From: Ramlibacter algicola
GTDB lineage: Bacteria > Pseudomonadota > Gammaproteobacteria > Burkholderiales > Burkholderiaceae_C
DNA length: 64,000 nt
Assembly (NCBI RefSeq): GCF_016641735.1
Contig: NZ_JAEDAO010000001.1
Location: 1,302,001 to 1,366,000 of the forward strand
Direction: 5' to 3'
The notes beneath the pieces are model-generated. The model was not told where the DNA came from, did not search any database, and saw nothing but the letters and a program-made list of their open reading frames with translations. How positions within the stretch are numbered: position 1 is the stretch's first letter; every line of letters starts with the position of its first letter. Shown piece after piece: positions 1 to 64,000 of the stretch. Position numbers and translations under genes: made by a program.

Positions 1-156
1 GCTGTCGCAGAACAGGCGGTCCCCGAGGCCTTCGGTGTTGTCGCAGAAGTGGCACGCGCCGGTGGCCTTCAGCGTGCCGTAGCGGCGGCGTTGCGCGGCC
101 AGCGCCTGCGTCAGGTACCGCTGCTCGGAATCGAACGCGAGATCGGCTTCGTCCAT
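1..156 (-). CDS. DksA/TraR-family zinc-finger protein (3' end cut by window)
   Basis: The first 52 residues are visible and the gene continues past position 1. The sequence shows a charged helical N-terminus followed by CHFC (Cys35, Cys38) and a further Cys at residue 50. This spacing fits the four-cysteine zinc finger of the DksA/TraR family, small proteins that bind in the secondary channel of RNA polymerase. The ATG at 156 is preceded by a clear GGGAG ribosome site. It lies downstream of rtcB on the same strand but beyond a terminator-like hairpin, so it is probably transcribed separately. The last cysteine is outside the window, so the finger cannot be confirmed complete. Confidence 0.75.
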   Translation of the reverse strand, partial: MDEADLAFDSEQRYLTQALAAQRRRYGTLKATGACHFCDNTEGLGDRLFCDS

Positions 157-292
157 TGTTGCTCCCTGCCTGAAAGAGGAGCGCATCTTCTGGCCGGTGC
201 ATGGGGCCGGCAGTGCCGAGCTTGCGACACTCGCTGTAGGACGCCTGCCTCTGCCGCATGCGCTTCACGGCGGGTGCGATGCAGGAAAGAAG

Positions 293-322
293 AAAGCCCC
301 TGCCGCGGGGCGGCGGGGCCTT
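293..322 (-). terminator. Intrinsic terminator of rtcB
   Basis: On the minus strand a GC-rich stem (GGCCCCGCCG paired with CGGCAGGGGC, one bulged base) follows the rtcB stop by about 15 bases. It ends in a short TTTCTT run. This is the expected place and shape for a factor-independent terminator. Confidence 0.65.
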
Positions 323-337
323 CGCTCCCACGCGGGG

Positions 338-1540
338 TCAACCCTTCACGCAGAGGACCTGCTTGAGCGTGTGCACGACGTCGACGAGCTCGGCCTGCGC
401 GGCCATCACCGTGTCGATGTCCTTGTAGGCGCCGGGGATCTCGTCGAGCACCCCGGCGTCCTTGCGGCATTCCACGCCGCGGGTCTGCGACGCGAGCGCC
501 TCCAGGTCGAACAGCCGCTTGGCGGCGCCGCGCGACATGCGGCGGCCCGCGCCGTGGCTGCACGAGCAGTACGCCAGCGGATTGCCCTTGCCGCGCACGA
601 TGTAGCTGCGCGTCCCCATCGAGCCCGGGATGATCCCGAGCTGGCCTTCGCGTGCGCTGACGGCGCCCTTGCGGGTGATCCACACCTTGGAGCCGAAGTG
701 GTCCTCGACCGTCGCGTAGTTGTGGTGGCAGTTCACCACCTGCGTGGTCGCGGCGACTTCGGCGCCCAGCGTGTCGCGCAGCGCGTTCATCACGCGGAAC
801 AGCATCAGCTCGCGGTTGAGCGCAGCGTAGTCCTGTGCCCATTGCAGGGCCTCGACGTACTGCGCGAACTCCGGCGTGCCTTCGTTCAGCCAGGCGAGGT
901 CCTTGTCGGGCAGGCCGATGCCGGCGCGGTGCGCGGCTTCGCGCGCCATGCCGATCGCGGCTTCACCGATCGTCTTGCCGATGTTGCGCGAGCCCGAGTG
1001 CAGCATCACCCACACCACGCCGCCCTCGTCGAGGCACAGTTCGATGAAGTGGTTGCCGCCGCCCAGCGTGCCCAGCTGGCGCCAGATGCGGCGCGCGTCG
1101 AGCCGCCCCAGGACCGCCAGGATGCCCAGCTGCTCGAAGCGCGAGTACAGCGCCTGCATGCGCGCACGCAGGTCGCGGCCGTGCGGGCCTTCGTTGGTCG
1201 GGTTCGGCTCCTTGGCGTGCAGGTCGAACCCGACCGGCACGGCAGCTTCGATCGTCGAGCGCACCTTGGCCAGGCTGTCGGGCAGCGCGTCGCCACGCAG
1301 TTCGGTGCGCACCGCGCACATGCCGCAGCCGATGTCGACGCCGACCGCGGCCGGGATGATTGCGCTGCGGGTCGGGATGACGGTGCCCACCGTCGCGCCC
1401 TTGCCGAGGTGCACGTCGGGCATCACCGCGACGTGGCCGGCCAGGATCGGCAGGCCCGCGATGTTGCGGATCTGCTGCATCGCGTCCCACTCGACCTCGA
1501 CGCCTTCGGTCCAGGCCTGGACGTTCTTCATGAGTTCCAT
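338..1540 (-). CDS. rtcB: RtcB-type RNA-splicing ligase
   Basis: The 400-residue product is an RtcB ligase, which joins 2',3'-cyclic phosphate (or 3'-phosphate) and 5'-hydroxyl RNA ends using GTP and Mn2+. Visible family signatures are GVDIGCGMCA near residue 67, GGNHFIEL and HSGSRN in the middle, and CSHGAGRRMSR in the C-terminal half, which carries the histidine that takes up GMP. The start chosen (MELMKN) has a GAGAA ribosome site; an in-frame ATG 13 codons upstream gives a low-quality extension. The known partner RtcA and the regulator RtcR are not seen nearby. The divergent 174-base gap to the HiPIP gene holds two dyads that could control it. Confidence 0.95.
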   Translation of the reverse strand: MELMKNVQAWTEGVEVEWDAMQQIRNIAGLPILAGHVAVMPDVHLGKGATVGTVIPTRSAIIPAAVGVDIGCGMCAVRTELRGDALPDSLAKVRSTIEAAVPVGFDLHAKEPNPTNEGPHGRDLRARMQALYSRFEQLGILAVLGRLDARRIWRQLGTLGGGNHFIELCLDEGGVVWVMLHSGSRNIGKTIGEAAIGMAREAAHRAGIGLPDKDLAWLNEGTPEFAQYVEALQWAQDYAALNRELMLFRVMNALRDTLGAEVAATTQVVNCHHNYATVEDHFGSKVWITRKGAVSAREGQLGIIPGSMGTRSYIVRGKGNPLAYCSCSHGAGRRMSRGAAKRLFDLEALASQTRGVECRKDAGVLDEIPGAYKDIDTVMAAQAELVDVVHTLKQVLCVKG

Positions 1541-1574
1541 GGCGTTCTCATTGTGATTGTCTGAATGTCCGGAT

Positions 1575-1600
1575 GTCATTTCGGCGAAAACCGGAATGAC
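1575..1600. promoter_or_regulatory. Inverted repeat between rtcB and the HiPIP gene
   Basis: Ten-base arms GTCATTTCGG and CCGGAATGAC (one mismatch) are separated by CGAAAA. It lies 35 bases upstream of the rtcB start on the minus strand, where an operator or a 5'-UTR hairpin of rtcB would sit. No specific regulator is recognised. Confidence 0.4.
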
Positions 1601-1633
1601 AGACCAGGAACGAGCGGCGCGTACACCAATTCA

Positions 1634-1650
1634 GTGCGAATGTTTCGCAC
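1634..1650. promoter_or_regulatory. Perfect 7-3-7 dyad, candidate operator
   Basis: GTGCGAA-TGT-TTCGCAC is a perfect 17-base dyad in the divergent control region, 94 bases upstream of rtcB and 65 bases upstream of the HiPIP start. Its size suits a dimeric helix-turn-helix repressor. The binding protein is unknown. Confidence 0.4.
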
Positions 1651-1714
1651 GGCCGAGTCCACCGCGTGGGCCGACCCGCGGCAGGATGCCTGCATCGAAC
1701 CCAAGGAGATCGCC

Positions 1715-2020
1715 GTGGACAGCAATCGTCGCGTCTTCCTCTTCCAAGTCATTGCCGGCGGCGCCGTGGCCGCGTCGAACGGCGCGCATGCGCAGCAGAA
1801 GGTCGACCCCAAGGACCCGCAGGCAGCCGCACTCGGCTACGTGGAGAACACCACCCAGGCGGACAAGAAGAAATTCCCGAAGCACGCGAACGACCAGAAG
1901 TGCAACGGATGCCAGCTGTATTCGGGTGCGGCGTCCGCCAAGGAAGGCCCGTGCGCGGTGTTCGGCGGCAAGCTCGTCGCCGCCGAAGGCTGGTGCAATT
2001 CGTGGGTGAAGAAGGCCTGA
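1715..2020 (+). CDS. High-potential iron-sulfur protein (HiPIP), Tat-exported
   Basis: The 101-residue precursor of a periplasmic HiPIP carries a [4Fe-4S] cluster for electron transfer. The GTG start is chosen because AAGGAGAT sits just upstream and because it places a Tat signal (SNRRVFLF, residues 3-10, then a hydrophobic stretch to AHA) at the very N-terminus; earlier in-frame starts would bury it. The cluster cysteines are Cys63, Cys66, Cys80 and Cys94, spaced C-x2-C-x13-C-x13-C, with Tyr/Gly/Trp neighbours typical of the family. It is monocistronic and divergent from rtcB. Its redox partner is not encoded nearby. Confidence 0.92.
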   Translation: MDSNRRVFLFQVIAGGAVAASNGAHAQQKVDPKDPQAAALGYVENTTQADKKKFPKHANDQKCNGCQLYSGAASAKEGPCAVFGGKLVAAEGWCNSWVKKA

Positions 2021-2048
2021 GCTGGTCGATCGCAGCTGATCGAACCGA

Positions 2049-2077
2049 GGCTTGCGCGGCTGGCTGCCGCGCGAGCC
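2049..2077. terminator. Bidirectional hairpin between convergent genes
   Basis: A 12-base stem (GGCTTGCGCGGC with GCCGCGCGAGCC, one G-T pair) and a TGGCT loop lie between the HiPIP stop and the dehydratase stop. It has no clear T-tract on either side, so termination is inferred from position and stem strength only. Confidence 0.45.
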
Positions 2078-2078
2078 A

Positions 2079-3644
2079 TCAGCTCATCACGCCGACCTGC
2101 CAGGGCACGAACTCGTGGTCGCCCAGGCCGAGCAGCTCGCTCTTGGAGCGCTCGCCCGACGCAGTGCGCAGGAACAGCTCGAAGATGCGCTGGCCCATCT
2201 CCTGCAGCGTGGCGGTGCCGTCGAGGATCTCGCCGCAGTTGATGTCCATGTCCTCCTCGAGGCGGCTGAACATCGGCGTGTTGGTCGCCAGCTTGATGCA
2301 AGGCGCCGGCTTGGAGCCGAACATCGAGCCGCGGCCGGTGGTGAACGCGATCAGGTTCGCGCCGCCGGCGATCTGCCCCGTGGCCGACACCGGGTCGAAG
2401 CCGGGCGTGTCCATGAACACGAAGCCCTTGGTGGTCACCGGCTCGGCGTAGCGGTACACGGCCATCAGCGGACCCGTGCCGCCCTTCATCGACGACCCGA
2501 GTGACTTCTCGAAGATGTTGGCCAGGCCGCCCATCTGGTTGCCGGGGCTCACCTTGCCGTTGATCTGCACGTCGCGGCCGACGGAGTACTCCTCCTTCCA
2601 CCAGCGGATGCGCTCGACCAGCTTCTCGCCGACCTCGCGGCTGGCAGCGCGGCGCGTGAGCGTGTGCTCGACACCGTAGATCTCGGGCGTCTCCGACAGG
2701 ATGCCGGTGCCGCCGTGGCGCGCGAGGATGTCGACAGCCGCGCCCAGCGCCGGGTTGGCGGTGATGGACGAGAAGCCATCGGAGCCACCGCACTGCAGGC
2801 CGACGGTCAGGTGGCTGGCCGACACGGTCTGGCGGCGCACCTTGTTCGCTTCGGGCAGCAGCGCCTTGACGGCTTCGACGCCTGCTTCGATGGTCTTGCG
2901 CGTGCCGCCCGTTTCCTGCATCACGAAGGTGTGCAGGTTGGGGCCGGCTTCCAGGCCCTGTTCTTCCATCAGGCCGCGCAGCTGGTTGCGCTCGCAGCCC
3001 AGGCCGATGACGAGCGCACCCGCCAGGTTGGGATGGCGCGCGTAGCCGGCCATCGTCCGGCGCAGCATCTGCATCGGCTCGCCGGTCATCTCCATGCCGC
3101 AGCCGATGCCGTGCGCGAAGGCGACGACACCGTCCACGTTCGGGTACTCGGCCAGCCGCTCGGGCGTGAACCACTCGGCGATCTTCTTGACCACCGTCGC
3201 CGAGCAGTTGACCGTCGCCAGGATGCCGATGAAGTTGCGCGTGCCCACGCGGCCGTCCGGGCGCACGTAGCCCTGGAAGGTGGCGCGCTCGTGCTCGGGC
3301 AGCAGCTGCACCGGCTTGTACTGGCTGGCGTGCGCGTAGTCGCGGTCGAACTCGCGGAACTCGGTGTTGTGGCTGTGGACCATCGTGCCGGGCTCGATGT
3401 CCGCGTTCGCGAAGCCGACGGTGACCGCGTACTTCAGGATCGGTTCGCCCTTGCGGATCGCGCGGGCGGCGATCTTGTAGCCGGCGGGCACCTGGCTGCG
3501 GGTGGTGAATCCTTCACTGTCCACGCGCAGGCCGATCGGCACGTCGACGCGCGCGACGACCACGTTGTCGTCGGCATGCAGGCGGATCACCGGCCCCTTC
3601 ATCAGCTTCACGGGCGGCGCTTCGGCGACGGCGGTGGTGTTCAT
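2079..3644 (-). CDS. UxaA/GarD-family sugar-acid dehydratase
   Basis: The 521-residue protein is of the altronate/galactarate dehydratase family, enzymes that remove water from hexonates or aldarates to give 2-keto-3-deoxy acids. The N-terminal SAF-type domain (about residues 13-100) is followed by a linker and the long catalytic region; family-like blocks are RVGTRNF, AHGIGCGM, GLGCERNQ, QCGGSDGFS and MDINCGEI. Length matches E. coli GarD (523) and UxaA (495). Downstream and probably co-transcribed genes are absent; upstream on the same strand, 38 bases away, is an Ldh-type dehydrogenase, suggesting a two-gene catabolic operon. Which acid is used cannot be read from the sequence. Confidence 0.88.
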   Translation of the reverse strand: MNTTAVAEAPPVKLMKGPVIRLHADDNVVVARVDVPIGLRVDSEGFTTRSQVPAGYKIAARAIRKGEPILKYAVTVGFANADIEPGTMVHSHNTEFREFDRDYAHASQYKPVQLLPEHERATFQGYVRPDGRVGTRNFIGILATVNCSATVVKKIAEWFTPERLAEYPNVDGVVAFAHGIGCGMEMTGEPMQMLRRTMAGYARHPNLAGALVIGLGCERNQLRGLMEEQGLEAGPNLHTFVMQETGGTRKTIEAGVEAVKALLPEANKVRRQTVSASHLTVGLQCGGSDGFSSITANPALGAAVDILARHGGTGILSETPEIYGVEHTLTRRAASREVGEKLVERIRWWKEEYSVGRDVQINGKVSPGNQMGGLANIFEKSLGSSMKGGTGPLMAVYRYAEPVTTKGFVFMDTPGFDPVSATGQIAGGANLIAFTTGRGSMFGSKPAPCIKLATNTPMFSRLEEDMDINCGEILDGTATLQEMGQRIFELFLRTASGERSKSELLGLGDHEFVPWQVGVMS

Positions 3645-3682
3645 TCGGCTTCGACTCCTGGTTCCTCGACGATGGGGCCGGC

Positions 3683-4747
3683 TCAGCGCGTCGCCGGCAA
3701 CGTGACGCCGGCGCGCTGCGCCCACGGGGCCAGCGCGTCCAGCACGGGCGCGGCAATCTCGACGCCCTGCGCGCGCTGCGCCGCCAGCAACTGCTGCGCG
3801 CGCTCGCCCGGCAGCCGCACCGGCGCGCCGTCGCGCACCGGCGGGTTCGCGCGGCACTGCTGCGCGATCCAGTCCATCTGCTCGCGCAGCGCGTCCTCGC
3901 CGTTGAAGAAGGCGGGGTCGAGCACCTGCACGAACACGGTGGCGCCCCAGCGCGCGCCGGGGTCCGAGCGGCCCTGGCCGGCGAGGCCCGCCGTGAACGC
4001 TTCCACCATCAGCGACAGCCCGTAGCCCTTGTGGCCGGTGTCGGTGCCACCGAGCGGCAGGATGGTGCCGGTGCGTGGCGCGACCAGCACCGCCGGGTCG
4101 TCGGTGGGCGCGCCGTGCTCGTCGATCAGCCAGGCGCCGGGCAGCTTGCGGCCTTCGCGCGCGAGCCGGCCGGTGAGCCCGTTGGTGGTGATGGACGTCG
4201 ACACGTCGACCAGCACGGGCGCGCCGGTGGTCGGGATGCCGACGCCGATCGGGCTGGGCGAGAAGAGCGCCTTGGTGCCGCCGAACGGGGCGACGCTGCC
4301 GCCCGCGGGTGCCGAGGACATCAGCTGGAGCAGCAGGCCTTGTTCGGCGACCCGGCGCGCATACGGGGCGAGGGCGGCGATGTGGTGGCTGCGGCGGATG
4401 TTCACGATGCCCGTGCCGTGGGTCCGGGCGGAGCGCGTTGCGACGTCGATCGCGCGCAGCGTGAGCCACGGCCCCGGTAGCCGCTTGCCGTCCCAGGCCT
4501 GCACCACGCCGGCATCCGCCAGCACGTCCGGTTCGCCGGTGGCGGTCATGCGCCCGGCCTCCAGTTCGGCGAGGTACGTGGGCAGCAACTGCAGGCCGTG
4601 GGTGTCGTGGCCCAGGAGGTCGCCTTCGACGAGGACGCTGCCGACGGCGCCGGCCTTGTCGTCGTCGAGCCCGGCGTGGCGCAGGAGGAGGGTGGCGAAG
4701 CGTTCGAGCTCGGTCGCGTCGAATCGCGCGGGGCTGGCGGTCGTCAT
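3683..4747 (-). CDS. Ldh-family (malate/L-lactate-type) NAD(P)-dependent dehydrogenase
   Basis: The 354-residue protein belongs to the LDH2/MDH2 oxidoreductase family (YlbC, YbiC, ComC relatives), distinct from classical Rossmann malate dehydrogenases. Visible family blocks are GHDTHGLQLLP near residue 47, RRSHHIAALAPYA in the first half, GGTKALFSPSPIGVGIPT in the middle and GHKGYGLSLMVE. The start at MTTASP is preferred over an upstream in-frame ATG that adds 22 low-complexity residues. It is the first gene of a likely operon with the sugar-acid dehydratase, so its substrate is probably a related 2-hydroxy or 2-keto acid; that is inference from context. Confidence 0.87.
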   Translation of the reverse strand: MTTASPARFDATELERFATLLLRHAGLDDDKAGAVGSVLVEGDLLGHDTHGLQLLPTYLAELEAGRMTATGEPDVLADAGVVQAWDGKRLPGPWLTLRAIDVATRSARTHGTGIVNIRRSHHIAALAPYARRVAEQGLLLQLMSSAPAGGSVAPFGGTKALFSPSPIGVGIPTTGAPVLVDVSTSITTNGLTGRLAREGRKLPGAWLIDEHGAPTDDPAVLVAPRTGTILPLGGTDTGHKGYGLSLMVEAFTAGLAGQGRSDPGARWGATVFVQVLDPAFFNGEDALREQMDWIAQQCRANPPVRDGAPVRLPGERAQQLLAAQRAQGVEIAAPVLDALAPWAQRAGVTLPATR

Positions 4748-4781
4748 CGGGACACCGGCCGTGCGGGCGCCGGGGGGGCGC

Positions 4782-5183
4782 TCAATGCAGCGGCGCCTCG
4801 TCGTCCCGGCCAAGGACGTGTTCCAGCATGTGGGTGAGCGCCGCGGGGTCGACCGGCCGCACGAAGTAGGCGGCGGCGCCAGCGGCCAGGCCGGCGGCGC
4901 GGGACGGTTCCTCGACGTACACGGCGGACACGTGCACCACCGGCACGTTGGGCTCGCGCTCGCGGATCAGGCGGCAGACCTCGAAGCCATGCACGTCGGG
5001 CAGGTGCACGTCGAGCACGACGGCCGACACGTAGCCGGCGAGTTCCAGTGCCTGGGCGCCGGAGCGGGCTTCCACCGTACGAAAGCCGGCAGTGCGCAAT
5101 GCATGGCTGATGGCATAGCGGCCGGCGTCGTTGTCGTCGACGACGAGGACACTGTGGTTGGCGCGCCATTGCATCCGGCCCAT
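4782..5183 (-). CDS. Single-domain response regulator, atypical (Lys replaced by Arg)
   Basis: The 133-residue protein is one receiver domain with no output domain. Acidic pair DD (16-17), phospho-acceptor Asp58 in VVLDVHLPD and Ser at 86 are present, but the conserved lysine that closes the active site is Arg109 (YFVRPVDP). The domain is strikingly close to the N-terminal receiver of the hybrid kinase at 8792, sharing the VSAVVLDVHLPD and GFRT segments, so the two are paralogues. It is divergent from the rsb operon. It likely acts as a phosphate sink or protein-binding switch for the neighbouring kinases. Two ATGs (5183, 5174) are possible and neither has a strong ribosome site. Confidence 0.85.
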   Translation of the reverse strand: MGRMQWRANHSVLVVDDNDAGRYAISHALRTAGFRTVEARSGAQALELAGYVSAVVLDVHLPDVHGFEVCRLIREREPNVPVVHVSAVYVEEPSRAAGLAAGAAAYFVRPVDPAALTHMLEHVLGRDDEAPLH

Positions 5184-5206
5184 TATGGGGGCGGCTGGAC
5201 CGAACG

Positions 5207-5221
5207 CGACCGGTCCGGTCG
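5207..5221. promoter_or_regulatory. Dyad in the divergent response-regulator/rsbR promoter region
   Basis: CGACCG-GTC-CGGTCG is a perfect 6-3-6 dyad placed between the divergent starts. It could be an operator shared by both units. No clear -35/-10 pair was found in this 121-base gap. Confidence 0.35.
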
Positions 5222-5304
5222 AGTTTGTCGGCACCGTCCTACAGACGGCCTCATCCGCGGCACGAAGAATCGATCCTTTCGTCCGAAAAAAGAGGAGAGA
5301 GGCT

Positions 5305-6177
5305 ATGGCCCGAGAGAACGAGGCACTGGCGGCCCTGCTGGCGCAGGCGAGCGACCAGGTGATGAAAGACTGGCTGCAACAGGCCGGCGCGCAATCGGGC
5401 GGCAGCCTGCAATCCATGCAATCCGAAGCCGGGGAGCTCTTGCGCGCGGTGCGCTCGGGGCTGCAGGCCGGCGGATCGACCGAATCCCTGGACGGCCCCG
5501 CCTGGGCCGACCTCCGCGGCGCGCTCGAGGCGCTGTCCCGCTCGCGCGTGGCGCAGGGCCAGACGGCCGGCGACACCAGCGCGTTCGTGCTGGCGTTCAA
5601 GCGCCCGCTCTTCATGGGCATGCAGCGCGTGCATGCCAACGACCCGCAGCTGGCGATGGCCGCGATGTGGTCGTCGTCCCTGCTCGTGGACAACATGGCG
5701 CAGTGGACGGTGACGACCTACCAGCGCACGCGCGAGGAGATCATCCGCCGCCAGCAGCAGGAACTGCTGGAGCTGTCCACCCCGGTGATCAAGCTGTGGG
5801 ACGGCGTGCTCGCCGTGCCGATGATCGGCACGCTCGATTCGCAGCGCACCCAGCTCGTGATGGAAGCGCTGCTGGAGCGCATCGTCGAGACCGGCGCCGA
5901 GCTGGCCATCATCGACATCACCGGCGTGCCGACCGTCGACACCCTGGTCGCGCAGCACCTGCTCAAGACCGTCAGCGCCATCCGCCTGATGGGCGCCGAA
6001 TGCATCATCAGCGGCATCCGGCCGCAGATCGCGCAGACCATCGTGCACCTGGGCATCGACCTGCAGGGCATCGCGTCCAAGTCGAGCCTGGCCGACGCGC
6101 TGGCGATGGCGCTGGCGCAGACCGGCTACCGCATCACGCGCGACGGCGTCACTGAACGCAGGGCGCTCGCCAGCTGA
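5305..6177 (+). CDS. rsbR: RsbR-type stressosome scaffold/sensor protein (STAS)
   Basis: The 290-residue protein has a variable N-terminal sensor region (about 1-145), the typical linker ELSTPVIKLWDGVLAVPMIG (157-175), and a C-terminal STAS domain (about 165-280). In the STAS domain, Thr213 in TGVPTVDT matches the threonine phosphorylated by RsbT in B. subtilis RsbRA; a second acceptor region reads LDSQR with Ser179. No haem or PAS motif is obvious in the sensor region. AGAGGAGAG precedes the ATG. It is the first gene of a six-gene overlapping series, ending in TGATG shared with rsbS. With RsbS it should form the large stressosome core. The signal sensed is unknown. Confidence 0.93.
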   Translation: MARENEALAALLAQASDQVMKDWLQQAGAQSGGSLQSMQSEAGELLRAVRSGLQAGGSTESLDGPAWADLRGALEALSRSRVAQGQTAGDTSAFVLAFKRPLFMGMQRVHANDPQLAMAAMWSSSLLVDNMAQWTVTTYQRTREEIIRRQQQELLELSTPVIKLWDGVLAVPMIGTLDSQRTQLVMEALLERIVETGAELAIIDITGVPTVDTLVAQHLLKTVSAIRLMGAECIISGIRPQIAQTIVHLGIDLQGIASKSSLADALAMALAQTGYRITRDGVTERRALAS

Positions 6178-6551
6178 TGAACAAAATCCCGATCCTCCGC
6201 ATGGGGGACACCCTCCTGGTGACGATCCAGGTGGACATGGAAGACCAGACGGCGCTCGCGCTGCAGGACGACCTGGCCGCCAAGATCTCCACCACCGGCG
6301 CGCACGGCGTGCTGATCGACATCTCCGCGCTGGAAATCGTCGACTCGTTCGTCGGCCGCATGCTGGCCGGCATCTCGGGCATCGCCCGCATCCTGGACGC
6401 CACCACCGTCGTCGTCGGCATGCAGCCAGCGGTGGCGATCACGCTGGTGGAGCTCGGCCTCTCCCTGGAAGGCGTGCGCACCGCGCTCGACGTCGAGCGC
6501 GGCATGGCCCTGCTGGCCAAGGCGCGCCGGGAGCGTGTCCTTGGCCGCTGA
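6177..6551 (+). CDS. rsbS: RsbS-type stressosome STAS protein
   Basis: The 124-residue single STAS domain is the length expected of RsbS, the second core component of the stressosome and the antagonist that holds RsbT. The key serine is present as Ser57 in EIVDSFVGRM, equivalent to the B. subtilis phosphorylation site Ser59. The start overlaps the rsbR stop by one base, so translation is probably coupled. Phosphorylation of this serine by RsbT would release RsbT to act downstream. Confidence 0.93.
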   Translation: MNKIPILRMGDTLLVTIQVDMEDQTALALQDDLAAKISTTGAHGVLIDISALEIVDSFVGRMLAGISGIARILDATTVVVGMQPAVAITLVELGLSLEGVRTALDVERGMALLAKARRERVLGR

Positions 6552-6945
6552 ACCCAACGGCGAACTGCCGCTGCGCACCGAGGCGGACATCGTCGCCAGC
6601 CGGCAGGTGGTGCGCCAGCTCACCGTGGCGCTGAAGTTCTCCCTGGTCGACCAGACCAAGATGATCACGGCGGCCAGCGAGCTGTCGCGCAACACCGTCG
6701 TGCACGGTGGCGGCGGGCGCATGCGCTGGGCCACCATCGAGGACGGCCTGCGGCGCGGCCTGCGGCTGGACTTCGAGGACGAAGGGCCCGGCATCGCCGA
6801 CGTCAACCTGGCGCTCACCGACGGCTGGACCTCCGGCGGCGGCATGGGCCTGGGGCTGCCGGGCAGCAAGCGTCTCGTGCACGAGTTCAGCCTGCGCTCG
6901 GAACCGGGCAAGGGCACGTGCGTGACCATCACCCGATGGAAGTGA
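6535..6945 (+). CDS. rsbT: RsbT-type serine/threonine switch kinase
   Basis: The 136-residue GHKL-fold kinase resembles RsbT and anti-sigma kinases. N-box residues are Glu49 and Asn53 in ASELSRNTVVHG, the G1 box is DEGPGI (82-87) and a glycine-rich lid GGGMGLGLPG spans 101-110. The GTG start overlaps the end of rsbS by 17 bases, a strong sign of coupled translation. RsbT phosphorylates RsbR and RsbS and, once free, activates a partner protein. In B. subtilis that partner is the phosphatase RsbU feeding sigma B; no RsbU or sigma factor is seen here, so the output must differ. Confidence 0.93.
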   Translation: MSLAAEPNGELPLRTEADIVASRQVVRQLTVALKFSLVDQTKMITAASELSRNTVVHGGGGRMRWATIEDGLRRGLRLDFEDEGPGIADVNLALTDGWTSGGGMGLGLPGSKRLVHEFSLRSEPGKGTCVTITRWK

Positions 6946-7946
6946 TCCGCAGCTCGCACCATTCGGCGTTCCCGATGGAGGACATCTCGCGGGTCGGCGA
7001 AGCGCGCCGGCACGCGGTCACGCTGGCCATGCGGGCCGGCTTCGACGAGGTCAAGACGGGCCAGCTGGCCATCGTGGTCACGGAGCTCGGCACCAACCTC
7101 ATCCGCCACGCGCAGCGCGGCACGCTGCTGCTGGCCGTGCGCGAGCAGGCCGGCGAAGTGGAGGCGATCTCCATCGACCACGGCCCCGGGATGGCCGACA
7201 TCGCGCGCAGCATGGGCGACGGCTTTTCGACCGGTGGGTCGCTGGGTGCCGGCCTCGGCACCGTGCGCCGCATGGCGCGCGACTTCGACCTGCATTCGTC
7301 CGTGCCGGGCGGCACGGTCATCGTGGCACGCCTGGCGCGCGAGGCTGGCCCCAAGGCGGCGGGAGCGCTCGAAGTCGGCGCCGTCTCGGTTCCCAAGACC
7401 GGCGAGCTGGTGTGCGGCGACGCCTGGGCCGCGGCGATGGCCGACCCTTCCGCCACGTTGGCGGTGGTCGACGGCCTGGGCCATGGCTTCGACGCGGCCG
7501 AAGCGTCGGCTGCCGCCATCGACGTGTTCGCGGCCGAGGCGGCGCGCGACGTGACGCAGATGCTGGAGAAGATGCACCTCCGCCTGCGCAGCACGCGCGG
7601 CGCGGCGGTGACGCTGCTGCGCGCCGATGCGTCCACGTCGCGCCTGCGCTCGTGCGGCGCGGGCAACGTGTCGGTGCGCGTGGTGTCCGGTGCCTACGAC
7701 CGCAGCATGCTGATGCAGCACGGCACCGCCGGGCTGCAGATGCGCCGGCCCGAACCGATCGAGCAGGACTGGCCGCAGCACGCGATGATCATCGTGCACT
7801 CCGACGGCATCGGCACGCGCTGGGCGCCGGAGGTGGTGCTGCCGGTGCTCGGGCGCGACCCGACGCTCGCCGCGGCGCTGCTGTTCCGCGACCACTCGCG
7901 CGGCCGCGACGACGCGACCGTCGCCGTCCTGCGGCGCAGAATGTGA
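6936..7946 (+). CDS. GHKL kinase-like plus PP2C phosphatase fusion (RsbX-like)
   Basis: The 336-residue protein has two domains. Residues about 10-135 are a second GHKL ATPase (N-box Glu50 and Asn54 in TELGTNLIRHA, G1 box DHGPGM at 81, lid FSTGGSLGAGLG 97-108). Residues about 145-336 are a PP2C/SpoIIE-type phosphatase with metal-binding candidates Asp162, Asp179 (VDGLGHG), Asp290 (HSDGIG) and Asp325/326. The phosphatase half resembles RsbX, which resets the stressosome by dephosphorylating RsbS and RsbR. ATG 6936 is chosen over a GTG 18 bases earlier; it overlaps the rsbT stop by ten bases. Fusion of a kinase-like and a phosphatase domain makes it a candidate two-way switch. Confidence 0.9.
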   Translation: MEVIRSSHHSAFPMEDISRVGEARRHAVTLAMRAGFDEVKTGQLAIVVTELGTNLIRHAQRGTLLLAVREQAGEVEAISIDHGPGMADIARSMGDGFSTGGSLGAGLGTVRRMARDFDLHSSVPGGTVIVARLAREAGPKAAGALEVGAVSVPKTGELVCGDAWAAAMADPSATLAVVDGLGHGFDAAEASAAAIDVFAAEAARDVTQMLEKMHLRLRSTRGAAVTLLRADASTSRLRSCGAGNVSVRVVSGAYDRSMLMQHGTAGLQMRRPEPIEQDWPQHAMIIVHSDGIGTRWAPEVVLPVLGRDPTLAAALLFRDHSRGRDDATVAVLRRRM

Positions 7947-7949
7947 GCC

Positions 7950-8795
7950 ATGGCCGACCTTGACGCCGAAGCACTGCGCCAGCAGCTGGAGTCGCTGCAG
8001 GCCGAACTCGACGAGACCAACCGCGGCGTCGTGGCGCTGTACGCGGAACTCGACGCCCAGGCCGAGCAGTTGCGCCAGGCCACCGAGCTCAAGAGCCGGT
8101 TCCTGGCCTACATGAGCCACGAGTTCCGCACGCCCATCAGCTCGATCCGCAGCCTCACGCGGCTGCTGCTGGACCGCGTCGACGGGCCGCTGACCAGCGA
8201 GCAGGAGAAGCAGGTCCTGTTCATCCAGCAGCAGGCCACCGAGTTCGCCGAAATGGTGGACGACCTGCTGGACCTGGCCAAGGTGGAGGCCGGCCGAGTC
8301 GAGATCTCGCCGGCGTGGTTCGAGATGGTCGACCTGTTCTCGGCCCTGCGCGGCATGTTCAAGCCGGTGCTGACGAACCCGGACGTGAACCTCGTGTTCG
8401 AGGAACCCGGGGACGTGCCCAAGCTGTACACCGACGACCGCAAGCTGTCGCAGGTGCTGCGCAACTTCATCTCCAACGCGCTGAAGTTCACGCACAAGGG
8501 CGAGGTGCGCGTGGCGGTGCGCCGCCACGGTGAGGGGCACGTCACCTTCAGCGTCACGGACACCGGCATCGGCATCGCGCCGGAGTACCAGCCCACGCTG
8601 TTCGAGGACTTCACGCAGGTCAACTCGCCGATGCAGAAGAAGCTGCGCGGCACCGGCCTGGGCCTGTCGTTGAGCAAGAAGCTGGCGGAGCTGCTGGGCG
8701 GCACCGTCAGCCTGGAGAGCGAGCCCGGCCACGGGTCGACGTTCAGCGTCACGATTCCTGCCGTCCTGCAAGGAGCCGCACCGCCGCCGCCATGA
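7950..8795 (+). CDS. Soluble histidine kinase of the rsb operon
   Basis: The 281-residue kinase has no membrane segment. An N-terminal coiled coil (about 5-50) leads to the phosphorylated His57 in MSHEFRTP, followed by the dimerisation helices and an ATPase domain with N-box (Asn172, Asn176), G1 DTGIGI (204) and G2 GTGLGLS (234). There is no sensor domain, so its input probably comes by contact with a partner such as RsbT or the fusion protein. It begins three bases after the previous stop and overlaps the next gene by four bases. Confidence 0.93.
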   Translation: MADLDAEALRQQLESLQAELDETNRGVVALYAELDAQAEQLRQATELKSRFLAYMSHEFRTPISSIRSLTRLLLDRVDGPLTSEQEKQVLFIQQQATEFAEMVDDLLDLAKVEAGRVEISPAWFEMVDLFSALRGMFKPVLTNPDVNLVFEEPGDVPKLYTDDRKLSQVLRNFISNALKFTHKGEVRVAVRRHGEGHVTFSVTDTGIGIAPEYQPTLFEDFTQVNSPMQKKLRGTGLGLSLSKKLAELLGGTVSLESEPGHGSTFSVTIPAVLQGAAPPPP

Positions 8796-10777
8796 TCGAC
8801 GCGAAGGTGATCGCCGCGTCGATCGACCGCTCCGCGCACGAAGTGCTGGTGGTCGACGACAACCCCGCCACGCGCTACACCACCACGCGCGTGCTCGCCT
8901 CCGCCGGCTTCCGCACGCGCGAGGCGCAGAGCGGCGCCGGTGCGCTCGAGGAAGCCCAGCGCGGCGTCTCCGCCGTGGTGCTCGACGTGCACCTGCCCGA
9001 CATGAGCGGGTTCGACGTCTGCCGCGAGTTGCGCGCCAACCCGCTGACCAGCGCGCTGCCGGTGGTCCATCTCTCCGCCGAGTTCACGCGCAACGAGGAC
9101 CGCGTTGCGGGCCTCGAAGCCGGCGCCGATGCGTACCTGGTGCACCCGGTCGAGCCGGCCATCCTCGTGGCCACCTTGCAAGCGCTGGTGCGCGCACGGG
9201 TGGCGGAAGAAGGCCTGCGCCGCAGCGAGTCACGCCTGCGCGCCATCTACGACAACGCGCCGGTGGGCATCGCGGTGCTCGACACCGACGGGCACGTGCA
9301 GGACGCGAACCCCGCGATGCTGCAGTTGCTGGCCTGCCGCGCCGGCGACCTGATCGGGCACGCGCTGGCCGATCGCGCGCCGGCGGAGTGGCGCGACGAA
9401 GCGCAGCGCGAGATGACCGGCCACTCGGCGCAGCGCGGGGCGTGGGAAGGTCGCTTCCCGCTGCGGCGTGGCGACGGCGAGTCCATCCTGCTGGACTGGA
9501 CGATGTCGGCCCACGTCGAACCGGGCTTGCGCATCGCGATCGCTGCCGACGCCTCGGAACGGGAGCAGCTCGAGGAGCGCCGGCGCGACCTGCTCGAGCG
9601 TGAACAGGCGGCGCGGGCCGTGGCCGAGCGCCACAGCCGCACCAAGGACGATTTCATCGCGGTGCTGTCGCACGAGCTGCGCACGCCGCTGAACGCGATC
9701 ATCGGCTGGGTCGCCATCCTCATGCGCCGCCAGCCCACCCCCGAAGCCCAGCGCGGCCTGGAGGCGATCGAGCGCAACGTGAAGGCGCAGGCGCGCATCA
9801 TCTCGGACATCCTGGACGTCTCGCGCATCAACTCCGGGAAGATGACGCTCGAGCGCGAGGAGGTCGACCCGGTGGACATCGTGTCTTCCGCGCTCGGCTC
9901 GCTGCGCCAGAGCATCGACGAGAAGCAGCTGCAGCTGAACGTCGACATCGACGACGGTTGGGGGCCGGCGTGGCTGGACTCGGCGCGCTACCAGCAGATC
10001 CTTTGGAACCTGATGACCAACGCCATCAAGTTCTCGCATCGCGGCGGCGCCATCGACGTCACGCTGCGCCGCGACGACGGGCTGCTGCGGCTGCAGGTGC
10101 GCGACTACGGCCAGGGCATCCGCGCCGAATTCCTCGAGCGGCTGTTCGACCGCTTCTCGCAGGCGCAGTCGCCGGGCAGCCGCGTTCACAGCGGCCTGGG
10201 CCTGGGCCTGTCGATCGTGCGCCAGCTGGCGGAACTGCACGGCGGCACGGTGGCGGCGGCGAGCGCAGGCCCGGGCCACGGAACGACGTTCACCGTCGAC
10301 ATCCCGGTCACGGTGCCGCGCGCGGAGGACGATCGCGCCGGCGTCGCCAGCGCGCCGGCGCCGCTCGCGGGCGACGAGCGCCCGCTGGAGGGCCTGACCG
10401 TGCTCGTCGTCGAGGACGATGCCGATGCCAGCGAGATGCTGTCGGTGGTGCTGGCGGACCGCGGCGCCAGCGTGCGCCTGGCCGGTGATTTCGAGAGCGC
10501 CGTGCAGTCGGCCCGCGCGGCCTGGCCCGATGTCCTCGTCAGCGACATCGGCCTGCCGCAGCGAGACGGCTACGACCTGTTGCGCGAGCTGCGGCAGATG
10601 CAGGTGTCGGTCGGCCGGGCGCCGCTGCCGGCTGTCGCCCTGACGGCCTTCGCGCGGCCCGAGGACCGTGAGCGCGCGCTCGAGGCCGGCTTCCACCAGC
10701 ACCTGGCCAAGCCGCTGAACCCGCACGCGCTGGTCGTCGCCATCGCCGAGGCCGTGCAGGCTGCGCGCGGCGGCTAG
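8792..10777 (+). CDS. Hybrid histidine kinase REC-PAS-HisKA-HATPase-REC
   Basis: The 661-residue soluble hybrid kinase is built in order: receiver 1 (about 15-135, Asp65), PAS (about 145-255), short coiled coil, HisKA with His294 (LSHELRTPLN), ATPase (G1 at 438, G2 at 468), and receiver 2 (about 534-655, Asp585, Lys640). Receiver 1 has His118 where the conserved lysine should be and closely resembles the divergent single-domain regulator at 4782. Receiver 2 is canonical. This architecture suggests a phosphorelay that can take phosphate from a partner kinase and pass it on. No DNA-binding or cyclase output is present in the operon. Its stop overlaps the convergent gene by four bases (CTAG). 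Confidence 0.93.
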   Translation: MIDAKVIAASIDRSAHEVLVVDDNPATRYTTTRVLASAGFRTREAQSGAGALEEAQRGVSAVVLDVHLPDMSGFDVCRELRANPLTSALPVVHLSAEFTRNEDRVAGLEAGADAYLVHPVEPAILVATLQALVRARVAEEGLRRSESRLRAIYDNAPVGIAVLDTDGHVQDANPAMLQLLACRAGDLIGHALADRAPAEWRDEAQREMTGHSAQRGAWEGRFPLRRGDGESILLDWTMSAHVEPGLRIAIAADASEREQLEERRRDLLEREQAARAVAERHSRTKDDFIAVLSHELRTPLNAIIGWVAILMRRQPTPEAQRGLEAIERNVKAQARIISDILDVSRINSGKMTLEREEVDPVDIVSSALGSLRQSIDEKQLQLNVDIDDGWGPAWLDSARYQQILWNLMTNAIKFSHRGGAIDVTLRRDDGLLRLQVRDYGQGIRAEFLERLFDRFSQAQSPGSRVHSGLGLGLSIVRQLAELHGGTVAAASAGPGHGTTFTVDIPVTVPRAEDDRAGVASAPAPLAGDERPLEGLTVLVVEDDADASEMLSVVLADRGASVRLAGDFESAVQSARAAWPDVLVSDIGLPQRDGYDLLRELRQMQVSVGRAPLPAVALTAFARPEDRERALEAGFHQHLAKPLNPHALVVAIAEAVQAARGG

Positions 10778-11760
10778 GCTGCGCGCAGCACGACGTTCCC
10801 GACCGCCTCGCCGCGCTCGACGAGTTCGTGCGCGCGGGCGATTTCCGCCAGCGGCAGGCGAGCCGCGATGTTGTGTCGCAGGCGGCCGCGCGCCAGCAAC
10901 TGCGTGAGCGTCCCGACGGCGCGCTCGCGATCCGTGGGCGCGAGGTGGTACACGATGAAGAACTTCAGCTGCAGGTTCTTCGCGATCAGCGGGAAGAACG
11001 GCAACTGCATCTGCGGCGCGCCGCTGCCGTAGACGACGCACTCGCCACCGGGCTTGAGCAATTCCAGGTTGGCGGCGGCATTGGCGGCGAGATCGAGTTC
11101 GATCACGCGGTCGACGCCGCGGCCGCCCGTGAGGTCCAGGACACGCCGGGCCAGCGGCTCGTCCTTGTACAGGACGACGTCATCGGCACCTGCCTCGCGC
11201 GCGAGGGCCGCCTTGGCCTCGGTGCTCACGGACGTGATCACGCGTGCGGCACCCAGCTGGCTGGCCATCTGCACGGCGTAGTGGCCCACCGCGCCGGCAC
11301 CACCCGCCACGAGCACGGTCTTGCCCGCCACGCCGCCGTCCATCAACACCGCGTGCAGGGCCGTCAGCCCGGGAATGCCCATGCAGGCGCCGGTTTCATC
11401 GGCGACGCCTTCCGGCAGTGGCACGGCCTGCTCCTGCGGCAGGCACACGAACTCGCACGCGGTGCCGTGCGCGCGCCCCCAGGCGGCGTTCCAAAGCCAC
11501 ACCCGCTGCCCTACGCGCGAAGCCGGAACCTTCGCGCCGACTGCATCGACGACGCCCATGCCGTCGCTGTGCGGGATCACGCGCGGGAACGGCATGGCCG
11601 GATTGCGCAGCCCCGCGCGCGACTTGACGTCCGACGGGTTCACGCCGGACCAGAGCACGCGCACGCGCACTTCGCCGGCCGCGGGCTCGGGGGTGGGGAA
11701 GTCGGCGACCTGCAGCACCTCGCGGGCCGGGCCGGTGCGTTCGTAGAAGGCGGCTTGCAT
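10774..11760 (-). CDS. NADPH:quinone reductase-like MDR oxidoreductase
   Basis: The 328-residue protein belongs to the zinc-independent medium-chain dehydrogenase/reductase group (quinone reductase/zeta-crystallin type). The N-terminal GroES-like domain holds GVNPSDVKSRAG, and the Rossmann domain carries VLVAGGAGAVGHYAVQMA at about 147. The catalytic-zinc cysteine/histidine pattern of alcohol dehydrogenases is absent. The expected role is two-electron reduction of quinones or enones with NADPH. The start ATG sits 30 bases upstream of the nei-like stop on the same strand, so it may be co-transcribed behind that gene. Confidence 0.88.
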   Translation of the reverse strand: MQAAFYERTGPAREVLQVADFPTPEPAAGEVRVRVLWSGVNPSDVKSRAGLRNPAMPFPRVIPHSDGMGVVDAVGAKVPASRVGQRVWLWNAAWGRAHGTACEFVCLPQEQAVPLPEGVADETGACMGIPGLTALHAVLMDGGVAGKTVLVAGGAGAVGHYAVQMASQLGAARVITSVSTEAKAALAREAGADDVVLYKDEPLARRVLDLTGGRGVDRVIELDLAANAAANLELLKPGGECVVYGSGAPQMQLPFFPLIAKNLQLKFFIVYHLAPTDRERAVGTLTQLLARGRLRHNIAARLPLAEIARAHELVERGEAVGNVVLRAA

Positions 11761-11790
11761 GCGGACCAGTGTAGGCGGCCCGCGAGCCCC

Positions 11791-12525
11791 TCACTCGTAG
11801 AGCAGCTGGCAGCGCTCGCACCAGAAGCTGCGGCGGTCGCTCACGCCCAGGTGTCCCTTGTGGAAGGGAATGTCGCAGCGCGGGCAGGTGCGCTTGGTGT
11901 GCGCGAGCCAGTGCTTGCGCAGCACGAACTGCTTCTTCCATTCGAGGAAGTCGAAGCTGTAGTTGCGCGCCTCGCGCACCAGCTCGTCCAGCTTGGCCGA
12001 TGGCAGAGCCCCCACGAGGGACAGCGGGTGCACGCGGATGCGGAACAGCACCTCGTTCTTGATGATGTTGCCGACGCCCGCGAACAGGGACTGGTCCAGC
12101 AGCGCGTCGCAGGCGTACATGTCCGGCAGCGACAGCAGCCGGTCGCGCGCCTGGTGCGGGTCCCAGTGCTCGGACATCACGTCCGCGCTCCAGTCGTACA
12201 GCAGGTCGATCGGGATCTCCTCCAGCCGCGCCGCGCAGCTGTAGAAGTTGAGCTCGCGGCCCTGCGCGAAGCCGAGGCCGATCCGCAGCGGCTTGTCCTT
12301 GCGGCTGTCGATGCAGTAGCTGCCGAACATCAGCAGGTGGATGCGCAACGCCACCGTGGGCAGTTCCACCAGGAAGTGCTTGCCCCAGCTGCGGATCGAC
12401 TGGATGGTGCGGCCGCGCAGGAGGTCCTTGTCGAGCTTGGTGTTGCCCTCGACGCGCAGGATGCGCTTGCCTTCGAAGACGCGGGCGGCGTCGCGCAGGA
12501 TGACGAGCGAGGGGCCTTCGGGCAT
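11791..12525 (-). CDS. nei: Fpg/Nei-family DNA glycosylase (endonuclease VIII-like)
   Basis: The 244-residue base-excision repair glycosylase/AP lyase begins with MPEGP, the Nei-type N-terminus in which Pro2 is the nucleophile and Glu3 the acid. The helix-two-turn-helix region DQSLFAGVGNIIKNEVLF is near residues 142-159, and a C-terminal zinc finger CPRC-x16-CERC follows. The internal region is shorter than in E. coli Nei (263). It should remove oxidised pyrimidines. It reads divergently from the aldo/keto reductase with 50 bases between starts. Confidence 0.9.
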   Translation of the reverse strand: MPEGPSLVILRDAARVFEGKRILRVEGNTKLDKDLLRGRTIQSIRSWGKHFLVELPTVALRIHLLMFGSYCIDSRKDKPLRIGLGFAQGRELNFYSCAARLEEIPIDLLYDWSADVMSEHWDPHQARDRLLSLPDMYACDALLDQSLFAGVGNIIKNEVLFRIRVHPLSLVGALPSAKLDELVREARNYSFDFLEWKKQFVLRKHWLAHTKRTCPRCDIPFHKGHLGVSDRRSFWCERCQLLYE

Positions 12526-12575
12526 TCGGCTATCCTGCCCAGCCCCTTGCGGCCCCTTTTGTCAGTCTGCAGCGC

Positions 12576-13637
12576 ATGAACCTCGTCCAGCTCGGCACCA
12601 GCGACCTTCGCGTCACGCCCATCTGCCTCGGCACCATGACCTTCGGCGAGCAGGTCGCCGAAGCCGACGCCCACGCCATCCTCGATCGCGCCCTGGAGCG
12701 CGGCATCAACTTCATCGACACCGCGGAGATGTACTCGGTGCCTGCCCGCCGCGAGACCTACGGCGCCACGGAGTCGATCATCGGCCGCTGGTTCGCGAAG
12801 AATCCATCCGCGCGCGGCAAGGTCGTGCTCGCCACCAAGGTCGCCGGTCCGTCGCGCGGCATGCCCTGGGTGCGCGAAGGCGCCGGCATGACCGCGCAGG
12901 ACATCGTCCGCTCCTGCGAAGGTTCGCTGCGGCGCCTGCAGGTGGACACCATCGACCTGTACCAGATCCACTGGCCGGAGCGCAACACGCCGATGTTCGG
13001 GAGCCTGTACTACGACCCGGCCAAGGAGCGCTCGCAGACCTCCATCCACGAGCAGCTGGAAGCGATGCAGCGGCTGGTGCGCGAGGGCAAGGTGCGGCAC
13101 GTCGGCGTGTCCAACGAGACGCCGTACGGCGTGCACGAATTCGTGCGGCTGGCGGAGCAGCACGGCCTGCCGCGCATCGCCACCGTGCAGAACGTCTACT
13201 GCCTGGTGAGCCGCTTCCTGGAGAACGGCCTCGACGAGACGATGAAGCGCCTGGACGTCTCGCTGCTCGCGTATTCGCCGCTCGGCTTCGGCCTGCTCAC
13301 GGGCAAGTACGACGAGGCCGGCATCGACGGCCCGCAGACACCGCGCGACGCGCGCATCGGCAAGTTCGAGTCCGTGCGAGGCGGCCGCTGGGGCCGGCCC
13401 GAGGCGCTGGCCGCCGCGCGCCGCTACAACCAGTTGGCGCGCGAGCACGGCCTGGCGCCCGCGCGCATGGCGCTGGCCTTCTGCTACACGAAGTGGCAGG
13501 TGGCCAGCACGATCATCGGCGTGCGCACATTGGCGCAGCTGGACGAGAACCTGGACGCCTGGGGCACGACGCTGTCGCCCGAATTGCTGGCCGCGATCGA
13601 CAAGATCCGCTGGGAAGTGCGCGACCCGGCGAATTGA
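12576..13637 (+). CDS. tas: Tas-like NADP(H)-dependent aldo/keto reductase
   Basis: The 353-residue TIM-barrel reductase has the AKR tetrad visible as Asp48 and Tyr53 (FIDTAEMYS), Lys about 88 (ATKVAG) and His about 131 (QIHWPER). Length and the opening MNLVQLGTSDLRVT match E. coli Tas (346 residues). It reduces aldehydes or ketones with NADPH; the natural substrate is not known. It is followed by the first copy of the inverted-repeat element and then ybaK on the same strand. Confidence 0.9.
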   Translation: MNLVQLGTSDLRVTPICLGTMTFGEQVAEADAHAILDRALERGINFIDTAEMYSVPARRETYGATESIIGRWFAKNPSARGKVVLATKVAGPSRGMPWVREGAGMTAQDIVRSCEGSLRRLQVDTIDLYQIHWPERNTPMFGSLYYDPAKERSQTSIHEQLEAMQRLVREGKVRHVGVSNETPYGVHEFVRLAEQHGLPRIATVQNVYCLVSRFLENGLDETMKRLDVSLLAYSPLGFGLLTGKYDEAGIDGPQTPRDARIGKFESVRGGRWGRPEALAAARRYNQLAREHGLAPARMALAFCYTKWQVASTIIGVRTLAQLDENLDAWGTTLSPELLAAIDKIRWEVRDPAN

Positions 13638-13640
13638 CGG

Positions 13641-13759
13641 CGGACATCCGAACGCAGAGGGCGCAGGGCAAGCGCAGAGATCGCAGAAGGAAAAGTAAAT
13701 ATCCTTGATTCTTCTGTGTCCTCTGCGCTTGCTCTGCGTCCTCTGCGTTCGGTAGTCCG
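13641..13759. repeat. Inverted-repeat element, copy 1
   Basis: Two arms of about 50 bases, roughly 85% complementary, flank an AT-rich core (13692-13708). Each arm contains degenerate direct units of the type (A/C)GCAGAG. The left arm shares the 20-base string CAAGCGCAGAGATCGCAGAA with copy 2 at 14961. It fills the gap between tas and ybaK. As RNA it would fold into a long imperfect hairpin. It looks like a REP/MITE-like dispersed repeat. Confidence 0.8.
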
Positions 13760-13784
13760 TCTTTCTCGAGGCATGATCGGGCAC

Positions 13785-14276
13785 ATGGCCAAGAAGGACC
13801 ACGTCAGCGAAACACCCGCCACCGCGCGACTCAGGGCGTGCGGGGTGGACTTCACCGAGCACCCGTACGAGTACGTCGAACATGGCGGCGCGGAGCACAG
13901 CGCGCAGGTGCTGGGCTTCGACCCGTTCTCGGTGGTCAAGACGCTGGTGATGGAGGACGAGAAGGCGCGGCCGTTGCTGGTGCTGATGCACGGCAACCGC
14001 AAGGTGTCCACCAAGAACCTCGCGCGGCAGGTCGGCGCGAAGTCGATCGAGCCCTGCAAGCCGGAAGTCGCGAACCGGCACAGCGGCTATCTCGTGGGTG
14101 GCACGTCGCCGTTCGGCACGCGCAAGGAGATGCCGGTCTACGTCGAGGAAACCATCCTGGGCCTGCCTCGCATCTGCATCAATGGCGGCCGCCGCGGCTT
14201 CCTGGTGGGCATCGAGCCGAAGGTGCTGGTCGACGTGCTCGGCGCCACGCCGGTGCACTGCGCGCTCGACGGCTGA
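13785..14276 (+). CDS. ybaK: YbaK/EbsC-type Cys-tRNA(Pro) deacylase
   Basis: The 163-residue single-domain trans-editing protein hydrolyses Cys-tRNA(Pro) mischarged by prolyl-tRNA synthetase. Lys52 in FDPFSVVKTLVM matches the lysine essential in YbaK, and the GHKGYLVGGTSPFG-like loop is present as HSGYLVGGTSPFG. The start at MAKKDH gives the family length (E. coli 159); upstream in-frame codons run into the repeat element. plsY follows after 21 bases. Confidence 0.92.
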   Translation: MAKKDHVSETPATARLRACGVDFTEHPYEYVEHGGAEHSAQVLGFDPFSVVKTLVMEDEKARPLLVLMHGNRKVSTKNLARQVGAKSIEPCKPEVANRHSGYLVGGTSPFGTRKEMPVYVEETILGLPRICINGGRRGFLVGIEPKVLVDVLGATPVHCALDG

Positions 14277-14297
14277 GCTCGGGCAGAATCCGCAGCC

Positions 14298-14930
14298 GTG
14301 GACACGCTTTATCCGACCCTCGCCGCCATCGCCGCCTACCTCGTCGGATCACTCGCCTTCGCGGTGATCGTCAGCCGCGCGATGGGCCTGTCCGACCCGC
14401 GCACCTTCGGCAGCAAGAACCCCGGGGCGACCAACGTGCTGCGCTCCGGCAGCAAGGCGGCCGCCATCACGACGCTGCTGCTCGATGCCTGCAAGGGCCT
14501 GCTGCCCGTGCTGGCCGTGCGGGCCTGGGGCAGGCCGTATGGCCTGGACGAAGGCACGGTGGCCCTCGTGGCACTGGGCGCTTTCCTCGGCCACCTGTAT
14601 CCCGTGTTCTTCCGCTTCCAGGGCGGCAAGGGCGTCGCGACCTTCATCGGCGCGGTGTTCGGCATCCACTGGCTGCTGGGCGTCGCGACCGGCCTGACGT
14701 GGCTGGCCATCGCGTTCTTCTTCCGCTACTCCTCGCTCGCATCGCTGGTCGCCGCGGTGTTCGCGCCGGCGTACTACCTGTTCGGCCACCGTCTGCAGTG
14801 GTACGCCGAAACCCCCGTCGCCCTGGCGCTCGCCGCCATGGCGCTGCTGCTCGCATGGCGCCACCGCGAAAACATCAAGCGGCTGGTGGCGGGAACCGAG
14901 TCGAAGCTCGGGTCGAAGAAGCAGTCCTGA
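14298..14930 (+). CDS. plsY: Glycerol-3-phosphate acyltransferase PlsY
   Basis: The 210-residue inner-membrane enzyme transfers an acyl group from acyl-phosphate to glycerol 3-phosphate, the first step of phospholipid synthesis. Several membrane segments are apparent, and the first family motif FGSKNPGATNVLRSGSK is at residues 37-53; later motifs FLGHLYPVFFRFQGGKGVAT and a Tyr-rich C-terminal loop are also seen. It starts with GTG. PlsX is not in the window. Confidence 0.95.
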   Translation: MDTLYPTLAAIAAYLVGSLAFAVIVSRAMGLSDPRTFGSKNPGATNVLRSGSKAAAITTLLLDACKGLLPVLAVRAWGRPYGLDEGTVALVALGAFLGHLYPVFFRFQGGKGVATFIGAVFGIHWLLGVATGLTWLAIAFFFRYSSLASLVAAVFAPAYYLFGHRLQWYAETPVALALAAMALLLAWRHRENIKRLVAGTESKLGSKKQS

Positions 14931-14960
14931 TTCGCGCCGCGCTGGCGCGGCTGTCGAAGG

Positions 14961-15080
14961 CGGACTCCCTAACGCGGAGGTCGCACAGCAAGCGCAGAGA
15001 TCGCAGAAACCGAAGAAGAATAAGAAATTTCTTCTGCGTCCTCTGCGCTTGCTCCGTGTCCTCTGCGTTAGGGAGTTCGG
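14961..15080. repeat. Inverted-repeat element, copy 2
   Basis: This is the second copy of the element seen at 13641, with ~50-base arms, an AT-rich core around 15010-15030 and the same GCAGAG-rich units. It lies between the convergent plsY and protease genes. The two copies differ at scattered positions and at their outermost bases, so this is a diverged pair, not a recent duplication. No flanking target-site duplication is evident. Confidence 0.8.
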
Positions 15081-15091
15081 ACCTCTGTCTT

Positions 15092-15748
15092 CTAGAACCG
15101 CCGCTCGAGAACCAGCTGGTCGTTGTCGCGGCGCATCTGGAAGCGGGTGAGGAAGCTGTTGCCCAGGAGGATGTAGGGCATCGGCGCCTGGCCGACGACG
15201 GCGTCGACATTGCTCACTTCGACGTCGCCGATGCGCACGCTCGCCAGCAGGATGCGCCAGCCCATGGAGGTGCCGTTGGCCGTGGACAGGCGCACCGGCT
15301 GGCCGGACTTGTAGTCGATGCCCAGGCGCTCGGCGTCGCCGGAGCCCAGGCTCACGACGGAAGCGCCCGTGTCCACCATGAAGTACGCCGGCTTGCCGTT
15401 GATGGCGCCATCGGACATGAAGTGGCCGCCGGTGCCCGCGTTCAGCACGATCTTGCGGCCGGACGGGCCGCCGGCATCGCCGGCGCCGACGCTCGAGGGC
15501 GCCTCGCCGACGCGCAGCGTGTACCGCTTGCCGCCGCTTTCCAGCACGGCCTGGTCGCCTTGGGTGGAGATGACCTTGACGCCCTGGTGCGTGTCGCCGG
15601 GCGCCACCGCCTTCGGCGTGCCACCATTGACGATCAGGAGCGCGCGGTTGCCCAGCATGCCCTGCAGGGCGACGGATTCGGCCCACGCGCTGCCGGCCAG
15701 CAGCAGCACCAGGCCCGCCGCGACGCGGCGCAGGGGGCGATCAATCAC
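15092..15748 (-). CDS. Retropepsin-like aspartic protease (clan AA, TIGR02281-like)
   Basis: The 218-residue protein has a signal peptide (hydrophobic stretch to about residue 23, AWA), a variable linker and a single retropepsin-type domain. The catalytic motif is VDTGAS with Asp126, and a downstream hydrophobic-hydrophobic-Gly segment ILLGNSFL fits the fold. One domain means the active enzyme would be a homodimer, probably periplasmic. The start overlaps the yajQ stop by eight bases, so the two are probably co-transcribed. Its substrate is unknown. Confidence 0.88.
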
Positions 15749-16244
15749 GGAAGTTGTCGAACGTCAGCGGCAGGTCGCTGATGTCCTTGCGGATCAGCGC
15801 CATCGCGGCTTGCAGGTCGTCGCGCTTCGCGCCGGTGACGCGCACCGCGTCACCCTGGATGGACGCCTGCAGCTTCAGCTTGCTGTCCTTGATGAGCTTC
15901 TGCACCTTCTTGGCGTGCTCGGACTCGATGCCGGAGCGGACCTTCACGACCTGCTTGACCTTGTCGCCGCCGACCTTCTCGATCTTGCCCTTGTCCAGGA
16001 ATCGAGGATCGAGCCTCGGATTGCCCTTGGAGTCCGGCTTGGCCATCTTGTTCATCAGGATGTCGAGCACCTGCCCGAGCTGGAAATCGGCGTCGCCATG
16101 CAACGTGATCTCCTTCTCCTTCAACTCGATGGCGGCCGACGTGCCCTTGAAGTCGAAGCGCGTCGCGATCTCCTTGGCCGTGTTGTCGACCGCGTTGCGG
16201 ACTTCGACCATGTTCGGCTCGCAGACAGTGTCGAATGACGGCAT
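15741..16244 (-). CDS. yajQ: YajQ-family nucleotide-binding protein
   Basis: The 167-residue protein is full length for the family (about 160) and shows its hallmarks: opening [18 protein letters not shown] near residue 32, and a C-terminal [11 protein letters not shown]. YajQ proteins bind nucleotides or RNA; the Xanthomonas homologue binds cyclic di-GMP and contacts a LysR regulator. Whether this one binds c-di-GMP cannot be judged by eye. It is divergent from murB, with 44 bases between starts, and overlaps the protease gene downstream. Confidence 0.95.
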
Positions 16245-16288
16245 TTCCAGGTTCTCCCTCCAAGGCTCGCTTGCGCCACAATTGTCCC

Positions 16289-17353
16289 ATGTTCGTGGAG
16301 CAGAACGTCTCCCTCGCGCCGCACAACAGCTTCGGCATCGTCGCCAAGGCGCGCGAGCTGGTGCGCGTGCGCAGCGAAGCCGACGTGGCGCGGCTGCTGG
16401 CCGACCCCGCCCTGGCGGAACGGCCCAAGTTCGTCCTGGGCGGCGGCAGCAACATCGTGCTGACCGGCGACGTGCGCCCGCTCGTGCTCAAGGTCGAGAT
16501 CGCCGGCCGCCGCGTCATCGACGACGGCCCGCGCGCCACGGTCGTCGAAGTGGGCGCCGGCGAGAACTGGCACGACACCGTCGCCTGGACGCTGGAGCAC
16601 GGCTTCCCCGGCCTCGAGAACATGGCGCTGATCCCCGGCACCGTGGGCGCCTCCCCGGTGCAGAACGTCGGCGCCTACGGGGTGGAACTGCAGGATCGCT
16701 TCGAATCGCTCGATGCGGTCGACCTGCGCACCGGCCGCGTCTTCACGCTGGACGCCACGCAATGCGCGTTCGGCTACCGCGATTCGGTCTTCAAGCACCC
16801 GCCGCCGGACGACGACGAGGACCCCGCGCTGCCCGTGCGCGGCATGGGCCTGGCGGGCCGGGCGCTGATCCTGCGGGTGCGGCTGCGGCTGCCCAAGCCG
16901 TGGAAGCCGGTGCTCGAGTACGCCGACCTGCAGCGCAAGATCGCCGAGTCGGGCATCCGCGAGCCGTCGGCGCGCCAGGTGTTCGACTGGGTCTGCGCCA
17001 TCCGCAGCAACAAGCTGCCCGACCCGCGCGTGATCGGCAACGCCGGCAGCTTCTTCAAGAACCCCACCGTCACGCCCGAGCAGTGCACGGACATCATCGC
17101 CCGCGAGCCGGGCATCGTGCATTACCCGATGCCCGACGGCAGCGTGAAGCTGGCGGCGGGCTGGCTGATCGACGCCTGCGGCTGGAAGGGCAAGTCGGTG
17201 GGCAACGCCGGCGTCTACGAGAAGCAGGCGCTGGTGCTCGTCAACCGCGGCGGCGCCACCGGCGGCGAAGTGGTGACGCTCGCGCGCGCCATCCAGACCA
17301 GCGTCTACGAGCGCTTCGGCATCCGGCTCGAGCCGGAACCCGTCGTCGTCTGA
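16289..17353 (+). CDS. murB: UDP-N-acetylenolpyruvoylglucosamine reductase
   Basis: The 354-residue flavoenzyme of peptidoglycan precursor synthesis reduces UDP-GlcNAc-enolpyruvate to UDP-MurNAc with NADPH. Visible motifs are GGGSNIVL (51-58) for [19 protein letters not shown] in the middle and the catalytic serine in [10 protein letters not shown] (Ser254). Length and layout match the E. coli type I enzyme (342). The ATG at MFVEQNVSL is the first that begins at the conserved PHNSFG block. Confidence 0.96.
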
Positions 17354-17466
17354 GCTTCCGCCTGCCAGCGCGACCGTGCTGTCGGCGCGGACCTACGCGG
17401 CTGAGCCGGTGGACTCAGCATGATTCGCGGTGGCGTCCGCCGGGGACGCACGACGGCGAAAGGTGG

Positions 17467-19278
17467 ATGGCGATGGGGGGCTGGCGCGGGCTGGCGCGAC
17501 GCGTGGTGGTGCTCGGCGCCTGCCTGCTGGCGGGCGCCGCGATCGCGCAGAACACCGCGGCGCCCATGCCGTCCTTCACGCTCGAAGTCCGCAGCCCCGA
17601 CCGCAACGTGCGCGAGCTGCTGCAGCGCCACCTGGAGCTGCAGCGCTTCCGGGAGGTGCGCGACCTCGACGAAGCCGAACTCGCGCGGCTGATCACGCTG
17701 GCCGAGCGCGACGCCCGCGAACTGCTCGGCACGCTGGGGTATTTCTCGCCGCAACTGGAAATCCGCCGCGACAACGGTGCGATGCCGCCGCGCGTCGTGG
17801 TCGACGTCGCGCCTGGCCCCCCGACCCTGGTGGACGCGGTCGACATCACGTTCGACGGCGACATCGCGGGCTCGACCGCTTCCGACGCCATCGCGCAGCG
17901 GCAGCGCATCCGCGAACGCTGGGCGCTGCCCAAGGGCCGGCGCTGGACGCAGGATGCATGGGACGACGCCAAGACCGGCGCCTTGCGCGAACTGGTCGCG
18001 CGCCGCTATCCGGCGGGCAAGGTGGGCCTCAGCCTCGCGGACGTCGATGCGGGCACGCAGCGCGCGCGCCTGGGCCTGAGGCTGGACTCCGGTCCCTCGT
18101 TCCGCCTCGGCGAGATCCAGGTCACCGGCGCGCGGCGCTACGACCCGGTGCTGGTGCCTCGGCTGGCGCGCCTGCCGCCCGGCACGGTCTACGACCAGGA
18201 CCAGATCCAGCGCGCGCAGCTGCGGCTGGTGGGCAGCGGCTACTACGACTCGGCCTACATCACCGTCGATCCCACGTCGGACCCGGCCGCGGCGCCGGTG
18301 CAGGTGAACGTGCGCGAGGCGCGGCTGCACAAGGTGGTGCTGGGCCTCGGCTTCTCCACCGACAGCGGGCCGCGCGCCACCGCCGAATACACGCACAACC
18401 GGCTGCCGTGGATCGACTGGCGTGCCGTCACGCGCCTGCAACTCGAACGCAAGACGCCTTTCCTCGAAACCGAGCTGCAGGCGGTCCCGGGCGAGGACCT
18501 GTGGCGCTGGGGCGTGTCGGCGCGCGTCGAGCGGCTGGACGACGGCCTGCTCGTCACGCACGGGCAGCGCCTTCGCGTGGGCCGCACGAAGAACGACGAC
18601 AACTTCGACCGCAACATCTACCTGCAGTTCGACCGCGCGAGCGTGCAGGCCGAAGGCGGCGTCGCGCCCGTGGAGGACACCGGCGACGGCACCGCGATCA
18701 GCGCCAACTACATCTGGGCCGGCCGCTACTTCGACCGCCTGCCGTATCCGACGCGCGGCCACTCGCTCGGGCTGGAGGTCGGCGGCGGCCTGACGCTGGT
18801 GGGCAGCAAGAGCCCGTTCCAGCGCACGGTGGTGCGGGCGCTGAAGATCCAGCCGCTGGAAGACAGCCGCATCCAGTGGCGCGGCGAAGCGGGCGCCGTG
18901 CTCGCACCGGACCGTGCGCGCGTTCCGGCCACGCAGCTGTTCCGCACCGGCGGCGACACGACCGTGCGCGGCTACGGGCTGCGCGAGATCGGCGTCGTCC
19001 GCGACAACGGCGTCGTCGTGCCGGGCCGCTACATGGCGGTGGGCAGCGTCGAGTGGCAGCGGCCTATCCGCCGCGGCGGCGTCGAGACGAATTTCGAGCA
19101 CGCTCTGTTCATCGACGGCGGGGCGGTCGCCGACCAGGTCGATCGGCTGCGGCCCTGGTGGGGCGTGGGCACCGGCGTCCGCTACAAGAGCCCGTTGGGG
19201 CCGCTGCAGGCGGACCTGGCGTACGGCGTGAAGGTGCACAGCTTCCGGCTGCACCTGACGCTGAGCAGCACCTTCTGA
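17467..19278 (+). CDS. tamA: TamA: Omp85-family outer-membrane translocation/assembly protein
   Basis: The 603-residue protein has a signal peptide (residues 1-27, AIA-QN), about 200 residues of POTRA-type repeats and a C-terminal 16-strand Omp85 barrel with RTGGDTTVRGYG, the family's lid-loop motif (VRGY). The last residue is Phe, the usual outer-membrane assembly signal. With TamB it forms a trans-envelope complex moving outer-membrane proteins or phospholipids. AAGGTGG precedes the ATG; a second in-frame ATG lies two codons on. tamB begins 11 bases after the stop. Confidence 0.93.
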   Translation: MAMGGWRGLARRVVVLGACLLAGAAIAQNTAAPMPSFTLEVRSPDRNVRELLQRHLELQRFREVRDLDEAELARLITLAERDARELLGTLGYFSPQLEIRRDNGAMPPRVVVDVAPGPPTLVDAVDITFDGDIAGSTASDAIAQRQRIRERWALPKGRRWTQDAWDDAKTGALRELVARRYPAGKVGLSLADVDAGTQRARLGLRLDSGPSFRLGEIQVTGARRYDPVLVPRLARLPPGTVYDQDQIQRAQLRLVGSGYYDSAYITVDPTSDPAAAPVQVNVREARLHKVVLGLGFSTDSGPRATAEYTHNRLPWIDWRAVTRLQLERKTPFLETELQAVPGEDLWRWGVSARVERLDDGLLVTHGQRLRVGRTKNDDNFDRNIYLQFDRASVQAEGGVAPVEDTGDGTAISANYIWAGRYFDRLPYPTRGHSLGLEVGGGLTLVGSKSPFQRTVVRALKIQPLEDSRIQWRGEAGAVLAPDRARVPATQLFRTGGDTTVRGYGLREIGVVRDNGVVVPGRYMAVGSVEWQRPIRRGGVETNFEHALFIDGGAVADQVDRLRPWWGVGTGVRYKSPLGPLQADLAYGVKVHSFRLHLTLSSTF

Positions 19279-19289
19279 AGGACGTGCAC

Positions 19290-22200
19290 GTGCGGGTCCT
19301 GCGCTGGGTGCTCGGAACCATCGCCGTCCTGGTGGGCCTGCTGCTGGTGCTGCTGGGCGCGGCGTGGGTGTGGACCGGCAGCGAAGGGTCGGCGCGCTGG
19401 GCGCTTGAACAGGTCGCGAAGCGGCAGCCGCTGGTGGCGGAGAACGTGCGCGGCTCGCTGCGCCGCGGCGTGCTGGCGGATCGTCTCGCGTGGTCGCAGG
19501 ACGGGCTCGCGGTCGAGGCGCGCGACGTCGACGTCGCGTGGCAGCCGCTGGAGCTGCTGCATCGCAAGGTGCACCTGGACCACCTGCGCGCGGCGTCGCT
19601 GCGCGTGGACGACAAGCGGCCGCCCAAGGAAGGCAAGTCGCCGCCGCCCACCTCGCTGGCGCTGCCGTGGCCGGTGGCCGTCGACGACATCGCCATCGGC
19701 CGCATCGACGTTGCAGGGTCGATGCCGGTCGACGTGCGCAATCTCGCGGGCTCGTACGCGTACGACCGGCGCGAGCACCACGTCGTGCTGCGCAACGCGC
19801 ACGCCTACGACGGCCAGTACCGGGGTGACGTGCGCGTGGGCGGCGATGGCGACATGCGCCTCAAGGCGGACCTGCAGGGACGCATCGCCGCGCCCGTGCC
19901 CGGGGCGGCGCAGCCGGTGCCGGTCACGTTCGATGCCCAGGCCAACGGCCCGTTGGCAGGGTTCGATGTGCGGCTGCGGATCGCAGGCACGGCGGGCAGC
20001 GCGGCGCCCGCGATGCGCGCCGACGCGACGGCGCGCGTGACGCCTTGGGCCGACTCGCCCGTCGCCGCGGCGCGCGCCGATCTCGAGGGCTTCGATGCGG
20101 GCGCGTTGTGGCCGCAGCTGCCGCACATGCTGCTGTCGGGCGAAGTGGCCGCGGCACCGCGCGCGGCCGGTGCATGGGCGCTGAACGCGGACCTGCGCAA
20201 CGCGCTCGTCGGACCGTGGGACCAGCACCGCATCCCCGCCTCGCGCGTGCGCGTCGAAGGCGAGTGGCGTGGCGCCACGCGCGTGCTGGTGCGCGACCTC
20301 GAAGCCGAGGTCGGCGGCGGCCGCGTCGTCGCGCAGGGCGCGTGGGAAGGGCAGGACGCGTGGAAGGTCGACGGCAGGCTGGACGGCGTCGACCCCGCGG
20401 CGATCCACACCGCGATGGCGCCCGTGCCGATTGCCGGCCGCGTGTCGTTGCGCGGGCAGGGCACGGCGATCGCGTTCGATGCCGACCTGGCGGCGCGTGG
20501 CGGGCCGGTGCGCAAGGCCGGCTCCGAACTCGCCGCCGCGGTCGGCGCGCTCGAGTTGCGCTCGCTGCGCGCGAAGGGCCGCTGGGCAGGGCAGGAACTC
20601 GCGCTGCCCGTGCTCGAGGTGCGCACGGCCGACGCGAAGCTCGATGCCGGCGTCGACCTGCACCTGGGCAGCGCCACGGGCCGAGGCCGCGTCGACCTCG
20701 AAGCACCCGGCCTGCGCGCGCGTGGCGTCGGCTCGGTCGCGCGCGCCCAAGGCGGCGGCACGGTCAAGTTGTCGCTGCCGGACATCCGGCAGGCGCAGCG
20801 CTGGCTGGCGCGGCTGCCGATGGTGCCGCAGGCGGTCACGGGCGCACCGGCGCTTGCAGGGCGGGGCGAACTCCAGCTGGCCTGGCAAGGCGGCTGGGAG
20901 GACCCGACGGTGCAGGCGATGGCTTCCATCCCCACGCTGCAGCCCGCCGAGGCGACGCCCGAGACGTGGTCGGTGAAAGACCTCGGTGCCAAGCTCGATG
21001 GACGCCTGGCCGACGCGCGGCTCGACGCCAAGGCGCAAGGCCAGTGGGGCGCGCGGCAGGCGACCGTCGACCTGGTTGCGCGCGCGGGCCGCCGCAACGC
21101 GGGGACCTTCCAGGGCGAGCTGTCCAGCCTGGCCGCCGTGCTGCGCGATCCGGCGGTCGGCACGGGGCCGTGGCGCGTCGACGTGCGGAAGGCGGTCGAC
21201 TGGCGCTGGTCGGCTGGCCAGCTGGAGACGGGCGCCGGCGAAGCGGTGCTGCAGGCGCCGAGCACGCCGCCGACGCAGGCGCAGGTCGCGTGGGAGCCTG
21301 TGCGATGGCGGCCGGGCCAGCTGCGCAGTGCGGGCCGGGTGACTGGCCTGCCACTCGCGTGGGCGGAGTTGCTCGGCGGCCCCCAGCTTGCCGGGACCGC
21401 ACTTGCAGGCGACCTCGTCTTCGATGGCCAGTGGGACGCGCAACTCGGCGAGGTGCTGCGCTTGCGGGCACAACTTGCGCGGCGCAGCGGCGATGTCTCC
21501 GTGCGCGCGGAAGCGACCGACGGCACCAGCACCCGCGTGCAGGCCGGCGTGCGCGAGGCGCGGCTGGCGCTGGACAGCGAAGGCGACGCGGTGACGCTGA
21601 CGCTGCGCTGGGATTCGGAACGCGCGGGCACCGCGGACGCGCGGCTGCAGACGCGCCTGTCGCGCACGAACGAGGGCTGGGCGTGGCCCGAGGCCGCGCC
21701 GCTGTCCGGCGCGGTGCGCGCGCAACTGCCGCGCCTGGGCGTGTGGTCGCTGCTGGCGCCCCCCGGCTGGCGCCTGCGCGGTTCGCTCGCCGCCGACGTC
21801 GCGGTGGCCGGCACACGCGGCGATCCCCAGCTGAGTGGCACCTTGCACGCCGACGACCTCGCGTTGCGTTCGGTGGTCGACGGCATCTCGCTGCAGGACG
21901 GCATGCTGCGCGCGCGGCTCGAGGGGCGCCGCCTGCTGGTCGAGCAGGTGCGGCTGCAGGGGCCGGGCACCGACGGCGGCGTCGTGACCGGCTCGGGCGA
22001 GGGCGGCTGGAGCCGCGACGGCGTGCAGGCGCGCGTGGTGCTCGACCTCGACCACCTGCACGTGAGTTCGCGCAGCGACCGCGACCTGACCGTGTCCGGC
22101 CAGCTGACGGCGTCGATGGATGCGGCTGGCGCGCAGGTGCGCGGCGCATTGCACGTCGACCGTGCGCGCATCGAGTTGCCCGACGAGGCGGCGCCGAAGC

Positions 22201-22994
22201 TGGGGGACGACGTGGTGGTGCGCAACCTGCCGCAGGGCGTGACGCTTGGCAAGGTGAAGCCGCAGGGCGACGCGCCGAAGGGGCGGCCGGTGCAACTGGC
22301 GGTCACGCTCGACTTCGGGCGCGACTTCCGCGTGCGCGGCCGCGGCATCGAGACGCGCCTGGCAGGCACGCTCAACATCGCCGGCGACTCGCTGGCCGAA
22401 CCGCGCCTGGTCGGCAGCATCCGCACGATCGGCGGCGAGTACCGCGCGTACGGGCAGGACCTGGGCATCGAGCGCGGCGTGCTGCGCTTCACCGGCCCGA
22501 TGGACAACCCGGCGCTCGACGTCCTCGCGCTGCGGCCGCGGCTGGCGGGTGGCCAGAAGGCGGGCGTGCAGATCACTGGCAGCGCGCAGGCGCCGTTCGT
22601 GCGGCTGTACTCCGAGCCGCAGCTGAGCGAAGCCGAGACGCTGTCCTGGCTGGTGCTGGGCCGCGCGTCGGCCAGTGGTGGTGCGGAGACTGCCTTGCTG
22701 CAACAAGCGGCCGTCGCCTTGCTCGCGAGCCGCGCGCATCGCGGCGACGGCAAGGGCGTCGCGGGCATCGTCGGCCTGGACGAACTGTCCGTGAGCCGCG
22801 CCGGCGCCGAAGGTCCCGCGGTGACGCTGGGCAAGCGCCTGGGCCGCAACCTGTACGCCGCGTACGAGCGCAGCCTGTCGGGAGCCGTCGGAACCTTGTC
22901 CGTCTACTACGACCTCTCGCGCCGCGTGACCGTCCGCGCGTCAGCCGGCGAACGCGCCGCGGTCGACCTGATCGTCACTTTCTCGTACGACTGA
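19290..22994 (+). CDS. tamB: TamB: inner-membrane-anchored translocation protein
   Basis: The 1,234-residue protein has an N-terminal membrane anchor (about 6-30), a very long region of predicted beta-strand repeats forming the periplasm-spanning groove, and a C-terminal DUF490/TamB domain ending in VTFSYD. It is the inner-membrane partner of TamA. The second of two GTG codons (19290) is chosen because AAGGA then lies seven bases upstream; the first (19284) is too close. Length is similar to E. coli TamB (1,259). Confidence 0.92.
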   Translation: MRVLRWVLGTIAVLVGLLLVLLGAAWVWTGSEGSARWALEQVAKRQPLVAENVRGSLRRGVLADRLAWSQDGLAVEARDVDVAWQPLELLHRKVHLDHLRAASLRVDDKRPPKEGKSPPPTSLALPWPVAVDDIAIGRIDVAGSMPVDVRNLAGSYAYDRREHHVVLRNAHAYDGQYRGDVRVGGDGDMRLKADLQGRIAAPVPGAAQPVPVTFDAQANGPLAGFDVRLRIAGTAGSAAPAMRADATARVTPWADSPVAAARADLEGFDAGALWPQLPHMLLSGEVAAAPRAAGAWALNADLRNALVGPWDQHRIPASRVRVEGEWRGATRVLVRDLEAEVGGGRVVAQGAWEGQDAWKVDGRLDGVDPAAIHTAMAPVPIAGRVSLRGQGTAIAFDADLAARGGPVRKAGSELAAAVGALELRSLRAKGRWAGQELALPVLEVRTADAKLDAGVDLHLGSATGRGRVDLEAPGLRARGVGSVARAQGGGTVKLSLPDIRQAQRWLARLPMVPQAVTGAPALAGRGELQLAWQGGWEDPTVQAMASIPTLQPAEATPETWSVKDLGAKLDGRLADARLDAKAQGQWGARQATVDLVARAGRRNAGTFQGELSSLAAVLRDPAVGTGPWRVDVRKAVDWRWSAGQLETGAGEAVLQAPSTPPTQAQVAWEPVRWRPGQLRSAGRVTGLPLAWAELLGGPQLAGTALAGDLVFDGQWDAQLGEVLRLRAQLARRSGDVSVRAEATDGTSTRVQAGVREARLALDSEGDAVTLTLRWDSERAGTADARLQTRLSRTNEGWAWPEAAPLSGAVRAQLPRLGVWSLLAPPGWRLRGSLAADVAVAGTRGDPQLSGTLHADDLALRSVVDGISLQDGMLRARLEGRRLLVEQVRLQGPGTDGGVVTGSGEGGWSRDGVQARVVLDLDHLHVSSRSDRDLTVSGQLTASMDAAGAQVRGALHVDRARIELPDEAAPKLGDDVVVRNLPQGVTLGKVKPQGDAPKGRPVQLAVTLDFGRDFRVRGRGIETRLAGTLNIAGDSLAEPRLVGSIRTIGGEYRAYGQDLGIERGVLRFTGPMDNPALDVLALRPRLAGGQKAGVQITGSAQAPFVRLYSEPQLSEAETLSWLVLGRASASGGAETALLQQAAVALLASRAHRGDGKGVAGIVGLDELSVSRAGAEGPAVTLGKRLGRNLYAAYERSLSGAVGTLSVYYDLSRRVTVRASAGERAAVDLIVTFSYD

Positions 22995-23007
22995 AGTCAG
23001 TCCGTCT

Positions 23008-24667
<1,660 letters not shown>

Positions 24668-24735
24668 GGGAGAGGGCTCGGGGAAAACCCGTGATTCTAG
24701 GCCGAGCCCTTCGGCAGCCTTCCGCGGCGCGGGCA

Positions 24736-24763
24736 AGAAAAAAGGGCGGGAGGTCCCGCCCTT
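24736..24763 (-). terminator. Intrinsic terminator of the glycine-zipper gene
   Basis: On the minus strand the perfect stem AAGGGCGGG/CCCGCCCTT with a four-base loop is followed by TTTTTTC. It lies about 30 bases after the stop at 24791 and separates this gene from ppnP-argG. Confidence 0.88.
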
Positions 24764-24790
24764 CGTGGCCGACGCGCGCAGCGTGCCGCT

Positions 24791-25477
24791 TCAGCGCCAG
24801 TGGCGATGGTGGCCGCCGCCACCGTGGTAGACGTAGCCCAGGCTCAGCGAGACCGGCGGGTAGTAGTACGGGCGCACGACCGGCGCGGCGTAGTAGACCG
24901 GCGCCGGGGCGGCGTAGTAGACCGGCGCGGCGGGCACGACGGTCGTCGTGCTCATCACGGCGGCGGGCGCGGCGGCCACGACCTGCGGCGCGTCCATCGT
25001 CTCGTTGGAGCCCACCGGCGTGACCTGCAGGCGGATGGTCGGGCCCGGGTCGTACGGCATGTTCACCGTGTACTGCCGGCCGGCGTATTCGTAGGTGACG
25101 TTCCAGCTGGACGTGCGGTTCTCGTAGAAGGTCTGCGTCGTGCACTGCTGCTGGTTCTGCACCGTGGTGCCGCCGCCGCCTTCGATGTTGTTGCCCAGCA
25201 CCGCGCCGCCGATCAGGCCCGCCATGGTGGCCAGCGCCCGGCCGCCGCCGTGGCCGACCTGGTTGCCGATGACGCCGCCGGCGATGGCGCCCATCGCGGC
25301 ACCGGCGCCGCTCTTGGGCTGCTCGATGGCCACCGGCTGGTTGGTGCAGACCTGCCGCGGCACGGCGACCTGCTGCACGACGGGCGTGCTCGAAATGACG
25401 CGCCCGACGATGTCCTGCGCCTGCGCGGCGCCGACGGCGCCCAGGCCAAGGAGGGAGATCAGGATGGTTTTCTTCAT
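24791..25477 (-). CDS. Glycine-zipper (17 kDa antigen/SlyB-like) envelope protein
   Basis: The 228-residue secreted protein has a signal peptide (MKKTILISL to AQA at about 20) and glycine-zipper segments GAAMGAIAGGVIGNQVGHGGG and LIGGAVLGNNIEGG between residues 58 and 97. A C-terminal half rich in Pro, Ala and Tyr (repeated PVYYAAP) ends in a His/Gly-rich tail. No lipobox cysteine is seen, unlike true SlyB. The start has GAGG ten bases upstream. Such proteins sit in the envelope and are often stress-related; the exact function is unknown. The PVYYAAP repeats could bind the wall, but that is speculation. Confidence 0.85.
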   Translation of the reverse strand: MKKTILISLLGLGAVGAAQAQDIVGRVISSTPVVQQVAVPRQVCTNQPVAIEQPKSGAGAAMGAIAGGVIGNQVGHGGGRALATMAGLIGGAVLGNNIEGGGGTTVQNQQQCTTQTFYENRTSSWNVTYEYAGRQYTVNMPYDPGPTIRLQVTPVGSNETMDAPQVVAAAPAAVMSTTTVVPAAPVYYAAPAPVYYAAPVVRPYYYPPVSLSLGYVYHGGGGHHRHWR

Positions 25478-25582
25478 GGTGCAAACCTCGCGTTCCAGCT
25501 CGGAATGCCTCAATTTTAGGCAGGCGCGCTGAGCCAAAGCTGAATGGCCGGTAAAGGCGGCGTAAAAAACCGCCGGCAGGCC

Positions 25583-25933
25583 CTAGCTCTGCAAATTACT
25601 CCACACCTGCGGGTCGAATCCGACCGTCGTCCGCCCCGGCCACTCCACCACCGGCCGCTTGATCACGCTGGGCTGCTCGCGCATCAGCCGCAGCGCCCCG
25701 GCCCGGTCAGCGGCCGTCGCCTGCAAGGCCGGATCGAGCTTGCGCCACGTCGTTCCTTGCCGGTTCAGCAATTTCTCCCAGCCCACCGCATCGGCCCATT
25801 GCTCCAGGCGATCGGCGGGCACGCCGGCCTTCTTGAAGTCGTGGAAGGCATGCGAGGTGCCTTGCCCATCGAGCCAGGCCCGGGCCTTCTTGACAGTGTC
25901 GCAGTTCGGGATGCCGTAGAGGGTGATCGCCAT
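25583..25933 (-). CDS. yffB: ArsC-family thioredoxin-fold protein (YffB-like)
   Basis: The 116-residue ArsC/Spx-fold protein has the redox Cys11 in YGIPNCDTVKKA and Arg93 in IKRPVVEW. It resembles YffB, a proposed glutathione-dependent thiol reductase, more than true arsenate reductase. Spx-type RNA-polymerase binding is unlikely because the second CxxC cysteine is missing. It is divergent from folC with 52 bases between starts. Confidence 0.9.
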   Translation of the reverse strand: MAITLYGIPNCDTVKKARAWLDGQGTSHAFHDFKKAGVPADRLEQWADAVGWEKLLNRQGTTWRKLDPALQATAADRAGALRLMREQPSVIKRPVVEWPGRTTVGFDPQVWSNLQS

Positions 25934-25985
25934 GGGGGCAGATGCTAGCCGGGCTGGACGTCCGGCGCGCGGAGACAATGCAGGC

Positions 25986-27275
25986 ATGGACACGCTGGAC
26001 GACTGGCTTGCGCATTGCGAGCGGCTGCACCCGAAGACGATCGCGCTCGGCCTCGATCGGGTTCGCGAAGTGGCGCAACGCATGCAGCTCGCGTTCGCGT
26101 GCCCCGTCATCACGGTGGCCGGCACCAACGGCAAGGGTTCGACCTGCGCGATGCTGGAAGCGATCCTGGGGCAGGCGGGCTGGCGCACGGGGCTGTACAC
26201 GTCGCCGCACCTGGTGCGCTTCGAGGAACGCTGCCGGCTGCTCGGCGAAGTGGTGCAGGCCGACGTGCTGCTGCCGCATTTCGAAAGCGTCGAAGCCGCA
26301 CGCCAGGACGTGCAATTGACGTACTTCGAGTTCACGACGCTCGCCATCCTCTCGTGCCTGGCCGCGGCAAACCTCGATGCGGTGATCCTGGAGGTCGGCC
26401 TCGGCGGCCGGCTCGATGCGACCAACATCATCGACACCGACTGCGCGGTGATCACCAGCATCGACCTGGACCACCAGGAGTTCCTCGGCCCCGACCGCGA
26501 GGCGATCGGGCGCGAGAAGGCGGGCATCCTGCGCGCGGGCAAGCCGGCGATCGTCAGCGACCCGGTGCCGCCGCGCAGCGTGGTCGAGGCCGCCGAGGCG
26601 ATCGGCGCCGACCTGTGGCTGGTGGGCCGCGACTACAACTTCCAGGGCGACAAACAGCAGTGGTCGTGGGCGGGCCGCGGGCGGCGCTATGCCGGCCTGG
26701 CCTATCCGGGCCTGCGCGGTGCGAACCAGCTGGTGAACGCGTCGGGCGTGCTGGCGGCGCTGACCGCACTGCGCGATCGCATCCCGGTCACGGCGCAGGC
26801 CGTGCGCAACGGCCTGTCGATGGTCGAACTGCCCGGCCGCTTCCAGATCGTCCCGGGCCAGCCGACGCTGGTGCTGGACGTCGCCCACAACCCGCATTCG
26901 GTGGCGGCGCTGGCGGCCAACCTCGACGCGATGGGCTTCTACCCGACGACGCACGCGGTGTTCGGCGCGATGGGCGACAAGGACCTCGGGCCGATGCTGC
27001 GCAAGATGGACCCGCTGGTCGACCGCTGGTACTTCTGCGACCTGCCGACGGCGCGCGCCGCGTCGGCAGCGTCTCTGGAGGCCCTGTGGCGGTCGCAGAC
27101 GACCCGCAAGGACGTGTCGTCGCGCACCCACGCCAACCCCGAGGCCGCCCTGCGCGCCGCGGTCGAGCAAGCAAGCCCGACTGATAGAATCCTCGTGTTC
27201 GGATCGTTCTACACGGTGGGTGGCGTGCTGCAGGGCGGACTGCCCCGCCTCCAGGCCAAGCACCTGGGCTCCTGA
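25986..27275 (+). CDS. folC: Bifunctional dihydrofolate/folylpolyglutamate synthase
   Basis: The 429-residue Mur-ligase-family enzyme adds glutamate to dihydropteroate and to folates. The P-loop TVAGTNGKGST is at residues 43-53, with ILEVGLGGRLDATN and VLDVAHNP further on as typical folate-ligase blocks. It heads the conserved run folC, SPOR protein, cvpA, purF, metZ, gltX. In many relatives accD precedes folC; here it is replaced by the divergent yffB. Confidence 0.96.
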   Translation: MDTLDDWLAHCERLHPKTIALGLDRVREVAQRMQLAFACPVITVAGTNGKGSTCAMLEAILGQAGWRTGLYTSPHLVRFEERCRLLGEVVQADVLLPHFESVEAARQDVQLTYFEFTTLAILSCLAAANLDAVILEVGLGGRLDATNIIDTDCAVITSIDLDHQEFLGPDREAIGREKAGILRAGKPAIVSDPVPPRSVVEAAEAIGADLWLVGRDYNFQGDKQQWSWAGRGRRYAGLAYPGLRGANQLVNASGVLAALTALRDRIPVTAQAVRNGLSMVELPGRFQIVPGQPTLVLDVAHNPHSVAALAANLDAMGFYPTTHAVFGAMGDKDLGPMLRKMDPLVDRWYFCDLPTARAASAASLEALWRSQTTRKDVSSRTHANPEAALRAAVEQASPTDRILVFGSFYTVGGVLQGGLPRLQAKHLGS

Positions 27276-27297
27276 TCCCCGACCCGCGACACGCAGC

Positions 27298-28083
27298 ATG
27301 GCCTTCTTCAAGTTCCGCAAGGGTGCCGACGAGGCGCCGGCCGCGACGGGCCAACCCGAAAGCGTCGAAGCCCTGCGTCGCCGCGCGCGGCACCGCTTGA
27401 TCGGCGCCGCCATCCTGGTGCTGCTCGGCATCGTGGGCTTCCCCCTTCTGTTCGACACGCAGCCGCGCCCGGTGGCGGTCGATATCCCGATCGAGATCCC
27501 GGACCGCGCCAAGGTCAAGCCCTTGCCGCCGCCGCCCGCGCCCCGCGCGCAGGGCGCCATCGTGGAACAGGAAGACGCGCCGGCCCCGGCAGCGTCGCGC
27601 GCGACCGCCGCGGCCTCGCGGGCAGCGCCCACGGCTTCGGTCGCTGCGGCTCCTGCGCCGGCCAAGCAGGCCGCGAGCGGCCCGGTGCGTGAAGCGCCGA
27701 AGGCCGAGCAAGTTGCGAAGGCGGCCCCGGCCCCGGTCGAGAAGCCGGCGGACAAGCCCGCGACGCCGCAACCGAAACCCGCCGACTCCGCACGCGCGCA
27801 GGCGCTGCTGGAAGGCAAGCCCGTGCAGGCCGCGCCGCAGGAAACGGCCGCCGAAGGCCGCTATGTCGTGCAGGTCGGCGCGTTCGCGGATGCCTCGAAG
27901 GCGCGCGAGACGCGGCTGAAGGTCGAGAAGGCCGGGCTGAAGACGTACACGCACGTCGCCGAAACCAGGGACGGCAAGCGCATCCGCGTTCGCGTCGGTC
28001 CGTTCGCGACGCGGGCCGAGGCGGACAAGGCCGCCGGCCGGATCAAGGACCTCGAGCTGCCCGCGGCCATCCTCACGCTGTAG
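27298..28083 (+). CDS. dedD: SPOR-domain membrane protein (DedD-like)
   Basis: The 261-residue bitopic protein has a cytoplasmic N-terminus, one membrane segment (about 34-52), a long Ala/Pro/Lys-rich periplasmic linker and a C-terminal SPOR domain (about 185-260, starting GRYVVQVGAFAD). SPOR domains bind denuded septal peptidoglycan, and DedD acts in cell constriction. The position between folC and cvpA is the same as for dedD in E. coli. The start MAFFKFRKG follows the folC stop by 22 bases. Confidence 0.9.
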   Translation: MAFFKFRKGADEAPAATGQPESVEALRRRARHRLIGAAILVLLGIVGFPLLFDTQPRPVAVDIPIEIPDRAKVKPLPPPPAPRAQGAIVEQEDAPAPAASRATAAASRAAPTASVAAAPAPAKQAASGPVREAPKAEQVAKAAPAPVEKPADKPATPQPKPADSARAQALLEGKPVQAAPQETAAEGRYVVQVGAFADASKARETRLKVEKAGLKTYTHVAETRDGKRIRVRVGPFATRAEADKAAGRIKDLELPAAILTL

Positions 28084-28086
28084 CGC

Positions 28087-28575
28087 ATGGCGGCACTCGA
28101 CTGGGTGTTCATCGCCGTGCTGCTGGTCTCCTTGCTGCTGGGCCTGCTGCGCGGCCTGGTGTACGAGGTGCTTTCGGTGCTGAGCTGGATCACGGCCTTC
28201 GTGCTGGCACAGTGGCTGGCACCCACCGTCGGCGCGTGGCTGCCGCTGGGCACCAGCAGCGAACCGCTGCACTACGCCGCGGGGTTCGCCGCGGTGTTCG
28301 TGGCGGCGGTGTTCGCGGGTGGCCTGGTGGCCTGGGCGATGCGGCGGCTGGTGGAGGCCGCCGGGCTGCGGCCGGTGGACCGCGCGCTGGGCGCGGCGTT
28401 CGGGCTGGTGCGCGGCACGGTGCTGTTGCTGGCGCTGGCGGTGGTGGTCAACATGACGCCGCTGCGCAGGGATGCGTGGTGGACCGAATCGGTGGGGGCC
28501 GGCGTTTCGACGACGGCGCTCAAGGGATTGAAACCGGTGGTGCCCGAGGAATTCGGGCAGTACCTGCCGGGCTAA
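28087..28575 (+). CDS. cvpA: CvpA-family membrane protein
   Basis: The 162-residue inner-membrane protein with about four hydrophobic segments matches CvpA (colicin V production protein) in length and in the opening LDWVFIAVLLVSLLLGLLRG. CvpA affects envelope homeostasis and colicin V production, with no defined biochemical activity. It is separated from the SPOR gene by three bases and from purF by 16. Confidence 0.92.
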   Translation: MAALDWVFIAVLLVSLLLGLLRGLVYEVLSVLSWITAFVLAQWLAPTVGAWLPLGTSSEPLHYAAGFAAVFVAAVFAGGLVAWAMRRLVEAAGLRPVDRALGAAFGLVRGTVLLLALAVVVNMTPLRRDAWWTESVGAGVSTTALKGLKPVVPEEFGQYLPG

Positions 28576-28591
28576 GGAAGGCGGACAGGCC

Positions 28592-30112
28592 ATGTGTGGA
28601 ATCGTCGGCGTCGTCAGTGGCGCGCCCGTCAACCAGCTGATCTACGACGCGCTGCTGCTGCTGCAGCACCGCGGCCAGGACGCGGCCGGCATCGTCACGC
28701 AGCTGGGCCGCAAGTTCTTCATGCACAAGGCCAAGGGCATGGTGCGCGACGTCTTCCGCACCCGCAACATGCGCGGCCTGCCGGGCAACAGCGGCCTGGG
28801 CCAGGTGCGCTACCCGACAGCCGGCAACGCGTACAACGAGGAAGAGGCGCAGCCGTTCTACGTCAACGCGCCGTTCGGCATCGTGCTGGTGCACAACGGC
28901 AACCTCACCAACGCGCACGCGCTCAAGGCCGAGCTGTTCTCCACCGACCACCGCCACATCAACACCGAGAGCGACTCCGAGGTGCTGCTCAACGTGCTGG
29001 CGCACGAACTGGAGCGCACGACGCGCGGCGTGCAACTGCAGGTGGACGACGTGTTCAACGCCGTGGCCAACGTGCACAAGCGCCTGCGCGGCTCGTACGC
29101 GGTGATCGCGCTACTGGCCGGCCATGGCGTGCTGGCGTTCCGTGACCCGCACGGCATCCGCCCGCTATCGATGGGACGCGGCGCCGACGGCACCGTGATG
29201 GTGGCCAGCGAGACGGTGACGCTGGAAGGCACGGGCCACCAGTTCGAGCGCCACGTCGCGCCGGGCGAGGCGGTGTTCATCGACCTGGCAGGCACGGTGC
29301 ACACGCGCCAGTGCGCGCAGGACCCCAAGCTGCAGCCCTGCATCTTCGAATACGTGTACCTCGCGCGGCCGGACTCGATGCTGGACGGCATCTCGGTGTA
29401 CCAGGCGCGCCTGAACCTGGGCGAGACGCTCGCCAAGCGCGTGATCTCCACCGTGCCGCCCAACGAGATCGACGTCGTGATCCCGATCCCGGAATCCAGC
29501 CGTCCCAGCGCCACGCAGCTCGCGCACCTGCTGGGCCTGCCGTACCGCGAGGCGTTCGTGAAGAACCGCTATGTCGGCCGCACGTTCATCATGCCGGGCC
29601 AGGCGGTGCGCAAGAAGTCGGTGCGCCAGAAGCTCAACGCGATCGCCAGCGAGTTCAGGGGCCGCAACGTGCTGCTGGTGGACGACTCGATCGTGCGCGG
29701 CACCACCAGCCGCGAGATCGTGCAGATGGCGCGCGACGCCGGCGCGAAGAAGGTCTACCTCGCCAGTGCCGCGCCGCCGGTGCGCTACCCGAACGTGTAC
29801 GGCATCGACATGCCGACGGCCAGCGAACTGGTCGCGCATGGCCGCACGGTCGAGGAAGTGCGCGAGATCATCGGCTGCGACGCGCTGATCTACCAGGACG
29901 TCGAGGGCATGAAGCGTGCCGTCGCGGCCGCGCAGGGCGCCGGCTTCACCAGGCTCGACGGCTTCGATGCATCCTGTTTCGACGGCGTGTACGTCACCGG
30001 CGACATCAACCCCGACGACATCGCGAAGATCAACGAAGCGCGCATCGGCCAGGAAGACCCGCTCGACGAGACGTCCGGCCGGCTGGCCTTGCCCAACGCA
30101 CAGGAAGCGTGA
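28592..30112 (+). CDS. purF: Amidophosphoribosyltransferase
   Basis: The 506-residue first enzyme of purine synthesis makes phosphoribosylamine from PRPP and glutamine. The N-terminal glutaminase domain starts MCGIVGVV with Cys2 as nucleophile after Met removal. The PRTase domain has the PRPP-binding motif VLLVDDSIVRGTTS at about 360. Length matches E. coli PurF (505). No PurR operator was identified upstream. Confidence 0.97.
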   Translation: MCGIVGVVSGAPVNQLIYDALLLLQHRGQDAAGIVTQLGRKFFMHKAKGMVRDVFRTRNMRGLPGNSGLGQVRYPTAGNAYNEEEAQPFYVNAPFGIVLVHNGNLTNAHALKAELFSTDHRHINTESDSEVLLNVLAHELERTTRGVQLQVDDVFNAVANVHKRLRGSYAVIALLAGHGVLAFRDPHGIRPLSMGRGADGTVMVASETVTLEGTGHQFERHVAPGEAVFIDLAGTVHTRQCAQDPKLQPCIFEYVYLARPDSMLDGISVYQARLNLGETLAKRVISTVPPNEIDVVIPIPESSRPSATQLAHLLGLPYREAFVKNRYVGRTFIMPGQAVRKKSVRQKLNAIASEFRGRNVLLVDDSIVRGTTSREIVQMARDAGAKKVYLASAAPPVRYPNVYGIDMPTASELVAHGRTVEEVREIIGCDALIYQDVEGMKRAVAAAQGAGFTRLDGFDASCFDGVYVTGDINPDDIAKINEARIGQEDPLDETSGRLALPNAQEA

Positions 30113-30113
30113 C

Positions 30114-31331
30114 GTGATCGAGAAGAAGTCCCTGCCGCCCGGCCTGCACCGCGACACGCTCGCGGTGCGCGCGGGGCTGCCGCCCAGCCAGTGGGGCGAG
30201 AACAGCGAGGCGCTGTACCTCACCAGCGGCTTCGTGCAGCCGGACGCGCAGACCTCGGCCGAGCGCTTCGCCAGCCCGCAGGAGGGCTACACGTACGGTC
30301 GCACGTCGAACCCCACCGTCACCACGTTCGAGCAGCGTTTGGCCGCGATGGAAGGCACGGAGGCCGCCATCGGCACGTCGACCGGCATGGCCGCCATCCT
30401 GCTGCTGGGCATGGGGCTGCTGAAGGCGGGCGACCACGTCGTGTGTTCGCGATCGGTGTTCGGCTCGACGCTCAATCTCTTCGCGAAGGAGTTCGGCAAG
30501 TTCGGCGTCGAGTCCACGTTCGTGTCGCAGACGGACCTGGGCGAGTGGAAGAAGGCGATCCGTCCCAACACCAGGCTGCTGTTCGCCGAGACCCCGACCA
30601 ATCCGCTGACCGAGGTGTGCGACATCAAGGCGCTGGCCGACGTCGCGCATGAAGCGGGGGCGCTGCTCACGGTCGACAACTGCTTCTGCTCGCCTGCGCT
30701 GCAGCGGCCGACGGAACTCGGCGCCGACCTCGTGATGCACTCGGGCACCAAGTACCTGGACGGGCAGGGCCGCGTGATGGCCGGCGCGCTGTGCGGCCCC
30801 GCGAAGTTGATCCACGACGTGTTCGCGCCCATCGTGCGCACGGCCGGCATGACGCTGGCGCCGTTCAACGCGTGGGTGGTGCTCAAGGGGCTGGAGACGC
30901 TGGGCATCCGCATGCGAGCGCAGTGCGCCAATGCGCTCGACGTCGCGCGCTTCCTCGAAGCGCACCCGGGCGTGACGCGCGTGTACTACCCCGGTCTCGC
31001 ATCGCACCAGCAGCATGAGCTCGCCATGCGCCAGCAGTCCGGGCTGGGCGGCGCCGTGCTGTCGTTCGACGTCAAGGGCACGGACCCCGAGTCGCTGCGC
31101 GCCAACGCCTTCCGCGTGATCGACAGCGCTCAGGTCATGAGCATCGCCACCAACCTCGGCGACACCAAGACCATCATCAGCCACTCCGCCACCACTTCGC
31201 ACGGCCGCCTCACCGAGCAGCAGCGCCAGGCGGCCGGCATCGGCCAGGGCCTGGTCCGCCTCGCGGTCGGCCTGGAACACATCGACGACCTGAAGGCCGA
31301 CCTGCTGCGCGGCCTGGACCAGCTCACGTGA
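30114..31331 (+). CDS. metZ: O-succinylhomoserine sulfhydrylase
   Basis: The 405-residue PLP enzyme of the Cys/Met metabolism family makes homocysteine directly from O-succinylhomoserine and sulfide. The PLP lysine is Lys213 in [13 protein letters not shown], and [10 protein letters not shown] near residue 60 is a family block. The downstream position after purF is the usual setting for metZ in betaproteobacteria, and supports MetZ over MetB or MetY. It starts with GTG one base after the purF stop. Confidence 0.92.
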
Positions 31332-32710
31332 CCGTCAGAACCCGCTTCGCCCCGTCGCCGACGGGCTTCATCCATCTCGGCAACATCCGCTCGGCGCTGT
31401 ACCCGTGGGCGTTCGCGCGCTCGCAGGGCGGCACCTTCATCCTGCGCATCGAGGACACCGACCTGGAACGCTCGTCGCAGGCCGCGGTCGACGTCATCCT
31501 CGAAGGCATGGCGTGGCTGGGGCTGGACCACGACGAGGGCCCGTACTACCAGATGCAGCGCATGGACCGCTACAAGCAGGTGCTGCGCGAGATGCAGGAC
31601 AAGGGGCTCGTGTATCCGTGCTACATGAGCGTCGCGGACCTCGACGCGCTGCGCGAGCGGCAGATGGCCAACAAGGAGAAGCCGCGCTACGACGGCACCT
31701 GGCGGCCCGAGCCCGGCAAGCAGCTGCCGCCGGTGCCCGAAGGCGTGCAGCCGGTGCTGCGCTTCCGCAATCCCTCCAATGGCATCGTCGCCTGGGACGA
31801 CAAGGTCAAGGGCCGCATCGAGATCAGCAACGAGGAACTCGACGACCTCGTCATCGCGCGGCCCGACGGCACGCCGACGTACAACTTCTGCGTCGTGGTC
31901 GACGACATCGACATGGGCATCACGCACGTGATCCGCGGCGACGACCACGTGAACAACACGCCGCGCCAGATCAACATGTTCCGCGCGCTCGGCCAGGAGC
32001 CGCCGGTGTTCGCGCACCTGCCCACGGTGCTGAACGAGCGCGGCGAGAAGATGAGCAAGCGCAACGGCGCCAAGCCCGTCACGCAGTTCCGCGACGAGGG
32101 CTTCCTGGCGGACGCGGTGGTGAACTACCTCGCGCGCCTGGGCTGGTCGCACGGCGACGACGAGATCTTCTCGCGCGAGCAGTTCCTGCAGTGGTTCGAC
32201 CTGGACCACCTGGGCAGGAGCGCCGCGCAGTTCGACGAGGCCAAGCTGCGCTGGGTCAATGCCCAGCACCTGAAGGCGATGCCCGATGCGGACCTGGCGC
32301 CGCTGGTGCTGCCGCGCCTGCAGGCGCGCGGCATTGCCGCGGACGAGCGGCTGCCGCGCATCTGCGGGCTGCTCAAGGACCGCTGCGACACCACCATCGC
32401 GCTGGCCGACTGGGTGGCGCGGTTCTACGTGCCCGTGCAGGCCAGCGACGAGGAACGCGCCAAGCACCTCACCGATGGCGTGCGTCCTGCGATCAGCATG
32501 CTCGCGAAGATGCTCGAGACGGTCGCCTGGGAGAAGGGCGCGATTTCGGAGAGCCTGAAGGAAGTGCTGCGTGCCACGGGCCTCAAGATGCCGCAACTGG
32601 CGATGCCGGTGCGCGTGCTGGTGCTCGGCACGGCGCAGACGCCGTCGCTCGACGCCGTGCTCGAGGCGATGCCGAGGGACGTGGTGCTGCAACGCCTCTC
32701 GGCGGCCTGA
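31328..32710 (+). CDS. gltX: Glutamyl-tRNA synthetase
   Basis: The 460-residue class I synthetase has the HIGH-type signature as HLGN (16-19) and the KMSKR motif at 241-245. Length fits the bacterial discriminating GluRS (E. coli 471). The GTG start overlaps the metZ stop by four bases. The gene is followed directly by a tRNA cluster that includes tRNA-Glu, its own substrate. Confidence 0.96.
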
Positions 32711-32720
32711 AAATCTGTTG

Positions 32721-32726
32721 TAGAAT
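32721..32726 (+). promoter_or_regulatory. Possible -10 element of the tRNA cluster
   Basis: TAGAAT lies 20 bases before tRNA-Ala, in an unusually AT-rich spot just after the gltX stop. A matching -35 hexamer is not clear, so read-through from gltX is also possible. Confidence 0.35.
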
Positions 32727-32745
32727 TCAAGGCTCGGCACCAAGC

Positions 32746-32821
<76 letters not shown>

Positions 32822-32878
32822 GCAAGGTGTCGACGGAAAATTCGGAAGGCGCGCGTAGCACGCCGAGTCCAAGGTTAC

Positions 32879-32954
32879 GACCCTATCGTCTAGAGGCCTA
32901 GGACATCACCCTTTCACGGTGAGTACCGGGGTTCGAATCCCCGTAGGGTCGCCA
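32879..32954 (+). tRNA. tRNA-Glu (TTC)
   Basis: The 76-base cloverleaf has acceptor stem GACCCTA/TAGGGTC, discriminator G and encoded CCA. The anticodon stem TCACC/GGTGA encloses CTTTCAC, giving anticodon TTC. The T-arm is CCGGGGTTCGAATCCCCG-like. Confidence 0.96.
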
Positions 32955-33037
32955 AGATTCCCGGCAACGGGATTTGCGGCAAACAAGTAGCAGGCACTTG
33001 CCTCGGTCATCGCACCCGGGAAACGCCGCACCGACGC

Positions 33038-33114
33038 GGAGTGGTAGTTCAGTTGGTTAGAATACCGGCCTGTCACGCCGGGGGTCGCGGGTTCGAGTCC
33101 CGTCCACTCCGCCA
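33038..33114 (+). tRNA. tRNA-Asp (GTC)
   Basis: The 77-base cloverleaf has acceptor stem GGAGTGG/CCACTCC, discriminator G and encoded CCA. The anticodon stem CCGGC/GCCGG encloses CTGTCAC, giving anticodon GTC. Confidence 0.96.
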
Positions 33115-33121
33115 AGTCTTC

Positions 33122-33158
33122 AAGGGGCCAGTTCGCAAGGACTGGCCCCTTTCCTTTG
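33122..33158 (+). terminator. Intrinsic terminator of the tRNA cluster
   Basis: The perfect 11-base stem AAGGGGCCAGT/ACTGGCCCCTT with an eight-base loop is followed by a T-rich TCCTTTG. It lies eight bases after tRNA-Asp. Confidence 0.85.
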
Positions 33159-33166
33159 CCCCTCGC

Positions 33167-34027
33167 TCAGGGGTCCAGCACCTCGCGCCACTTCTCGCCG
33201 AGCAGGCCATAGCCGTGCTTGTTCGGGTGGATCTCGTTCTCCCAGTCGTTGCTGTTGCCCTTGGTGCCCGGATCGGCGCGCCGCAGCGTGCCGACGGTGT
33301 CGATCACGTGGACGTTGCGCGCCGGGCCGGCGGCGCCCAGCCACAGCTGCCGCAGCCGCTCGATCAGTTCGTCGGCGACCGGGTTCCAGTCGTCCGGGGG
33401 AATGCCATACGCCTTCAGCGCGGGTGCGAGCCAGGGTCCCTTGCCGGCACCTGCGGGCGCGAAGCGGGGCGTCACCTGGTCGTACGTGTGCAGGTAGACC
33501 GGCATGGCCGGGTTCCTGCTGGCGTCGCGCCGCGCCAGCAGCACGTCGAGCACCGCCAGCATGTGCCCGCGGAAGGTCGTCCAGCCTTCCTCGCACACGT
33601 AGCGCGAGGCCGAGGAACCGCTGCCCCACTCGTCCTGGCGCCGCAGCAGGCGCACCTCGCGCTCGTGGTGCGGTTCGACGCCGAGTGCATCGATCAGGTC
33701 GTTGCCGCCGCCGGACATCAGCAGCCCGTCCCACGGCCAGGCCAGTTTGCCGGCCAGCAGCTGGTCGAACGTGGGGTCCGTCACGCGATCGACCATGTGC
33801 GCCAGCGTGCGGCCCGGGTAGCCGCAGTCGACCGCCAGCCGGCGATCCTTCAGCCAGATGCCTTCCAGCACGTTGGTCGTCGCCCACGGCGGGACCGCGC
33901 CGAGCGAAAACCACGAATCGCCCTGCGCCAGGTACACGCGCGAGTAGTTCGTCACCGGCACCTGGTTGCCGTTGCCCGAGCCTGCCCAGGTCGTGGTCGA
34001 GATCACTTCGAGCTTGATGTCCGCCAT
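33167..34027 (-). CDS. SGNH/GDSL-type hydrolase family protein
   Basis: The 286-residue protein has the marks of an SGNH esterase/lipase: GDSWFS with candidate nucleophile Ser38, SGGGNDLIDA as the Asn block, and a C-terminal DWENEIHPNKHGY holding a candidate Asp/His pair. No signal peptide is evident. GGAGGT lies ten bases before the ATG. It faces the tRNA terminator and is divergent from an MFS gene. The substrate (lipid, acetylated sugar or other ester) cannot be predicted. Confidence 0.75.
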   Translation of the reverse strand: MADIKLEVISTTTWAGSGNGNQVPVTNYSRVYLAQGDSWFSLGAVPPWATTNVLEGIWLKDRRLAVDCGYPGRTLAHMVDRVTDPTFDQLLAGKLAWPWDGLLMSGGGNDLIDALGVEPHHEREVRLLRRQDEWGSGSSASRYVCEEGWTTFRGHMLAVLDVLLARRDASRNPAMPVYLHTYDQVTPRFAPAGAGKGPWLAPALKAYGIPPDDWNPVADELIERLRQLWLGAAGPARNVHVIDTVGTLRRADPGTKGNSNDWENEIHPNKHGYGLLGEKWREVLDP

Positions 34028-34183
34028 GCCCGCACCTCCATGCAACGTGGCCGCGAGCGTGCGCGCGCCGGCGCCGGGCGTCCACGGCCGTTTGGAGGAC
34101 GCCGGACCGGACATGGCGGAAATCCGTGGATGGATGGCAGTCCGTCGCTTGGCGGCCAGCACGGCCGCGCCGAGAATCCGGCC

Positions 34184-35416
34184 ATGGACGCGACCCACCC
34201 GACCACAGCCCGCAATTCGGCGGCCACCCAGTGGCTGCTGAACATCGGCCATGCCATCGACCACATGTTCCTGCTCATCTTCGCGACGGCGGTGACCAGC
34301 ATCGCCGGCGAATTCGGCATGGCGCGCTGGGAGGACCTGATGCCCTACGGCGTGGCCGCGTTCTTCTTCTTCGGCATCGGTTCGTTGCCCGCCGGCCGGC
34401 TGGGCGACCACTGGGGCCGCCGCAAGATGATGGTGGTGTTCTTCTTCGGCATGGGTGCCGCGGCGCTGCTGGTCAGCGCCACGCAGTCGCCGTTGCAGAT
34501 GGCGCTGGCGCTGGCGGTGATGGGCTGCTTCGCGTCGATCTACCACCCGGTCGGCATCCCGATGCTGGTGCAGGGTGCGACGCGGCCCGGCTGGACGATC
34601 GGCATCAACGGGCTGGTGGGCAACCTCGGGATCGCGGTGGCTGCCATCACCACCGGCCTGCTCGTGAAGTACCTGGGCTGGCGCATGGCGTTCGCCGTGC
34701 CCGGCGCGTTGTGCATCGCCTTCGGCTGCGCGTTCGCGCTGCTCGCCACGCGCGAGCAGGCGGCCCCGGCCAGAAAGAAGGCCGGCAACGCGGCGCTGCC
34801 GCCCGGCGTCACGCTGGCCAGGCTGCTGCTCGTGATGACCGTCGCGGCCAGCAGCGGCAGCCTGCTGTTCAACTTCTCCACCAACAGCAACTACGAACTG
34901 CTGGCGGACCGGCTGCGCGACATCTCGCAGGACCCCGCGCGCATCGGTGCGCTGCTGGCCGCGGTCTACGCCGCCGCGTCGCTCACGCAACTGGTCGTGG
35001 GACACCTGATCGACCGCGTGCCGCTCAAGGCGCTGTATCTCGGCATCGTCTGCTTCCAGGCGGCCGTGCTCGCCCTGTCGATCGTGTCGCACGGCTGGAT
35101 GTTCTATGCCGTGCAGTTCCTGTTCATGGCCGCGATCTTCGGTGCCATCCCGTTCACCGACGCGATGATCGTGCGCTTCGTCGACGACAGCGCGCGTTCG
35201 CGCGTCTCCGGCATGCGGCTGGCGGTGTCGTTCAGCGCGAGCTCCATCGCGGTCTGGCTGATCGGGCCGGTCGTCAAGCAGGCCGGCTTCGCGGCGCTGC
35301 TCGGGGTGATGACGGCCACCTCGATCCTCACGCTGCTGGTGGTGAGCCAGTTGCCTGCGACGCCGGCGCCCGCGCGGCGCGAGCCGTCGGGGGCGCCGCA
35401 GGGCAAGGCCGCCTGA
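34184..35416 (+). CDS. MFS transporter
   Basis: The 410-residue major facilitator protein has about 12 membrane segments. The loop 2-3 signature is clear as GRLGDHWGRRKMM, and the segment SIYHPVGIPMLV recalls fosmidomycin-resistance (Fsr)-type carriers, but the substrate is uncertain. The start MDATHPTT is the first ATG before the hydrophobic region. It is convergent with the PAS kinase gene. Confidence 0.85.
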   Translation: MDATHPTTARNSAATQWLLNIGHAIDHMFLLIFATAVTSIAGEFGMARWEDLMPYGVAAFFFFGIGSLPAGRLGDHWGRRKMMVVFFFGMGAAALLVSATQSPLQMALALAVMGCFASIYHPVGIPMLVQGATRPGWTIGINGLVGNLGIAVAAITTGLLVKYLGWRMAFAVPGALCIAFGCAFALLATREQAAPARKKAGNAALPPGVTLARLLLVMTVAASSGSLLFNFSTNSNYELLADRLRDISQDPARIGALLAAVYAAASLTQLVVGHLIDRVPLKALYLGIVCFQAAVLALSIVSHGWMFYAVQFLFMAAIFGAIPFTDAMIVRFVDDSARSRVSGMRLAVSFSASSIAVWLIGPVVKQAGFAALLGVMTATSILTLLVVSQLPATPAPARREPSGAPQGKAA

Positions 35417-35424
35417 GCGACGCC

Positions 35425-36873
35425 TCAGGTCGCGAGCGGCAACTCGAAGAAGAACTGCGCGCCGGCGCCTTCGGCTCGACTGCTCGCGCCCACGCGGCCA
35501 CCGTGCAATTCGACGATGCCCTTGGTGATGGCCAGGCCCAGGCCCAGGCCGCCCATCGAGCGCGCGAGGTCCTGCCGCCCCTGCTCGAACGGCTGGAACA
35601 GCTTGGCCAGCAAGTCCGGTGGGAGGCCCGGACCGTCGTCCTCGACTTCGACGATCGCCATCGCGCCATCGCTGCGCAGCCGCACCACCGCGTGGCTGCG
35701 CGCGAACTTCGCGGCGTTGTGCATGTAGTTGGAGAGCCCCTGCGCGATGCGCACCGCGTCGGCGTCGACCAGCAGCGGCTGCCCGGGCAGGTCGGCGTCG
35801 AAGCGGATGCCGCCCTGCGCCGCGGCGAGGCGGTGGTCCGCCACCACCTGCTGCACCAGCTGCACGAGGTCGATGCGGACGCGCTGCAGGTCCATCTTCT
35901 CGCGCGTGATGCGCGCCACGTCCAGCAGTTCGTCGAGCAGGCGGCGCATGTGCGCGACCTGGCGCCCGATCACTTCGCCGACCTTGAGCACCTGCTGCGT
36001 GTCGCCGGACGTGCGCTTGAGGATCTCGCCGCCGGTCGCGATCGGCGACAGCGGGTTGCGCAACTCGTGCGCGAGCGCCGCGATGAATTCGTCCTTGCGC
36101 AGCGCCGCCGCGCGCAGCTCGCGCAGCGCCACTTCGCGCAGCCCTTCGGCGAGCTTGCGGTCGGTGATGTCGAAGATCGTCCCGGCGTGGCCGCGGAACT
36201 CGCCGTCGGGCGTGAAGCGCGGCTCGCCCGCGTCGATCACCCAGCGGTAGCTGCCGTCGGCGGCACGCAGCCGGCATTCGAAGCGAAAGCCCGCCCGGTC
36301 CTCCTGCGCGCGGCGGAACGCTTCCTGCGCCCGGTGGCGGTCGTCGGGGTGGGTGGCGTCCAGCCAGCCCCAGCCCAACCCCTGGTCATCGGACTGCCCG
36401 GTCGCCTGGTACCACTGGCGCGAGACGAACGTCGTCGCCCCCGCCGCATCGCTCACCCAGATGATCGTGGGGATCGTGTTGGCGACGTCGGTGAACCACT
36501 CCTGCTGGCGCCGCAGCCGGTCCGCAGCCGACCTGGTGTCGGTGATGTCGAACGAGCAGCCGATGTAGCCGGCGAACGCGCCGTCCTGGAAGTGCGGCAG
36601 CCCGACCGAATGCAGCCAGCGGTACTGGCCGTCGTGGCGCCGCATGCGCACTTCGGCGTCGAAGCGTGACTGGCTGGCCCACGCCTGTTCGTACGCACGC
36701 AGGTAGTCGCCGGAGTCGGGGTGCAGCAGGCCGGTCCAGCCCATGCCCAGCAGGGCATCGCGTGCGCACCCGCAGAAGCGCACGTACTCCTCGTTCAGGA
36801 ACACCATGCCGGTGGCGTCGTTCTGCCACATGAGCACCGGGGCACTGTCGGCGAGCTGGTAGAAGCGCTGCAT
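35425..36873 (-). CDS. Soluble PAS-PAS histidine kinase (orphan)
   Basis: The 482-residue kinase lacks membrane segments. Two PAS/PAC units occupy about 1-125 and 130-255, followed by HisKA with LAHELRNPLSP (phospho-His near 275) and an ATPase with DDGPGL and GGLGLGL. There is no adjacent response regulator; its nearest neighbours are two MFS transporters. It may signal to a regulator elsewhere. PAS ligand (haem, flavin or none) cannot be told by eye. Confidence 0.9.
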   Translation of the reverse strand: MQRFYQLADSAPVLMWQNDATGMVFLNEEYVRFCGCARDALLGMGWTGLLHPDSGDYLRAYEQAWASQSRFDAEVRMRRHDGQYRWLHSVGLPHFQDGAFAGYIGCSFDITDTRSAADRLRRQQEWFTDVANTIPTIIWVSDAAGATTFVSRQWYQATGQSDDQGLGWGWLDATHPDDRHRAQEAFRRAQEDRAGFRFECRLRAADGSYRWVIDAGEPRFTPDGEFRGHAGTIFDITDRKLAEGLREVALRELRAAALRKDEFIAALAHELRNPLSPIATGGEILKRTSGDTQQVLKVGEVIGRQVAHMRRLLDELLDVARITREKMDLQRVRIDLVQLVQQVVADHRLAAAQGGIRFDADLPGQPLLVDADAVRIAQGLSNYMHNAAKFARSHAVVRLRSDGAMAIVEVEDDGPGLPPDLLAKLFQPFEQGRQDLARSMGGLGLGLAITKGIVELHGGRVGASSRAEGAGAQFFFELPLAT

Positions 36874-36940
36874 GGTCGACCGGGGTCGGGCCAGCGTAGC
36901 ACGGCTGAGCCAGCGCCAGTGCTGCCAGGTGTGACGCGCC

Positions 36941-38344
36941 TCAGTGGCGCGTCGTGCGGATCCGCAGGGCGCTGAACACCGCGGCGACGGCCGCCAGCCC
37001 TGCGGCGAGCGACAGCGCCATCGACGCGCCGCCGTGCTCGCGCGCGCTCGTGATCGCGTAGACCAGCGCCAGCAGCGCGGCGCCGGTGGACTGCCCGGTG
37101 AGGCGCGCGGTCCCCAGCATGCCGCTCGCGGCGCCGGCGCGCTGGGGCGGCGCGCTGGTGATGATCGTGTGGTTGTTGGGCGACTGGAACAGCCCGAAGC
37201 CGATGCCGCACAGCGCCAGGCGCCACCACGCCTGTTGCGGCGACGAACCGGCTGCCGTGATCGCCATCAGTGCCAGGCCGGACGCGAGGATGGCGAGCCC
37301 GAGCGCGCCGAGCAGCCCGTCATGCCAGCGGCCGATCATCCGGCCCGCCTGCATCGCGGCGACGATGACGCCCAGCGGCCAGCACGCCATCAGCAGGCCC
37401 GCTTGCGACGGTGCGAGGTTCCAGGCCTCGAGGAACAGGAAGGGCAGGGCGATGGTGGCCGACATCTGCGCCGCGAACGCGCAGACCGACGTCGCCATCG
37501 ACAAGCGGAAGACCGGGATGCGCAGCAGGTCGATCGGCAGCAGCGGATGCGTGCGGCTGCGCTGCCGCCGCACGTGCACGATGCCGACCGCGATGCAGGC
37601 CGCCAGCAACATCGCGCCCCACCGCGCCGCGCCGGCGTCTCCGTCGGAGCCGCGCACGGACGCGCCGAGCAGGTCGGCGCCGAGGAACAGCAGCACGAAC
37701 ATGGAGCCGTTGAGCACGACGTCCAGCGGCGACACCTCCGAAGCTCCCCGGCGCACCTCATTGCACGGCAGCACCCGCCTCCCGAGCAGCACCAGCACGA
37801 TGCCGAGCGGAAGGTTGACGAGGAACAGCCAGGGCCACGACGCAACCGACAGGATGGCCGCCGCGACGACCGGGCCGGCCACCGATGCCGTCGCCACGGT
37901 GATCGAGTTGATCGCGATGCCGCGCCCCAGGTGCTCGGGCGGGTACGTCATCCGCACCAGCGCGGCGTTGACGGCCATGATGCCGGCCGCGCCGGCGCCT
38001 TGCAGGGCGCGTGCGGCAGCGAGCAGCCACAGCGAATCGGCCATCGCGCAGAGCGCCGAGGCGGCCGTGAACACGATCGCGCCGCCGAGGTACACGCGGC
38101 GGTAGGTCCAGCGCTCGCCCAGGTGCGCCAGCGGCAGCAGCAGCACGAGCGTGGCGAGCTGGTACGCATTGACGACCCAGACGCCGGCGGAGGCGCTCGC
38201 GTGGAAGTCGCGCACCATCCCCGGCAGCGCGAGGTTGACCACGGTCGAGTCGATCACCGACAGCGCGATGCCCAGCAGGATGGTGGCCATCGCGTACCAG
38301 CGTTGCGGGGTGGGCAGGCCGGCGGATGGGGTGGCAGCGGGCAT
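36941..38344 (-). CDS. DHA2-type MFS drug efflux transporter
   Basis: The 467-residue multidrug transporter is of the EmrB/QacA group. The early segment GIALSVIDSTVVNLALPGM is the DHA2 signature, and a 13-14 membrane-segment layout fits the length. No EmrA-type adaptor or TolC homologue is nearby, so it probably works alone in the inner membrane. No adjacent repressor gene is seen. Confidence 0.87.
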   Translation of the reverse strand: MPAATPSAGLPTPQRWYAMATILLGIALSVIDSTVVNLALPGMVRDFHASASAGVWVVNAYQLATLVLLLPLAHLGERWTYRRVYLGGAIVFTAASALCAMADSLWLLAAARALQGAGAAGIMAVNAALVRMTYPPEHLGRGIAINSITVATASVAGPVVAAAILSVASWPWLFLVNLPLGIVLVLLGRRVLPCNEVRRGASEVSPLDVVLNGSMFVLLFLGADLLGASVRGSDGDAGAARWGAMLLAACIAVGIVHVRRQRSRTHPLLPIDLLRIPVFRLSMATSVCAFAAQMSATIALPFLFLEAWNLAPSQAGLLMACWPLGVIVAAMQAGRMIGRWHDGLLGALGLAILASGLALMAITAAGSSPQQAWWRLALCGIGFGLFQSPNNHTIITSAPPQRAGAASGMLGTARLTGQSTGAALLALVYAITSAREHGGASMALSLAAGLAAVAAVFSALRIRTTRH

Positions 38345-38496
38345 CGGGGCGGCAGTATGCCGTGCGTGGCGATGGCAGAGCCGGGGGTTCCTACGCGACC
38401 GTGCGGCGCGTCCGGACACTCCCGCCCACGGATGCGGCCCAAAGTTCCTGCATGCCCGGCCGTTGGTTTCCACGCGTGCGGGCAGGGAGAACAGGA

Positions 38497-38985
38497 ATGC
38501 GACGATCCCCCACGCCCTTGCTGGCCGCGCTGCTCGCGGCCTTCCTCGCCTGGCCCGCGACCGCGGCGCCCGAGCGGCAGGACGCGCGCGACCCGCCCGC
38601 GGCGTCCGCGAAGAAGAAGGCGGCGCCAAAGGTGCCGAAGCGCCAAGTCGGCAAGGCGTCCTTCTACGCCAAGATGTTCAACGGCCGCAAGATGGCCAAC
38701 GGCAAGCCGATGAACCCGAACGACGACAACGCGGCCAGCAGGACGCTGCCGCTGGGCACGAAGGCCCTCGTGACGAACCTCGAGAACGGCAAGAGCACCG
38801 TCGTCACGATCGAGGACCGCGGGCCGTATGTCGGCGGCCGCATCGTCGACCTGTCGCCAGCCAGCGCGAAGGACATCGGCCTCGAGCCGAAGCAGGGACT
38901 CGCGACCGTGGAGGTCGTGCCGCTGGAAGTGCCGCAGCCGGACGCCGGCAGCGTGAAGGTGGGCGACGCCTCGACGCCGCCCTGA
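38497..38985 (+). CDS. RlpA-like double-psi beta-barrel protein, atypical active site
   Basis: The 162-residue secreted protein has a signal peptide to about residue 24 (ATA-AP), a Lys/Pro-rich linker and an RlpA-type DPBB domain (50-140). RlpA of Pseudomonas is a lytic transglycosylase for naked glycan strands. Here the acidic residue of the usual NGE motif is Lys70 (ANGKPM) and the usual AAH is AAS (Ser81), while the DRGP aspartate (Asp107) is kept. No lipobox or SPOR domain is present. It may be a binding protein rather than an active enzyme. Confidence 0.82.
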   Translation: MRRSPTPLLAALLAAFLAWPATAAPERQDARDPPAASAKKKAAPKVPKRQVGKASFYAKMFNGRKMANGKPMNPNDDNAASRTLPLGTKALVTNLENGKSTVVTIEDRGPYVGGRIVDLSPASAKDIGLEPKQGLATVEVVPLEVPQPDAGSVKVGDASTPP

Positions 38986-39058
38986 CCCAGCCTTGGCCTG
39001 CGCGGCCTCGCACCTTTGTCCTACACCCTCCGGCTCTGCCGCTTCCTAGCATCCGTGC

Positions 39059-39340
39059 ATGCGCTTGCGCCGTTCCGACTACGCGAAGATCCTCGCGGCC
39101 CAGACCGAGTTGTCCCGTGCCGAGGAGGACTACCAGCGCCTGCGCGCCGCCTACCTCAAGGTCGCCCAGGAAGAGCCCGGGCATGAAGTCGCGCTGGCGA
39201 TGATCGGCGCCGACATGGACCGCGCGCACGCGGTCCTGCAGTCGCTGATCGGGCTGCCGCACATGCCCTTCACGCACGACCCGAGCCGGATCGTGCGCCG
39301 CGAGGCCGAAGAGCAGCGCGAAGAGGAAGAGAGCACCTGA
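39059..39340 (+). CDS. Small helical hypothetical protein
   Basis: The 93-residue charged protein is mostly helical, with likely coiled coil at residues 8-35 and 42-60, and a highly acidic C-terminal tail (EEQREEEEST). There is no signal peptide, no metal motif and no recognised family. It stands alone 73 bases after the RlpA-like gene. Confidence 0.6.
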   Translation: MRLRRSDYAKILAAQTELSRAEEDYQRLRAAYLKVAQEEPGHEVALAMIGADMDRAHAVLQSLIGLPHMPFTHDPSRIVRREAEEQREEEEST

Positions 39341-39438
39341 CGCGACGCGTCGGCCTGCACCGACAGGGGCTTGGCATCGCGGCCGAAGGGCAGGGTTCGT
39401 CGAGCGCGGGACCATGGGCGTCCCGCGAGGAGGCCAGC

Positions 39439-39600
39439 ATGATCCCGTACCAGGTCGATCCCAGCCTGCACCCCGTGCAGCCCGCCGCGCCGCAGCTGGA
39501 CGACGGCTGTTCGCCGCCTGCCGTGGCCGGGACCACCGGGCCCGCGAACGAGCGAGATGCAGCGCCGCCGCCGGTGCTGCCCGACAAGAGCGATTTCTGA
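39439..39600 (+). CDS. Small proline-rich protein, unknown (53 aa)
   Basis: The frame reads MIPYQVDPSLHPVQPAAPQ and continues Pro/Ala-rich to PDKSDF. GCGAGGAGG lies just upstream of the ATG at a good spacing. It is probably disordered, with one cysteine. It is first of four closely spaced tiny frames on this strand. Support comes from the ribosome site and the cluster arrangement; no homology is claimed. Confidence 0.5.
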   Translation: MIPYQVDPSLHPVQPAAPQLDDGCSPPAVAGTTGPANERDAAPPPVLPDKSDF

Positions 39601-39602
39601 CC

Positions 39603-39761
39603 ATGGCCACGCACCACCTGCCGCCCGAAGCCCCCGAGGACGACGAGGCGCAGGACACCGGCGCCCCCAATTCCAGCCACCTGCCCGTCGAACCCGAGTT
39701 CGGACCGATGCCACCGGCCGCCGAACCCGAGGAGCCGGTCGGCCGGCCGCCCCCGATCTGA
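39603..39761 (+). CDS. Small acidic, proline-rich protein, unknown (52 aa)
   Basis: It opens MATHHLPPEAPEDDEAQ and ends EEPVGRPPPI. It is strongly acidic and Pro-rich, with no hydrophobic core. It starts two bases after the previous stop, which suggests coupled translation. Confidence 0.5.
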   Translation: MATHHLPPEAPEDDEAQDTGAPNSSHLPVEPEFGPMPPAAEPEEPVGRPPPI

Positions 39762-39777
39762 AGCAACCGGAGTCCCC

Positions 39778-39912
39778 ATGCAACATCCCCTGCCCCCCGG
39801 TCTCGAGCGAGAGGAGCCCGATCTCTGGATCGAGGACGACATCCCCACGCCGGCGGCCGACGACGACGAGGACGAGGAGCGCGCGAAGGCGCGCGACACG
39901 CCGCAGGGATGA
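39778..39912 (+). CDS. Small acidic protein, unknown (44 aa)
   Basis: It opens MQHPLPPGLEREEPDLWIED and carries a run of Asp/Glu before a basic-mixed end. GGAG is eight bases upstream of the ATG. The stop overlaps the start of the next frame (ATGA). Confidence 0.48.
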   Translation: MQHPLPPGLEREEPDLWIEDDIPTPAADDDEDEERAKARDTPQG

Positions 39913-40055
39913 CCCCCGGGACCCCGACGCCAGAGCCCGACCTGCCGGAGCCGCCCAAGCCGGCGGACCCGGAGCCGCGGCACCCGCCGAAGGACCCGGA
40001 TCGTTCGCATCCGCCGGAGCCTGACGAAGGCCACTCGGAACATCCCAAGCAGTAG
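39909..40055 (+). CDS. Small Pro/Glu/Asp-rich protein, unknown (48 aa)
   Basis: This low-complexity chain of PEP, PKP, PEPD and HPP units ends in HSEHPKQ. It starts inside the previous stop codon (ATGA overlap). Intrinsic disorder is nearly certain. Function is unknown. Confidence 0.45.
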   Translation: MTPGTPTPEPDLPEPPKPADPEPRHPPKDPDRSHPPEPDEGHSEHPKQ

Positions 40056-40075
40056 CGGCGCGCGAAGCGCGTGCG

Positions 40076-40831
40076 CTAGCCGTCGTTCGCGGCCAGCAAC
40101 CCTTGCGCGTCCTCGTCGAAGCCCGCCACCGGCGTGGACTTCGCGAGCGCCATCCACACGCCGAAGGGCAGGGCCGCGCGGCGGGCGCGGGCCGCGTTGC
40201 GTGCGACGACGAGCCGCTCGCCTTCGAGCACCAGCACCCCGCAGCCTTCGGGCACTTCGTCCGGCGAAGCGATCGCACGGCCTCGCGCATCGCACCCCAG
40301 CACGTACCAGCACTCGCCGAGATCGAGATACGACGCCCGCTTGGCCGCTTGCCGCAGGTCGGCGAGCAGGTCGCTGCGGCGCACCTTCACTTCGTGCACC
40401 ACCGGCTCGACGTACTCGGCCACCGACGTATTGCGGATCGAGAAGACGTCCGGCCGGCACATGCACCACTGCGGCGGATCCTCCGGTGCGGTCCCGGGCA
40501 CGAGCGCGCGCAACGTGAGGTTGCGCCAGGCGACGCGGCCGGCGCGGACCATCTCGCGTGCGACGCGCTCCACCAGCGCTTCGTGCGCCGACAGCCGCGC
40601 GCGGTTGCGCTGCGCGCCGGCGGCGATGAGGGCCAGGCCGGCATCGGTCACGCGCATGCACTCGTGGCCACTGGAGGCGACGATGCGCTCGAGCAGGCCC
40701 GCGGCCAGCAGCTCCACCTCGAGCAAGTCCTGGCACGGCCAGCCGGCCGAGCGGTACACCTCGCGCAGGCGGCGCGCGTGCACGGCGCCGATCGCGGGCG
40801 GGGCAGGCTGCGTTGCGGGCAGGGCGTCCAT
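40076..40831 (-). CDS. Hypothetical protein with PD-(D/E)XK nuclease-like motif
   Basis: The 251-residue protein is of unknown family. Residues about 20-105 look like a helical, winged-helix-type region. The second half contains RPDVFSI followed about 20 residues later by HEVKVRRSDLLADL, a spacing and pattern (Asp, then Glu-x-Lys) like the core of PD-(D/E)XK nucleases, including MmcB-type repair proteins. Start MDALPATQ is preferred over a longer frame that runs into the divergent gene's promoter. A role in DNA processing is a motif-based guess. Confidence 0.6.
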   Translation of the reverse strand: MDALPATQPAPPAIGAVHARRLREVYRSAGWPCQDLLEVELLAAGLLERIVASSGHECMRVTDAGLALIAAGAQRNRARLSAHEALVERVAREMVRAGRVAWRNLTLRALVPGTAPEDPPQWCMCRPDVFSIRNTSVAEYVEPVVHEVKVRRSDLLADLRQAAKRASYLDLGECWYVLGCDARGRAIASPDEVPEGCGVLVLEGERLVVARNAARARRAALPFGVWMALAKSTPVAGFDEDAQGLLAANDG

Positions 40832-40930
40832 GGGGAGGGGCAGTTTACGCCGCGACCGTAGGCAGCCTCCCACGCAGGAAGTGGCCGTTGCCTGATCGGC
40901 AGCCCGGCTCACCCAACCACAATCCGCGCC

Positions 40931-41239
40931 ATGGCAGAGAGAGCCACCTTCGGGATCACCGCGCTGCGCTACGCCGGCTCGCAAGTCGTCGAGGCCATGA
41001 TGGGCCTCATGGACCCGAGCGCGCGTCGCTGGGACCTGCGTCCCGTGCCGACGCGCGTGACCGAGGTCGTCGACCGCCTGGTCGAGGGCGACACCGTGAT
41101 CAGCGTGTTCCCCGATGACGCGGGCGGGCTGCAGGCCGGGCCCGAGGTCAAGGTCGACGTCCTGCCCGAAGGCGTCGAGGCGCTCGCGCTCGACGACGGG
41201 CGCCCCGGCCGCCGCCTGGCCGACCTCCCGCGCTTCTGA
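40931..41239 (+). CDS. Hypothetical protein (102 aa)
   Basis: The small soluble protein has an alternating hydrophobic pattern suggesting a beta-rich fold after an N-terminal helix (residues 10-25). It includes VVDRLVEGDTVISVFPDD and VKVDVLPEGVEAL. There is no signal peptide and no recognised family. It is divergent from the nuclease-like gene. The ATG has AGAG-type purines upstream only weakly. Confidence 0.55.
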   Translation: MAERATFGITALRYAGSQVVEAMMGLMDPSARRWDLRPVPTRVTEVVDRLVEGDTVISVFPDDAGGLQAGPEVKVDVLPEGVEALALDDGRPGRRLADLPRF

Positions 41240-41665
41240 CCTCCTCCTCGCGCAAGTGAGTGCACGGCCTGCCTCGGCCGTGTGACTTCCTGCTCACCCA
41301 CGAACGTTTGGACGCACGCGCTTGCAACGTGCTGCACGGTGCACGCGCGGTTACGTGATGCCGTGTCGGAATTGCCGGACACGAAGGTGGGCCGGTACCG
41401 ACAGGAAGCGGCGTGTGCAACCTACCTCGCGGGCATGTCCATTTTTCACACCATCAACGCCATGGCAGAAGTTCAACGGCGAGACACAGCGAAGCACGGG
41501 GCTTGCACCAACGCGGAAGGCGACGCAAGCCGAGCGTGGCACGCAAGCGACGCGCATTACACGCCGTTGCCGTCCGAGAACGCTTGTCACACGCGGCACG
41601 CAACCGGTGCCGCAACAAATGTTTCCAGAGTTGTAGGCCGTCAACCGGCGGCCAGGGAGAGCAGC
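41240..41665 (+). promoter_or_regulatory. Long leader/promoter region of the EPS operon
   Basis: This 426-base non-coding gap precedes epsA. It is less GC-biased than its surroundings and contains short dyads: CGGCAC (41594) with GTGCCG (41607), and GTGTC/GACAC arms around 41362-41381. One in-frame extension of epsA runs through it but lacks coding character. This is the likely place for regulation of the EPS locus. No sigma-54 or known operator match was convincing. Confidence 0.5.
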
Positions 41666-42454
41666 ATGAGCACGTCGCTGGCGTTGCCGGATGTCGATCC
41701 GGTGCAGTTTTTGAAGATCGCTGGCATGGGCGCCCAGTTGCGCACGCATGCGGACCTGTGGCGCTGGCTGCAGGGCGAGGTGCAGCAGTGGCTGCCTCAC
41801 CAGATCATGGTGGTGGGGTGGGGCGACTTCCGCAATGGCGAGCTGCAGTACGACATCATTTCCAGCCTGCCGGGCCTGCGCACGCACCTGTGCCCGCCGG
41901 CCCGCATCGCGCCGCTGGTGGGCTACTTCCGCGATTGCTGGGTCGCCGCGCAGTCGCAGCCCTGCCAGCTCGACATCTCCGGCTGCGGCCAACTGCTCGG
42001 CGAGGCCGGGCAGGGCTGGGCGCCGTCCCCCGGCGTGCCGGGCATGCACACCGCGCTCGTCCATGGCGTCGGTGACGTGCGCCTGGGCGGCGAACGTGTC
42101 TTCGCCGCGCTGACCTCGGGCGTGGCCCCGCAAGGCGGCGCCGGCGCGCTGAAGCTGCTGGTGCCCTTCATCGATTCCGCGCTGCGCCGCATGCCGCCGG
42201 CGCCGATGCGCCAGCCCGGCGCCGAGCGCTGCCAGGTCGAGCAGCTGGTGGTCCGCCTGGGCCAGCTGTCCGAGCGCGAGCGCCAGATCATGGTCTGGGT
42301 CGCGATGGGCAAGACCAACCCCGAGATCGGCTGCATCCTGCACATCAGCGAGTTCACGGTGAAGAACCACATGAAGAGCATCTTCAGCAAGCTGGACGTG
42401 AGCAATCGCGCCCAGGCCGTGGCCAAGCTGACCCGGATGGCGACGTATGCCTGA
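41666..42454 (+). CDS. epsA: EpsA-type LuxR-family transcriptional regulator of EPS synthesis
   Basis: The 262-residue regulator has an N-terminal region of about 190 residues unlike autoinducer or receiver domains, and a C-terminal LuxR/GerE helix-turn-helix (about 196-255: LSERERQIMVWVAMGKTNPEIG then FTVKNHMKSIFSKLDVSNR). This layout and its place at the head of an Eps cluster match EpsA of the Methylobacillus-type loci. AGGGAGAG precedes the ATG. The stop overlaps the priming transferase gene by eight bases, so the regulator is co-expressed with the genes it probably controls. Confidence 0.9.
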   Translation: MSTSLALPDVDPVQFLKIAGMGAQLRTHADLWRWLQGEVQQWLPHQIMVVGWGDFRNGELQYDIISSLPGLRTHLCPPARIAPLVGYFRDCWVAAQSQPCQLDISGCGQLLGEAGQGWAPSPGVPGMHTALVHGVGDVRLGGERVFAALTSGVAPQGGAGALKLLVPFIDSALRRMPPAPMRQPGAERCQVEQLVVRLGQLSERERQIMVWVAMGKTNPEIGCILHISEFTVKNHMKSIFSKLDVSNRAQAVAKLTRMATYA

Positions 42455-43907
42455 GACGCAAGCCGAGCGCGTGCTCGCGGCCGCCGGGACCACGGCGGCG
42501 GCAAGCAGCGCCGCGCCTCCCCCGGCCCCGGCGCTGCCCGGGCCGGCCGTCTTCAGCCACAGCCGGCTGTTGCGCTCGTGCGAGGCGTTCGTCGAGCCGC
42601 TCGCGACCGTGCTGGCGCTGTGGGCCATCGTGTGGGTGATCGAAGGCTCCATCACGCCCAGCTGGCTGGTCGTGTCGGTGCTCGCGTTCGCGCTGGCCTA
42701 TCCCGGCCGCCCGCAACTGCGCGCGTCGCCGGCGCGTGTGGTGTCCGACACCGTGCTCGCCTGGGCCTGGACCTGCGGCCTGCTGCTGGCCATGGGCTAT
42801 GCCACCGGCCACCTCGACGACTTCTCGCGCGACGTCGTGCTGCACTGGCTGTGGTTCGCGCCGGTCGCGCAACTGCTCGCGCACTGGGGACTGCGGCAGG
42901 CCGCGCCGCACATCGTCCGGCTGCAGGGCCCGCCGCTGCGCGCGGTGGTGGTCGGCATGAACGAGCAGGGCGGCTCGCTGGCGGACCGGCTGGCGATGGC
43001 GCACTACACGGGCGTCGAGCTCCTGGGCTTCTTCGACGACCGCACGCCCGACCGCATCCACGGCCGCCGGCACCGCATGCTGGGGCGCATCCACGAGATC
43101 GCCGACTACGTGAAGCGCAATCGCGTGCACCTGGTGTACCTGTCGCTGCCGATGGCGTCGCAGCCGCGCATCAAGCAGCTGCTCGACGCCCTCAAGGACA
43201 CGACGGCGTCGGTCTACTTCGTGCCGGACATGTTCGTGACGGACCTGATCCAGGGACGCACGGACTCCGTCTGCGGCCTGCCCGTGATCTCGGTGTGCGA
43301 GACGCCGTTCCGCGGGCCCAACGCGGTCCTCAAGCGGGTGAGCGACGTGGTCCTGTCTGTTGCAATCCTGCTACTGCTGTCGCCGCTGCTGGTGGCGATC
43401 GCCGCCGCGGTCAAGCTGTCGTCGCCGGGGCCGGTGATCTTCCGCCAGCGCCGCTACGGCGTCTGGGGCCAGGAAATCATCGTCTACAAGTTCCGCTCGA
43501 TGACGGTGACCGAGGACGGACCGGTGGTGACCCAGGCGCGCAAGGACGACGCGCGCGTCACCCGGCTGGGCGCCTTCCTGCGCCGCACGTCGATGGATGA
43601 GCTTCCGCAGTTCGTCAACGTGCTGCAGGGGCGGATGAGCATCGTCGGGCCGCGCCCGCATGCGGTGGCGCACAACGAGTTCTACCGGCCGTTGATCAAG
43701 AGCTACATGATCCGCCATAAGGTCAAACCCGGGATCACGGGCTGGGCCCAGGTGAACGGCTATCGCGGGGAAACCGACTCGCTGGAAAAGATGGAAGCGC
43801 GTATTCGCTGCGACCTCGACTATCTGCGAAACTGGTCCCTGCGGCTGGACCTCTACATCATCTGGAGGACCATCCGGCTGGTGTTCAAGGACGGAGCGGC
43901 TTATTGA
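42447..43907 (+). CDS. Undecaprenyl-phosphate sugar phosphotransferase (priming enzyme)
   Basis: The 486-residue polyprenyl-phosphate hexose-1-phosphate transferase is of the WcaJ/WbaP type. It has an Ala/Pro-rich cytoplasmic tail, four or five membrane segments (about 50-155), a nucleotide-binding-like middle domain (about 165-290) and the catalytic C-terminal domain starting KRVSDVVLSV with YKFRSM, DELPQFVNVLQG and KPGITGWAQV. It puts the first sugar, usually glucose, on the lipid carrier and so starts each repeat unit. It belongs to the forward EPS operon. Confidence 0.93.
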   Translation: MPETQAERVLAAAGTTAAASSAAPPPAPALPGPAVFSHSRLLRSCEAFVEPLATVLALWAIVWVIEGSITPSWLVVSVLAFALAYPGRPQLRASPARVVSDTVLAWAWTCGLLLAMGYATGHLDDFSRDVVLHWLWFAPVAQLLAHWGLRQAAPHIVRLQGPPLRAVVVGMNEQGGSLADRLAMAHYTGVELLGFFDDRTPDRIHGRRHRMLGRIHEIADYVKRNRVHLVYLSLPMASQPRIKQLLDALKDTTASVYFVPDMFVTDLIQGRTDSVCGLPVISVCETPFRGPNAVLKRVSDVVLSVAILLLLSPLLVAIAAAVKLSSPGPVIFRQRRYGVWGQEIIVYKFRSMTVTEDGPVVTQARKDDARVTRLGAFLRRTSMDELPQFVNVLQGRMSIVGPRPHAVAHNEFYRPLIKSYMIRHKVKPGITGWAQVNGYRGETDSLEKMEARIRCDLDYLRNWSLRLDLYIIWRTIRLVFKDGAAY

Positions 43908-44000
43908 GCACTAGCGCGAATGAGCCATTGTCCGCCCGTAGCCTGCGCGCAACGATGCAAGTCTTCGGGAGCGCGGGTGCCTCGCGAGAGTGAACACCAA

Positions 44001-45326
44001 ATGAAGAAACCGTCCTTCCGGCCCCTGCTCACCGCCACCGCCGCGGCCGCGGCCTGCCTGCTGCCCGCGATGGGCGCGCATGCGCAGACCACGCTGCAGT
44101 CCCCCGGCGGCCAACCCGGCGAATCAGCGGCGCAACCCGCTGGCCAGTCGATGGCCATCCCCATGGGCCAGGGCATGAGCGTGCCCATGTCGCCCGCGCA
44201 GTCGATCTCGCAGCCGTTCCCGCCGACCACCGCGCTGCCGCTGGAAGGCGACCGCGAAGGCCTGCGTTTCCGCGCATCGGCGGGCGTCGAGCGTGACAGC
44301 AACGTCAGCCGCGTGAACACCGGCGAGATCTCCGACACCATCACCTCGGTCGGCGTGGGCCTGCGCTTCAACAAGCGCTACAGCCTGCAGCGCGTGGTGC
44401 TGGACGTCGCGGCGGACCACTACCGCTTCGACAAGCTGGACACCAACTACACGACGCTGAACTACTCGGCGGCCTGGTACTGGGCGGTGGGCAACGTCCT
44501 GGACGGCGTCGCCAGCGCCGAGCGCCGGCAGTTCCGCGACGTCACCGCCAACGGCCTGGTGAGCGCGCTGAACCGCCGCACCGAGAGCAACGAGCTGGTC
44601 GAGGGCCGCTACAAGATCGGCGCCAGCTACCGCCTGCTCGCCGGCATCCAGCACACGGCCTCGCGCAGCACCGACCCCACCGCGTGGGACGGGAACCCCG
44701 ACGTGACCAGCGGCCGCGTGGGCGTGCAGTACGAATCGGCCCGCGGCTCCACCGTCACGGCGCGCTACCGCCACGGCGACGGCGACTACAACAACGCGCT
44801 GGCGCCCAAGTTCAAGGACGACGAAGTCACGCTGGCCGTGCACTGGGCGGTGTCGCCCATCACGGCGGTCGACGCGACCATCGGCAACCTGCGCCGCGAA
44901 CACGAAGGCGCGTCCGCGCGCAACTTCGACGGCGCCATCGGCTCGCTGGGCGTGACGTGGGATGCCACCGCCAAGACGCGCCTGGTCGCCGGCTACTCGC
45001 GCGACCTGGGCAGCTACCTGCTCGGCAGCGGCGGCCACGTCGAGAGCGACCGCGTGTTCGTCGGCCCGGTGTGGCGCATCACGACGCAGACCGCCCTGAG
45101 CGCGCGCGTCGAGCACGAGAACCGCAAGTGGGTGGACGTCGGCGGCGCGACGATCGACGTCGGCCGCGGCGACAAGTTCGATGTCGTGGCCCTGGGCCTC
45201 GACTGGCAGCCGTGGCGCACCGTGGGTGTGTCCGCGCAGTACCGCAACGAGAAGCGCTCGTCGTCGGTGCCGATTTTCAATTACCGCGCCAACGTGGTCG
45301 GGCTGGCCGTCAAGCTGAACATCTAG
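44001..45326 (+). CDS. epsL: EpsL-like outer-membrane beta-barrel protein
   Basis: The 441-residue protein has a signal peptide to about residue 28 (AHA-QT), a Gln/Pro/Met-rich spacer, and then about 340 residues of alternating amphipathic strands with many aromatic girdle residues, ending in VGLAVKLNI. It fits EpsL/Gfo-type barrel proteins of exosortase-type EPS loci, thought to help polysaccharide pass the outer membrane. It starts 93 bases after the priming transferase gene. Confidence 0.85.
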   Translation: MKKPSFRPLLTATAAAAACLLPAMGAHAQTTLQSPGGQPGESAAQPAGQSMAIPMGQGMSVPMSPAQSISQPFPPTTALPLEGDREGLRFRASAGVERDSNVSRVNTGEISDTITSVGVGLRFNKRYSLQRVVLDVAADHYRFDKLDTNYTTLNYSAAWYWAVGNVLDGVASAERRQFRDVTANGLVSALNRRTESNELVEGRYKIGASYRLLAGIQHTASRSTDPTAWDGNPDVTSGRVGVQYESARGSTVTARYRHGDGDYNNALAPKFKDDEVTLAVHWAVSPITAVDATIGNLRREHEGASARNFDGAIGSLGVTWDATAKTRLVAGYSRDLGSYLLGSGGHVESDRVFVGPVWRITTQTALSARVEHENRKWVDVGGATIDVGRGDKFDVVALGLDWQPWRTVGVSAQYRNEKRSSSVPIFNYRANVVGLAVKLNI

Positions 45327-45385
45327 GTTCCGGCGGCTCCCCGGCCATGCGGCGCCAGACCGCAGGTCATTGAAGGGAGAGAGAA

Positions 45386-46225
45386 ATGAAGTTCGTGTTT
45401 CGATGGATCGGGTTGTTCCTGATCACCACCTGGGCCGCTCTGGCGGCGGCCCAGCCCGACCCGGGAGGGGGAGGCGCCGGCGGGGCCCAAACCGCCAGCG
45501 CCGATTACAGGCTGGGACCCGGTGACCAGATCCGGGTGCAGGTCTACCAGAACCCCGACCTGACCGTCGAGACACGCGTGTCCGAGCAGGGCACGATCAA
45601 CTACCCGCTGATCGGGAACGTCCAATTGGGCGGCACCACGATCGGCGACGCCGAGAAGAAGATCGCCTCGGCGCTCAAGAGCGGCAACTTCCTGCGCCAG
45701 CCGCAGGTGAACATCGTCCTGCTGCAGGTGCGCGGCAACCAGGTGTCCGTCCTGGGCCAGGTGCAGAAGCCGGGGCGGTTCCCGCTGGAGACGACCAACA
45801 CGCGCGTCAGCGACCTGCTCGCGGCGGCCGGCGGCGTCACGCCCATGGGCGACGACACGCTGATCGTCACCGGCACGCGCAGCGGCCAGCCGTTCCGCAA
45901 GGTCATCGACATTCCCGCGCTGTTCCTGAACCAGCGCGGCCAGGACGACATCCTGGTGCAGGGCGGCGACACGCTGTTCGTCAACAAGGCGCCCGTCTAC
46001 TACATCTACGGCGAGGCGCAGAAGCCCGGACCGTACCGCATCGAGCGCGGCATGACCGTGCAGCAGGCCATCGCGCAAGGCGGCGGCCCGACCCCGCGCG
46101 GCAGCCTCAACCGGTTGAAGGTCACCCGCACCACGCCTGACGGCAAGAAGGTGGAAGCCGACGCTCGCCTGAGCGACCCGGTGATGCCCAACGACGTCAT
46201 CTTCGTCCGCGAAAGCCTGTTCTGA
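45386..46225 (+). CDS. epsE: EpsE: Wza-family polysaccharide export protein
   Basis: The 279-residue export protein has a signal peptide (to about residue 22), a Gly-rich spacer, a Poly_export domain (YRLGPGDQIRVQVYQNPDLT near residue 39) and two SLBB-type domains (GQVQKPGRFPLE and GEAQKPGPYRIERG). No lipobox cysteine is seen, so it is probably not lipid-anchored, unlike Wza. It should form the periplasmic/outer-membrane channel. GGGAGAGAG lies just upstream. Confidence 0.93.
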   Translation: MKFVFRWIGLFLITTWAALAAAQPDPGGGGAGGAQTASADYRLGPGDQIRVQVYQNPDLTVETRVSEQGTINYPLIGNVQLGGTTIGDAEKKIASALKSGNFLRQPQVNIVLLQVRGNQVSVLGQVQKPGRFPLETTNTRVSDLLAAAGGVTPMGDDTLIVTGTRSGQPFRKVIDIPALFLNQRGQDDILVQGGDTLFVNKAPVYYIYGEAQKPGPYRIERGMTVQQAIAQGGGPTPRGSLNRLKVTRTTPDGKKVEADARLSDPVMPNDVIFVRESLF

Positions 46226-46245
46226 AGCAGTAAGGAGGCTTCGCC

Positions 46246-47652
46246 ATGAACCTGTCCCAATTCTTCGCGATCCTGCGAGCGCGCCGCATGCTCGTCCTCG
46301 GGATCTTCCTCGGCACCGTCGCCCTCGCGCTCGCATGGGTGCTGCTGCGCCCCGCGTACTACACGGCGCGCGCGCCGATCCTGGTCGACGTCCGCAACCC
46401 GGACCCGCTCGCCCAGCCCAACTACCAGCCGATCGTGCCGGCCTCGTACATGGCCACGCAGATCGACATCGCCCGCAGCGACCGGGTCGCCGAGCGCGTC
46501 GTCGAGATGCTCGGCATGGACAAGGACCCCAAGGCCACCGAAGGCTGGCAGAGGGCCACCGGCGGCCGCGGCAGCGTGAAGGCCTGGCTGGCCAGCGACC
46601 TGCAGGCCGGCCTGGACGTCAAGCCCGCGCGCGAGTCCAACATCATCAACATCTCGTGGACCGGCCGCAGCCCGCAGCAGGCGGCCAACGTGGCCAACGC
46701 GTTCGCGCAGGCCTACCTGGATACCGCGCTGGACATCAAGACCGATCCGGCCCGCAAGTACTCGGCGTGGTTCGACGAGCAATTGAAGTTCGCGCGTGAC
46801 CGCCTGGAGCAGGCGCAGGAACGCCTGACGCAGTACCAGCAGCGCACCGGCGTCATCAGCGCCGACGGCGCCGACATGGAGACGCAGCGCCTGAACGAGC
46901 TGTCGTCGCAACTGACCCTGGTGCAGGGCCAGCTCACCGACGTCGCCAACAAGCGCAACGCCGCCGCCGGCAGCGTCGCCGAGACCATGGCCAGCCCGCT
47001 GATCAACAGCCTGAAGGCCGACATCGCGCGGCAGGAAGCGCGCATCCAGGAAGCCAGCGCCAATCTCGGCGCGCGCCACCCGCAGATGATCCGCATGCAG
47101 GACGAACTGCGCGCCATGCGCTCGCGCCTGGGCGCCGAGACCGGCAGCATCGGCAGCTCGATCGAGACGTCCTACCAGGTCACCAAGGCGCGCGAACGCG
47201 AGCTGATGGGCGCCGTGAACGCGCAGCGCGCCCGCGTGATGCAGTTCAACAAGTTCCGCGACGAGCTCAACGTGCTGCGCCGCGACCTCGATGCCGCCCA
47301 GAAGGCGTACGAAGCCGTCAGCGAGCGCGCGTCGCAGTCCAAGCTGCAGGCGCTGTCCAACCAGACCAACATCCAGCGACTGGCCACCGCCATCGAACCG
47401 CTGGAGCAGAAGGGCCCGACGATGAAGCTCGCGCTGATCGTCGCCGCCGTCGCCGGCTTCCTGCTGGCACTGGCCGGTGCGCTGCTGCTCGAGCTGATCA
47501 ACCGCCGCGTGCGCTCGGTCGACGACCTGGCCATGGCCACCCACCTGCCGATCCTGGCGACCGTGCCCGCGCACGACGGCAAGGCATCGCTGGCGCGGCT
47601 GGCGCATGCGCCGGCCCGCCCGGCGCTCGGCTACCGCGGGAGCTACGCATGA
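46246..47652 (+). CDS. epsF: EpsF: chain-length determinant (Wzz/PCP) protein
   Basis: The 468-residue polysaccharide co-polymerase has membrane segments at about 15-35 and 396-420, enclosing a large periplasmic coiled-coil region (about 170-380). A short cytoplasmic tail of about 45 residues lacks a kinase domain; the kinase is the next gene. EpsF and EpsG together would equal a split Wzc. It overlaps epsG by four bases. Confidence 0.93.
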   Translation: MNLSQFFAILRARRMLVLGIFLGTVALALAWVLLRPAYYTARAPILVDVRNPDPLAQPNYQPIVPASYMATQIDIARSDRVAERVVEMLGMDKDPKATEGWQRATGGRGSVKAWLASDLQAGLDVKPARESNIINISWTGRSPQQAANVANAFAQAYLDTALDIKTDPARKYSAWFDEQLKFARDRLEQAQERLTQYQQRTGVISADGADMETQRLNELSSQLTLVQGQLTDVANKRNAAAGSVAETMASPLINSLKADIARQEARIQEASANLGARHPQMIRMQDELRAMRSRLGAETGSIGSSIETSYQVTKARERELMGAVNAQRARVMQFNKFRDELNVLRRDLDAAQKAYEAVSERASQSKLQALSNQTNIQRLATAIEPLEQKGPTMKLALIVAAVAGFLLALAGALLLELINRRVRSVDDLAMATHLPILATVPAHDGKASLARLAHAPARPALGYRGSYA

Positions 47653-48557
47653 GCAACAACACGCAGATCCTTCCCCTGCACCGCGACCTCGACGTCGTCG
47701 GCCCCGCGCGCGAAGCCAGCATGCCCATCGGGGCGCTGCTGGTGGAAGCCGGCCGCATCACCGGCGACGAGGCCGAGAAGATCCACGAGTACCAGAAGAA
47801 GGTCGGCCTGCCGTTCGGCGAGGCGGGCATCTCCATGGGGCTGCTCACCGACGAGGACGTGCGCCAGGCGCTCGCCCGCCAGTTCGGCCAGGCGAGCATC
47901 TCGCCCGACGCCGGCCTGGGCAAGGACCTGGTGGCCGCCTACGAGCCGGACAGCCCGGCGGTGGAGCACCTGCGCAGCCTGCGCGCGCAGCTGATGCTGC
48001 GCTGGTTCGAGAACGGCAGCGACCAGTCGGCGCTGGCCATCGTCAGCCCAGGCTCGGGCGAAGGCCGCAGCTACATCACGGCCAACCTCGCCGTGCTGTT
48101 CTCGCAGATGGGCAAGCGCACGCTGGTCATCGACGCCGACCTGCGCAAGCCGCGCCAGCACCGCATCTTCGGCCTGCCCGGCAAGGTGGGGCTGTCGGCG
48201 CTGCTGGCCGGCCGCGCCGGCGCCGAGGTGATGTGCGACATCCCGCAGCTGCCGGGCCTCACGGTCCTGCCCGCGGGCGTGCTGCCGCCGAACCCGCAGG
48301 AGCTGCTGTCGCGTCCCGCGTTCCAGCGCCTCGTGCAGTCGCTGCGCGGCATGTACGAGGTCATCCTCGTCGACACGCCGGCCGCGAGCGCGTGGGCCGA
48401 TGCGGGCACCGTCGCCGCGCGCGCCGGCGCCGCGCTGATGGTCACCTGCCGGGACCGCAGCTCGATGCCGCGCGTGATCAAGCTGTCTGAGGATTTGCGC
48501 GAATTCGGCGTCAGCGTCGTCGGTGCGGTCCTCAACGGGGCCGGGGCGGTGGCGTGA
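47649..48557 (+). CDS. epsG: EpsG: BY-type tyrosine kinase of EPS assembly
   Basis: The 302-residue cytoplasmic ATPase has an N-terminal helical domain (25-80, like MshEN/GspE N-domains), then a P-loop kinase with Walker A SPGSGEGRS (133-141) and Walker A' VIDADLRKP (160-168). The usual Walker lysine is Arg140, which I believe is normal for EpsG-type kinases. No tyrosine-rich C-terminal tail is present, so cycling autophosphorylation of the Wzc kind is doubtful. It controls chain length with EpsF. Confidence 0.92.
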   Translation: MSNNTQILPLHRDLDVVGPAREASMPIGALLVEAGRITGDEAEKIHEYQKKVGLPFGEAGISMGLLTDEDVRQALARQFGQASISPDAGLGKDLVAAYEPDSPAVEHLRSLRAQLMLRWFENGSDQSALAIVSPGSGEGRSYITANLAVLFSQMGKRTLVIDADLRKPRQHRIFGLPGKVGLSALLAGRAGAEVMCDIPQLPGLTVLPAGVLPPNPQELLSRPAFQRLVQSLRGMYEVILVDTPAASAWADAGTVAARAGAALMVTCRDRSSMPRVIKLSEDLREFGVSVVGAVLNGAGAVA

Positions 48558-49336
48558 TGGCGCCCGCGGCTGCTCGCGACTGGCAGCTGCGCTGGTACCA
48601 GCTGGTGCGTTCGATGGCGCGCGTGCACACGCCGCGCGGCGAGGACCAGCTGCTGGACTGGCTGCTGCGGCCGGGCGAGGCGCGCGTGCTCGCGTTCGTC
48701 AACGCGCACGCCATGAACACGGTCGCCGAGTCGCCCGCGTTCTTCAACTCACTGATGTCGGCCGACGTGGTGGTGCGCGACGGCATCGGGATGGCCATGC
48801 TGATGCGCGTGTGCAACCAGGTGCCGGGGCAGAACCTCAACGGGACCGACCTGATCCCCAAGCTGCTGCAGCGCGCCGACGGCGAGCCGATCGCGTTGTT
48901 CGGCACGCGGGATCCGTGGCTGTCGCACGCGCGCGACGAGGTGCTCGCGCAGCTCGCGCCGCGCAGCGACGTCATCACCGCCGACGGCTTCATGGACACG
49001 GTGGAGTACATCCGCCTCGCGGCGCGCCACCGTCCGCGGCTGATCGTCCTCGGCATGGGCATGCCGCGGCAGGAAGAGGTTGCGATGGCCCTGCGCGGCG
49101 CGCTCGGCTCGCCGTGCCTCATCGTGTGCGGCGGCGCGATCATCGACTTCCTCGGCGGCAAGGTGCCGCGCGCACCCACCTGGATGCGCGAGCACGGCCT
49201 CGAGTGGGCGTTCCGCCTGTGCCGCGAGCCGCGGCGCCTGTGGGACCGCTACGTGCGCGGCAACCCGCGGTTCCTGCGGCGCGCGCTCGACATCGCGGAG
49301 CGCAGCTGGCGCCACGGCTGGCCGGCCGTGGCATGA
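48557..49336 (+). CDS. WecG/TagA/CpsF-family glycosyltransferase
   Basis: The 259-residue GT26 transferase adds the second or a later sugar to lipid-linked EPS precursors. Family motifs are NAHAMNTVAES, DGIGMAMLM, NGTDLIPKL and GMGMPRQEE. The start overlaps the epsG stop by one base. It occupies the place where exosortase or epsH-like genes stand in some related loci. Confidence 0.92.
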   Translation: MAPAAARDWQLRWYQLVRSMARVHTPRGEDQLLDWLLRPGEARVLAFVNAHAMNTVAESPAFFNSLMSADVVVRDGIGMAMLMRVCNQVPGQNLNGTDLIPKLLQRADGEPIALFGTRDPWLSHARDEVLAQLAPRSDVITADGFMDTVEYIRLAARHRPRLIVLGMGMPRQEEVAMALRGALGSPCLIVCGGAIIDFLGGKVPRAPTWMREHGLEWAFRLCREPRRLWDRYVRGNPRFLRRALDIAERSWRHGWPAVA

Positions 49337-49428
49337 CGTGGCCGGCGCACTGGCCGCGCGCCGCTTCGGGCATTGCACTTGCTCCGTCCTGCGGCGCTTC
49401 CTGCCGTTCCACGCGACTCAACCTTAGC

Positions 49429-49451
49429 CCGGGCGGGCCATTCCCGCCCGG
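49429..49451 (+). terminator. Strong hairpin inside the EPS operon
   Basis: The perfect nine-base stem CCGGGCGGG/CCCGCCCGG with loop CCATT lies in the 158-base gap between two transferase genes. With no T-tract it may attenuate rather than end transcription, or be an RNA processing site. Confidence 0.4.
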
Positions 49452-49494
49452 CGCGTTCACGGCGATGCTCTGGCACGTGATCGACCTGCTCCGC

Positions 49495-50583
49495 ATGAAC
49501 CCATCGACGTCCCGTTTCGCTGCCACGTTCACGCCCGCGTCGCCCGCGGGCGGCTCGCCCGGTCCCGCGGAGCGCCCGCGCCGCGACGCCGGGCCGCGCG
49601 CGCCCGTGCACTTCTCCATCGTGATCCCGTTGCACGACAAGGCGCGCTACGTGATGGCGACGCTGGGGTCGGTGCTCGCGCAGACCGATCCGGACTTCGA
49701 GGTGATCGTCGTCGACGACGGCTCGCGCGACGAAGGCCCGGACCTCGTTGCCGCGATCCAGGACCCGCGCGTGCGTCTGGTGCGCCAGGCCAACGCCGGC
49801 GTCTCCGTCGCGCGCAACCTGGGCATCTCGCTGGCGCGCGGTGAATGGGTCGCGTTCCTGGACGCCGACGACTGGCACCACCCGCGCTATCTCGAGCAGC
49901 TGCGGCGCGCGCAGCAGGCGGCGCCCGATGCGGACGTGGTCGCCTCCCGCTTCGTCACCTTTACCGACGCGCAGGCGATGGCCGCGCCGCTGGCCTGGCA
50001 AGTGCCCGACGGCGACGTCCCCGTCGAGCGCATCAACGACCTGCCCACGCGCTGGATGCAGGGGCCGACGCTGTTCACCGGGTCCGTGGCGGTGCGCCGC
50101 TCGCTGCTGGACCGCATGCAGCCCTGCTTCCCGCCGGGCGAGTCCTTCGGCGAGGACCTGGACCTGTGGTTCCGCGTCGGCGAGCGCAGCCCCATCGCGC
50201 TCGTGCACGCGCCGCTGGCGGCGTACCGCACCGAAGTGGGCGGCAGCCTGAGCGCCAGGCACGATCCGCGCGAGCTGCCGCCGTGGGTCGAACGCATGCG
50301 CGAGCGGGTGCGGTCCGGCTCGCTGCCCGCGCACCGGGCGCGCTCGGCCCTGGTCTACATCTCGCAGATGAAGATCGACATGGCGCGCCACGCGGTGGTA
50401 CGCGGCGAGCGCCTCGCGGCGCTGCGCTGGCTGTGGGCCGCGCGCCGCATCGTCCGGACCAAGCGCTGGTGGTTCACGGCGTTCATGATCCTGTCGTGGC
50501 CCGGCAGCCTGGTGCGCGGCTACATGGACCGCACCCGCGCCAGCCCGCTGCCGCCCGAAGGCGCTTCCGCCGGCACGGCCTGA
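49495..50583 (+). CDS. GT2-family glycosyltransferase, paralogue of the gene at 60996
   Basis: The 362-residue GT-A transferase has FSIVIPLHDKARYV, VVDDGSRDEG and FLDADDWHHPRY as nucleotide-sugar and DXD-type motifs, and GEDLDLWFRVGE in the acceptor region. A basic C-terminal helix with Trp residues may bind the membrane. The start MNPSTSRF is chosen over an ATG at 49333 that overlaps wecG but gives a poor 54-residue extension through the hairpin. It closely resembles the reverse-strand transferase at 60996 all the way to a shared PEG(A/P)SA end. Confidence 0.88.
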   Translation: MNPSTSRFAATFTPASPAGGSPGPAERPRRDAGPRAPVHFSIVIPLHDKARYVMATLGSVLAQTDPDFEVIVVDDGSRDEGPDLVAAIQDPRVRLVRQANAGVSVARNLGISLARGEWVAFLDADDWHHPRYLEQLRRAQQAAPDADVVASRFVTFTDAQAMAAPLAWQVPDGDVPVERINDLPTRWMQGPTLFTGSVAVRRSLLDRMQPCFPPGESFGEDLDLWFRVGERSPIALVHAPLAAYRTEVGGSLSARHDPRELPPWVERMRERVRSGSLPAHRARSALVYISQMKIDMARHAVVRGERLAALRWLWAARRIVRTKRWWFTAFMILSWPGSLVRGYMDRTRASPLPPEGASAGTA

Positions 50584-50608
50584 TTGCGCGCGCCGCTACG
50601 ATGCGGCG

Positions 50609-50932
50609 ATGGGGCGGCCGCACTACCACGTCTACGTCGTGCAACTCGACGACCGGGTGTGGAACGCGGCCCGCTTCCGCCGCGCCAACCCGGACCACGA
50701 ACCGGGCAAGCCGCTGGTGTACGTCGGCATGACGGGGCTCGATCCCGACGTGCGCTTCGACAAGCACAAGGCCGGCATCCAGGCCAACCGCTACGTCCAG
50801 CAATGGGGCTTGCGCCTGCTGCCCGGCCTGTACGACCGCTACAACCCCATGACGTACGACGAAGCCCGCAGCATGGAAGTCGAACTCGCGATCGCGCTCC
50901 GTCGCGCTGGGTATGGCGTCTGGCAAGGTTGA
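50609..50932 (+). CDS. Small GIY-YIG-like nuclease-domain protein
   Basis: The 107-residue protein has YVY (8-10), YVGMTG (38-43), an Arg at 49 (VRFDKHKAG) and Glu90/Glu92, a pattern like the GIY-YIG fold's two tyrosine motifs, arginine and metal-binding glutamate. It is a single domain with no DNA-binding extension. It could be an active nuclease or a degenerate relative. It lies after the EPS transferase and before the HpnE-like gene without clear functional linkage. Confidence 0.65.
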   Translation: MGRPHYHVYVVQLDDRVWNAARFRRANPDHEPGKPLVYVGMTGLDPDVRFDKHKAGIQANRYVQQWGLRLLPGLYDRYNPMTYDEARSMEVELAIALRRAGYGVWQG

Positions 50933-51070
50933 GTGCGTGGCGCCGCACCCGGCACGTGCAACAACACAACCCATCAAGCCCCGCTGACGCCAGCCGTCGC
51001 TGCTGAGGCAGCCGCGCGGGTGGCACAGCCGTTACGCTGCTCGCGTGCCGCCCGGACCTTCTCCCGCCCC

Positions 51071-52501
51071 ATGACCGCCGATGTCATCGTCGCCGGCGCT
51101 GGCGTCGCCGGGTTGCGCTGCGCACTGGCGCTGGCGGATGCGGGCCTGCGCGTGACGGTGCTCGAGGCGGCGCCGATGCCGGGCGGGCGGGCGTCGAGCT
51201 GGACGGACGAGACCACCGGCCTGCAGGTCGACATCGGCCCGCACGTGATCACCAGCGAGCACCGCAACTTCCTCGCCATGCTCCAGCGCCTGGGCACCGA
51301 CGACCAGGTGCTCTGGCAGGACCGGCGCCTGATCACGCTGCTGGATGCGAAGGGCGCGCTGCGCATGCCGGTGTGCGGCTGGACGCCGCCGCTGCACGGC
51401 TTGCCGCTCGCGCCGCGCGCGCTCACGCGGTTGTCGATTCCCGATGCGTGGTCCCACATGCGGCTGGCGTGGCGCGCGGCGCGGCTGGACGAGCAGCGCC
51501 TGCGCGAGTTCGACGGCGACGACGCGCTGGCGATGCTGCGCGCGATGGGCGTGCGGCCGCGCGCGATCGACTGGTTCTGGCGCTCGGCGATGCTGGCGTT
51601 GCTGAACGTGTCGCTGGAGCAGTGCTCCGGCGCCGCGGCGCTGCGCGTGTTCCGCCTGATGCTGGGACGTAGCGGCTGGTACTTCGGCTTCCCCAAGGTC
51701 GCGCTCGCCTCGCTGTATGCCCCGGGCGCCTGCCGCGCCGTGGTGCGCTCGGGCGGGCAGGTGCTGTTCGGCGCACGCGTGCGGCGCCTGCGCCTGGACG
51801 GCGACGGCCGCTTTGCCGGCGTGGAGACGGCCGACGGCCACCTGCTCGAAGCTCCGCGCTGCGTGCTCGCCTTGCCGCCGCACGACCTGGCCGGCGTCGC
51901 CGCCGAGACGGACGCGCTGCAAGGCCTGGCCACCACCGCGAGCTACTTCCGGCCGGCGCCGTACCAGAGCACGTACGTCTGGTTCGACCGCCGCGTGACC
52001 CGCGAGCGCTTCTGGGCGCGGACCTGGTCGGTGCAGAACCTCAACACGGATTTCTACGACCTGGCCAACATCCGGCCCGCGCTTGGCAGCCGCGGGTCGG
52101 TGATCGCGTGCAACGCCATCGGCCCGCAGTCGCGCGCCGAATGGAGCGATGAGCGCATCGTGGAGCACACGATGCGCGAGATCGAGCAGTTCGCGCCGCA
52201 GGCCCGCCAGGCGCGCGTGCTGCACACGCGCGTGCACCGCATCGCGATGGCGGTGCCGCAACCGCGTCCCGGCACCGAGCTGCTGCGGCCGGGCAACGCC
52301 ACCGCGCTGCCCGGCGCCTGGATCGCGGGCGACTGGACCGACACGGCGCTGCCTTGCTCCATGGAGAGCGCCGCGCGCTCGGGCGCGCTGGCGGCCGAAG
52401 GCGTGCTGGCGGACATGGGGCGGCCGACCTCGATCGCGAAGGAGGCGCCGGAGACCTACGGCCTTCCGGGGGTGCTGCGCCGGCGGGCGGCCGCGACGTA
52501 A
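51071..52501 (+). CDS. FAD-dependent amine-oxidase/phytoene-desaturase-type enzyme (HpnE-like)
   Basis: The 476-residue flavoprotein has the dinucleotide motif VIVAGAGVAGLRCALALADAG at residues 5-25, GGRASSW near 44, and a C-terminal FAD block IAGDWTDTALPCSMESAARSG. It resembles hydroxysqualene dehydroxylase HpnE and carotenoid desaturases. hpnC, hpnD and squalene-hopene cyclase are absent here, so a hopanoid role is only a guess. The start follows a 138-base gap after the GIY-YIG gene. Confidence 0.8.
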   Translation: MTADVIVAGAGVAGLRCALALADAGLRVTVLEAAPMPGGRASSWTDETTGLQVDIGPHVITSEHRNFLAMLQRLGTDDQVLWQDRRLITLLDAKGALRMPVCGWTPPLHGLPLAPRALTRLSIPDAWSHMRLAWRAARLDEQRLREFDGDDALAMLRAMGVRPRAIDWFWRSAMLALLNVSLEQCSGAAALRVFRLMLGRSGWYFGFPKVALASLYAPGACRAVVRSGGQVLFGARVRRLRLDGDGRFAGVETADGHLLEAPRCVLALPPHDLAGVAAETDALQGLATTASYFRPAPYQSTYVWFDRRVTRERFWARTWSVQNLNTDFYDLANIRPALGSRGSVIACNAIGPQSRAEWSDERIVEHTMREIEQFAPQARQARVLHTRVHRIAMAVPQPRPGTELLRPGNATALPGAWIAGDWTDTALPCSMESAARSGALAAEGVLADMGRPTSIAKEAPETYGLPGVLRRRAAAT

Positions 52502-52510
52502 GCTCGCGCC

Positions 52511-53914
52511 ATGCGGGCGTCCATCTTCAGTCCGACGGAGTGGCTGACGCTGCACACGGCGGTGGTGCTGCTCTCACTGCTGCTGTATTCGGCGCTGTCG
52601 CTCGGCACGCGGCAGCGCCGCCACCCCTCGGCGGCGATCGGCTGGGTGATCGCTCTCGCGCTGCTGCCCTATGTCGCGCTGCCGCTGTTCCTGGTGTTCG
52701 GCAACCGCAAGACGGTGCGCGAGCCGCGGCGCGGCGCCTTGCGCCGGCACGAGGCCGATGCCGCGCATCGCGCGACGCCCGCCGGCCGCTTCCAGGCCCT
52801 GGCCGTCGCGCTGGGACTGCCGCCCCCGGTCGCGAGCGAGGACCTCCACGTGCACGCGGACGGCCACGAGGCGCTGGAGCGGCTGGAAGCCGTGATCGCG
52901 AGCGCCCAGCGCACGCTGGACGTCAGCACCTTCCTCGTCGGGCGCGACGTGGTCGGCGAGCGCGTCGCCCAACTGCTGGCGGCACGCGCCGCGCAAGGCG
53001 TGCGGGTGCGGTTGATGGTCGATGGCGTCGGCCGCTTCCTCGGCGGCATCCCGTCGCTGCGCTCCCTGCAGCGCGCCGGCGTGGAACTGCGGATGTTCGT
53101 GCAGCCGTGGTCGACGACCCCCTTGCGCGGCCGCGTGAACCTGCGCAACCACCGCAAGGTCGCGGTCGCCGATGGCGAGCACCTGTGGTGCGGCGGACGC
53201 AACCTGGCATCCGAGTACTTCGTCGAGGGTCGCCGCCAGCCGGCGTGGGAGGACCTGAGCTTCGACCTGCGCGGGCCGCTCGCGCAGCAGGCGGTGCGCC
53301 AGTTCGAGGCCGACTGGGCGCTGGCGCGCAACGAGCCGGCGCGGCTGCAGCTGCTGGAGGCGCCGGCCGACGGCCAGGACTCGCTCGTGCAGTGGATCCC
53401 GAGCGGCCCCGACCAGGTCGAGGACACGCTGTACCAGCTGCTGATCGACGCGTGCTTCAGCGCGAAGGAGCGCATCGTCGCGGTCACGCCGTACTTCGTG
53501 CCCGAGCCGGCGCTGCTGATGGCGTTCACGCTGGCCGCGCGGCGCGGCGTCGCCGTCGACATCGTGTTGCCGCGGCGATCCAACCACCGCCTGGCCGATC
53601 TCGCGCGCCCCGCGGCGCTGCGCGACCTGGTCGACGCCGGCGCGCGCGTGTGGCTGTATCCGCAGATGCTGCACGCCAAGCTCTTCGTCGTCGACGGGGC
53701 CGTGGCGCTGGCCGGCTCCGCCAACCTCGACCAGCGCAGCCTCTTCCTCAACTACGAGCTGATGGTCGCGTTCTACGGCGAGGCGGCGGTGCGGCAGTTC
53801 GCCGCGCGCGCGGAGCACTGGCGATCGCACGCCCATGCATTCCATCCGCCGCGCGTCGGCGCGTTGCGCCAGGTCGGCGAGGGCCTGCTGCGCTGGCTGA
53901 CGTTCCAGCTGTGA
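52511..53914 (+). CDS. cls: Cardiolipin synthase (phospholipase D family)
   Basis: The 467-residue membrane enzyme has two N-terminal membrane segments (about 12-31 and 41-62) then two PLD domains. The HKD motifs are HRKVAVAD (about 214) and HAKLFVVD (about 387), each followed by the usual GG(R/S)xN. It makes cardiolipin from phosphatidylglycerol or a related donor. It begins nine bases after the HpnE-like gene and is probably co-transcribed with it. Confidence 0.92.
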   Translation: MRASIFSPTEWLTLHTAVVLLSLLLYSALSLGTRQRRHPSAAIGWVIALALLPYVALPLFLVFGNRKTVREPRRGALRRHEADAAHRATPAGRFQALAVALGLPPPVASEDLHVHADGHEALERLEAVIASAQRTLDVSTFLVGRDVVGERVAQLLAARAAQGVRVRLMVDGVGRFLGGIPSLRSLQRAGVELRMFVQPWSTTPLRGRVNLRNHRKVAVADGEHLWCGGRNLASEYFVEGRRQPAWEDLSFDLRGPLAQQAVRQFEADWALARNEPARLQLLEAPADGQDSLVQWIPSGPDQVEDTLYQLLIDACFSAKERIVAVTPYFVPEPALLMAFTLAARRGVAVDIVLPRRSNHRLADLARPAALRDLVDAGARVWLYPQMLHAKLFVVDGAVALAGSANLDQRSLFLNYELMVAFYGEAAVRQFAARAEHWRSHAHAFHPPRVGALRQVGEGLLRWLTFQL

Positions 53915-53924
53915 GCTGGCGGCC

Positions 53925-54902
53925 TCAAGCCGCGCGGTGGATCTCGATGGTGGAGTGCACGACCTCGGGATGGCCGGCCAGCCGGTCGCGCACCTCGGCG
54001 GCTTCCAGCGCGGGTGCGGAGGTGAGCAACGTCATCGCGCACGCATAGACGTTGCGCCCGACGCGCCACACGTGCAGGTCGGTGACGCGGTCCTGCGTCG
54101 TTTCCACCGCTTGCCGGATCTCCTGCACGATCGCGTGGTCCATCTCGCGGTCCAGCAGCACCTTGCCGGTTTCGCCGACCAGGCCACGGGCCCACCACGC
54201 CACCAGCACCGCACCGACGACGCCCATCAGCGGGTCGAGCCAGGCCCAGCCCCAGAGCCAGCCTCCCAGCAGCGCCCCGACGGCCAGCACCGACGTCGCG
54301 GCGTCGGTGGCGACGTGTACGTAGGCCGAGCGCAGGTTGAGGTCCTCGCCGTGCGCATGCCGGTGGGCGTCGTGGTGCGCATGGTCGTGGTCGTCCTCGT
54401 GCTCGTGTGCGTGCCCGTGGTCGTGCCCATGGTGCGTGCGCCCGAGGATCACGGCGCAGGCGAGGTTGACGAGCAGGCCGATGACCGCGACCGTGAGTGC
54501 TTGCGGGTAGTGGATCGATTGCGGCTCCAGCAGCCGCTCGACCGACCCGAGCAGCATCAATGCGGCCACGACGACGAGCAGGATCGCGCTGGTGAACGCC
54601 GCCAGCACCTCGATCTTCCAGGTGCCGAAGGCGAAGCGCTCGTCGCTCGCGTAGCGGCGCGCGGTCGTGTATGCGACGACCGACAGCCCGATCGCCAGCG
54701 CGTGCGAGCTCATGTGCCAGCCGTCGGCCAGCACGGCCATCGAGTTGAACCACCAGCCGGCCGTGATCTCGCCGACCATCGTCACGAGCGTCACCCACAA
54801 CACGGTGCGCGTGCTGCGTTCGGCGGCGTCGTTGCCGGCGTGGAACTCGTGGCGGTGGGTGCAGGGCGCGCCCTGCGGTGCGGCGGTTTGCGTGCTGCTC
54901 AT
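53925..54902 (-). CDS. dmeF: DmeF-type cation diffusion facilitator (metal efflux)
   Basis: The 325-residue CDF exporter has six membrane segments. A histidine-rich N-terminus (CTHRHEFHAG) and a long His/Asp-rich loop between segments 4 and 5 (about 157-188, HGHDHGHAHEHEDD onward) are typical of DmeF, which exports Co2+ and other divalent metals. The metal-site residues HxxxD-type are seen in DGWHMSSHALA and HVATDAATSV. A C-terminal cytoplasmic domain is present. No adjacent RcnR/DmeR repressor is seen. Confidence 0.92.
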   Translation of the reverse strand: MSSTQTAAPQGAPCTHRHEFHAGNDAAERSTRTVLWVTLVTMVGEITAGWWFNSMAVLADGWHMSSHALAIGLSVVAYTTARRYASDERFAFGTWKIEVLAAFTSAILLVVVAALMLLGSVERLLEPQSIHYPQALTVAVIGLLVNLACAVILGRTHHGHDHGHAHEHEDDHDHAHHDAHRHAHGEDLNLRSAYVHVATDAATSVLAVGALLGGWLWGWAWLDPLMGVVGAVLVAWWARGLVGETGKVLLDREMDHAIVQEIRQAVETTQDRVTDLHVWRVGRNVYACAMTLLTSAPALEAAEVRDRLAGHPEVVHSTIEIHRAA

Positions 54903-55030
54903 GGCGTCCGCACGATTGTCCCAGAGCGGGCGGGCGCGCTCGCGCCAATGGCCGGAGGGCGGCAGGGACGTTCTCCTACAGCCGAGCTTGTGCGCGCGTG
55001 GCCTGATGGATGCAGAGGAAGCCACACACC

Positions 55031-55219
55031 ATGGATGCACACGACACCGATCCGTCCATTCACGAAGCCGCCGCGGTGAAGCCCGCCGGCCGCTTCGCGC
55101 GCCTGGTCGAGGCCTGGTTCGGCCGCGGCGGCGCCGAGCTGCCCGCGGGCGAACCGTTCCGCGACAGCGACTTCGAGGCCGACTCCGGTTTCTTCGGCCG
55201 CCCGCTCGGCGAGCACTAG
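55031..55219 (+). CDS. Small hypothetical protein (62 aa)
   Basis: It is acidic at both ends, with a central amphipathic helix RFARLVEAWFGRGG and an aromatic end FEADSGFFGRPLGEH. AGAGGAA lies 11 bases upstream of the ATG. There is no signal peptide or known family. It is divergent from dmeF. Confidence 0.55.
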   Translation: MDAHDTDPSIHEAAAVKPAGRFARLVEAWFGRGGAELPAGEPFRDSDFEADSGFFGRPLGEH

Positions 55220-55220
55220 G

Positions 55221-56105
55221 CTACTGCGCGAACGGCGCGAGCTGCTCGCGCAGGTGGACGAGCGCCTGCGCGAACGCCTGCTCGTCGATCTGCAGGCGCG
55301 TGCACGCGATGCGCACCTTGTCGATGTCGCGCAGCAGCGCGGCGCGCGCCACGATCGCCTGCTCCGAGCCTTCGAGCACGTCCTGCGCGCCGCGGTCCGC
55401 GCGCGCGAGCGGCTCGACCTTGCCGCGCCAATCGCGCCAGGCCGCGTCGAACGCGTCGCCGAGCAGCTCCAGCACGACTTCGCGCCCCGCGAGCACGAGC
55501 TGGCCGAAGCGCCCCGCATCGGCCGCGGCGACGCACAAGCCTTCGAGCCGTTGCAACGCGACCCGCTGGCGGTCGACGTCGGCCAGCAGCATCCGCAGCA
55601 GGTGCAGCGACTCCTGGTCCTCGGGGTCGGGCCGTTGCGGGCGCAAGGTGTCCCACAGCTCGGCGAGCAGGTCCTGCGCCTGCCGCACGCGCGGATCGAT
55701 CTCGGCCCGCGTGCGCTCCAGCCGGGCGAGCGAGTGCTGGGCAGCCTGCTGCTGCGCGGCATGCGATGCACGCAAGGCCTGCACGTGCGAGGCCAACGGG
55801 GCCTCGGTGCGAAGCGCCTCGTCGAGCCGGTCGCGCAGGAGGGTCGCGGATTGCTTGCTGCGGAACGGCCAGGTGCGCCGCCAGAGCGAGGCCGGCGTTT
55901 CCGGCTCGGCGCCACCCACCGCGTGGTGCATGTCCTGCAGGGCGCGCAGCAGGGCGGACGCCTCGCCGTGGAGCAGCTGCGTGTCCAGCATGTCCGGGAG
56001 GCGGGCGATGCGGGGCACCAGGCTCAACGTCGCATCGACGATGGCCTGGATCCTCCCCGTGAGCGCGGCGGGGAATCCGTCGGGAATGGGCGACGAGCCA
56101 GTCAT
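55221..56105 (-). CDS. Coiled-coil hypothetical protein (294 aa)
   Basis: The protein is nearly all-helical with long heptad-like stretches (about 80-175 and 225-285), rich in Ala, Arg, Glu and Leu. No membrane segment or catalytic motif is visible, and the family is not recognised. The stop is separated from the convergent 62-aa gene by one base. A dyad covers its start region. It could be a cytoskeletal or tethering protein, but nothing in the sequence proves this. Confidence 0.65.
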   Translation of the reverse strand: MTGSSPIPDGFPAALTGRIQAIVDATLSLVPRIARLPDMLDTQLLHGEASALLRALQDMHHAVGGAEPETPASLWRRTWPFRSKQSATLLRDRLDEALRTEAPLASHVQALRASHAAQQQAAQHSLARLERTRAEIDPRVRQAQDLLAELWDTLRPQRPDPEDQESLHLLRMLLADVDRQRVALQRLEGLCVAAADAGRFGQLVLAGREVVLELLGDAFDAAWRDWRGKVEPLARADRGAQDVLEGSEQAIVARAALLRDIDKVRIACTRLQIDEQAFAQALVHLREQLAPFAQ

Positions 56106-56106
56106 T

Positions 56107-56131
56107 GTTACAACCAGAAACTCAGTGTAAC
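56107..56131. promoter_or_regulatory. Dyad upstream of the coiled-coil gene
   Basis: GTTACA-N13-TGTAAC lies immediately before the minus-strand start at 56105, over the ribosome-binding region. The AT-rich patch stands out in this GC-rich sequence. It could be an operator or an mRNA hairpin. Confidence 0.35.
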
Positions 56132-56178
56132 GACGGACCCGAAACCTTGCCCAGCCCCCCGAATGGGGGAGGGCCGCC

Positions 56179-57144
56179 TCAGAGGCCGCGGCGTGCCGGG
56201 TGCCCCGCGACTCCGGCGCGGCGCAGCCGCTCCAGGCCGTGCTGCCGCACCTCCCACGCCGCCACGTCCGCCAGCACGGAGGGGTACGGAGTCCAGTCCA
56301 GCCGCAGCTCGTTGGTCGCCGCGCTGGCGTCCACCCGCTGCTGCAGCCGCCAGGCGGCCGCTTCCGGCCGCGAAATCGCCTGGGGCAGCTCCGAGTCGTC
56401 CCGCGGCGCCATCCCGCGCAAGGCGTCGAGCAGCGGGGTGGCGATCCACTGCTCCGCGGCGATGCGCCAGGCGGCGATGCGCGGCACCGGCGTCGCGCCG
56501 ATGCCCAAGGCCAGGTCGAGGAACAGGTCGTTCCAGCGCGGGCTGTCCGGTGCCGCCAGGTTGTAGCAGCGCCAGTCGCCGCGCTGCAGCGGCAGTTGCA
56601 GCGCGCGGATGATCGCCAGGCAGGCGTCGTCGACCGGCACCAGGTTGCTCCAGCCGTCGCCGTGCGCGCCCAGGTCGCCCAGGCGGCGCTCGCGCAAGGC
56701 CGTGGCCAGGCGACGCACGAGCGGCAAGCCATTGCCCCAGAGCGGTCCCGCGCGAAGCACCACCACTTGGCCGCCTGCGGCCGCGCACGCGCGCGCCGCG
56801 CCTTCCACCGCGCGCCAGCCGCGCACCTCGGCCTCCGCCGTGCGCGGCCAGGGCGAGGCCTCGTCGACACGACCCCGCAAGGAGCCATAGACGCGCGCGC
56901 TGCCCAGGACCACGAGCCGGGGGCGCTTGGCAGCGAGGCAGGCCTGCATCCACTCGACGCGCCGCGCGAGCGCCGCGCGCGGGCTGCCGCTGCAGTCGAC
57001 CACGGCATCCGCCCCCGCGAAGGCTTCTTCCATGCCCGGGTCGTGCGGCCGCAGCAGCACGGGCCGCGCCCAGCCCGAGTCGCGCAGCAGCGACGCCAGC
57101 CGCGCGCCGGCCGGCGTCGCACCGCCGAGCATGACGACGTTCAT
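56179..57144 (-). CDS. Extended SDR (NAD-dependent epimerase/dehydratase-like)
   Basis: The 321-residue protein begins MNVVMLGGATPAGARLA, a Rossmann nucleotide motif, and has VLGSARVYGS where the Ser/Tyr catalytic region of UDP-sugar epimerases lies; the usual YxxxK lysine is not evident (Trp/Arg region follows). LVPVDDACLAI is the typical late motif. It may act on a sugar nucleotide or be a non-catalytic relative. It is the last gene of the reverse EPS operon, overlapping the GMC gene by four bases. Confidence 0.75.
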   Translation of the reverse strand: MNVVMLGGATPAGARLASLLRDSGWARPVLLRPHDPGMEEAFAGADAVVDCSGSPRAALARRVEWMQACLAAKRPRLVVLGSARVYGSLRGRVDEASPWPRTAEAEVRGWRAVEGAARACAAAGGQVVVLRAGPLWGNGLPLVRRLATALRERRLGDLGAHGDGWSNLVPVDDACLAIIRALQLPLQRGDWRCYNLAAPDSPRWNDLFLDLALGIGATPVPRIAAWRIAAEQWIATPLLDALRGMAPRDDSELPQAISRPEAAAWRLQQRVDASAATNELRLDWTPYPSVLADVAAWEVRQHGLERLRRAGVAGHPARRGL

Positions 57145-58742
57145 GCGAACAACTCCAGTGCCGCCGCGCGGCGCGGCTGCAGGCGGCGCGCGAGATGGTC
57201 GGCGAGCCGCAGCGACAACGCGACGATCGTCAGCGTCGGGTCCGCCTGCCCGCAGGTGGGGAACACGGCGCTGCCGGCGACGTACAGGTCCTGCACGCCA
57301 TGCACCCGCCCGTCGGGATCGACCACGCTGGTGTGCGGGTCGCGCCCCATGCGCGCCGTGCCCGCGTGGGTGCCGGTGACCGGCAGCAGCACGTCGCCGA
57401 AGTCCTCGTCGACCTCCAGCCGTCCTGCACGGGCGCGCCCCAGCTCGGACGCCAGTTGCAGCAGGCCGCGGTGCACCGACGCGACATCGGCCAGGCAGTG
57501 CCGCCAGTCGACGCGCAGCTTGCGCAGGCCGAGCGCGTCGCGATCATCCGCGAGCAGCACCCGGCTTGAGGGCAGCGGCTGCTGCTCGGCCTGGACCCAC
57601 AGCGCATGGCGGTTCGCGTCCTCGCGCGACACCGGCCAGCGCCGCGCGTGCTGCAGCCGCTCGCGCGCCGCCTGCCACGCGTGCGCCCAGGCGGCGCCGC
57701 TGCGCACGTTGCGCAGGTGTTGCGGCAGGGCCGGCGCCGCGGCCGGGTCGAAAAGATGGGTGGCCAGGTGCCGCAGCGATCGCCAGGGATCGCCATGCGA
57801 CGGGTCGGCGGCGTCGGGCGGCTGCAGCCAGAACGACGCATTCAGCAGTCCTTCGGCCCGCTGTGCCGAAGCGGCGATCGCCATGCGCCGGCGCGTCGGC
57901 ACGCCGTCCACGGCCAGTTCATGGCCGGCCCGGACCGCCCCCCGCGTGACGAGCCACGCGACCCGCCCGCGCAGCTGGCATTGGTAGTAGCGGCCGACCT
58001 GGTCGAAAGCGTTGCCGATGCCCGCCGGCACCACGTCGTCGGGCTGCAGCAGCAGCCGCGCGGTTTCCAGCCCGCCCGCGGCGAGCACCACGGCGCGCGC
58101 TTCGACCTGGAAGCGATGGCCACGCAGCGTCGCGCATGGCACGGCTTGCACGCGGCGGCCGTCGGGATGCAGTCGCACGCCCAGTGCATGCGCCCCCGTG
58201 AGCACCCGCAGGTCGGAGGCGGCGGCGAGCCGCGCTCGGTAGCGGCGGCCCAGGTCCGTGGGGCACGACAGCTGCTCCAGGCGCTGCGCATCCACCAGGC
58301 GATCGTCGAGCCCGTCGAGCAGCGGCCCCGGCACGGTGGTGCCGAAGCGGCCCGTCTCCAGCCACGGGCTCGCGCGCGCGTACCAGGGCTGCAGGCCGTC
58401 CCACGAGATCGGCCAGCCGCTGTGCGGCACATGGGCGCGCCGCTCGAGATCGATCGGGTCCAGCGGCATGCAGGTGCCGTCCCAGGCCTGCGTCGTGCCG
58501 CCGAGCCCACGGCGGCGTCCGCGGTCCGGTCGCAGGTGCTTGCCGGGTCGCGCGAGATCGCCTGCGTACAGCGCCTGCGCCCCGGCATCGTGCGGACCGG
58601 CACCGGCTTCGAGCAGCACGACCGAGAGGCCCTTGCCGGAGAGCGAGAGCGCAAGGGGAATTCCCGCCGCGCCGGCGCCGACCACGCACACGTCCGCCGG
58701 CACCGTGGTGCCGCGCGGCACCCGGTCGGCGGACTCGATCAT
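57141..58742 (-). CDS. GMC-family FAD oxidoreductase
   Basis: The 533-residue flavoprotein has the ADP-binding motif VCVVGAGAAGIPLALSLSGKG (18-38), GGTTQAWDG near 84 and the C-terminal GMC block with THAGTARMG and NP-like QADPTLTI. GMC enzymes oxidise alcohols, including sugar hydroxyls, and the position between an SDR and glycosyltransferases suggests oxidation of a sugar or sugar-lipid. No signal peptide is seen. It overlaps both neighbours by four bases. Confidence 0.85.
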   Translation of the reverse strand: MIESADRVPRGTTVPADVCVVGAGAAGIPLALSLSGKGLSVVLLEAGAGPHDAGAQALYAGDLARPGKHLRPDRGRRRGLGGTTQAWDGTCMPLDPIDLERRAHVPHSGWPISWDGLQPWYARASPWLETGRFGTTVPGPLLDGLDDRLVDAQRLEQLSCPTDLGRRYRARLAAASDLRVLTGAHALGVRLHPDGRRVQAVPCATLRGHRFQVEARAVVLAAGGLETARLLLQPDDVVPAGIGNAFDQVGRYYQCQLRGRVAWLVTRGAVRAGHELAVDGVPTRRRMAIAASAQRAEGLLNASFWLQPPDAADPSHGDPWRSLRHLATHLFDPAAAPALPQHLRNVRSGAAWAHAWQAARERLQHARRWPVSREDANRHALWVQAEQQPLPSSRVLLADDRDALGLRKLRVDWRHCLADVASVHRGLLQLASELGRARAGRLEVDEDFGDVLLPVTGTHAGTARMGRDPHTSVVDPDGRVHGVQDLYVAGSAVFPTCGQADPTLTIVALSLRLADHLARRLQPRRAAALELFA

Positions 58743-59932
58743 GGCCTCGGGGCCGCGGACAGGCCGAAGTGGCGTTCGTGCACGCGCGCGATCGCGGACG
58801 CGAAGCGCGGCAGCGAGAACTCGGCGTCGTACAGCGCGCGGCCCTCGCGCTCGAGGCGCTCGCGCATCGACGGCTCGCCTAGGACCTGCGCCAGCCCGCG
58901 CGCGATGCTGGCCGGGTTGCCGGGCTCGACGAACCAGGCGTGGCGGCCGTTCAGCAGCACGTTCGGGATCTCGCCGACCGGCGTGCAGACGACGGCGACG
59001 CCGTGCGCAAGCGATTCGAGGATCGCGAGCGGCAGGCCTTCGTCGTGCGAGGGCAGCACCATCACGTCGGCATCGGCCAGCAGCTTGCCCACGAGCTCGG
59101 GCCCCGCCCAGCCGAGGAACTCCACGCGGTCCTGCACGCCCAGCTCGGTGGCCATGGTGCGGAACGCCTCCACGTCGCCGCCACCGGCTAGCGACACGCG
59201 CAGGCGGCGGTGCGCCAGCGCGGGATGCGTCAGCGCCTGCAGCAGGTCGGGCACGCCCTTGCGTTCGGACAGGTTGCCCAGGAACACGACGTGCGGCACG
59301 GCGCGCTCGCCGGTGCGCCGCGGCACGGCGGGGGACGGCACGCCATTGATCACCACTTCGATCCGGTCGGCCGGCACGCGCAGTTCGCCCGCGACGAAAT
59401 CCGCGGCGGTGCGACCGAGCACGACGCAGCTTTGCGGCAACGAGAACATCCAGCGCACCAGCAGCTTGCCGACGCCGGGCAGGCGCGCGTACGTCTGCGG
59501 CAGTTGCGCCGCATGCAGGTGCAGCACCACGGGCACGCCCAGCAGGCGGCACGCGCCCATCAGCACGCCCTTGCGCACCAGGCTCAGGCGCTCGGCGACG
59601 TTGACGTGGACGCCGGCGAGCTCCTTGCGCCAGCGGCCGCGGGCGATGGCGCCGATCGCGCGGGCCAGGTACAGCGGCGACAGCAGCGCCCGGCCGGGGC
59701 CGCGCGTTTCCAGCATGCGCAGCACGGGCTCGCCCTGCGGCTGCGCGTCCACGAGGTATTGCGCGACCTTCCACATGCCCCCGCCCATCGGCGTGTTGGG
59801 GCCGGCCACGTAGATGAAGCGGCGGCGTGCCTGCGCCTGCGGCTGGGCGATCGAGCCCGCCGGCGCATGCATCGCGGCCAGTCCCGGGTGAGTGGCGTCC
59901 AGCGAGCCGGCGCCCTCAAGCGGTGTCGTCAT
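58739..59932 (-). CDS. GT4-family glycosyltransferase
   Basis: The 397-residue GT-B retaining transferase has FIYVAGPNTPMGGGMWKV near the N-terminus, VVFLGNLSERKGVPDLLQAL (donor-domain start) and HDEGLPLAILESLAHG, the E-x7-E nucleotide-sugar motif. It overlaps the GMC gene and the upstream GT2 gene by four bases each, so it belongs to one tightly coupled operon. Confidence 0.92.
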   Translation of the reverse strand: MTTPLEGAGSLDATHPGLAAMHAPAGSIAQPQAQARRRFIYVAGPNTPMGGGMWKVAQYLVDAQPQGEPVLRMLETRGPGRALLSPLYLARAIGAIARGRWRKELAGVHVNVAERLSLVRKGVLMGACRLLGVPVVLHLHAAQLPQTYARLPGVGKLLVRWMFSLPQSCVVLGRTAADFVAGELRVPADRIEVVINGVPSPAVPRRTGERAVPHVVFLGNLSERKGVPDLLQALTHPALAHRRLRVSLAGGGDVEAFRTMATELGVQDRVEFLGWAGPELVGKLLADADVMVLPSHDEGLPLAILESLAHGVAVVCTPVGEIPNVLLNGRHAWFVEPGNPASIARGLAQVLGEPSMRERLEREGRALYDAEFSLPRFASAIARVHERHFGLSAAPRP

Positions 59933-60999
59933 TGCGCGATGTTCCTTTCCTTGCGATCGACCTCGTCGGCCTCGATGGGCTCGTGCAGCACCTCGCTGGC
60001 GATGCGCCCGGACGGCGCGATGCGCGGCGCCAGCAGGCCGCGCACGAGGCCGGCGCTGTTCACGTTCCACGAGACGACGGAATACAGGGCGCGCGTCCAC
60101 GAGCGCTTGCGCCACGCCATCGCCAGGAGCGGCGCGGCGGCGAGCAGCGCGAACGAGACGGCACGCTGGGCAATGGGCAGCGGCCACAGCGGCGTCGACA
60201 GCAGCACCAGCCACCAGGCGACGACGGCGACGTACAGGCGCAATTCGCGCAGGCCGCGCACGACGAGCTTGAAGTGCGGCTGGCCGAGCGACGCGCGCAC
60301 CAGCTCGCCGGGCCCGCAGGCGTAGCGGCTGCGCCAGCGGCGCTTCAGCAGCTGGTAGGGCGGCGCGTCGTGGCCGTAGTGGGTCACCGCGTCGAAGGGC
60401 AGGCGCCACAGCTTCCAGCCGCGCGCGCGCAGGCGCGTGGCGAGGTCGAACTCCTCGTAGCTGTGCAGGTTGCGGTCGGAGAGCCAGCCGGCCTCCTCGA
60501 TCGCACGGCGGCGGTAGAGGCCGCCGCCATCGAGCCGGTCGACCTGCCCGGGCAGGCGGTGCGCTTCCAGCTTCAAGCTGCGCTCGCCGCGCTCGCGGTA
60601 CTCGAGGCTCTCCTGGTTCAGCTCGACGACGCGGCCGCCGACGCCCGCGATTTCCGGATGCTGGGCCAGGAAGGACAGCGCCTGCTCCAGGAAGCCGGGC
60701 ACCAGCTTCATGTCGCCGTCCAGGATGTAGATGTACTCGCCCAGCGCATGCTGGTAGCCCAGTTGCGGGCCGGCGCCGCAGCTGCGTTGTGCCGGATCGG
60801 CCAGGCGCACGACGCGCACGGGATAGCGCGAGGCTTCGCGCACGGTGCCGTCGGTGGAATGCGAGTCGGCCAGCACCACCTCGCCTTCGATGTTGCGCAG
60901 CGCGGCCAGGCAGCTCTCGATGGCCGCGGCGACGTTGCGCTCCTCGTTGAGCGCCTTGATGACGATGGAGACGCGGCAGGGCCGCGTGGGGGTGCTCAT
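59929..60999 (-). CDS. GT2-family glycosyltransferase with membrane segment
   Basis: The 356-residue transferase has VSIVIKALNEERNV, ADSHSTDGT and ILDGDMKLVP, the GT-A donor motifs, and YEEFDLATRLRARGW as the acceptor-site ED-type block. One or two hydrophobic segments around 245-295 suggest membrane attachment. It overlaps both neighbours by four bases. Confidence 0.9.
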   Translation of the reverse strand: MSTPTRPCRVSIVIKALNEERNVAAAIESCLAALRNIEGEVVLADSHSTDGTVREASRYPVRVVRLADPAQRSCGAGPQLGYQHALGEYIYILDGDMKLVPGFLEQALSFLAQHPEIAGVGGRVVELNQESLEYRERGERSLKLEAHRLPGQVDRLDGGGLYRRRAIEEAGWLSDRNLHSYEEFDLATRLRARGWKLWRLPFDAVTHYGHDAPPYQLLKRRWRSRYACGPGELVRASLGQPHFKLVVRGLRELRLYVAVVAWWLVLLSTPLWPLPIAQRAVSFALLAAAPLLAMAWRKRSWTRALYSVVSWNVNSAGLVRGLLAPRIAPSGRIASEVLHEPIEADEVDRKERNIAQ

Positions 61000-61964
61000 G
61001 CGGAAGGTCCTTCAGGGGAGAACAGCTCGGCGCTGCGCAAGCGCCAGCGCTGCCAGTGGCCCGCGACCTGCGCGGGCATGCACAGCGCCATCAGCGCGGT
61101 GAGCAGCCAGCGGCGGCTGCCGCCGATGCGGCGCGCGCGCCAGAGCCAGTGCAGCGCGAGCCGGCGGTTGCGCACATCCAGCGCCTCGCGCGCGAGCGTG
61201 ACCTGCATCTGGGCGACGAAGCGGATCGCCGAGCGGCGATGCCTGGCCGGGATCTCGCCGGCGAGCGCGCGCCGCTCCATGCGTTCGAGGTAGGCCGGCA
61301 GCGCGGCGGGCGCCTGCTTGGTCGACAGGCTGTCGGGCAGCACGCGCACCGCGGCGCAGGGCGCGTTGACGAGCGCCACCGGCGTGAGGTCGGCGACGCG
61401 GAACCACAGGTCCAGGTCCTCGCCGATCGAATCGGCGGTCTCGAACGCCGGCTGCAGCGCGCACAGCAGGTCCGTGCGGATCGCGACGCTGCTGGTGCAG
61501 AAGGGGGCCGAGCGCATCCAGCGCGTGCGCAGGTCCTCGACCACCTCGACCTCGAAGAAGGTGTCGGCCACCGACCAGGGCGCGTAGGTGCCGTCGAACG
61601 CCGGCGGCACGCGCCGGAAACCGGCGCCCAGCATGCCGGCCTCGGGCACGGCGGCGGCGGCCTGCTGCAGCGACGACAGCATCTCCGGGTGGTACCAGTC
61701 GTCGGCGTCGAGGAACGCGACCCAGTCGCCGCGCGCCAGGCCGATGCCCAGGTTGCGCGCGAAGGAGACGCCGCGATTGGGCTGGCGGATGAGGCGCACG
61801 CGTGGGTCGCCGATCGCATGCACGACCTCCGCGCCGCCGTCGGTGGAACCGTCGTCGATGACGATCACCTCCAGGGGTCGCAGGGTCTGGTCCAGCGCGG
61901 ACCGAACGGCGGCGGCCACGTAGGGCGCCTTGTTGTACAGCGGGACGACGACCGAGAAGTTCAT
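60996..61964 (-). CDS. GT2-family glycosyltransferase, paralogue of the gene at 49495
   Basis: The 322-residue GT-A transferase has FSVVVPLYNKAPYV, VIDDGSTDGG, FLDADDWYHPEM and GEDLDLWFRVAD. The match with the forward-strand enzyme at 49495 covers the whole chain, including the C-terminal WLWRARRI and PEGPSA end, pointing to an ancient inverted duplication within the locus. The start ATG overlaps the ligase/polymerase gene stop (ATGA). Confidence 0.9.
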   Translation of the reverse strand: MNFSVVVPLYNKAPYVAAAVRSALDQTLRPLEVIVIDDGSTDGGAEVVHAIGDPRVRLIRQPNRGVSFARNLGIGLARGDWVAFLDADDWYHPEMLSSLQQAAAAVPEAGMLGAGFRRVPPAFDGTYAPWSVADTFFEVEVVEDLRTRWMRSAPFCTSSVAIRTDLLCALQPAFETADSIGEDLDLWFRVADLTPVALVNAPCAAVRVLPDSLSTKQAPAALPAYLERMERRALAGEIPARHRRSAIRFVAQMQVTLAREALDVRNRRLALHWLWRARRIGGSRRWLLTALMALCMPAQVAGHWQRWRLRSAELFSPEGPSA

Positions 61965-63319
61965 GCGGCGGTCCGGATGACGGGTTCGTACAGGTCGGCC
62001 GCGATGACGTTGCGGCGCCGCTCGGAGGCGGCGGCCGCGACGGTCACGACCAGCAGCATGTGGGTGAAGACGTCGGTGCCGTAGCCGGCCAGCAGCAGCG
62101 GCACTTCGCTGACGCACATGAGGGCCAGCGTGAGGAACATGGCGAGCGACAGGCCGCGGGTGGCCTTGGCGTAGCGGAACGACAGCACCATCAGCGTGAC
62201 GAACCAGGCGACCAGGCCGAAGGTGCCGATGGTGCCGGTGCGCGCGAGCGCGTCGATGAACTGGTTGTGGCCGTGCACGGCGAACGGCATGCCGATCGCG
62301 TTGCGGTATTCCGAATCCCAGATCGTCGGGCCGTAGCCGAACACCGGGTTGTTGCTCCACTCCTCCAGCGCCACCGTCCAGATGCGGTCGCGCCCGGTGA
62401 GGCTCGCGAGCTGCGCGCCCTGGCCCGTGCCGAAGAAATCAGCGATCACGTCGGGCAGGTCGAACACCAGCACCGCCAGCAGCGCGCCGACGACGGCGAC
62501 GACGACGCCGAACAGCATCAGCACGCCGAACGAGTTGTGGCGGACGTCGCCCAGGCGCTCGATCGAGTCGGCGGTGTTGCGCACCACCACCATGCAGGCC
62601 GCGCTGATCAGGAACGCGAGCCACGCCGTCTTCGATTGCGCGAAGAACAGCACCGTCAGCCCGAGCAGCCAGCACAGCATGGTGAGCCAGCGGCGCTGCA
62701 GCGGCCGCGCCCACAGCAGCAGCAGCGCCGTCTGCGCCAGCATGCCCATGCTCACCGGGTGCGCGGCCAGGCCGCCGAAGCGCGGCACGCCGGGCAGCAG
62801 GCCCTGCGAATAGGACGCGTCGAGGACCAGGGCCGGGTTCCAGGGCACCAGCACGATGCCGGCCAGCATGAAGACGAACAGCCCGTTGCGCGAGGCGGTG
62901 AGGATGCGCTCGCGGTCGTCCGCCATCGTCAGCGTCGCGGCGAAGCCCAGGAGCAGCGAGTAGCCGTATTCGTGCGTGAGCTGCGGATGCGCGCCGAGCA
63001 GGCCCGGGGCCAGCACGCCGGTGAACCAGTAGAACAGGAAGGTGCCGGTGAGCACCACCGACGGCAGCGGCCGCGACTGCATGAAGTGCGTCGTGATGCG
63101 CTCGAGCGAGGCGGCGATCAGCAGCAGCGACACGCCACGCTGCGTCCAGGCCAGGATCGGGTTGCGCGTGGCCTCGCCGAACGCCTGCGTCTCGCGCTCG
63201 AGGTCGAGGAAGGCCTGCGTGAGGTCGCGGCCGGACAGCAGCACGTCGAGGCCGGCCAGCGCCAGCATCGCGGGGAACAGCAGGAACAGGAAGCCGGGGC
63301 CGGTGCGCCAGCGGATCAT
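61961..63319 (-). CDS. O-antigen ligase/polymerase (Wzy/WaaL-type) membrane protein
   Basis: The 452-residue protein has about 11-12 membrane segments. The family's long periplasmic loop contains RDRIWTVALEEW and VHGHNQFIDALARTG, typical of the Wzy_C/WaaL region. In this context it is most likely the polymerase of EPS repeat units; ligases and polymerases cannot be told apart by eye. It overlaps both neighbours by four bases. Confidence 0.9.
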   Translation of the reverse strand: MIRWRTGPGFLFLLFPAMLALAGLDVLLSGRDLTQAFLDLERETQAFGEATRNPILAWTQRGVSLLLIAASLERITTHFMQSRPLPSVVLTGTFLFYWFTGVLAPGLLGAHPQLTHEYGYSLLLGFAATLTMADDRERILTASRNGLFVFMLAGIVLVPWNPALVLDASYSQGLLPGVPRFGGLAAHPVSMGMLAQTALLLLWARPLQRRWLTMLCWLLGLTVLFFAQSKTAWLAFLISAACMVVVRNTADSIERLGDVRHNSFGVLMLFGVVVAVVGALLAVLVFDLPDVIADFFGTGQGAQLASLTGRDRIWTVALEEWSNNPVFGYGPTIWDSEYRNAIGMPFAVHGHNQFIDALARTGTIGTFGLVAWFVTLMVLSFRYAKATRGLSLAMFLTLALMCVSEVPLLLAGYGTDVFTHMLLVVTVAAAASERRRNVIAADLYEPVIRTAA

Positions 63320-64000
63320 GGTTGTGCCTCCGTCGCCCACTGCACCCGGATGCCGGGCACGAAGCGGGACAGGACCGCGTGGGCCTCGCGGCCGAGCACC
63401 TGAGGGCGCAAGGCGACGATGCCCACCGCGGCGAGCAGGGCGACGCAGCCGCCCGCGAACAGCGTGGCCACCGGCTGGTGCGCCCACGCGACGGCCTCGC
63501 GGCCGAGCAGCACGGCGCCGGCGCACAGGGTCGCGAGCGCGATGCCGCGGCCGGCCAGGCCGGCCACTTCGTGCAGCCGCAAGCCGACGGCACGCATGCC
63601 GGTGGCGAGGATCACGCCGGCGCGCAGGTGCACGACCAGCGCCGACGCCAGCGCCACCGCGCGGATGCCGTCCTGCGCCGCGAACCACCACAGCGGCACG
63701 GCCAGCAGCAGCAGCGGCAGTTGCCGGCGCGCTTCGAGATGCTTGCGGCCGGTGTTCCACAGCACCGGCGTCGACAGGTTCAGCGCCGCGAATGCGGGCA
63801 CGCAGAGGAACAGGACCGCCATCACCCAGCCGGCTTCCTGCCACGCGGGCCCGTACAGCAGGTGCACGAGGTCGCCGGCGAGCAGCGCCATCACGACCGA
63901 GGCGGGCAGCACGATCACGAAGAGGCAGGCCAGGATCGTCAGCCAGGCCTGGCCGAGCCGCTTCGGGTCATCCTGCATGCGCGCGCCGGCGGCGAGGAAC
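63316..64000 (-). CDS. Polysaccharide flippase (Wzx/MOP-type), N-terminus beyond window
   Basis: About 228 C-terminal residues are visible; the frame stays open upstream of the first Met at 63978 (FLAAGAR precedes it), so this is the tail of a larger protein. At least five or six hydrophobic segments and the motif ALLAGDLVHLLYGPAWQEAG are typical of lipid-linked oligosaccharide flippases. It would move the lipid-linked repeat unit across the inner membrane for the polymerase next to it. Confidence 0.87.
   Translation of the reverse strand, partial: FLAAGARMQDDPKRLGQAWLTILACLFVIVLPASVVMALLAGDLVHLLYGPAWQEAGWVMAVLFLCVPAFAALNLSTPVLWNTGRKHLEARRQLPLLLLAVPLWWFAAQDGIRAVALASALVVHLRAGVILATGMRAVGLRLHEVAGLAGRGIALATLCAGAVLLGREAVAWAHQPVATLFAGGCVALLAAVGIVALRPQVLGREAHAVLSRFVPGIRVQWATEAQP

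Follow-up and report, generated by a model that had tools for sequence, protein, structure and literature searches.

A stressosome gene cluster of Ramlibacter algicola and its possible hand-over to a histidine kinase through a conserved coil

The RsbRST switch, in which RsbR and RsbS hold RsbT until, under stress, RsbT phosphorylates both and is released, is best known for releasing a transcription factor. Its Gram-negative counterparts, the RSTX modules, have been described as well, their reference reportedly being Pane-Farre 2005. As far as the accessible part of Heinz et al. (2022; PMC9237108) goes, HisKA/REC phosphorelays are among several outputs of stressosome loci, and the RSTX modules with two-component or c-di-GMP outputs have a globin RsbR, a single-domain RsbX and, in some cases, outputs with RsbU_N; its authors state that they could not obtain a positive interaction result between RsbT and VvD1, a downstream kinase of Vibrio. 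A related case is that of the RsbU_N histidine kinases and of the linker model put forward by Baral et al. (2025; PMC12143880, accessible part), in which RsbT is proposed to control a dimeric effector via a coiled-coil linker; an Asp of RsbT contacts the RsbU linker, of which residues T89, L90, R91, G92 and Q94 are named. The general idea of a stressosome acting on histidine kinases is already in print, and the accessible parts of the Vibrio papers ask how stressosomes without SigB hand it over.

The locus considered here (Table 1) lies in the window, i.e. the whole stretch of R. algicola DNA analysed (64,000 nucleotides). Coordinates and Pfam assignments bear out the closely packed six-gene run reported in the first-pass annotation: rsbR and rsbS overlap by 1 base, rsbS and rsbT by 17, rsbT and TX by 10 (counted from the TX ATG at 6936) and HK1 and HHK by 4, TX and HK1 being separated by a gap of 3 bases.

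Table 1. Features of the R. algicola stressosome locus (positions in the window)
Feature	Position	Strand	Description
lone receiver	4782..5174	-	divergent from the operon; Pfam receiver
rsbR	5305..6177	+	RsbRD_N sensor domain and STAS (Pfam); T213 and S179 occupy the two phosphosites
rsbS	6177..6551	+	STAS protein; its S57 aligns with the Ser of solved RsbS chains
rsbT	6535..6945	+	GHKL switch kinase, GTG start; Pfam HATPase_c
TX	6936..7946	+	GHKL (RsbT/RsbW type) fused to RsbX-like PP2C; Pfam HATPase_c_2 and SpoIIE
HK1	7950..8795	+	coil-HisKA-HATPase histidine kinase, short form without fused RsbT-like domain; Pfam HisKA and HATPase_c
HK1 coil	7992..8087	+	HK1 aa 15-46; proposed RsbT target
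HHK	8792..10777	+	REC1-PAS-HisKA-HATPase-REC2 hybrid kinase (Pfam: two receivers, PAS, HisKA, HATPase_c)

Like the RsbRST-RsbU-SigB system of B. subtilis and Listeria, the locus has RsbR, RsbS and RsbT with their phosphosites and GHKL motifs, as well as an RsbX-like PP2C domain; unlike it, the locus has RsbRD_N as the N-terminal domain of RsbR, an RsbX-like part fused to a GHKL domain and a kinase output, and inspection of the operon revealed no sigB within it. Nor did RsbU come to light, in line with what had been noted at first pass: RsbU_N (PF08673) had no match in the whole genome at E 0.1, among 14 control genomes only B. subtilis matched, and Pfam finds no RsbU_N on HK1 or HHK. The RSTX modules in the accessible part of PMC9237108 have the same arrangement, RST-X being directly followed by HisKA/REC proteins, whereas RsbRD_N, the TX fusion and a coil-only HK1 set the present locus apart; the earlier remark that RST modules with two-component partners occur in Gram-negatives such as Vibrio is right and, judging by the same source, if anything understated. 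From the effectors of the linker model (PMC12143880, accessible part) HK1 differs in having no RsbU_N and in a coil with no recognisable homology to those RsbU-type linkers that were compared: the coil profile scored at most 2.4 bits, no match, against the Listeria RsbU linker and the linkers of RsbU_N kinases.

The key residues, previously judged intact in R. algicola, are so, and they are nearly invariant among the relatives aligned. Counting the R. algicola protein and the relatives with usable sequence, S57 of RsbS is kept in 81/81, T213 of RsbR in 80/80 and its S179 in 79/80, and the N-box N53 of RsbT in 79/79, so that both STAS proteins carry phosphorylatable Thr/Ser. RsbT itself is 38% identical to Listeria RsbT, with intact ATP motifs, and its D96 aligns with Listeria D92. 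The PP2C half of TX is nearest, among PDB matches, to RsbX-type phosphatases, namely 3zt9 (titled SpoIIE), a Moorella stressosome phosphatase, and RsbX 3w40. Its metal-binding acidic residues are intact, every one checked being kept in 75/75 sequences of R. algicola and usable relatives; TX is not a single PP2C domain as in RsbX, since a GHKL domain precedes it. By this likeness the PP2C half is probably the feedback phosphatase that resets the switch.

Three samples support the view that both kinases nearly always accompany this RST class. In 80 loci, chosen by RsbS similarity in species genomes (the best 80 of at least 530, uneven by genus), all six genes were matched in 71; of the other nine, eight end at a contig border, and L037, which has no kinases, is a second copy in a metagenome-assembled genome that also has a complete one, L041. 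The 71 include a degraded locus, L034, and one, L011, in which HK1 is split over two frames. In the order sample (200 genomes) RsbS was found in 6 (E<=1e-12) and HK1 in 5 (E<=1e-70), all five beside RsbS. In the phylum sample (398 genomes) RsbS was found in 24 and HK1 in 16 (E<=1e-62), 15 of these HK1 matches lying 1.4-2.1 kb from RsbS, and the remaining one (G532, 45% identity) being in a genome without an RsbS match; the HK1 searches scored no more than 12 candidates per genome in the order sample and 6 in the phylum sample. The hypergeometric P for RsbS and HK1 in the same genomes is about 2e-9 (order) and 4e-20 (phylum), though kinship makes neither a true probability. The drifting of the kinases away from rsbRST, named at first pass as an outcome that would speak against a link, is not what the homologous loci exhibit.

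Nine RsbS of the phylum sample lack such an HK1. In two of them (L106, L107) the kinase core is swapped, and seven are distant (33-50% identity), with other genes downstream, including RsbU_N kinases in L119 and L120, a PAS-PAS-GGDEF-EAL protein in L118 and a HisKA_2 kinase bearing an RsbT-like domain in L115; in the order sample, the likewise distant L122 has an RsbU_N kinase too. As to a second HK1 in R. algicola itself, the candidate at C1:1293436-1294269 (the second-best kinase of the genome, 43% identity) was rejected, as it belongs to a multi-domain hybrid kinase of 1162 residues in which the coil motif is absent.

The segment of HK1 ahead of the HisKA domain matches the catalytic core in conservation. 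Over 82 sequences the share of the commonest residue averages 0.774 in the coil, 0.749 in the DHp and 0.714 in the ATPase domain, and in 37 of loci L001-L044, mostly from Burkholderiales, it is 0.856 in the coil versus 0.71 in the matching linker of HHK. Coil residues E19, N24 and A29 are invariant (82/82), and all three are off the a/d positions as assigned in this analysis. The alignment is without L034, L011 and L043 (in the last the motif pattern was not found), and the coil profile recognizes the coil in all three. Applied to 10,722 open frames of 112 loci, this profile retrieved 92 proteins in 92 loci, always encoded by the gene after TX; 81 of these loci had supplied its sequences and 11 had not. 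With the coil alone as a query, 396 genomes yielded 15 strong matches (E<=5.1e-14), all in these stressosome modules; of ten further, weaker matches (E 3.8e-9 and above), a single one (G345) lies in a module. A resemblance between the TNRGV stretch of HK1 and the RsbU linker was considered and dropped to a weak lead: the Listeria linker reads SLRTEQ and scores 1.5 bits with the profile (0.2 for its best stretch), and R25 of the coil is Gln in 24/82 sequences.

The R. algicola HK1, with its conserved coil ahead of an output domain, belongs to a family of gene-5 products that comes in short and long forms. The long forms have an RsbT-like GHKL domain, then the coil, then HisKA-HATPase, often with one or two receivers, and span five phyla if decayed copies are counted: they occur in cyanobacteria, alphaproteobacteria, gemmatimonads, Deinococcus and part of the gamma- and betaproteobacteria, and in the gene 5 of Nocardioides and Embleya the fused domain is present yet decayed. 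Short forms have 23-49 residues between the TX stop and the coil motif and long forms 167-215, and the spacing from motif to His is 34 in all tabulated rows with both, except L046 (52, coil repeated). The architectures were tabulated for 101 loci with GHKL and PP2C in one frame (the free-PP2C modules L116, L117, L119, L120 and L122 fall outside, and the domain tables cover loci other than L082-L105, about 3 kb each). Five were set aside (L053 and L133 at contig or record ends, L011 split, L034 degraded, L037 with the gene absent), and the 96 classifiable ones were read together with the spacing and coil-profile results, from which 13 loci assigned by the script to HHK were corrected. They comprise 61 coil-kinases, 26 with fused domain, coil and kinase (the RsbT-like domain being decayed in 4 of them), 3 coil-phosphatases, 4 with a fused domain and no recognised coil, and 2 others.

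The coil is retained when its surroundings change. It stands ahead of an HDFNN-type kinase core in L106 and L107, of another low-scoring HisKA core in L130, of SpoIIE in L131 and of GAF-SpoIIE in L134; L135 has it as well, by profile match. Five of the 31 fused-domain copies (L046, L112, L128, L129, L131) have lost the N-box, G1 and G2 motifs, and all five keep the coil. The PAS-PAS-GGDEF-EAL protein of L118 gave a weak coil match (11.9 bits when eight chosen sequences were searched) and was not reported in the wide profile search. In the unrooted tree of 82 sequences the 60 short forms make up one side of a branch with 99/99 support; loss is the simpler reading, by which the R. algicola lineage probably lost an RsbT-like domain that its relatives carry in cis and kept the coil. 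Between short- and long-form loci RsbT residues differ at 8 positions, which proved uninformative.

In the accessible text, figures aside, of the stressosome literature covered (PMC4976288, PMC9237108, PMC10014275, PMC12143880, PMC6848086, PMC12189002 and PMC8115616 included; Pane-Farre 2005 and 2017 lie outside this scope), no description of RsbT-like/kinase fusions or of the HK1 coil was found. The GHKL-coil-kinase fusions, the coil as a constant element and the coil swaps between outputs thus appear to be new.

We suppose, giving it an even chance of being right on the strength of sequence comparison, that the locus is a stressosome switch whose output is a histidine kinase. RsbT would be held by RsbR and RsbS and, by analogy with the family, would phosphorylate both under stress and go free. 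Free RsbT would then act on the coil ahead of the HK1 HisKA domain and order or twist it, much as it acts on the RsbU linker, and thereby switch HK1; HK1 would pass the signal to HHK, the phosphorelay of which would end elsewhere in the genome, and the PP2C half of TX would dephosphorylate RsbR and RsbS. As HK1 lacks a receiver, the signal probably goes to HHK next; the genome has nine Hpt matches, too many for one final output to be named, and an Hpt candidate lies in a short frame of 133 aa at C1:1447028. The arguments for RsbT acting on the coil are the steady synteny, the RsbT-like/kinase fusions, the conservation of the coil and its persistence both across output swaps and behind fused domains that have lost their ATP motifs. 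In addition, D96, the counterpart of the linker-contact Asp, is kept in 98/105 RsbT-class domains, whereas the fused domains have Gly there in 20/23 (matches under 60 bits not being counted), which favours free RsbT as the coil partner; the fused domain of the long forms may do something else, perhaps dock on the STAS shell. Counting against RsbT acting on the coil are the negative Vibrio interaction test, the undetectable homology of the coil to RsbU-type linkers, the four loci with a fused domain and no recognised coil, and the Gln at R25, with which RsbT D96 is unchanged.

The first-pass annotation had left it open whether RsbT or the fusion protein hands the signal directly to the kinases. 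The kinase fusions and the conserved coil argue for RsbT, while the RsbX-like PP2C makes the fusion protein the less favoured carrier. Were TX nevertheless the transmitter, its GHKL half would bind the HK1 coil and RsbT would be solely the kinase of RsbR and RsbS. The TX gene adjoins HK1, and the TX GHKL domain keeps the same Asp in 92/92 sequences, which makes it an equally good candidate by that test; we nonetheless hold this unlikely, for the PP2C half is nearest to solved RsbX-type phosphatases, the kinase-fused domains are as a group nearer RsbT than TX GHKL (hhalign E 1.8e-39 vs 1.2e-20), and in the distant modules L117 and L119 a free PP2C together with a second, likewise free RsbT takes the place of TX.

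Another route, put forward for downstream kinases without RsbU_N in the accessible part of Heinz et al. (2022; PMC9237108), is that RsbT, instead of binding the coil stably, meets HK1 (or HHK) only transiently and phosphorylates it on Ser/Thr. It agrees with the negative interaction test of the same work (accessible part), but it leaves unexplained both the conservation of the coil off the core positions and its retention across output domains, and seems to us quite improbable. Similarly little weight is given to the notion that the kinases are co-inherited neighbours acting upstream of the stressosome or parallel to it rather than as its output: the PAS domain of HHK (about aa 148-245, Pfam) would suit such a role, but the fusions with RsbT-like domains and the tight co-occurrence speak against it. 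The same PAS domain corrects the earlier view that both kinases lack a sensor, which holds for HK1 and fails for HHK.

Returning to RsbT acting on the coil, the module would point to a short segment of one protein as the site of hand-over, with natural output swaps behind that segment, and, if this is true, serine/threonine partner switching would be joined to a two-component phosphorelay within one protein family. More tentatively, and with doubt prevailing, the coil might be a portable output adaptor of stressosomes: an RsbT-responsive element, often with its own RsbT-like domain able to dock the effector on the RsbR/RsbS shell, placed ahead of varied kinase cores, SpoIIE phosphatases and perhaps c-di-GMP enzymes, which would make histidine kinases direct clients of stressosomes in at least five phyla. 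The Asp kept by TX slightly lowers our confidence in this wider reading.

In HHK, REC1 has His in place of the usual receiver Lys in 57/70 sequences and Lys in 1/70, and REC2 keeps the Lys in 66/68 (alignment without L011, L033 and L034); the R. algicola protein follows both patterns. As to the lone receiver, its divergent position was described correctly at first pass, but its place in the module was rejected: minus-strand receivers of some kind lie upstream in 9/79 loci, several of them inside large kinases, and it was the best query for a single open frame among the relatives' loci (L078, 32% identity). It is 57% identical to REC1 of HHK and is perhaps a local duplicate of that domain.

The first receiver domain (REC1) of the hybrid kinase HHK is an atypical receiver; the conserved lysine of receivers is replaced in it by histidine in 57 of the 70 sequences.

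In two distant modules (L117 and L119), two free RsbT genes stand in tandem and are accompanied by a free PP2C gene, an arrangement that is perhaps the state preceding the TX fusion (GHKL and RsbX-like PP2C in one protein). In the Streptomyces plasmid loci L131 and L134, the gene following TX encodes, according to Pfam, the conserved coil followed by a SpoIIE phosphatase in place of a kinase; a third such plasmid locus, L135, was grouped with them as coil-SpoIIE, the Pfam basis covering L131 and L134 only. A module of the window's kind is also carried by plasmid MP1 of the model organism Deinococcus radiodurans (L126), where gene annotations are limited to STAS, anti-sigma and ATP-binding proteins. 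Second module copies within a genome or MAG (L034, L037) have kept RST and TX, with the kinases degraded or lost.

Coordinates of the features discussed
Feature	Sequence	Positions
REC1 of HHK	window	8840-9211
Module L126	D. radiodurans plasmid MP1	3060-8864
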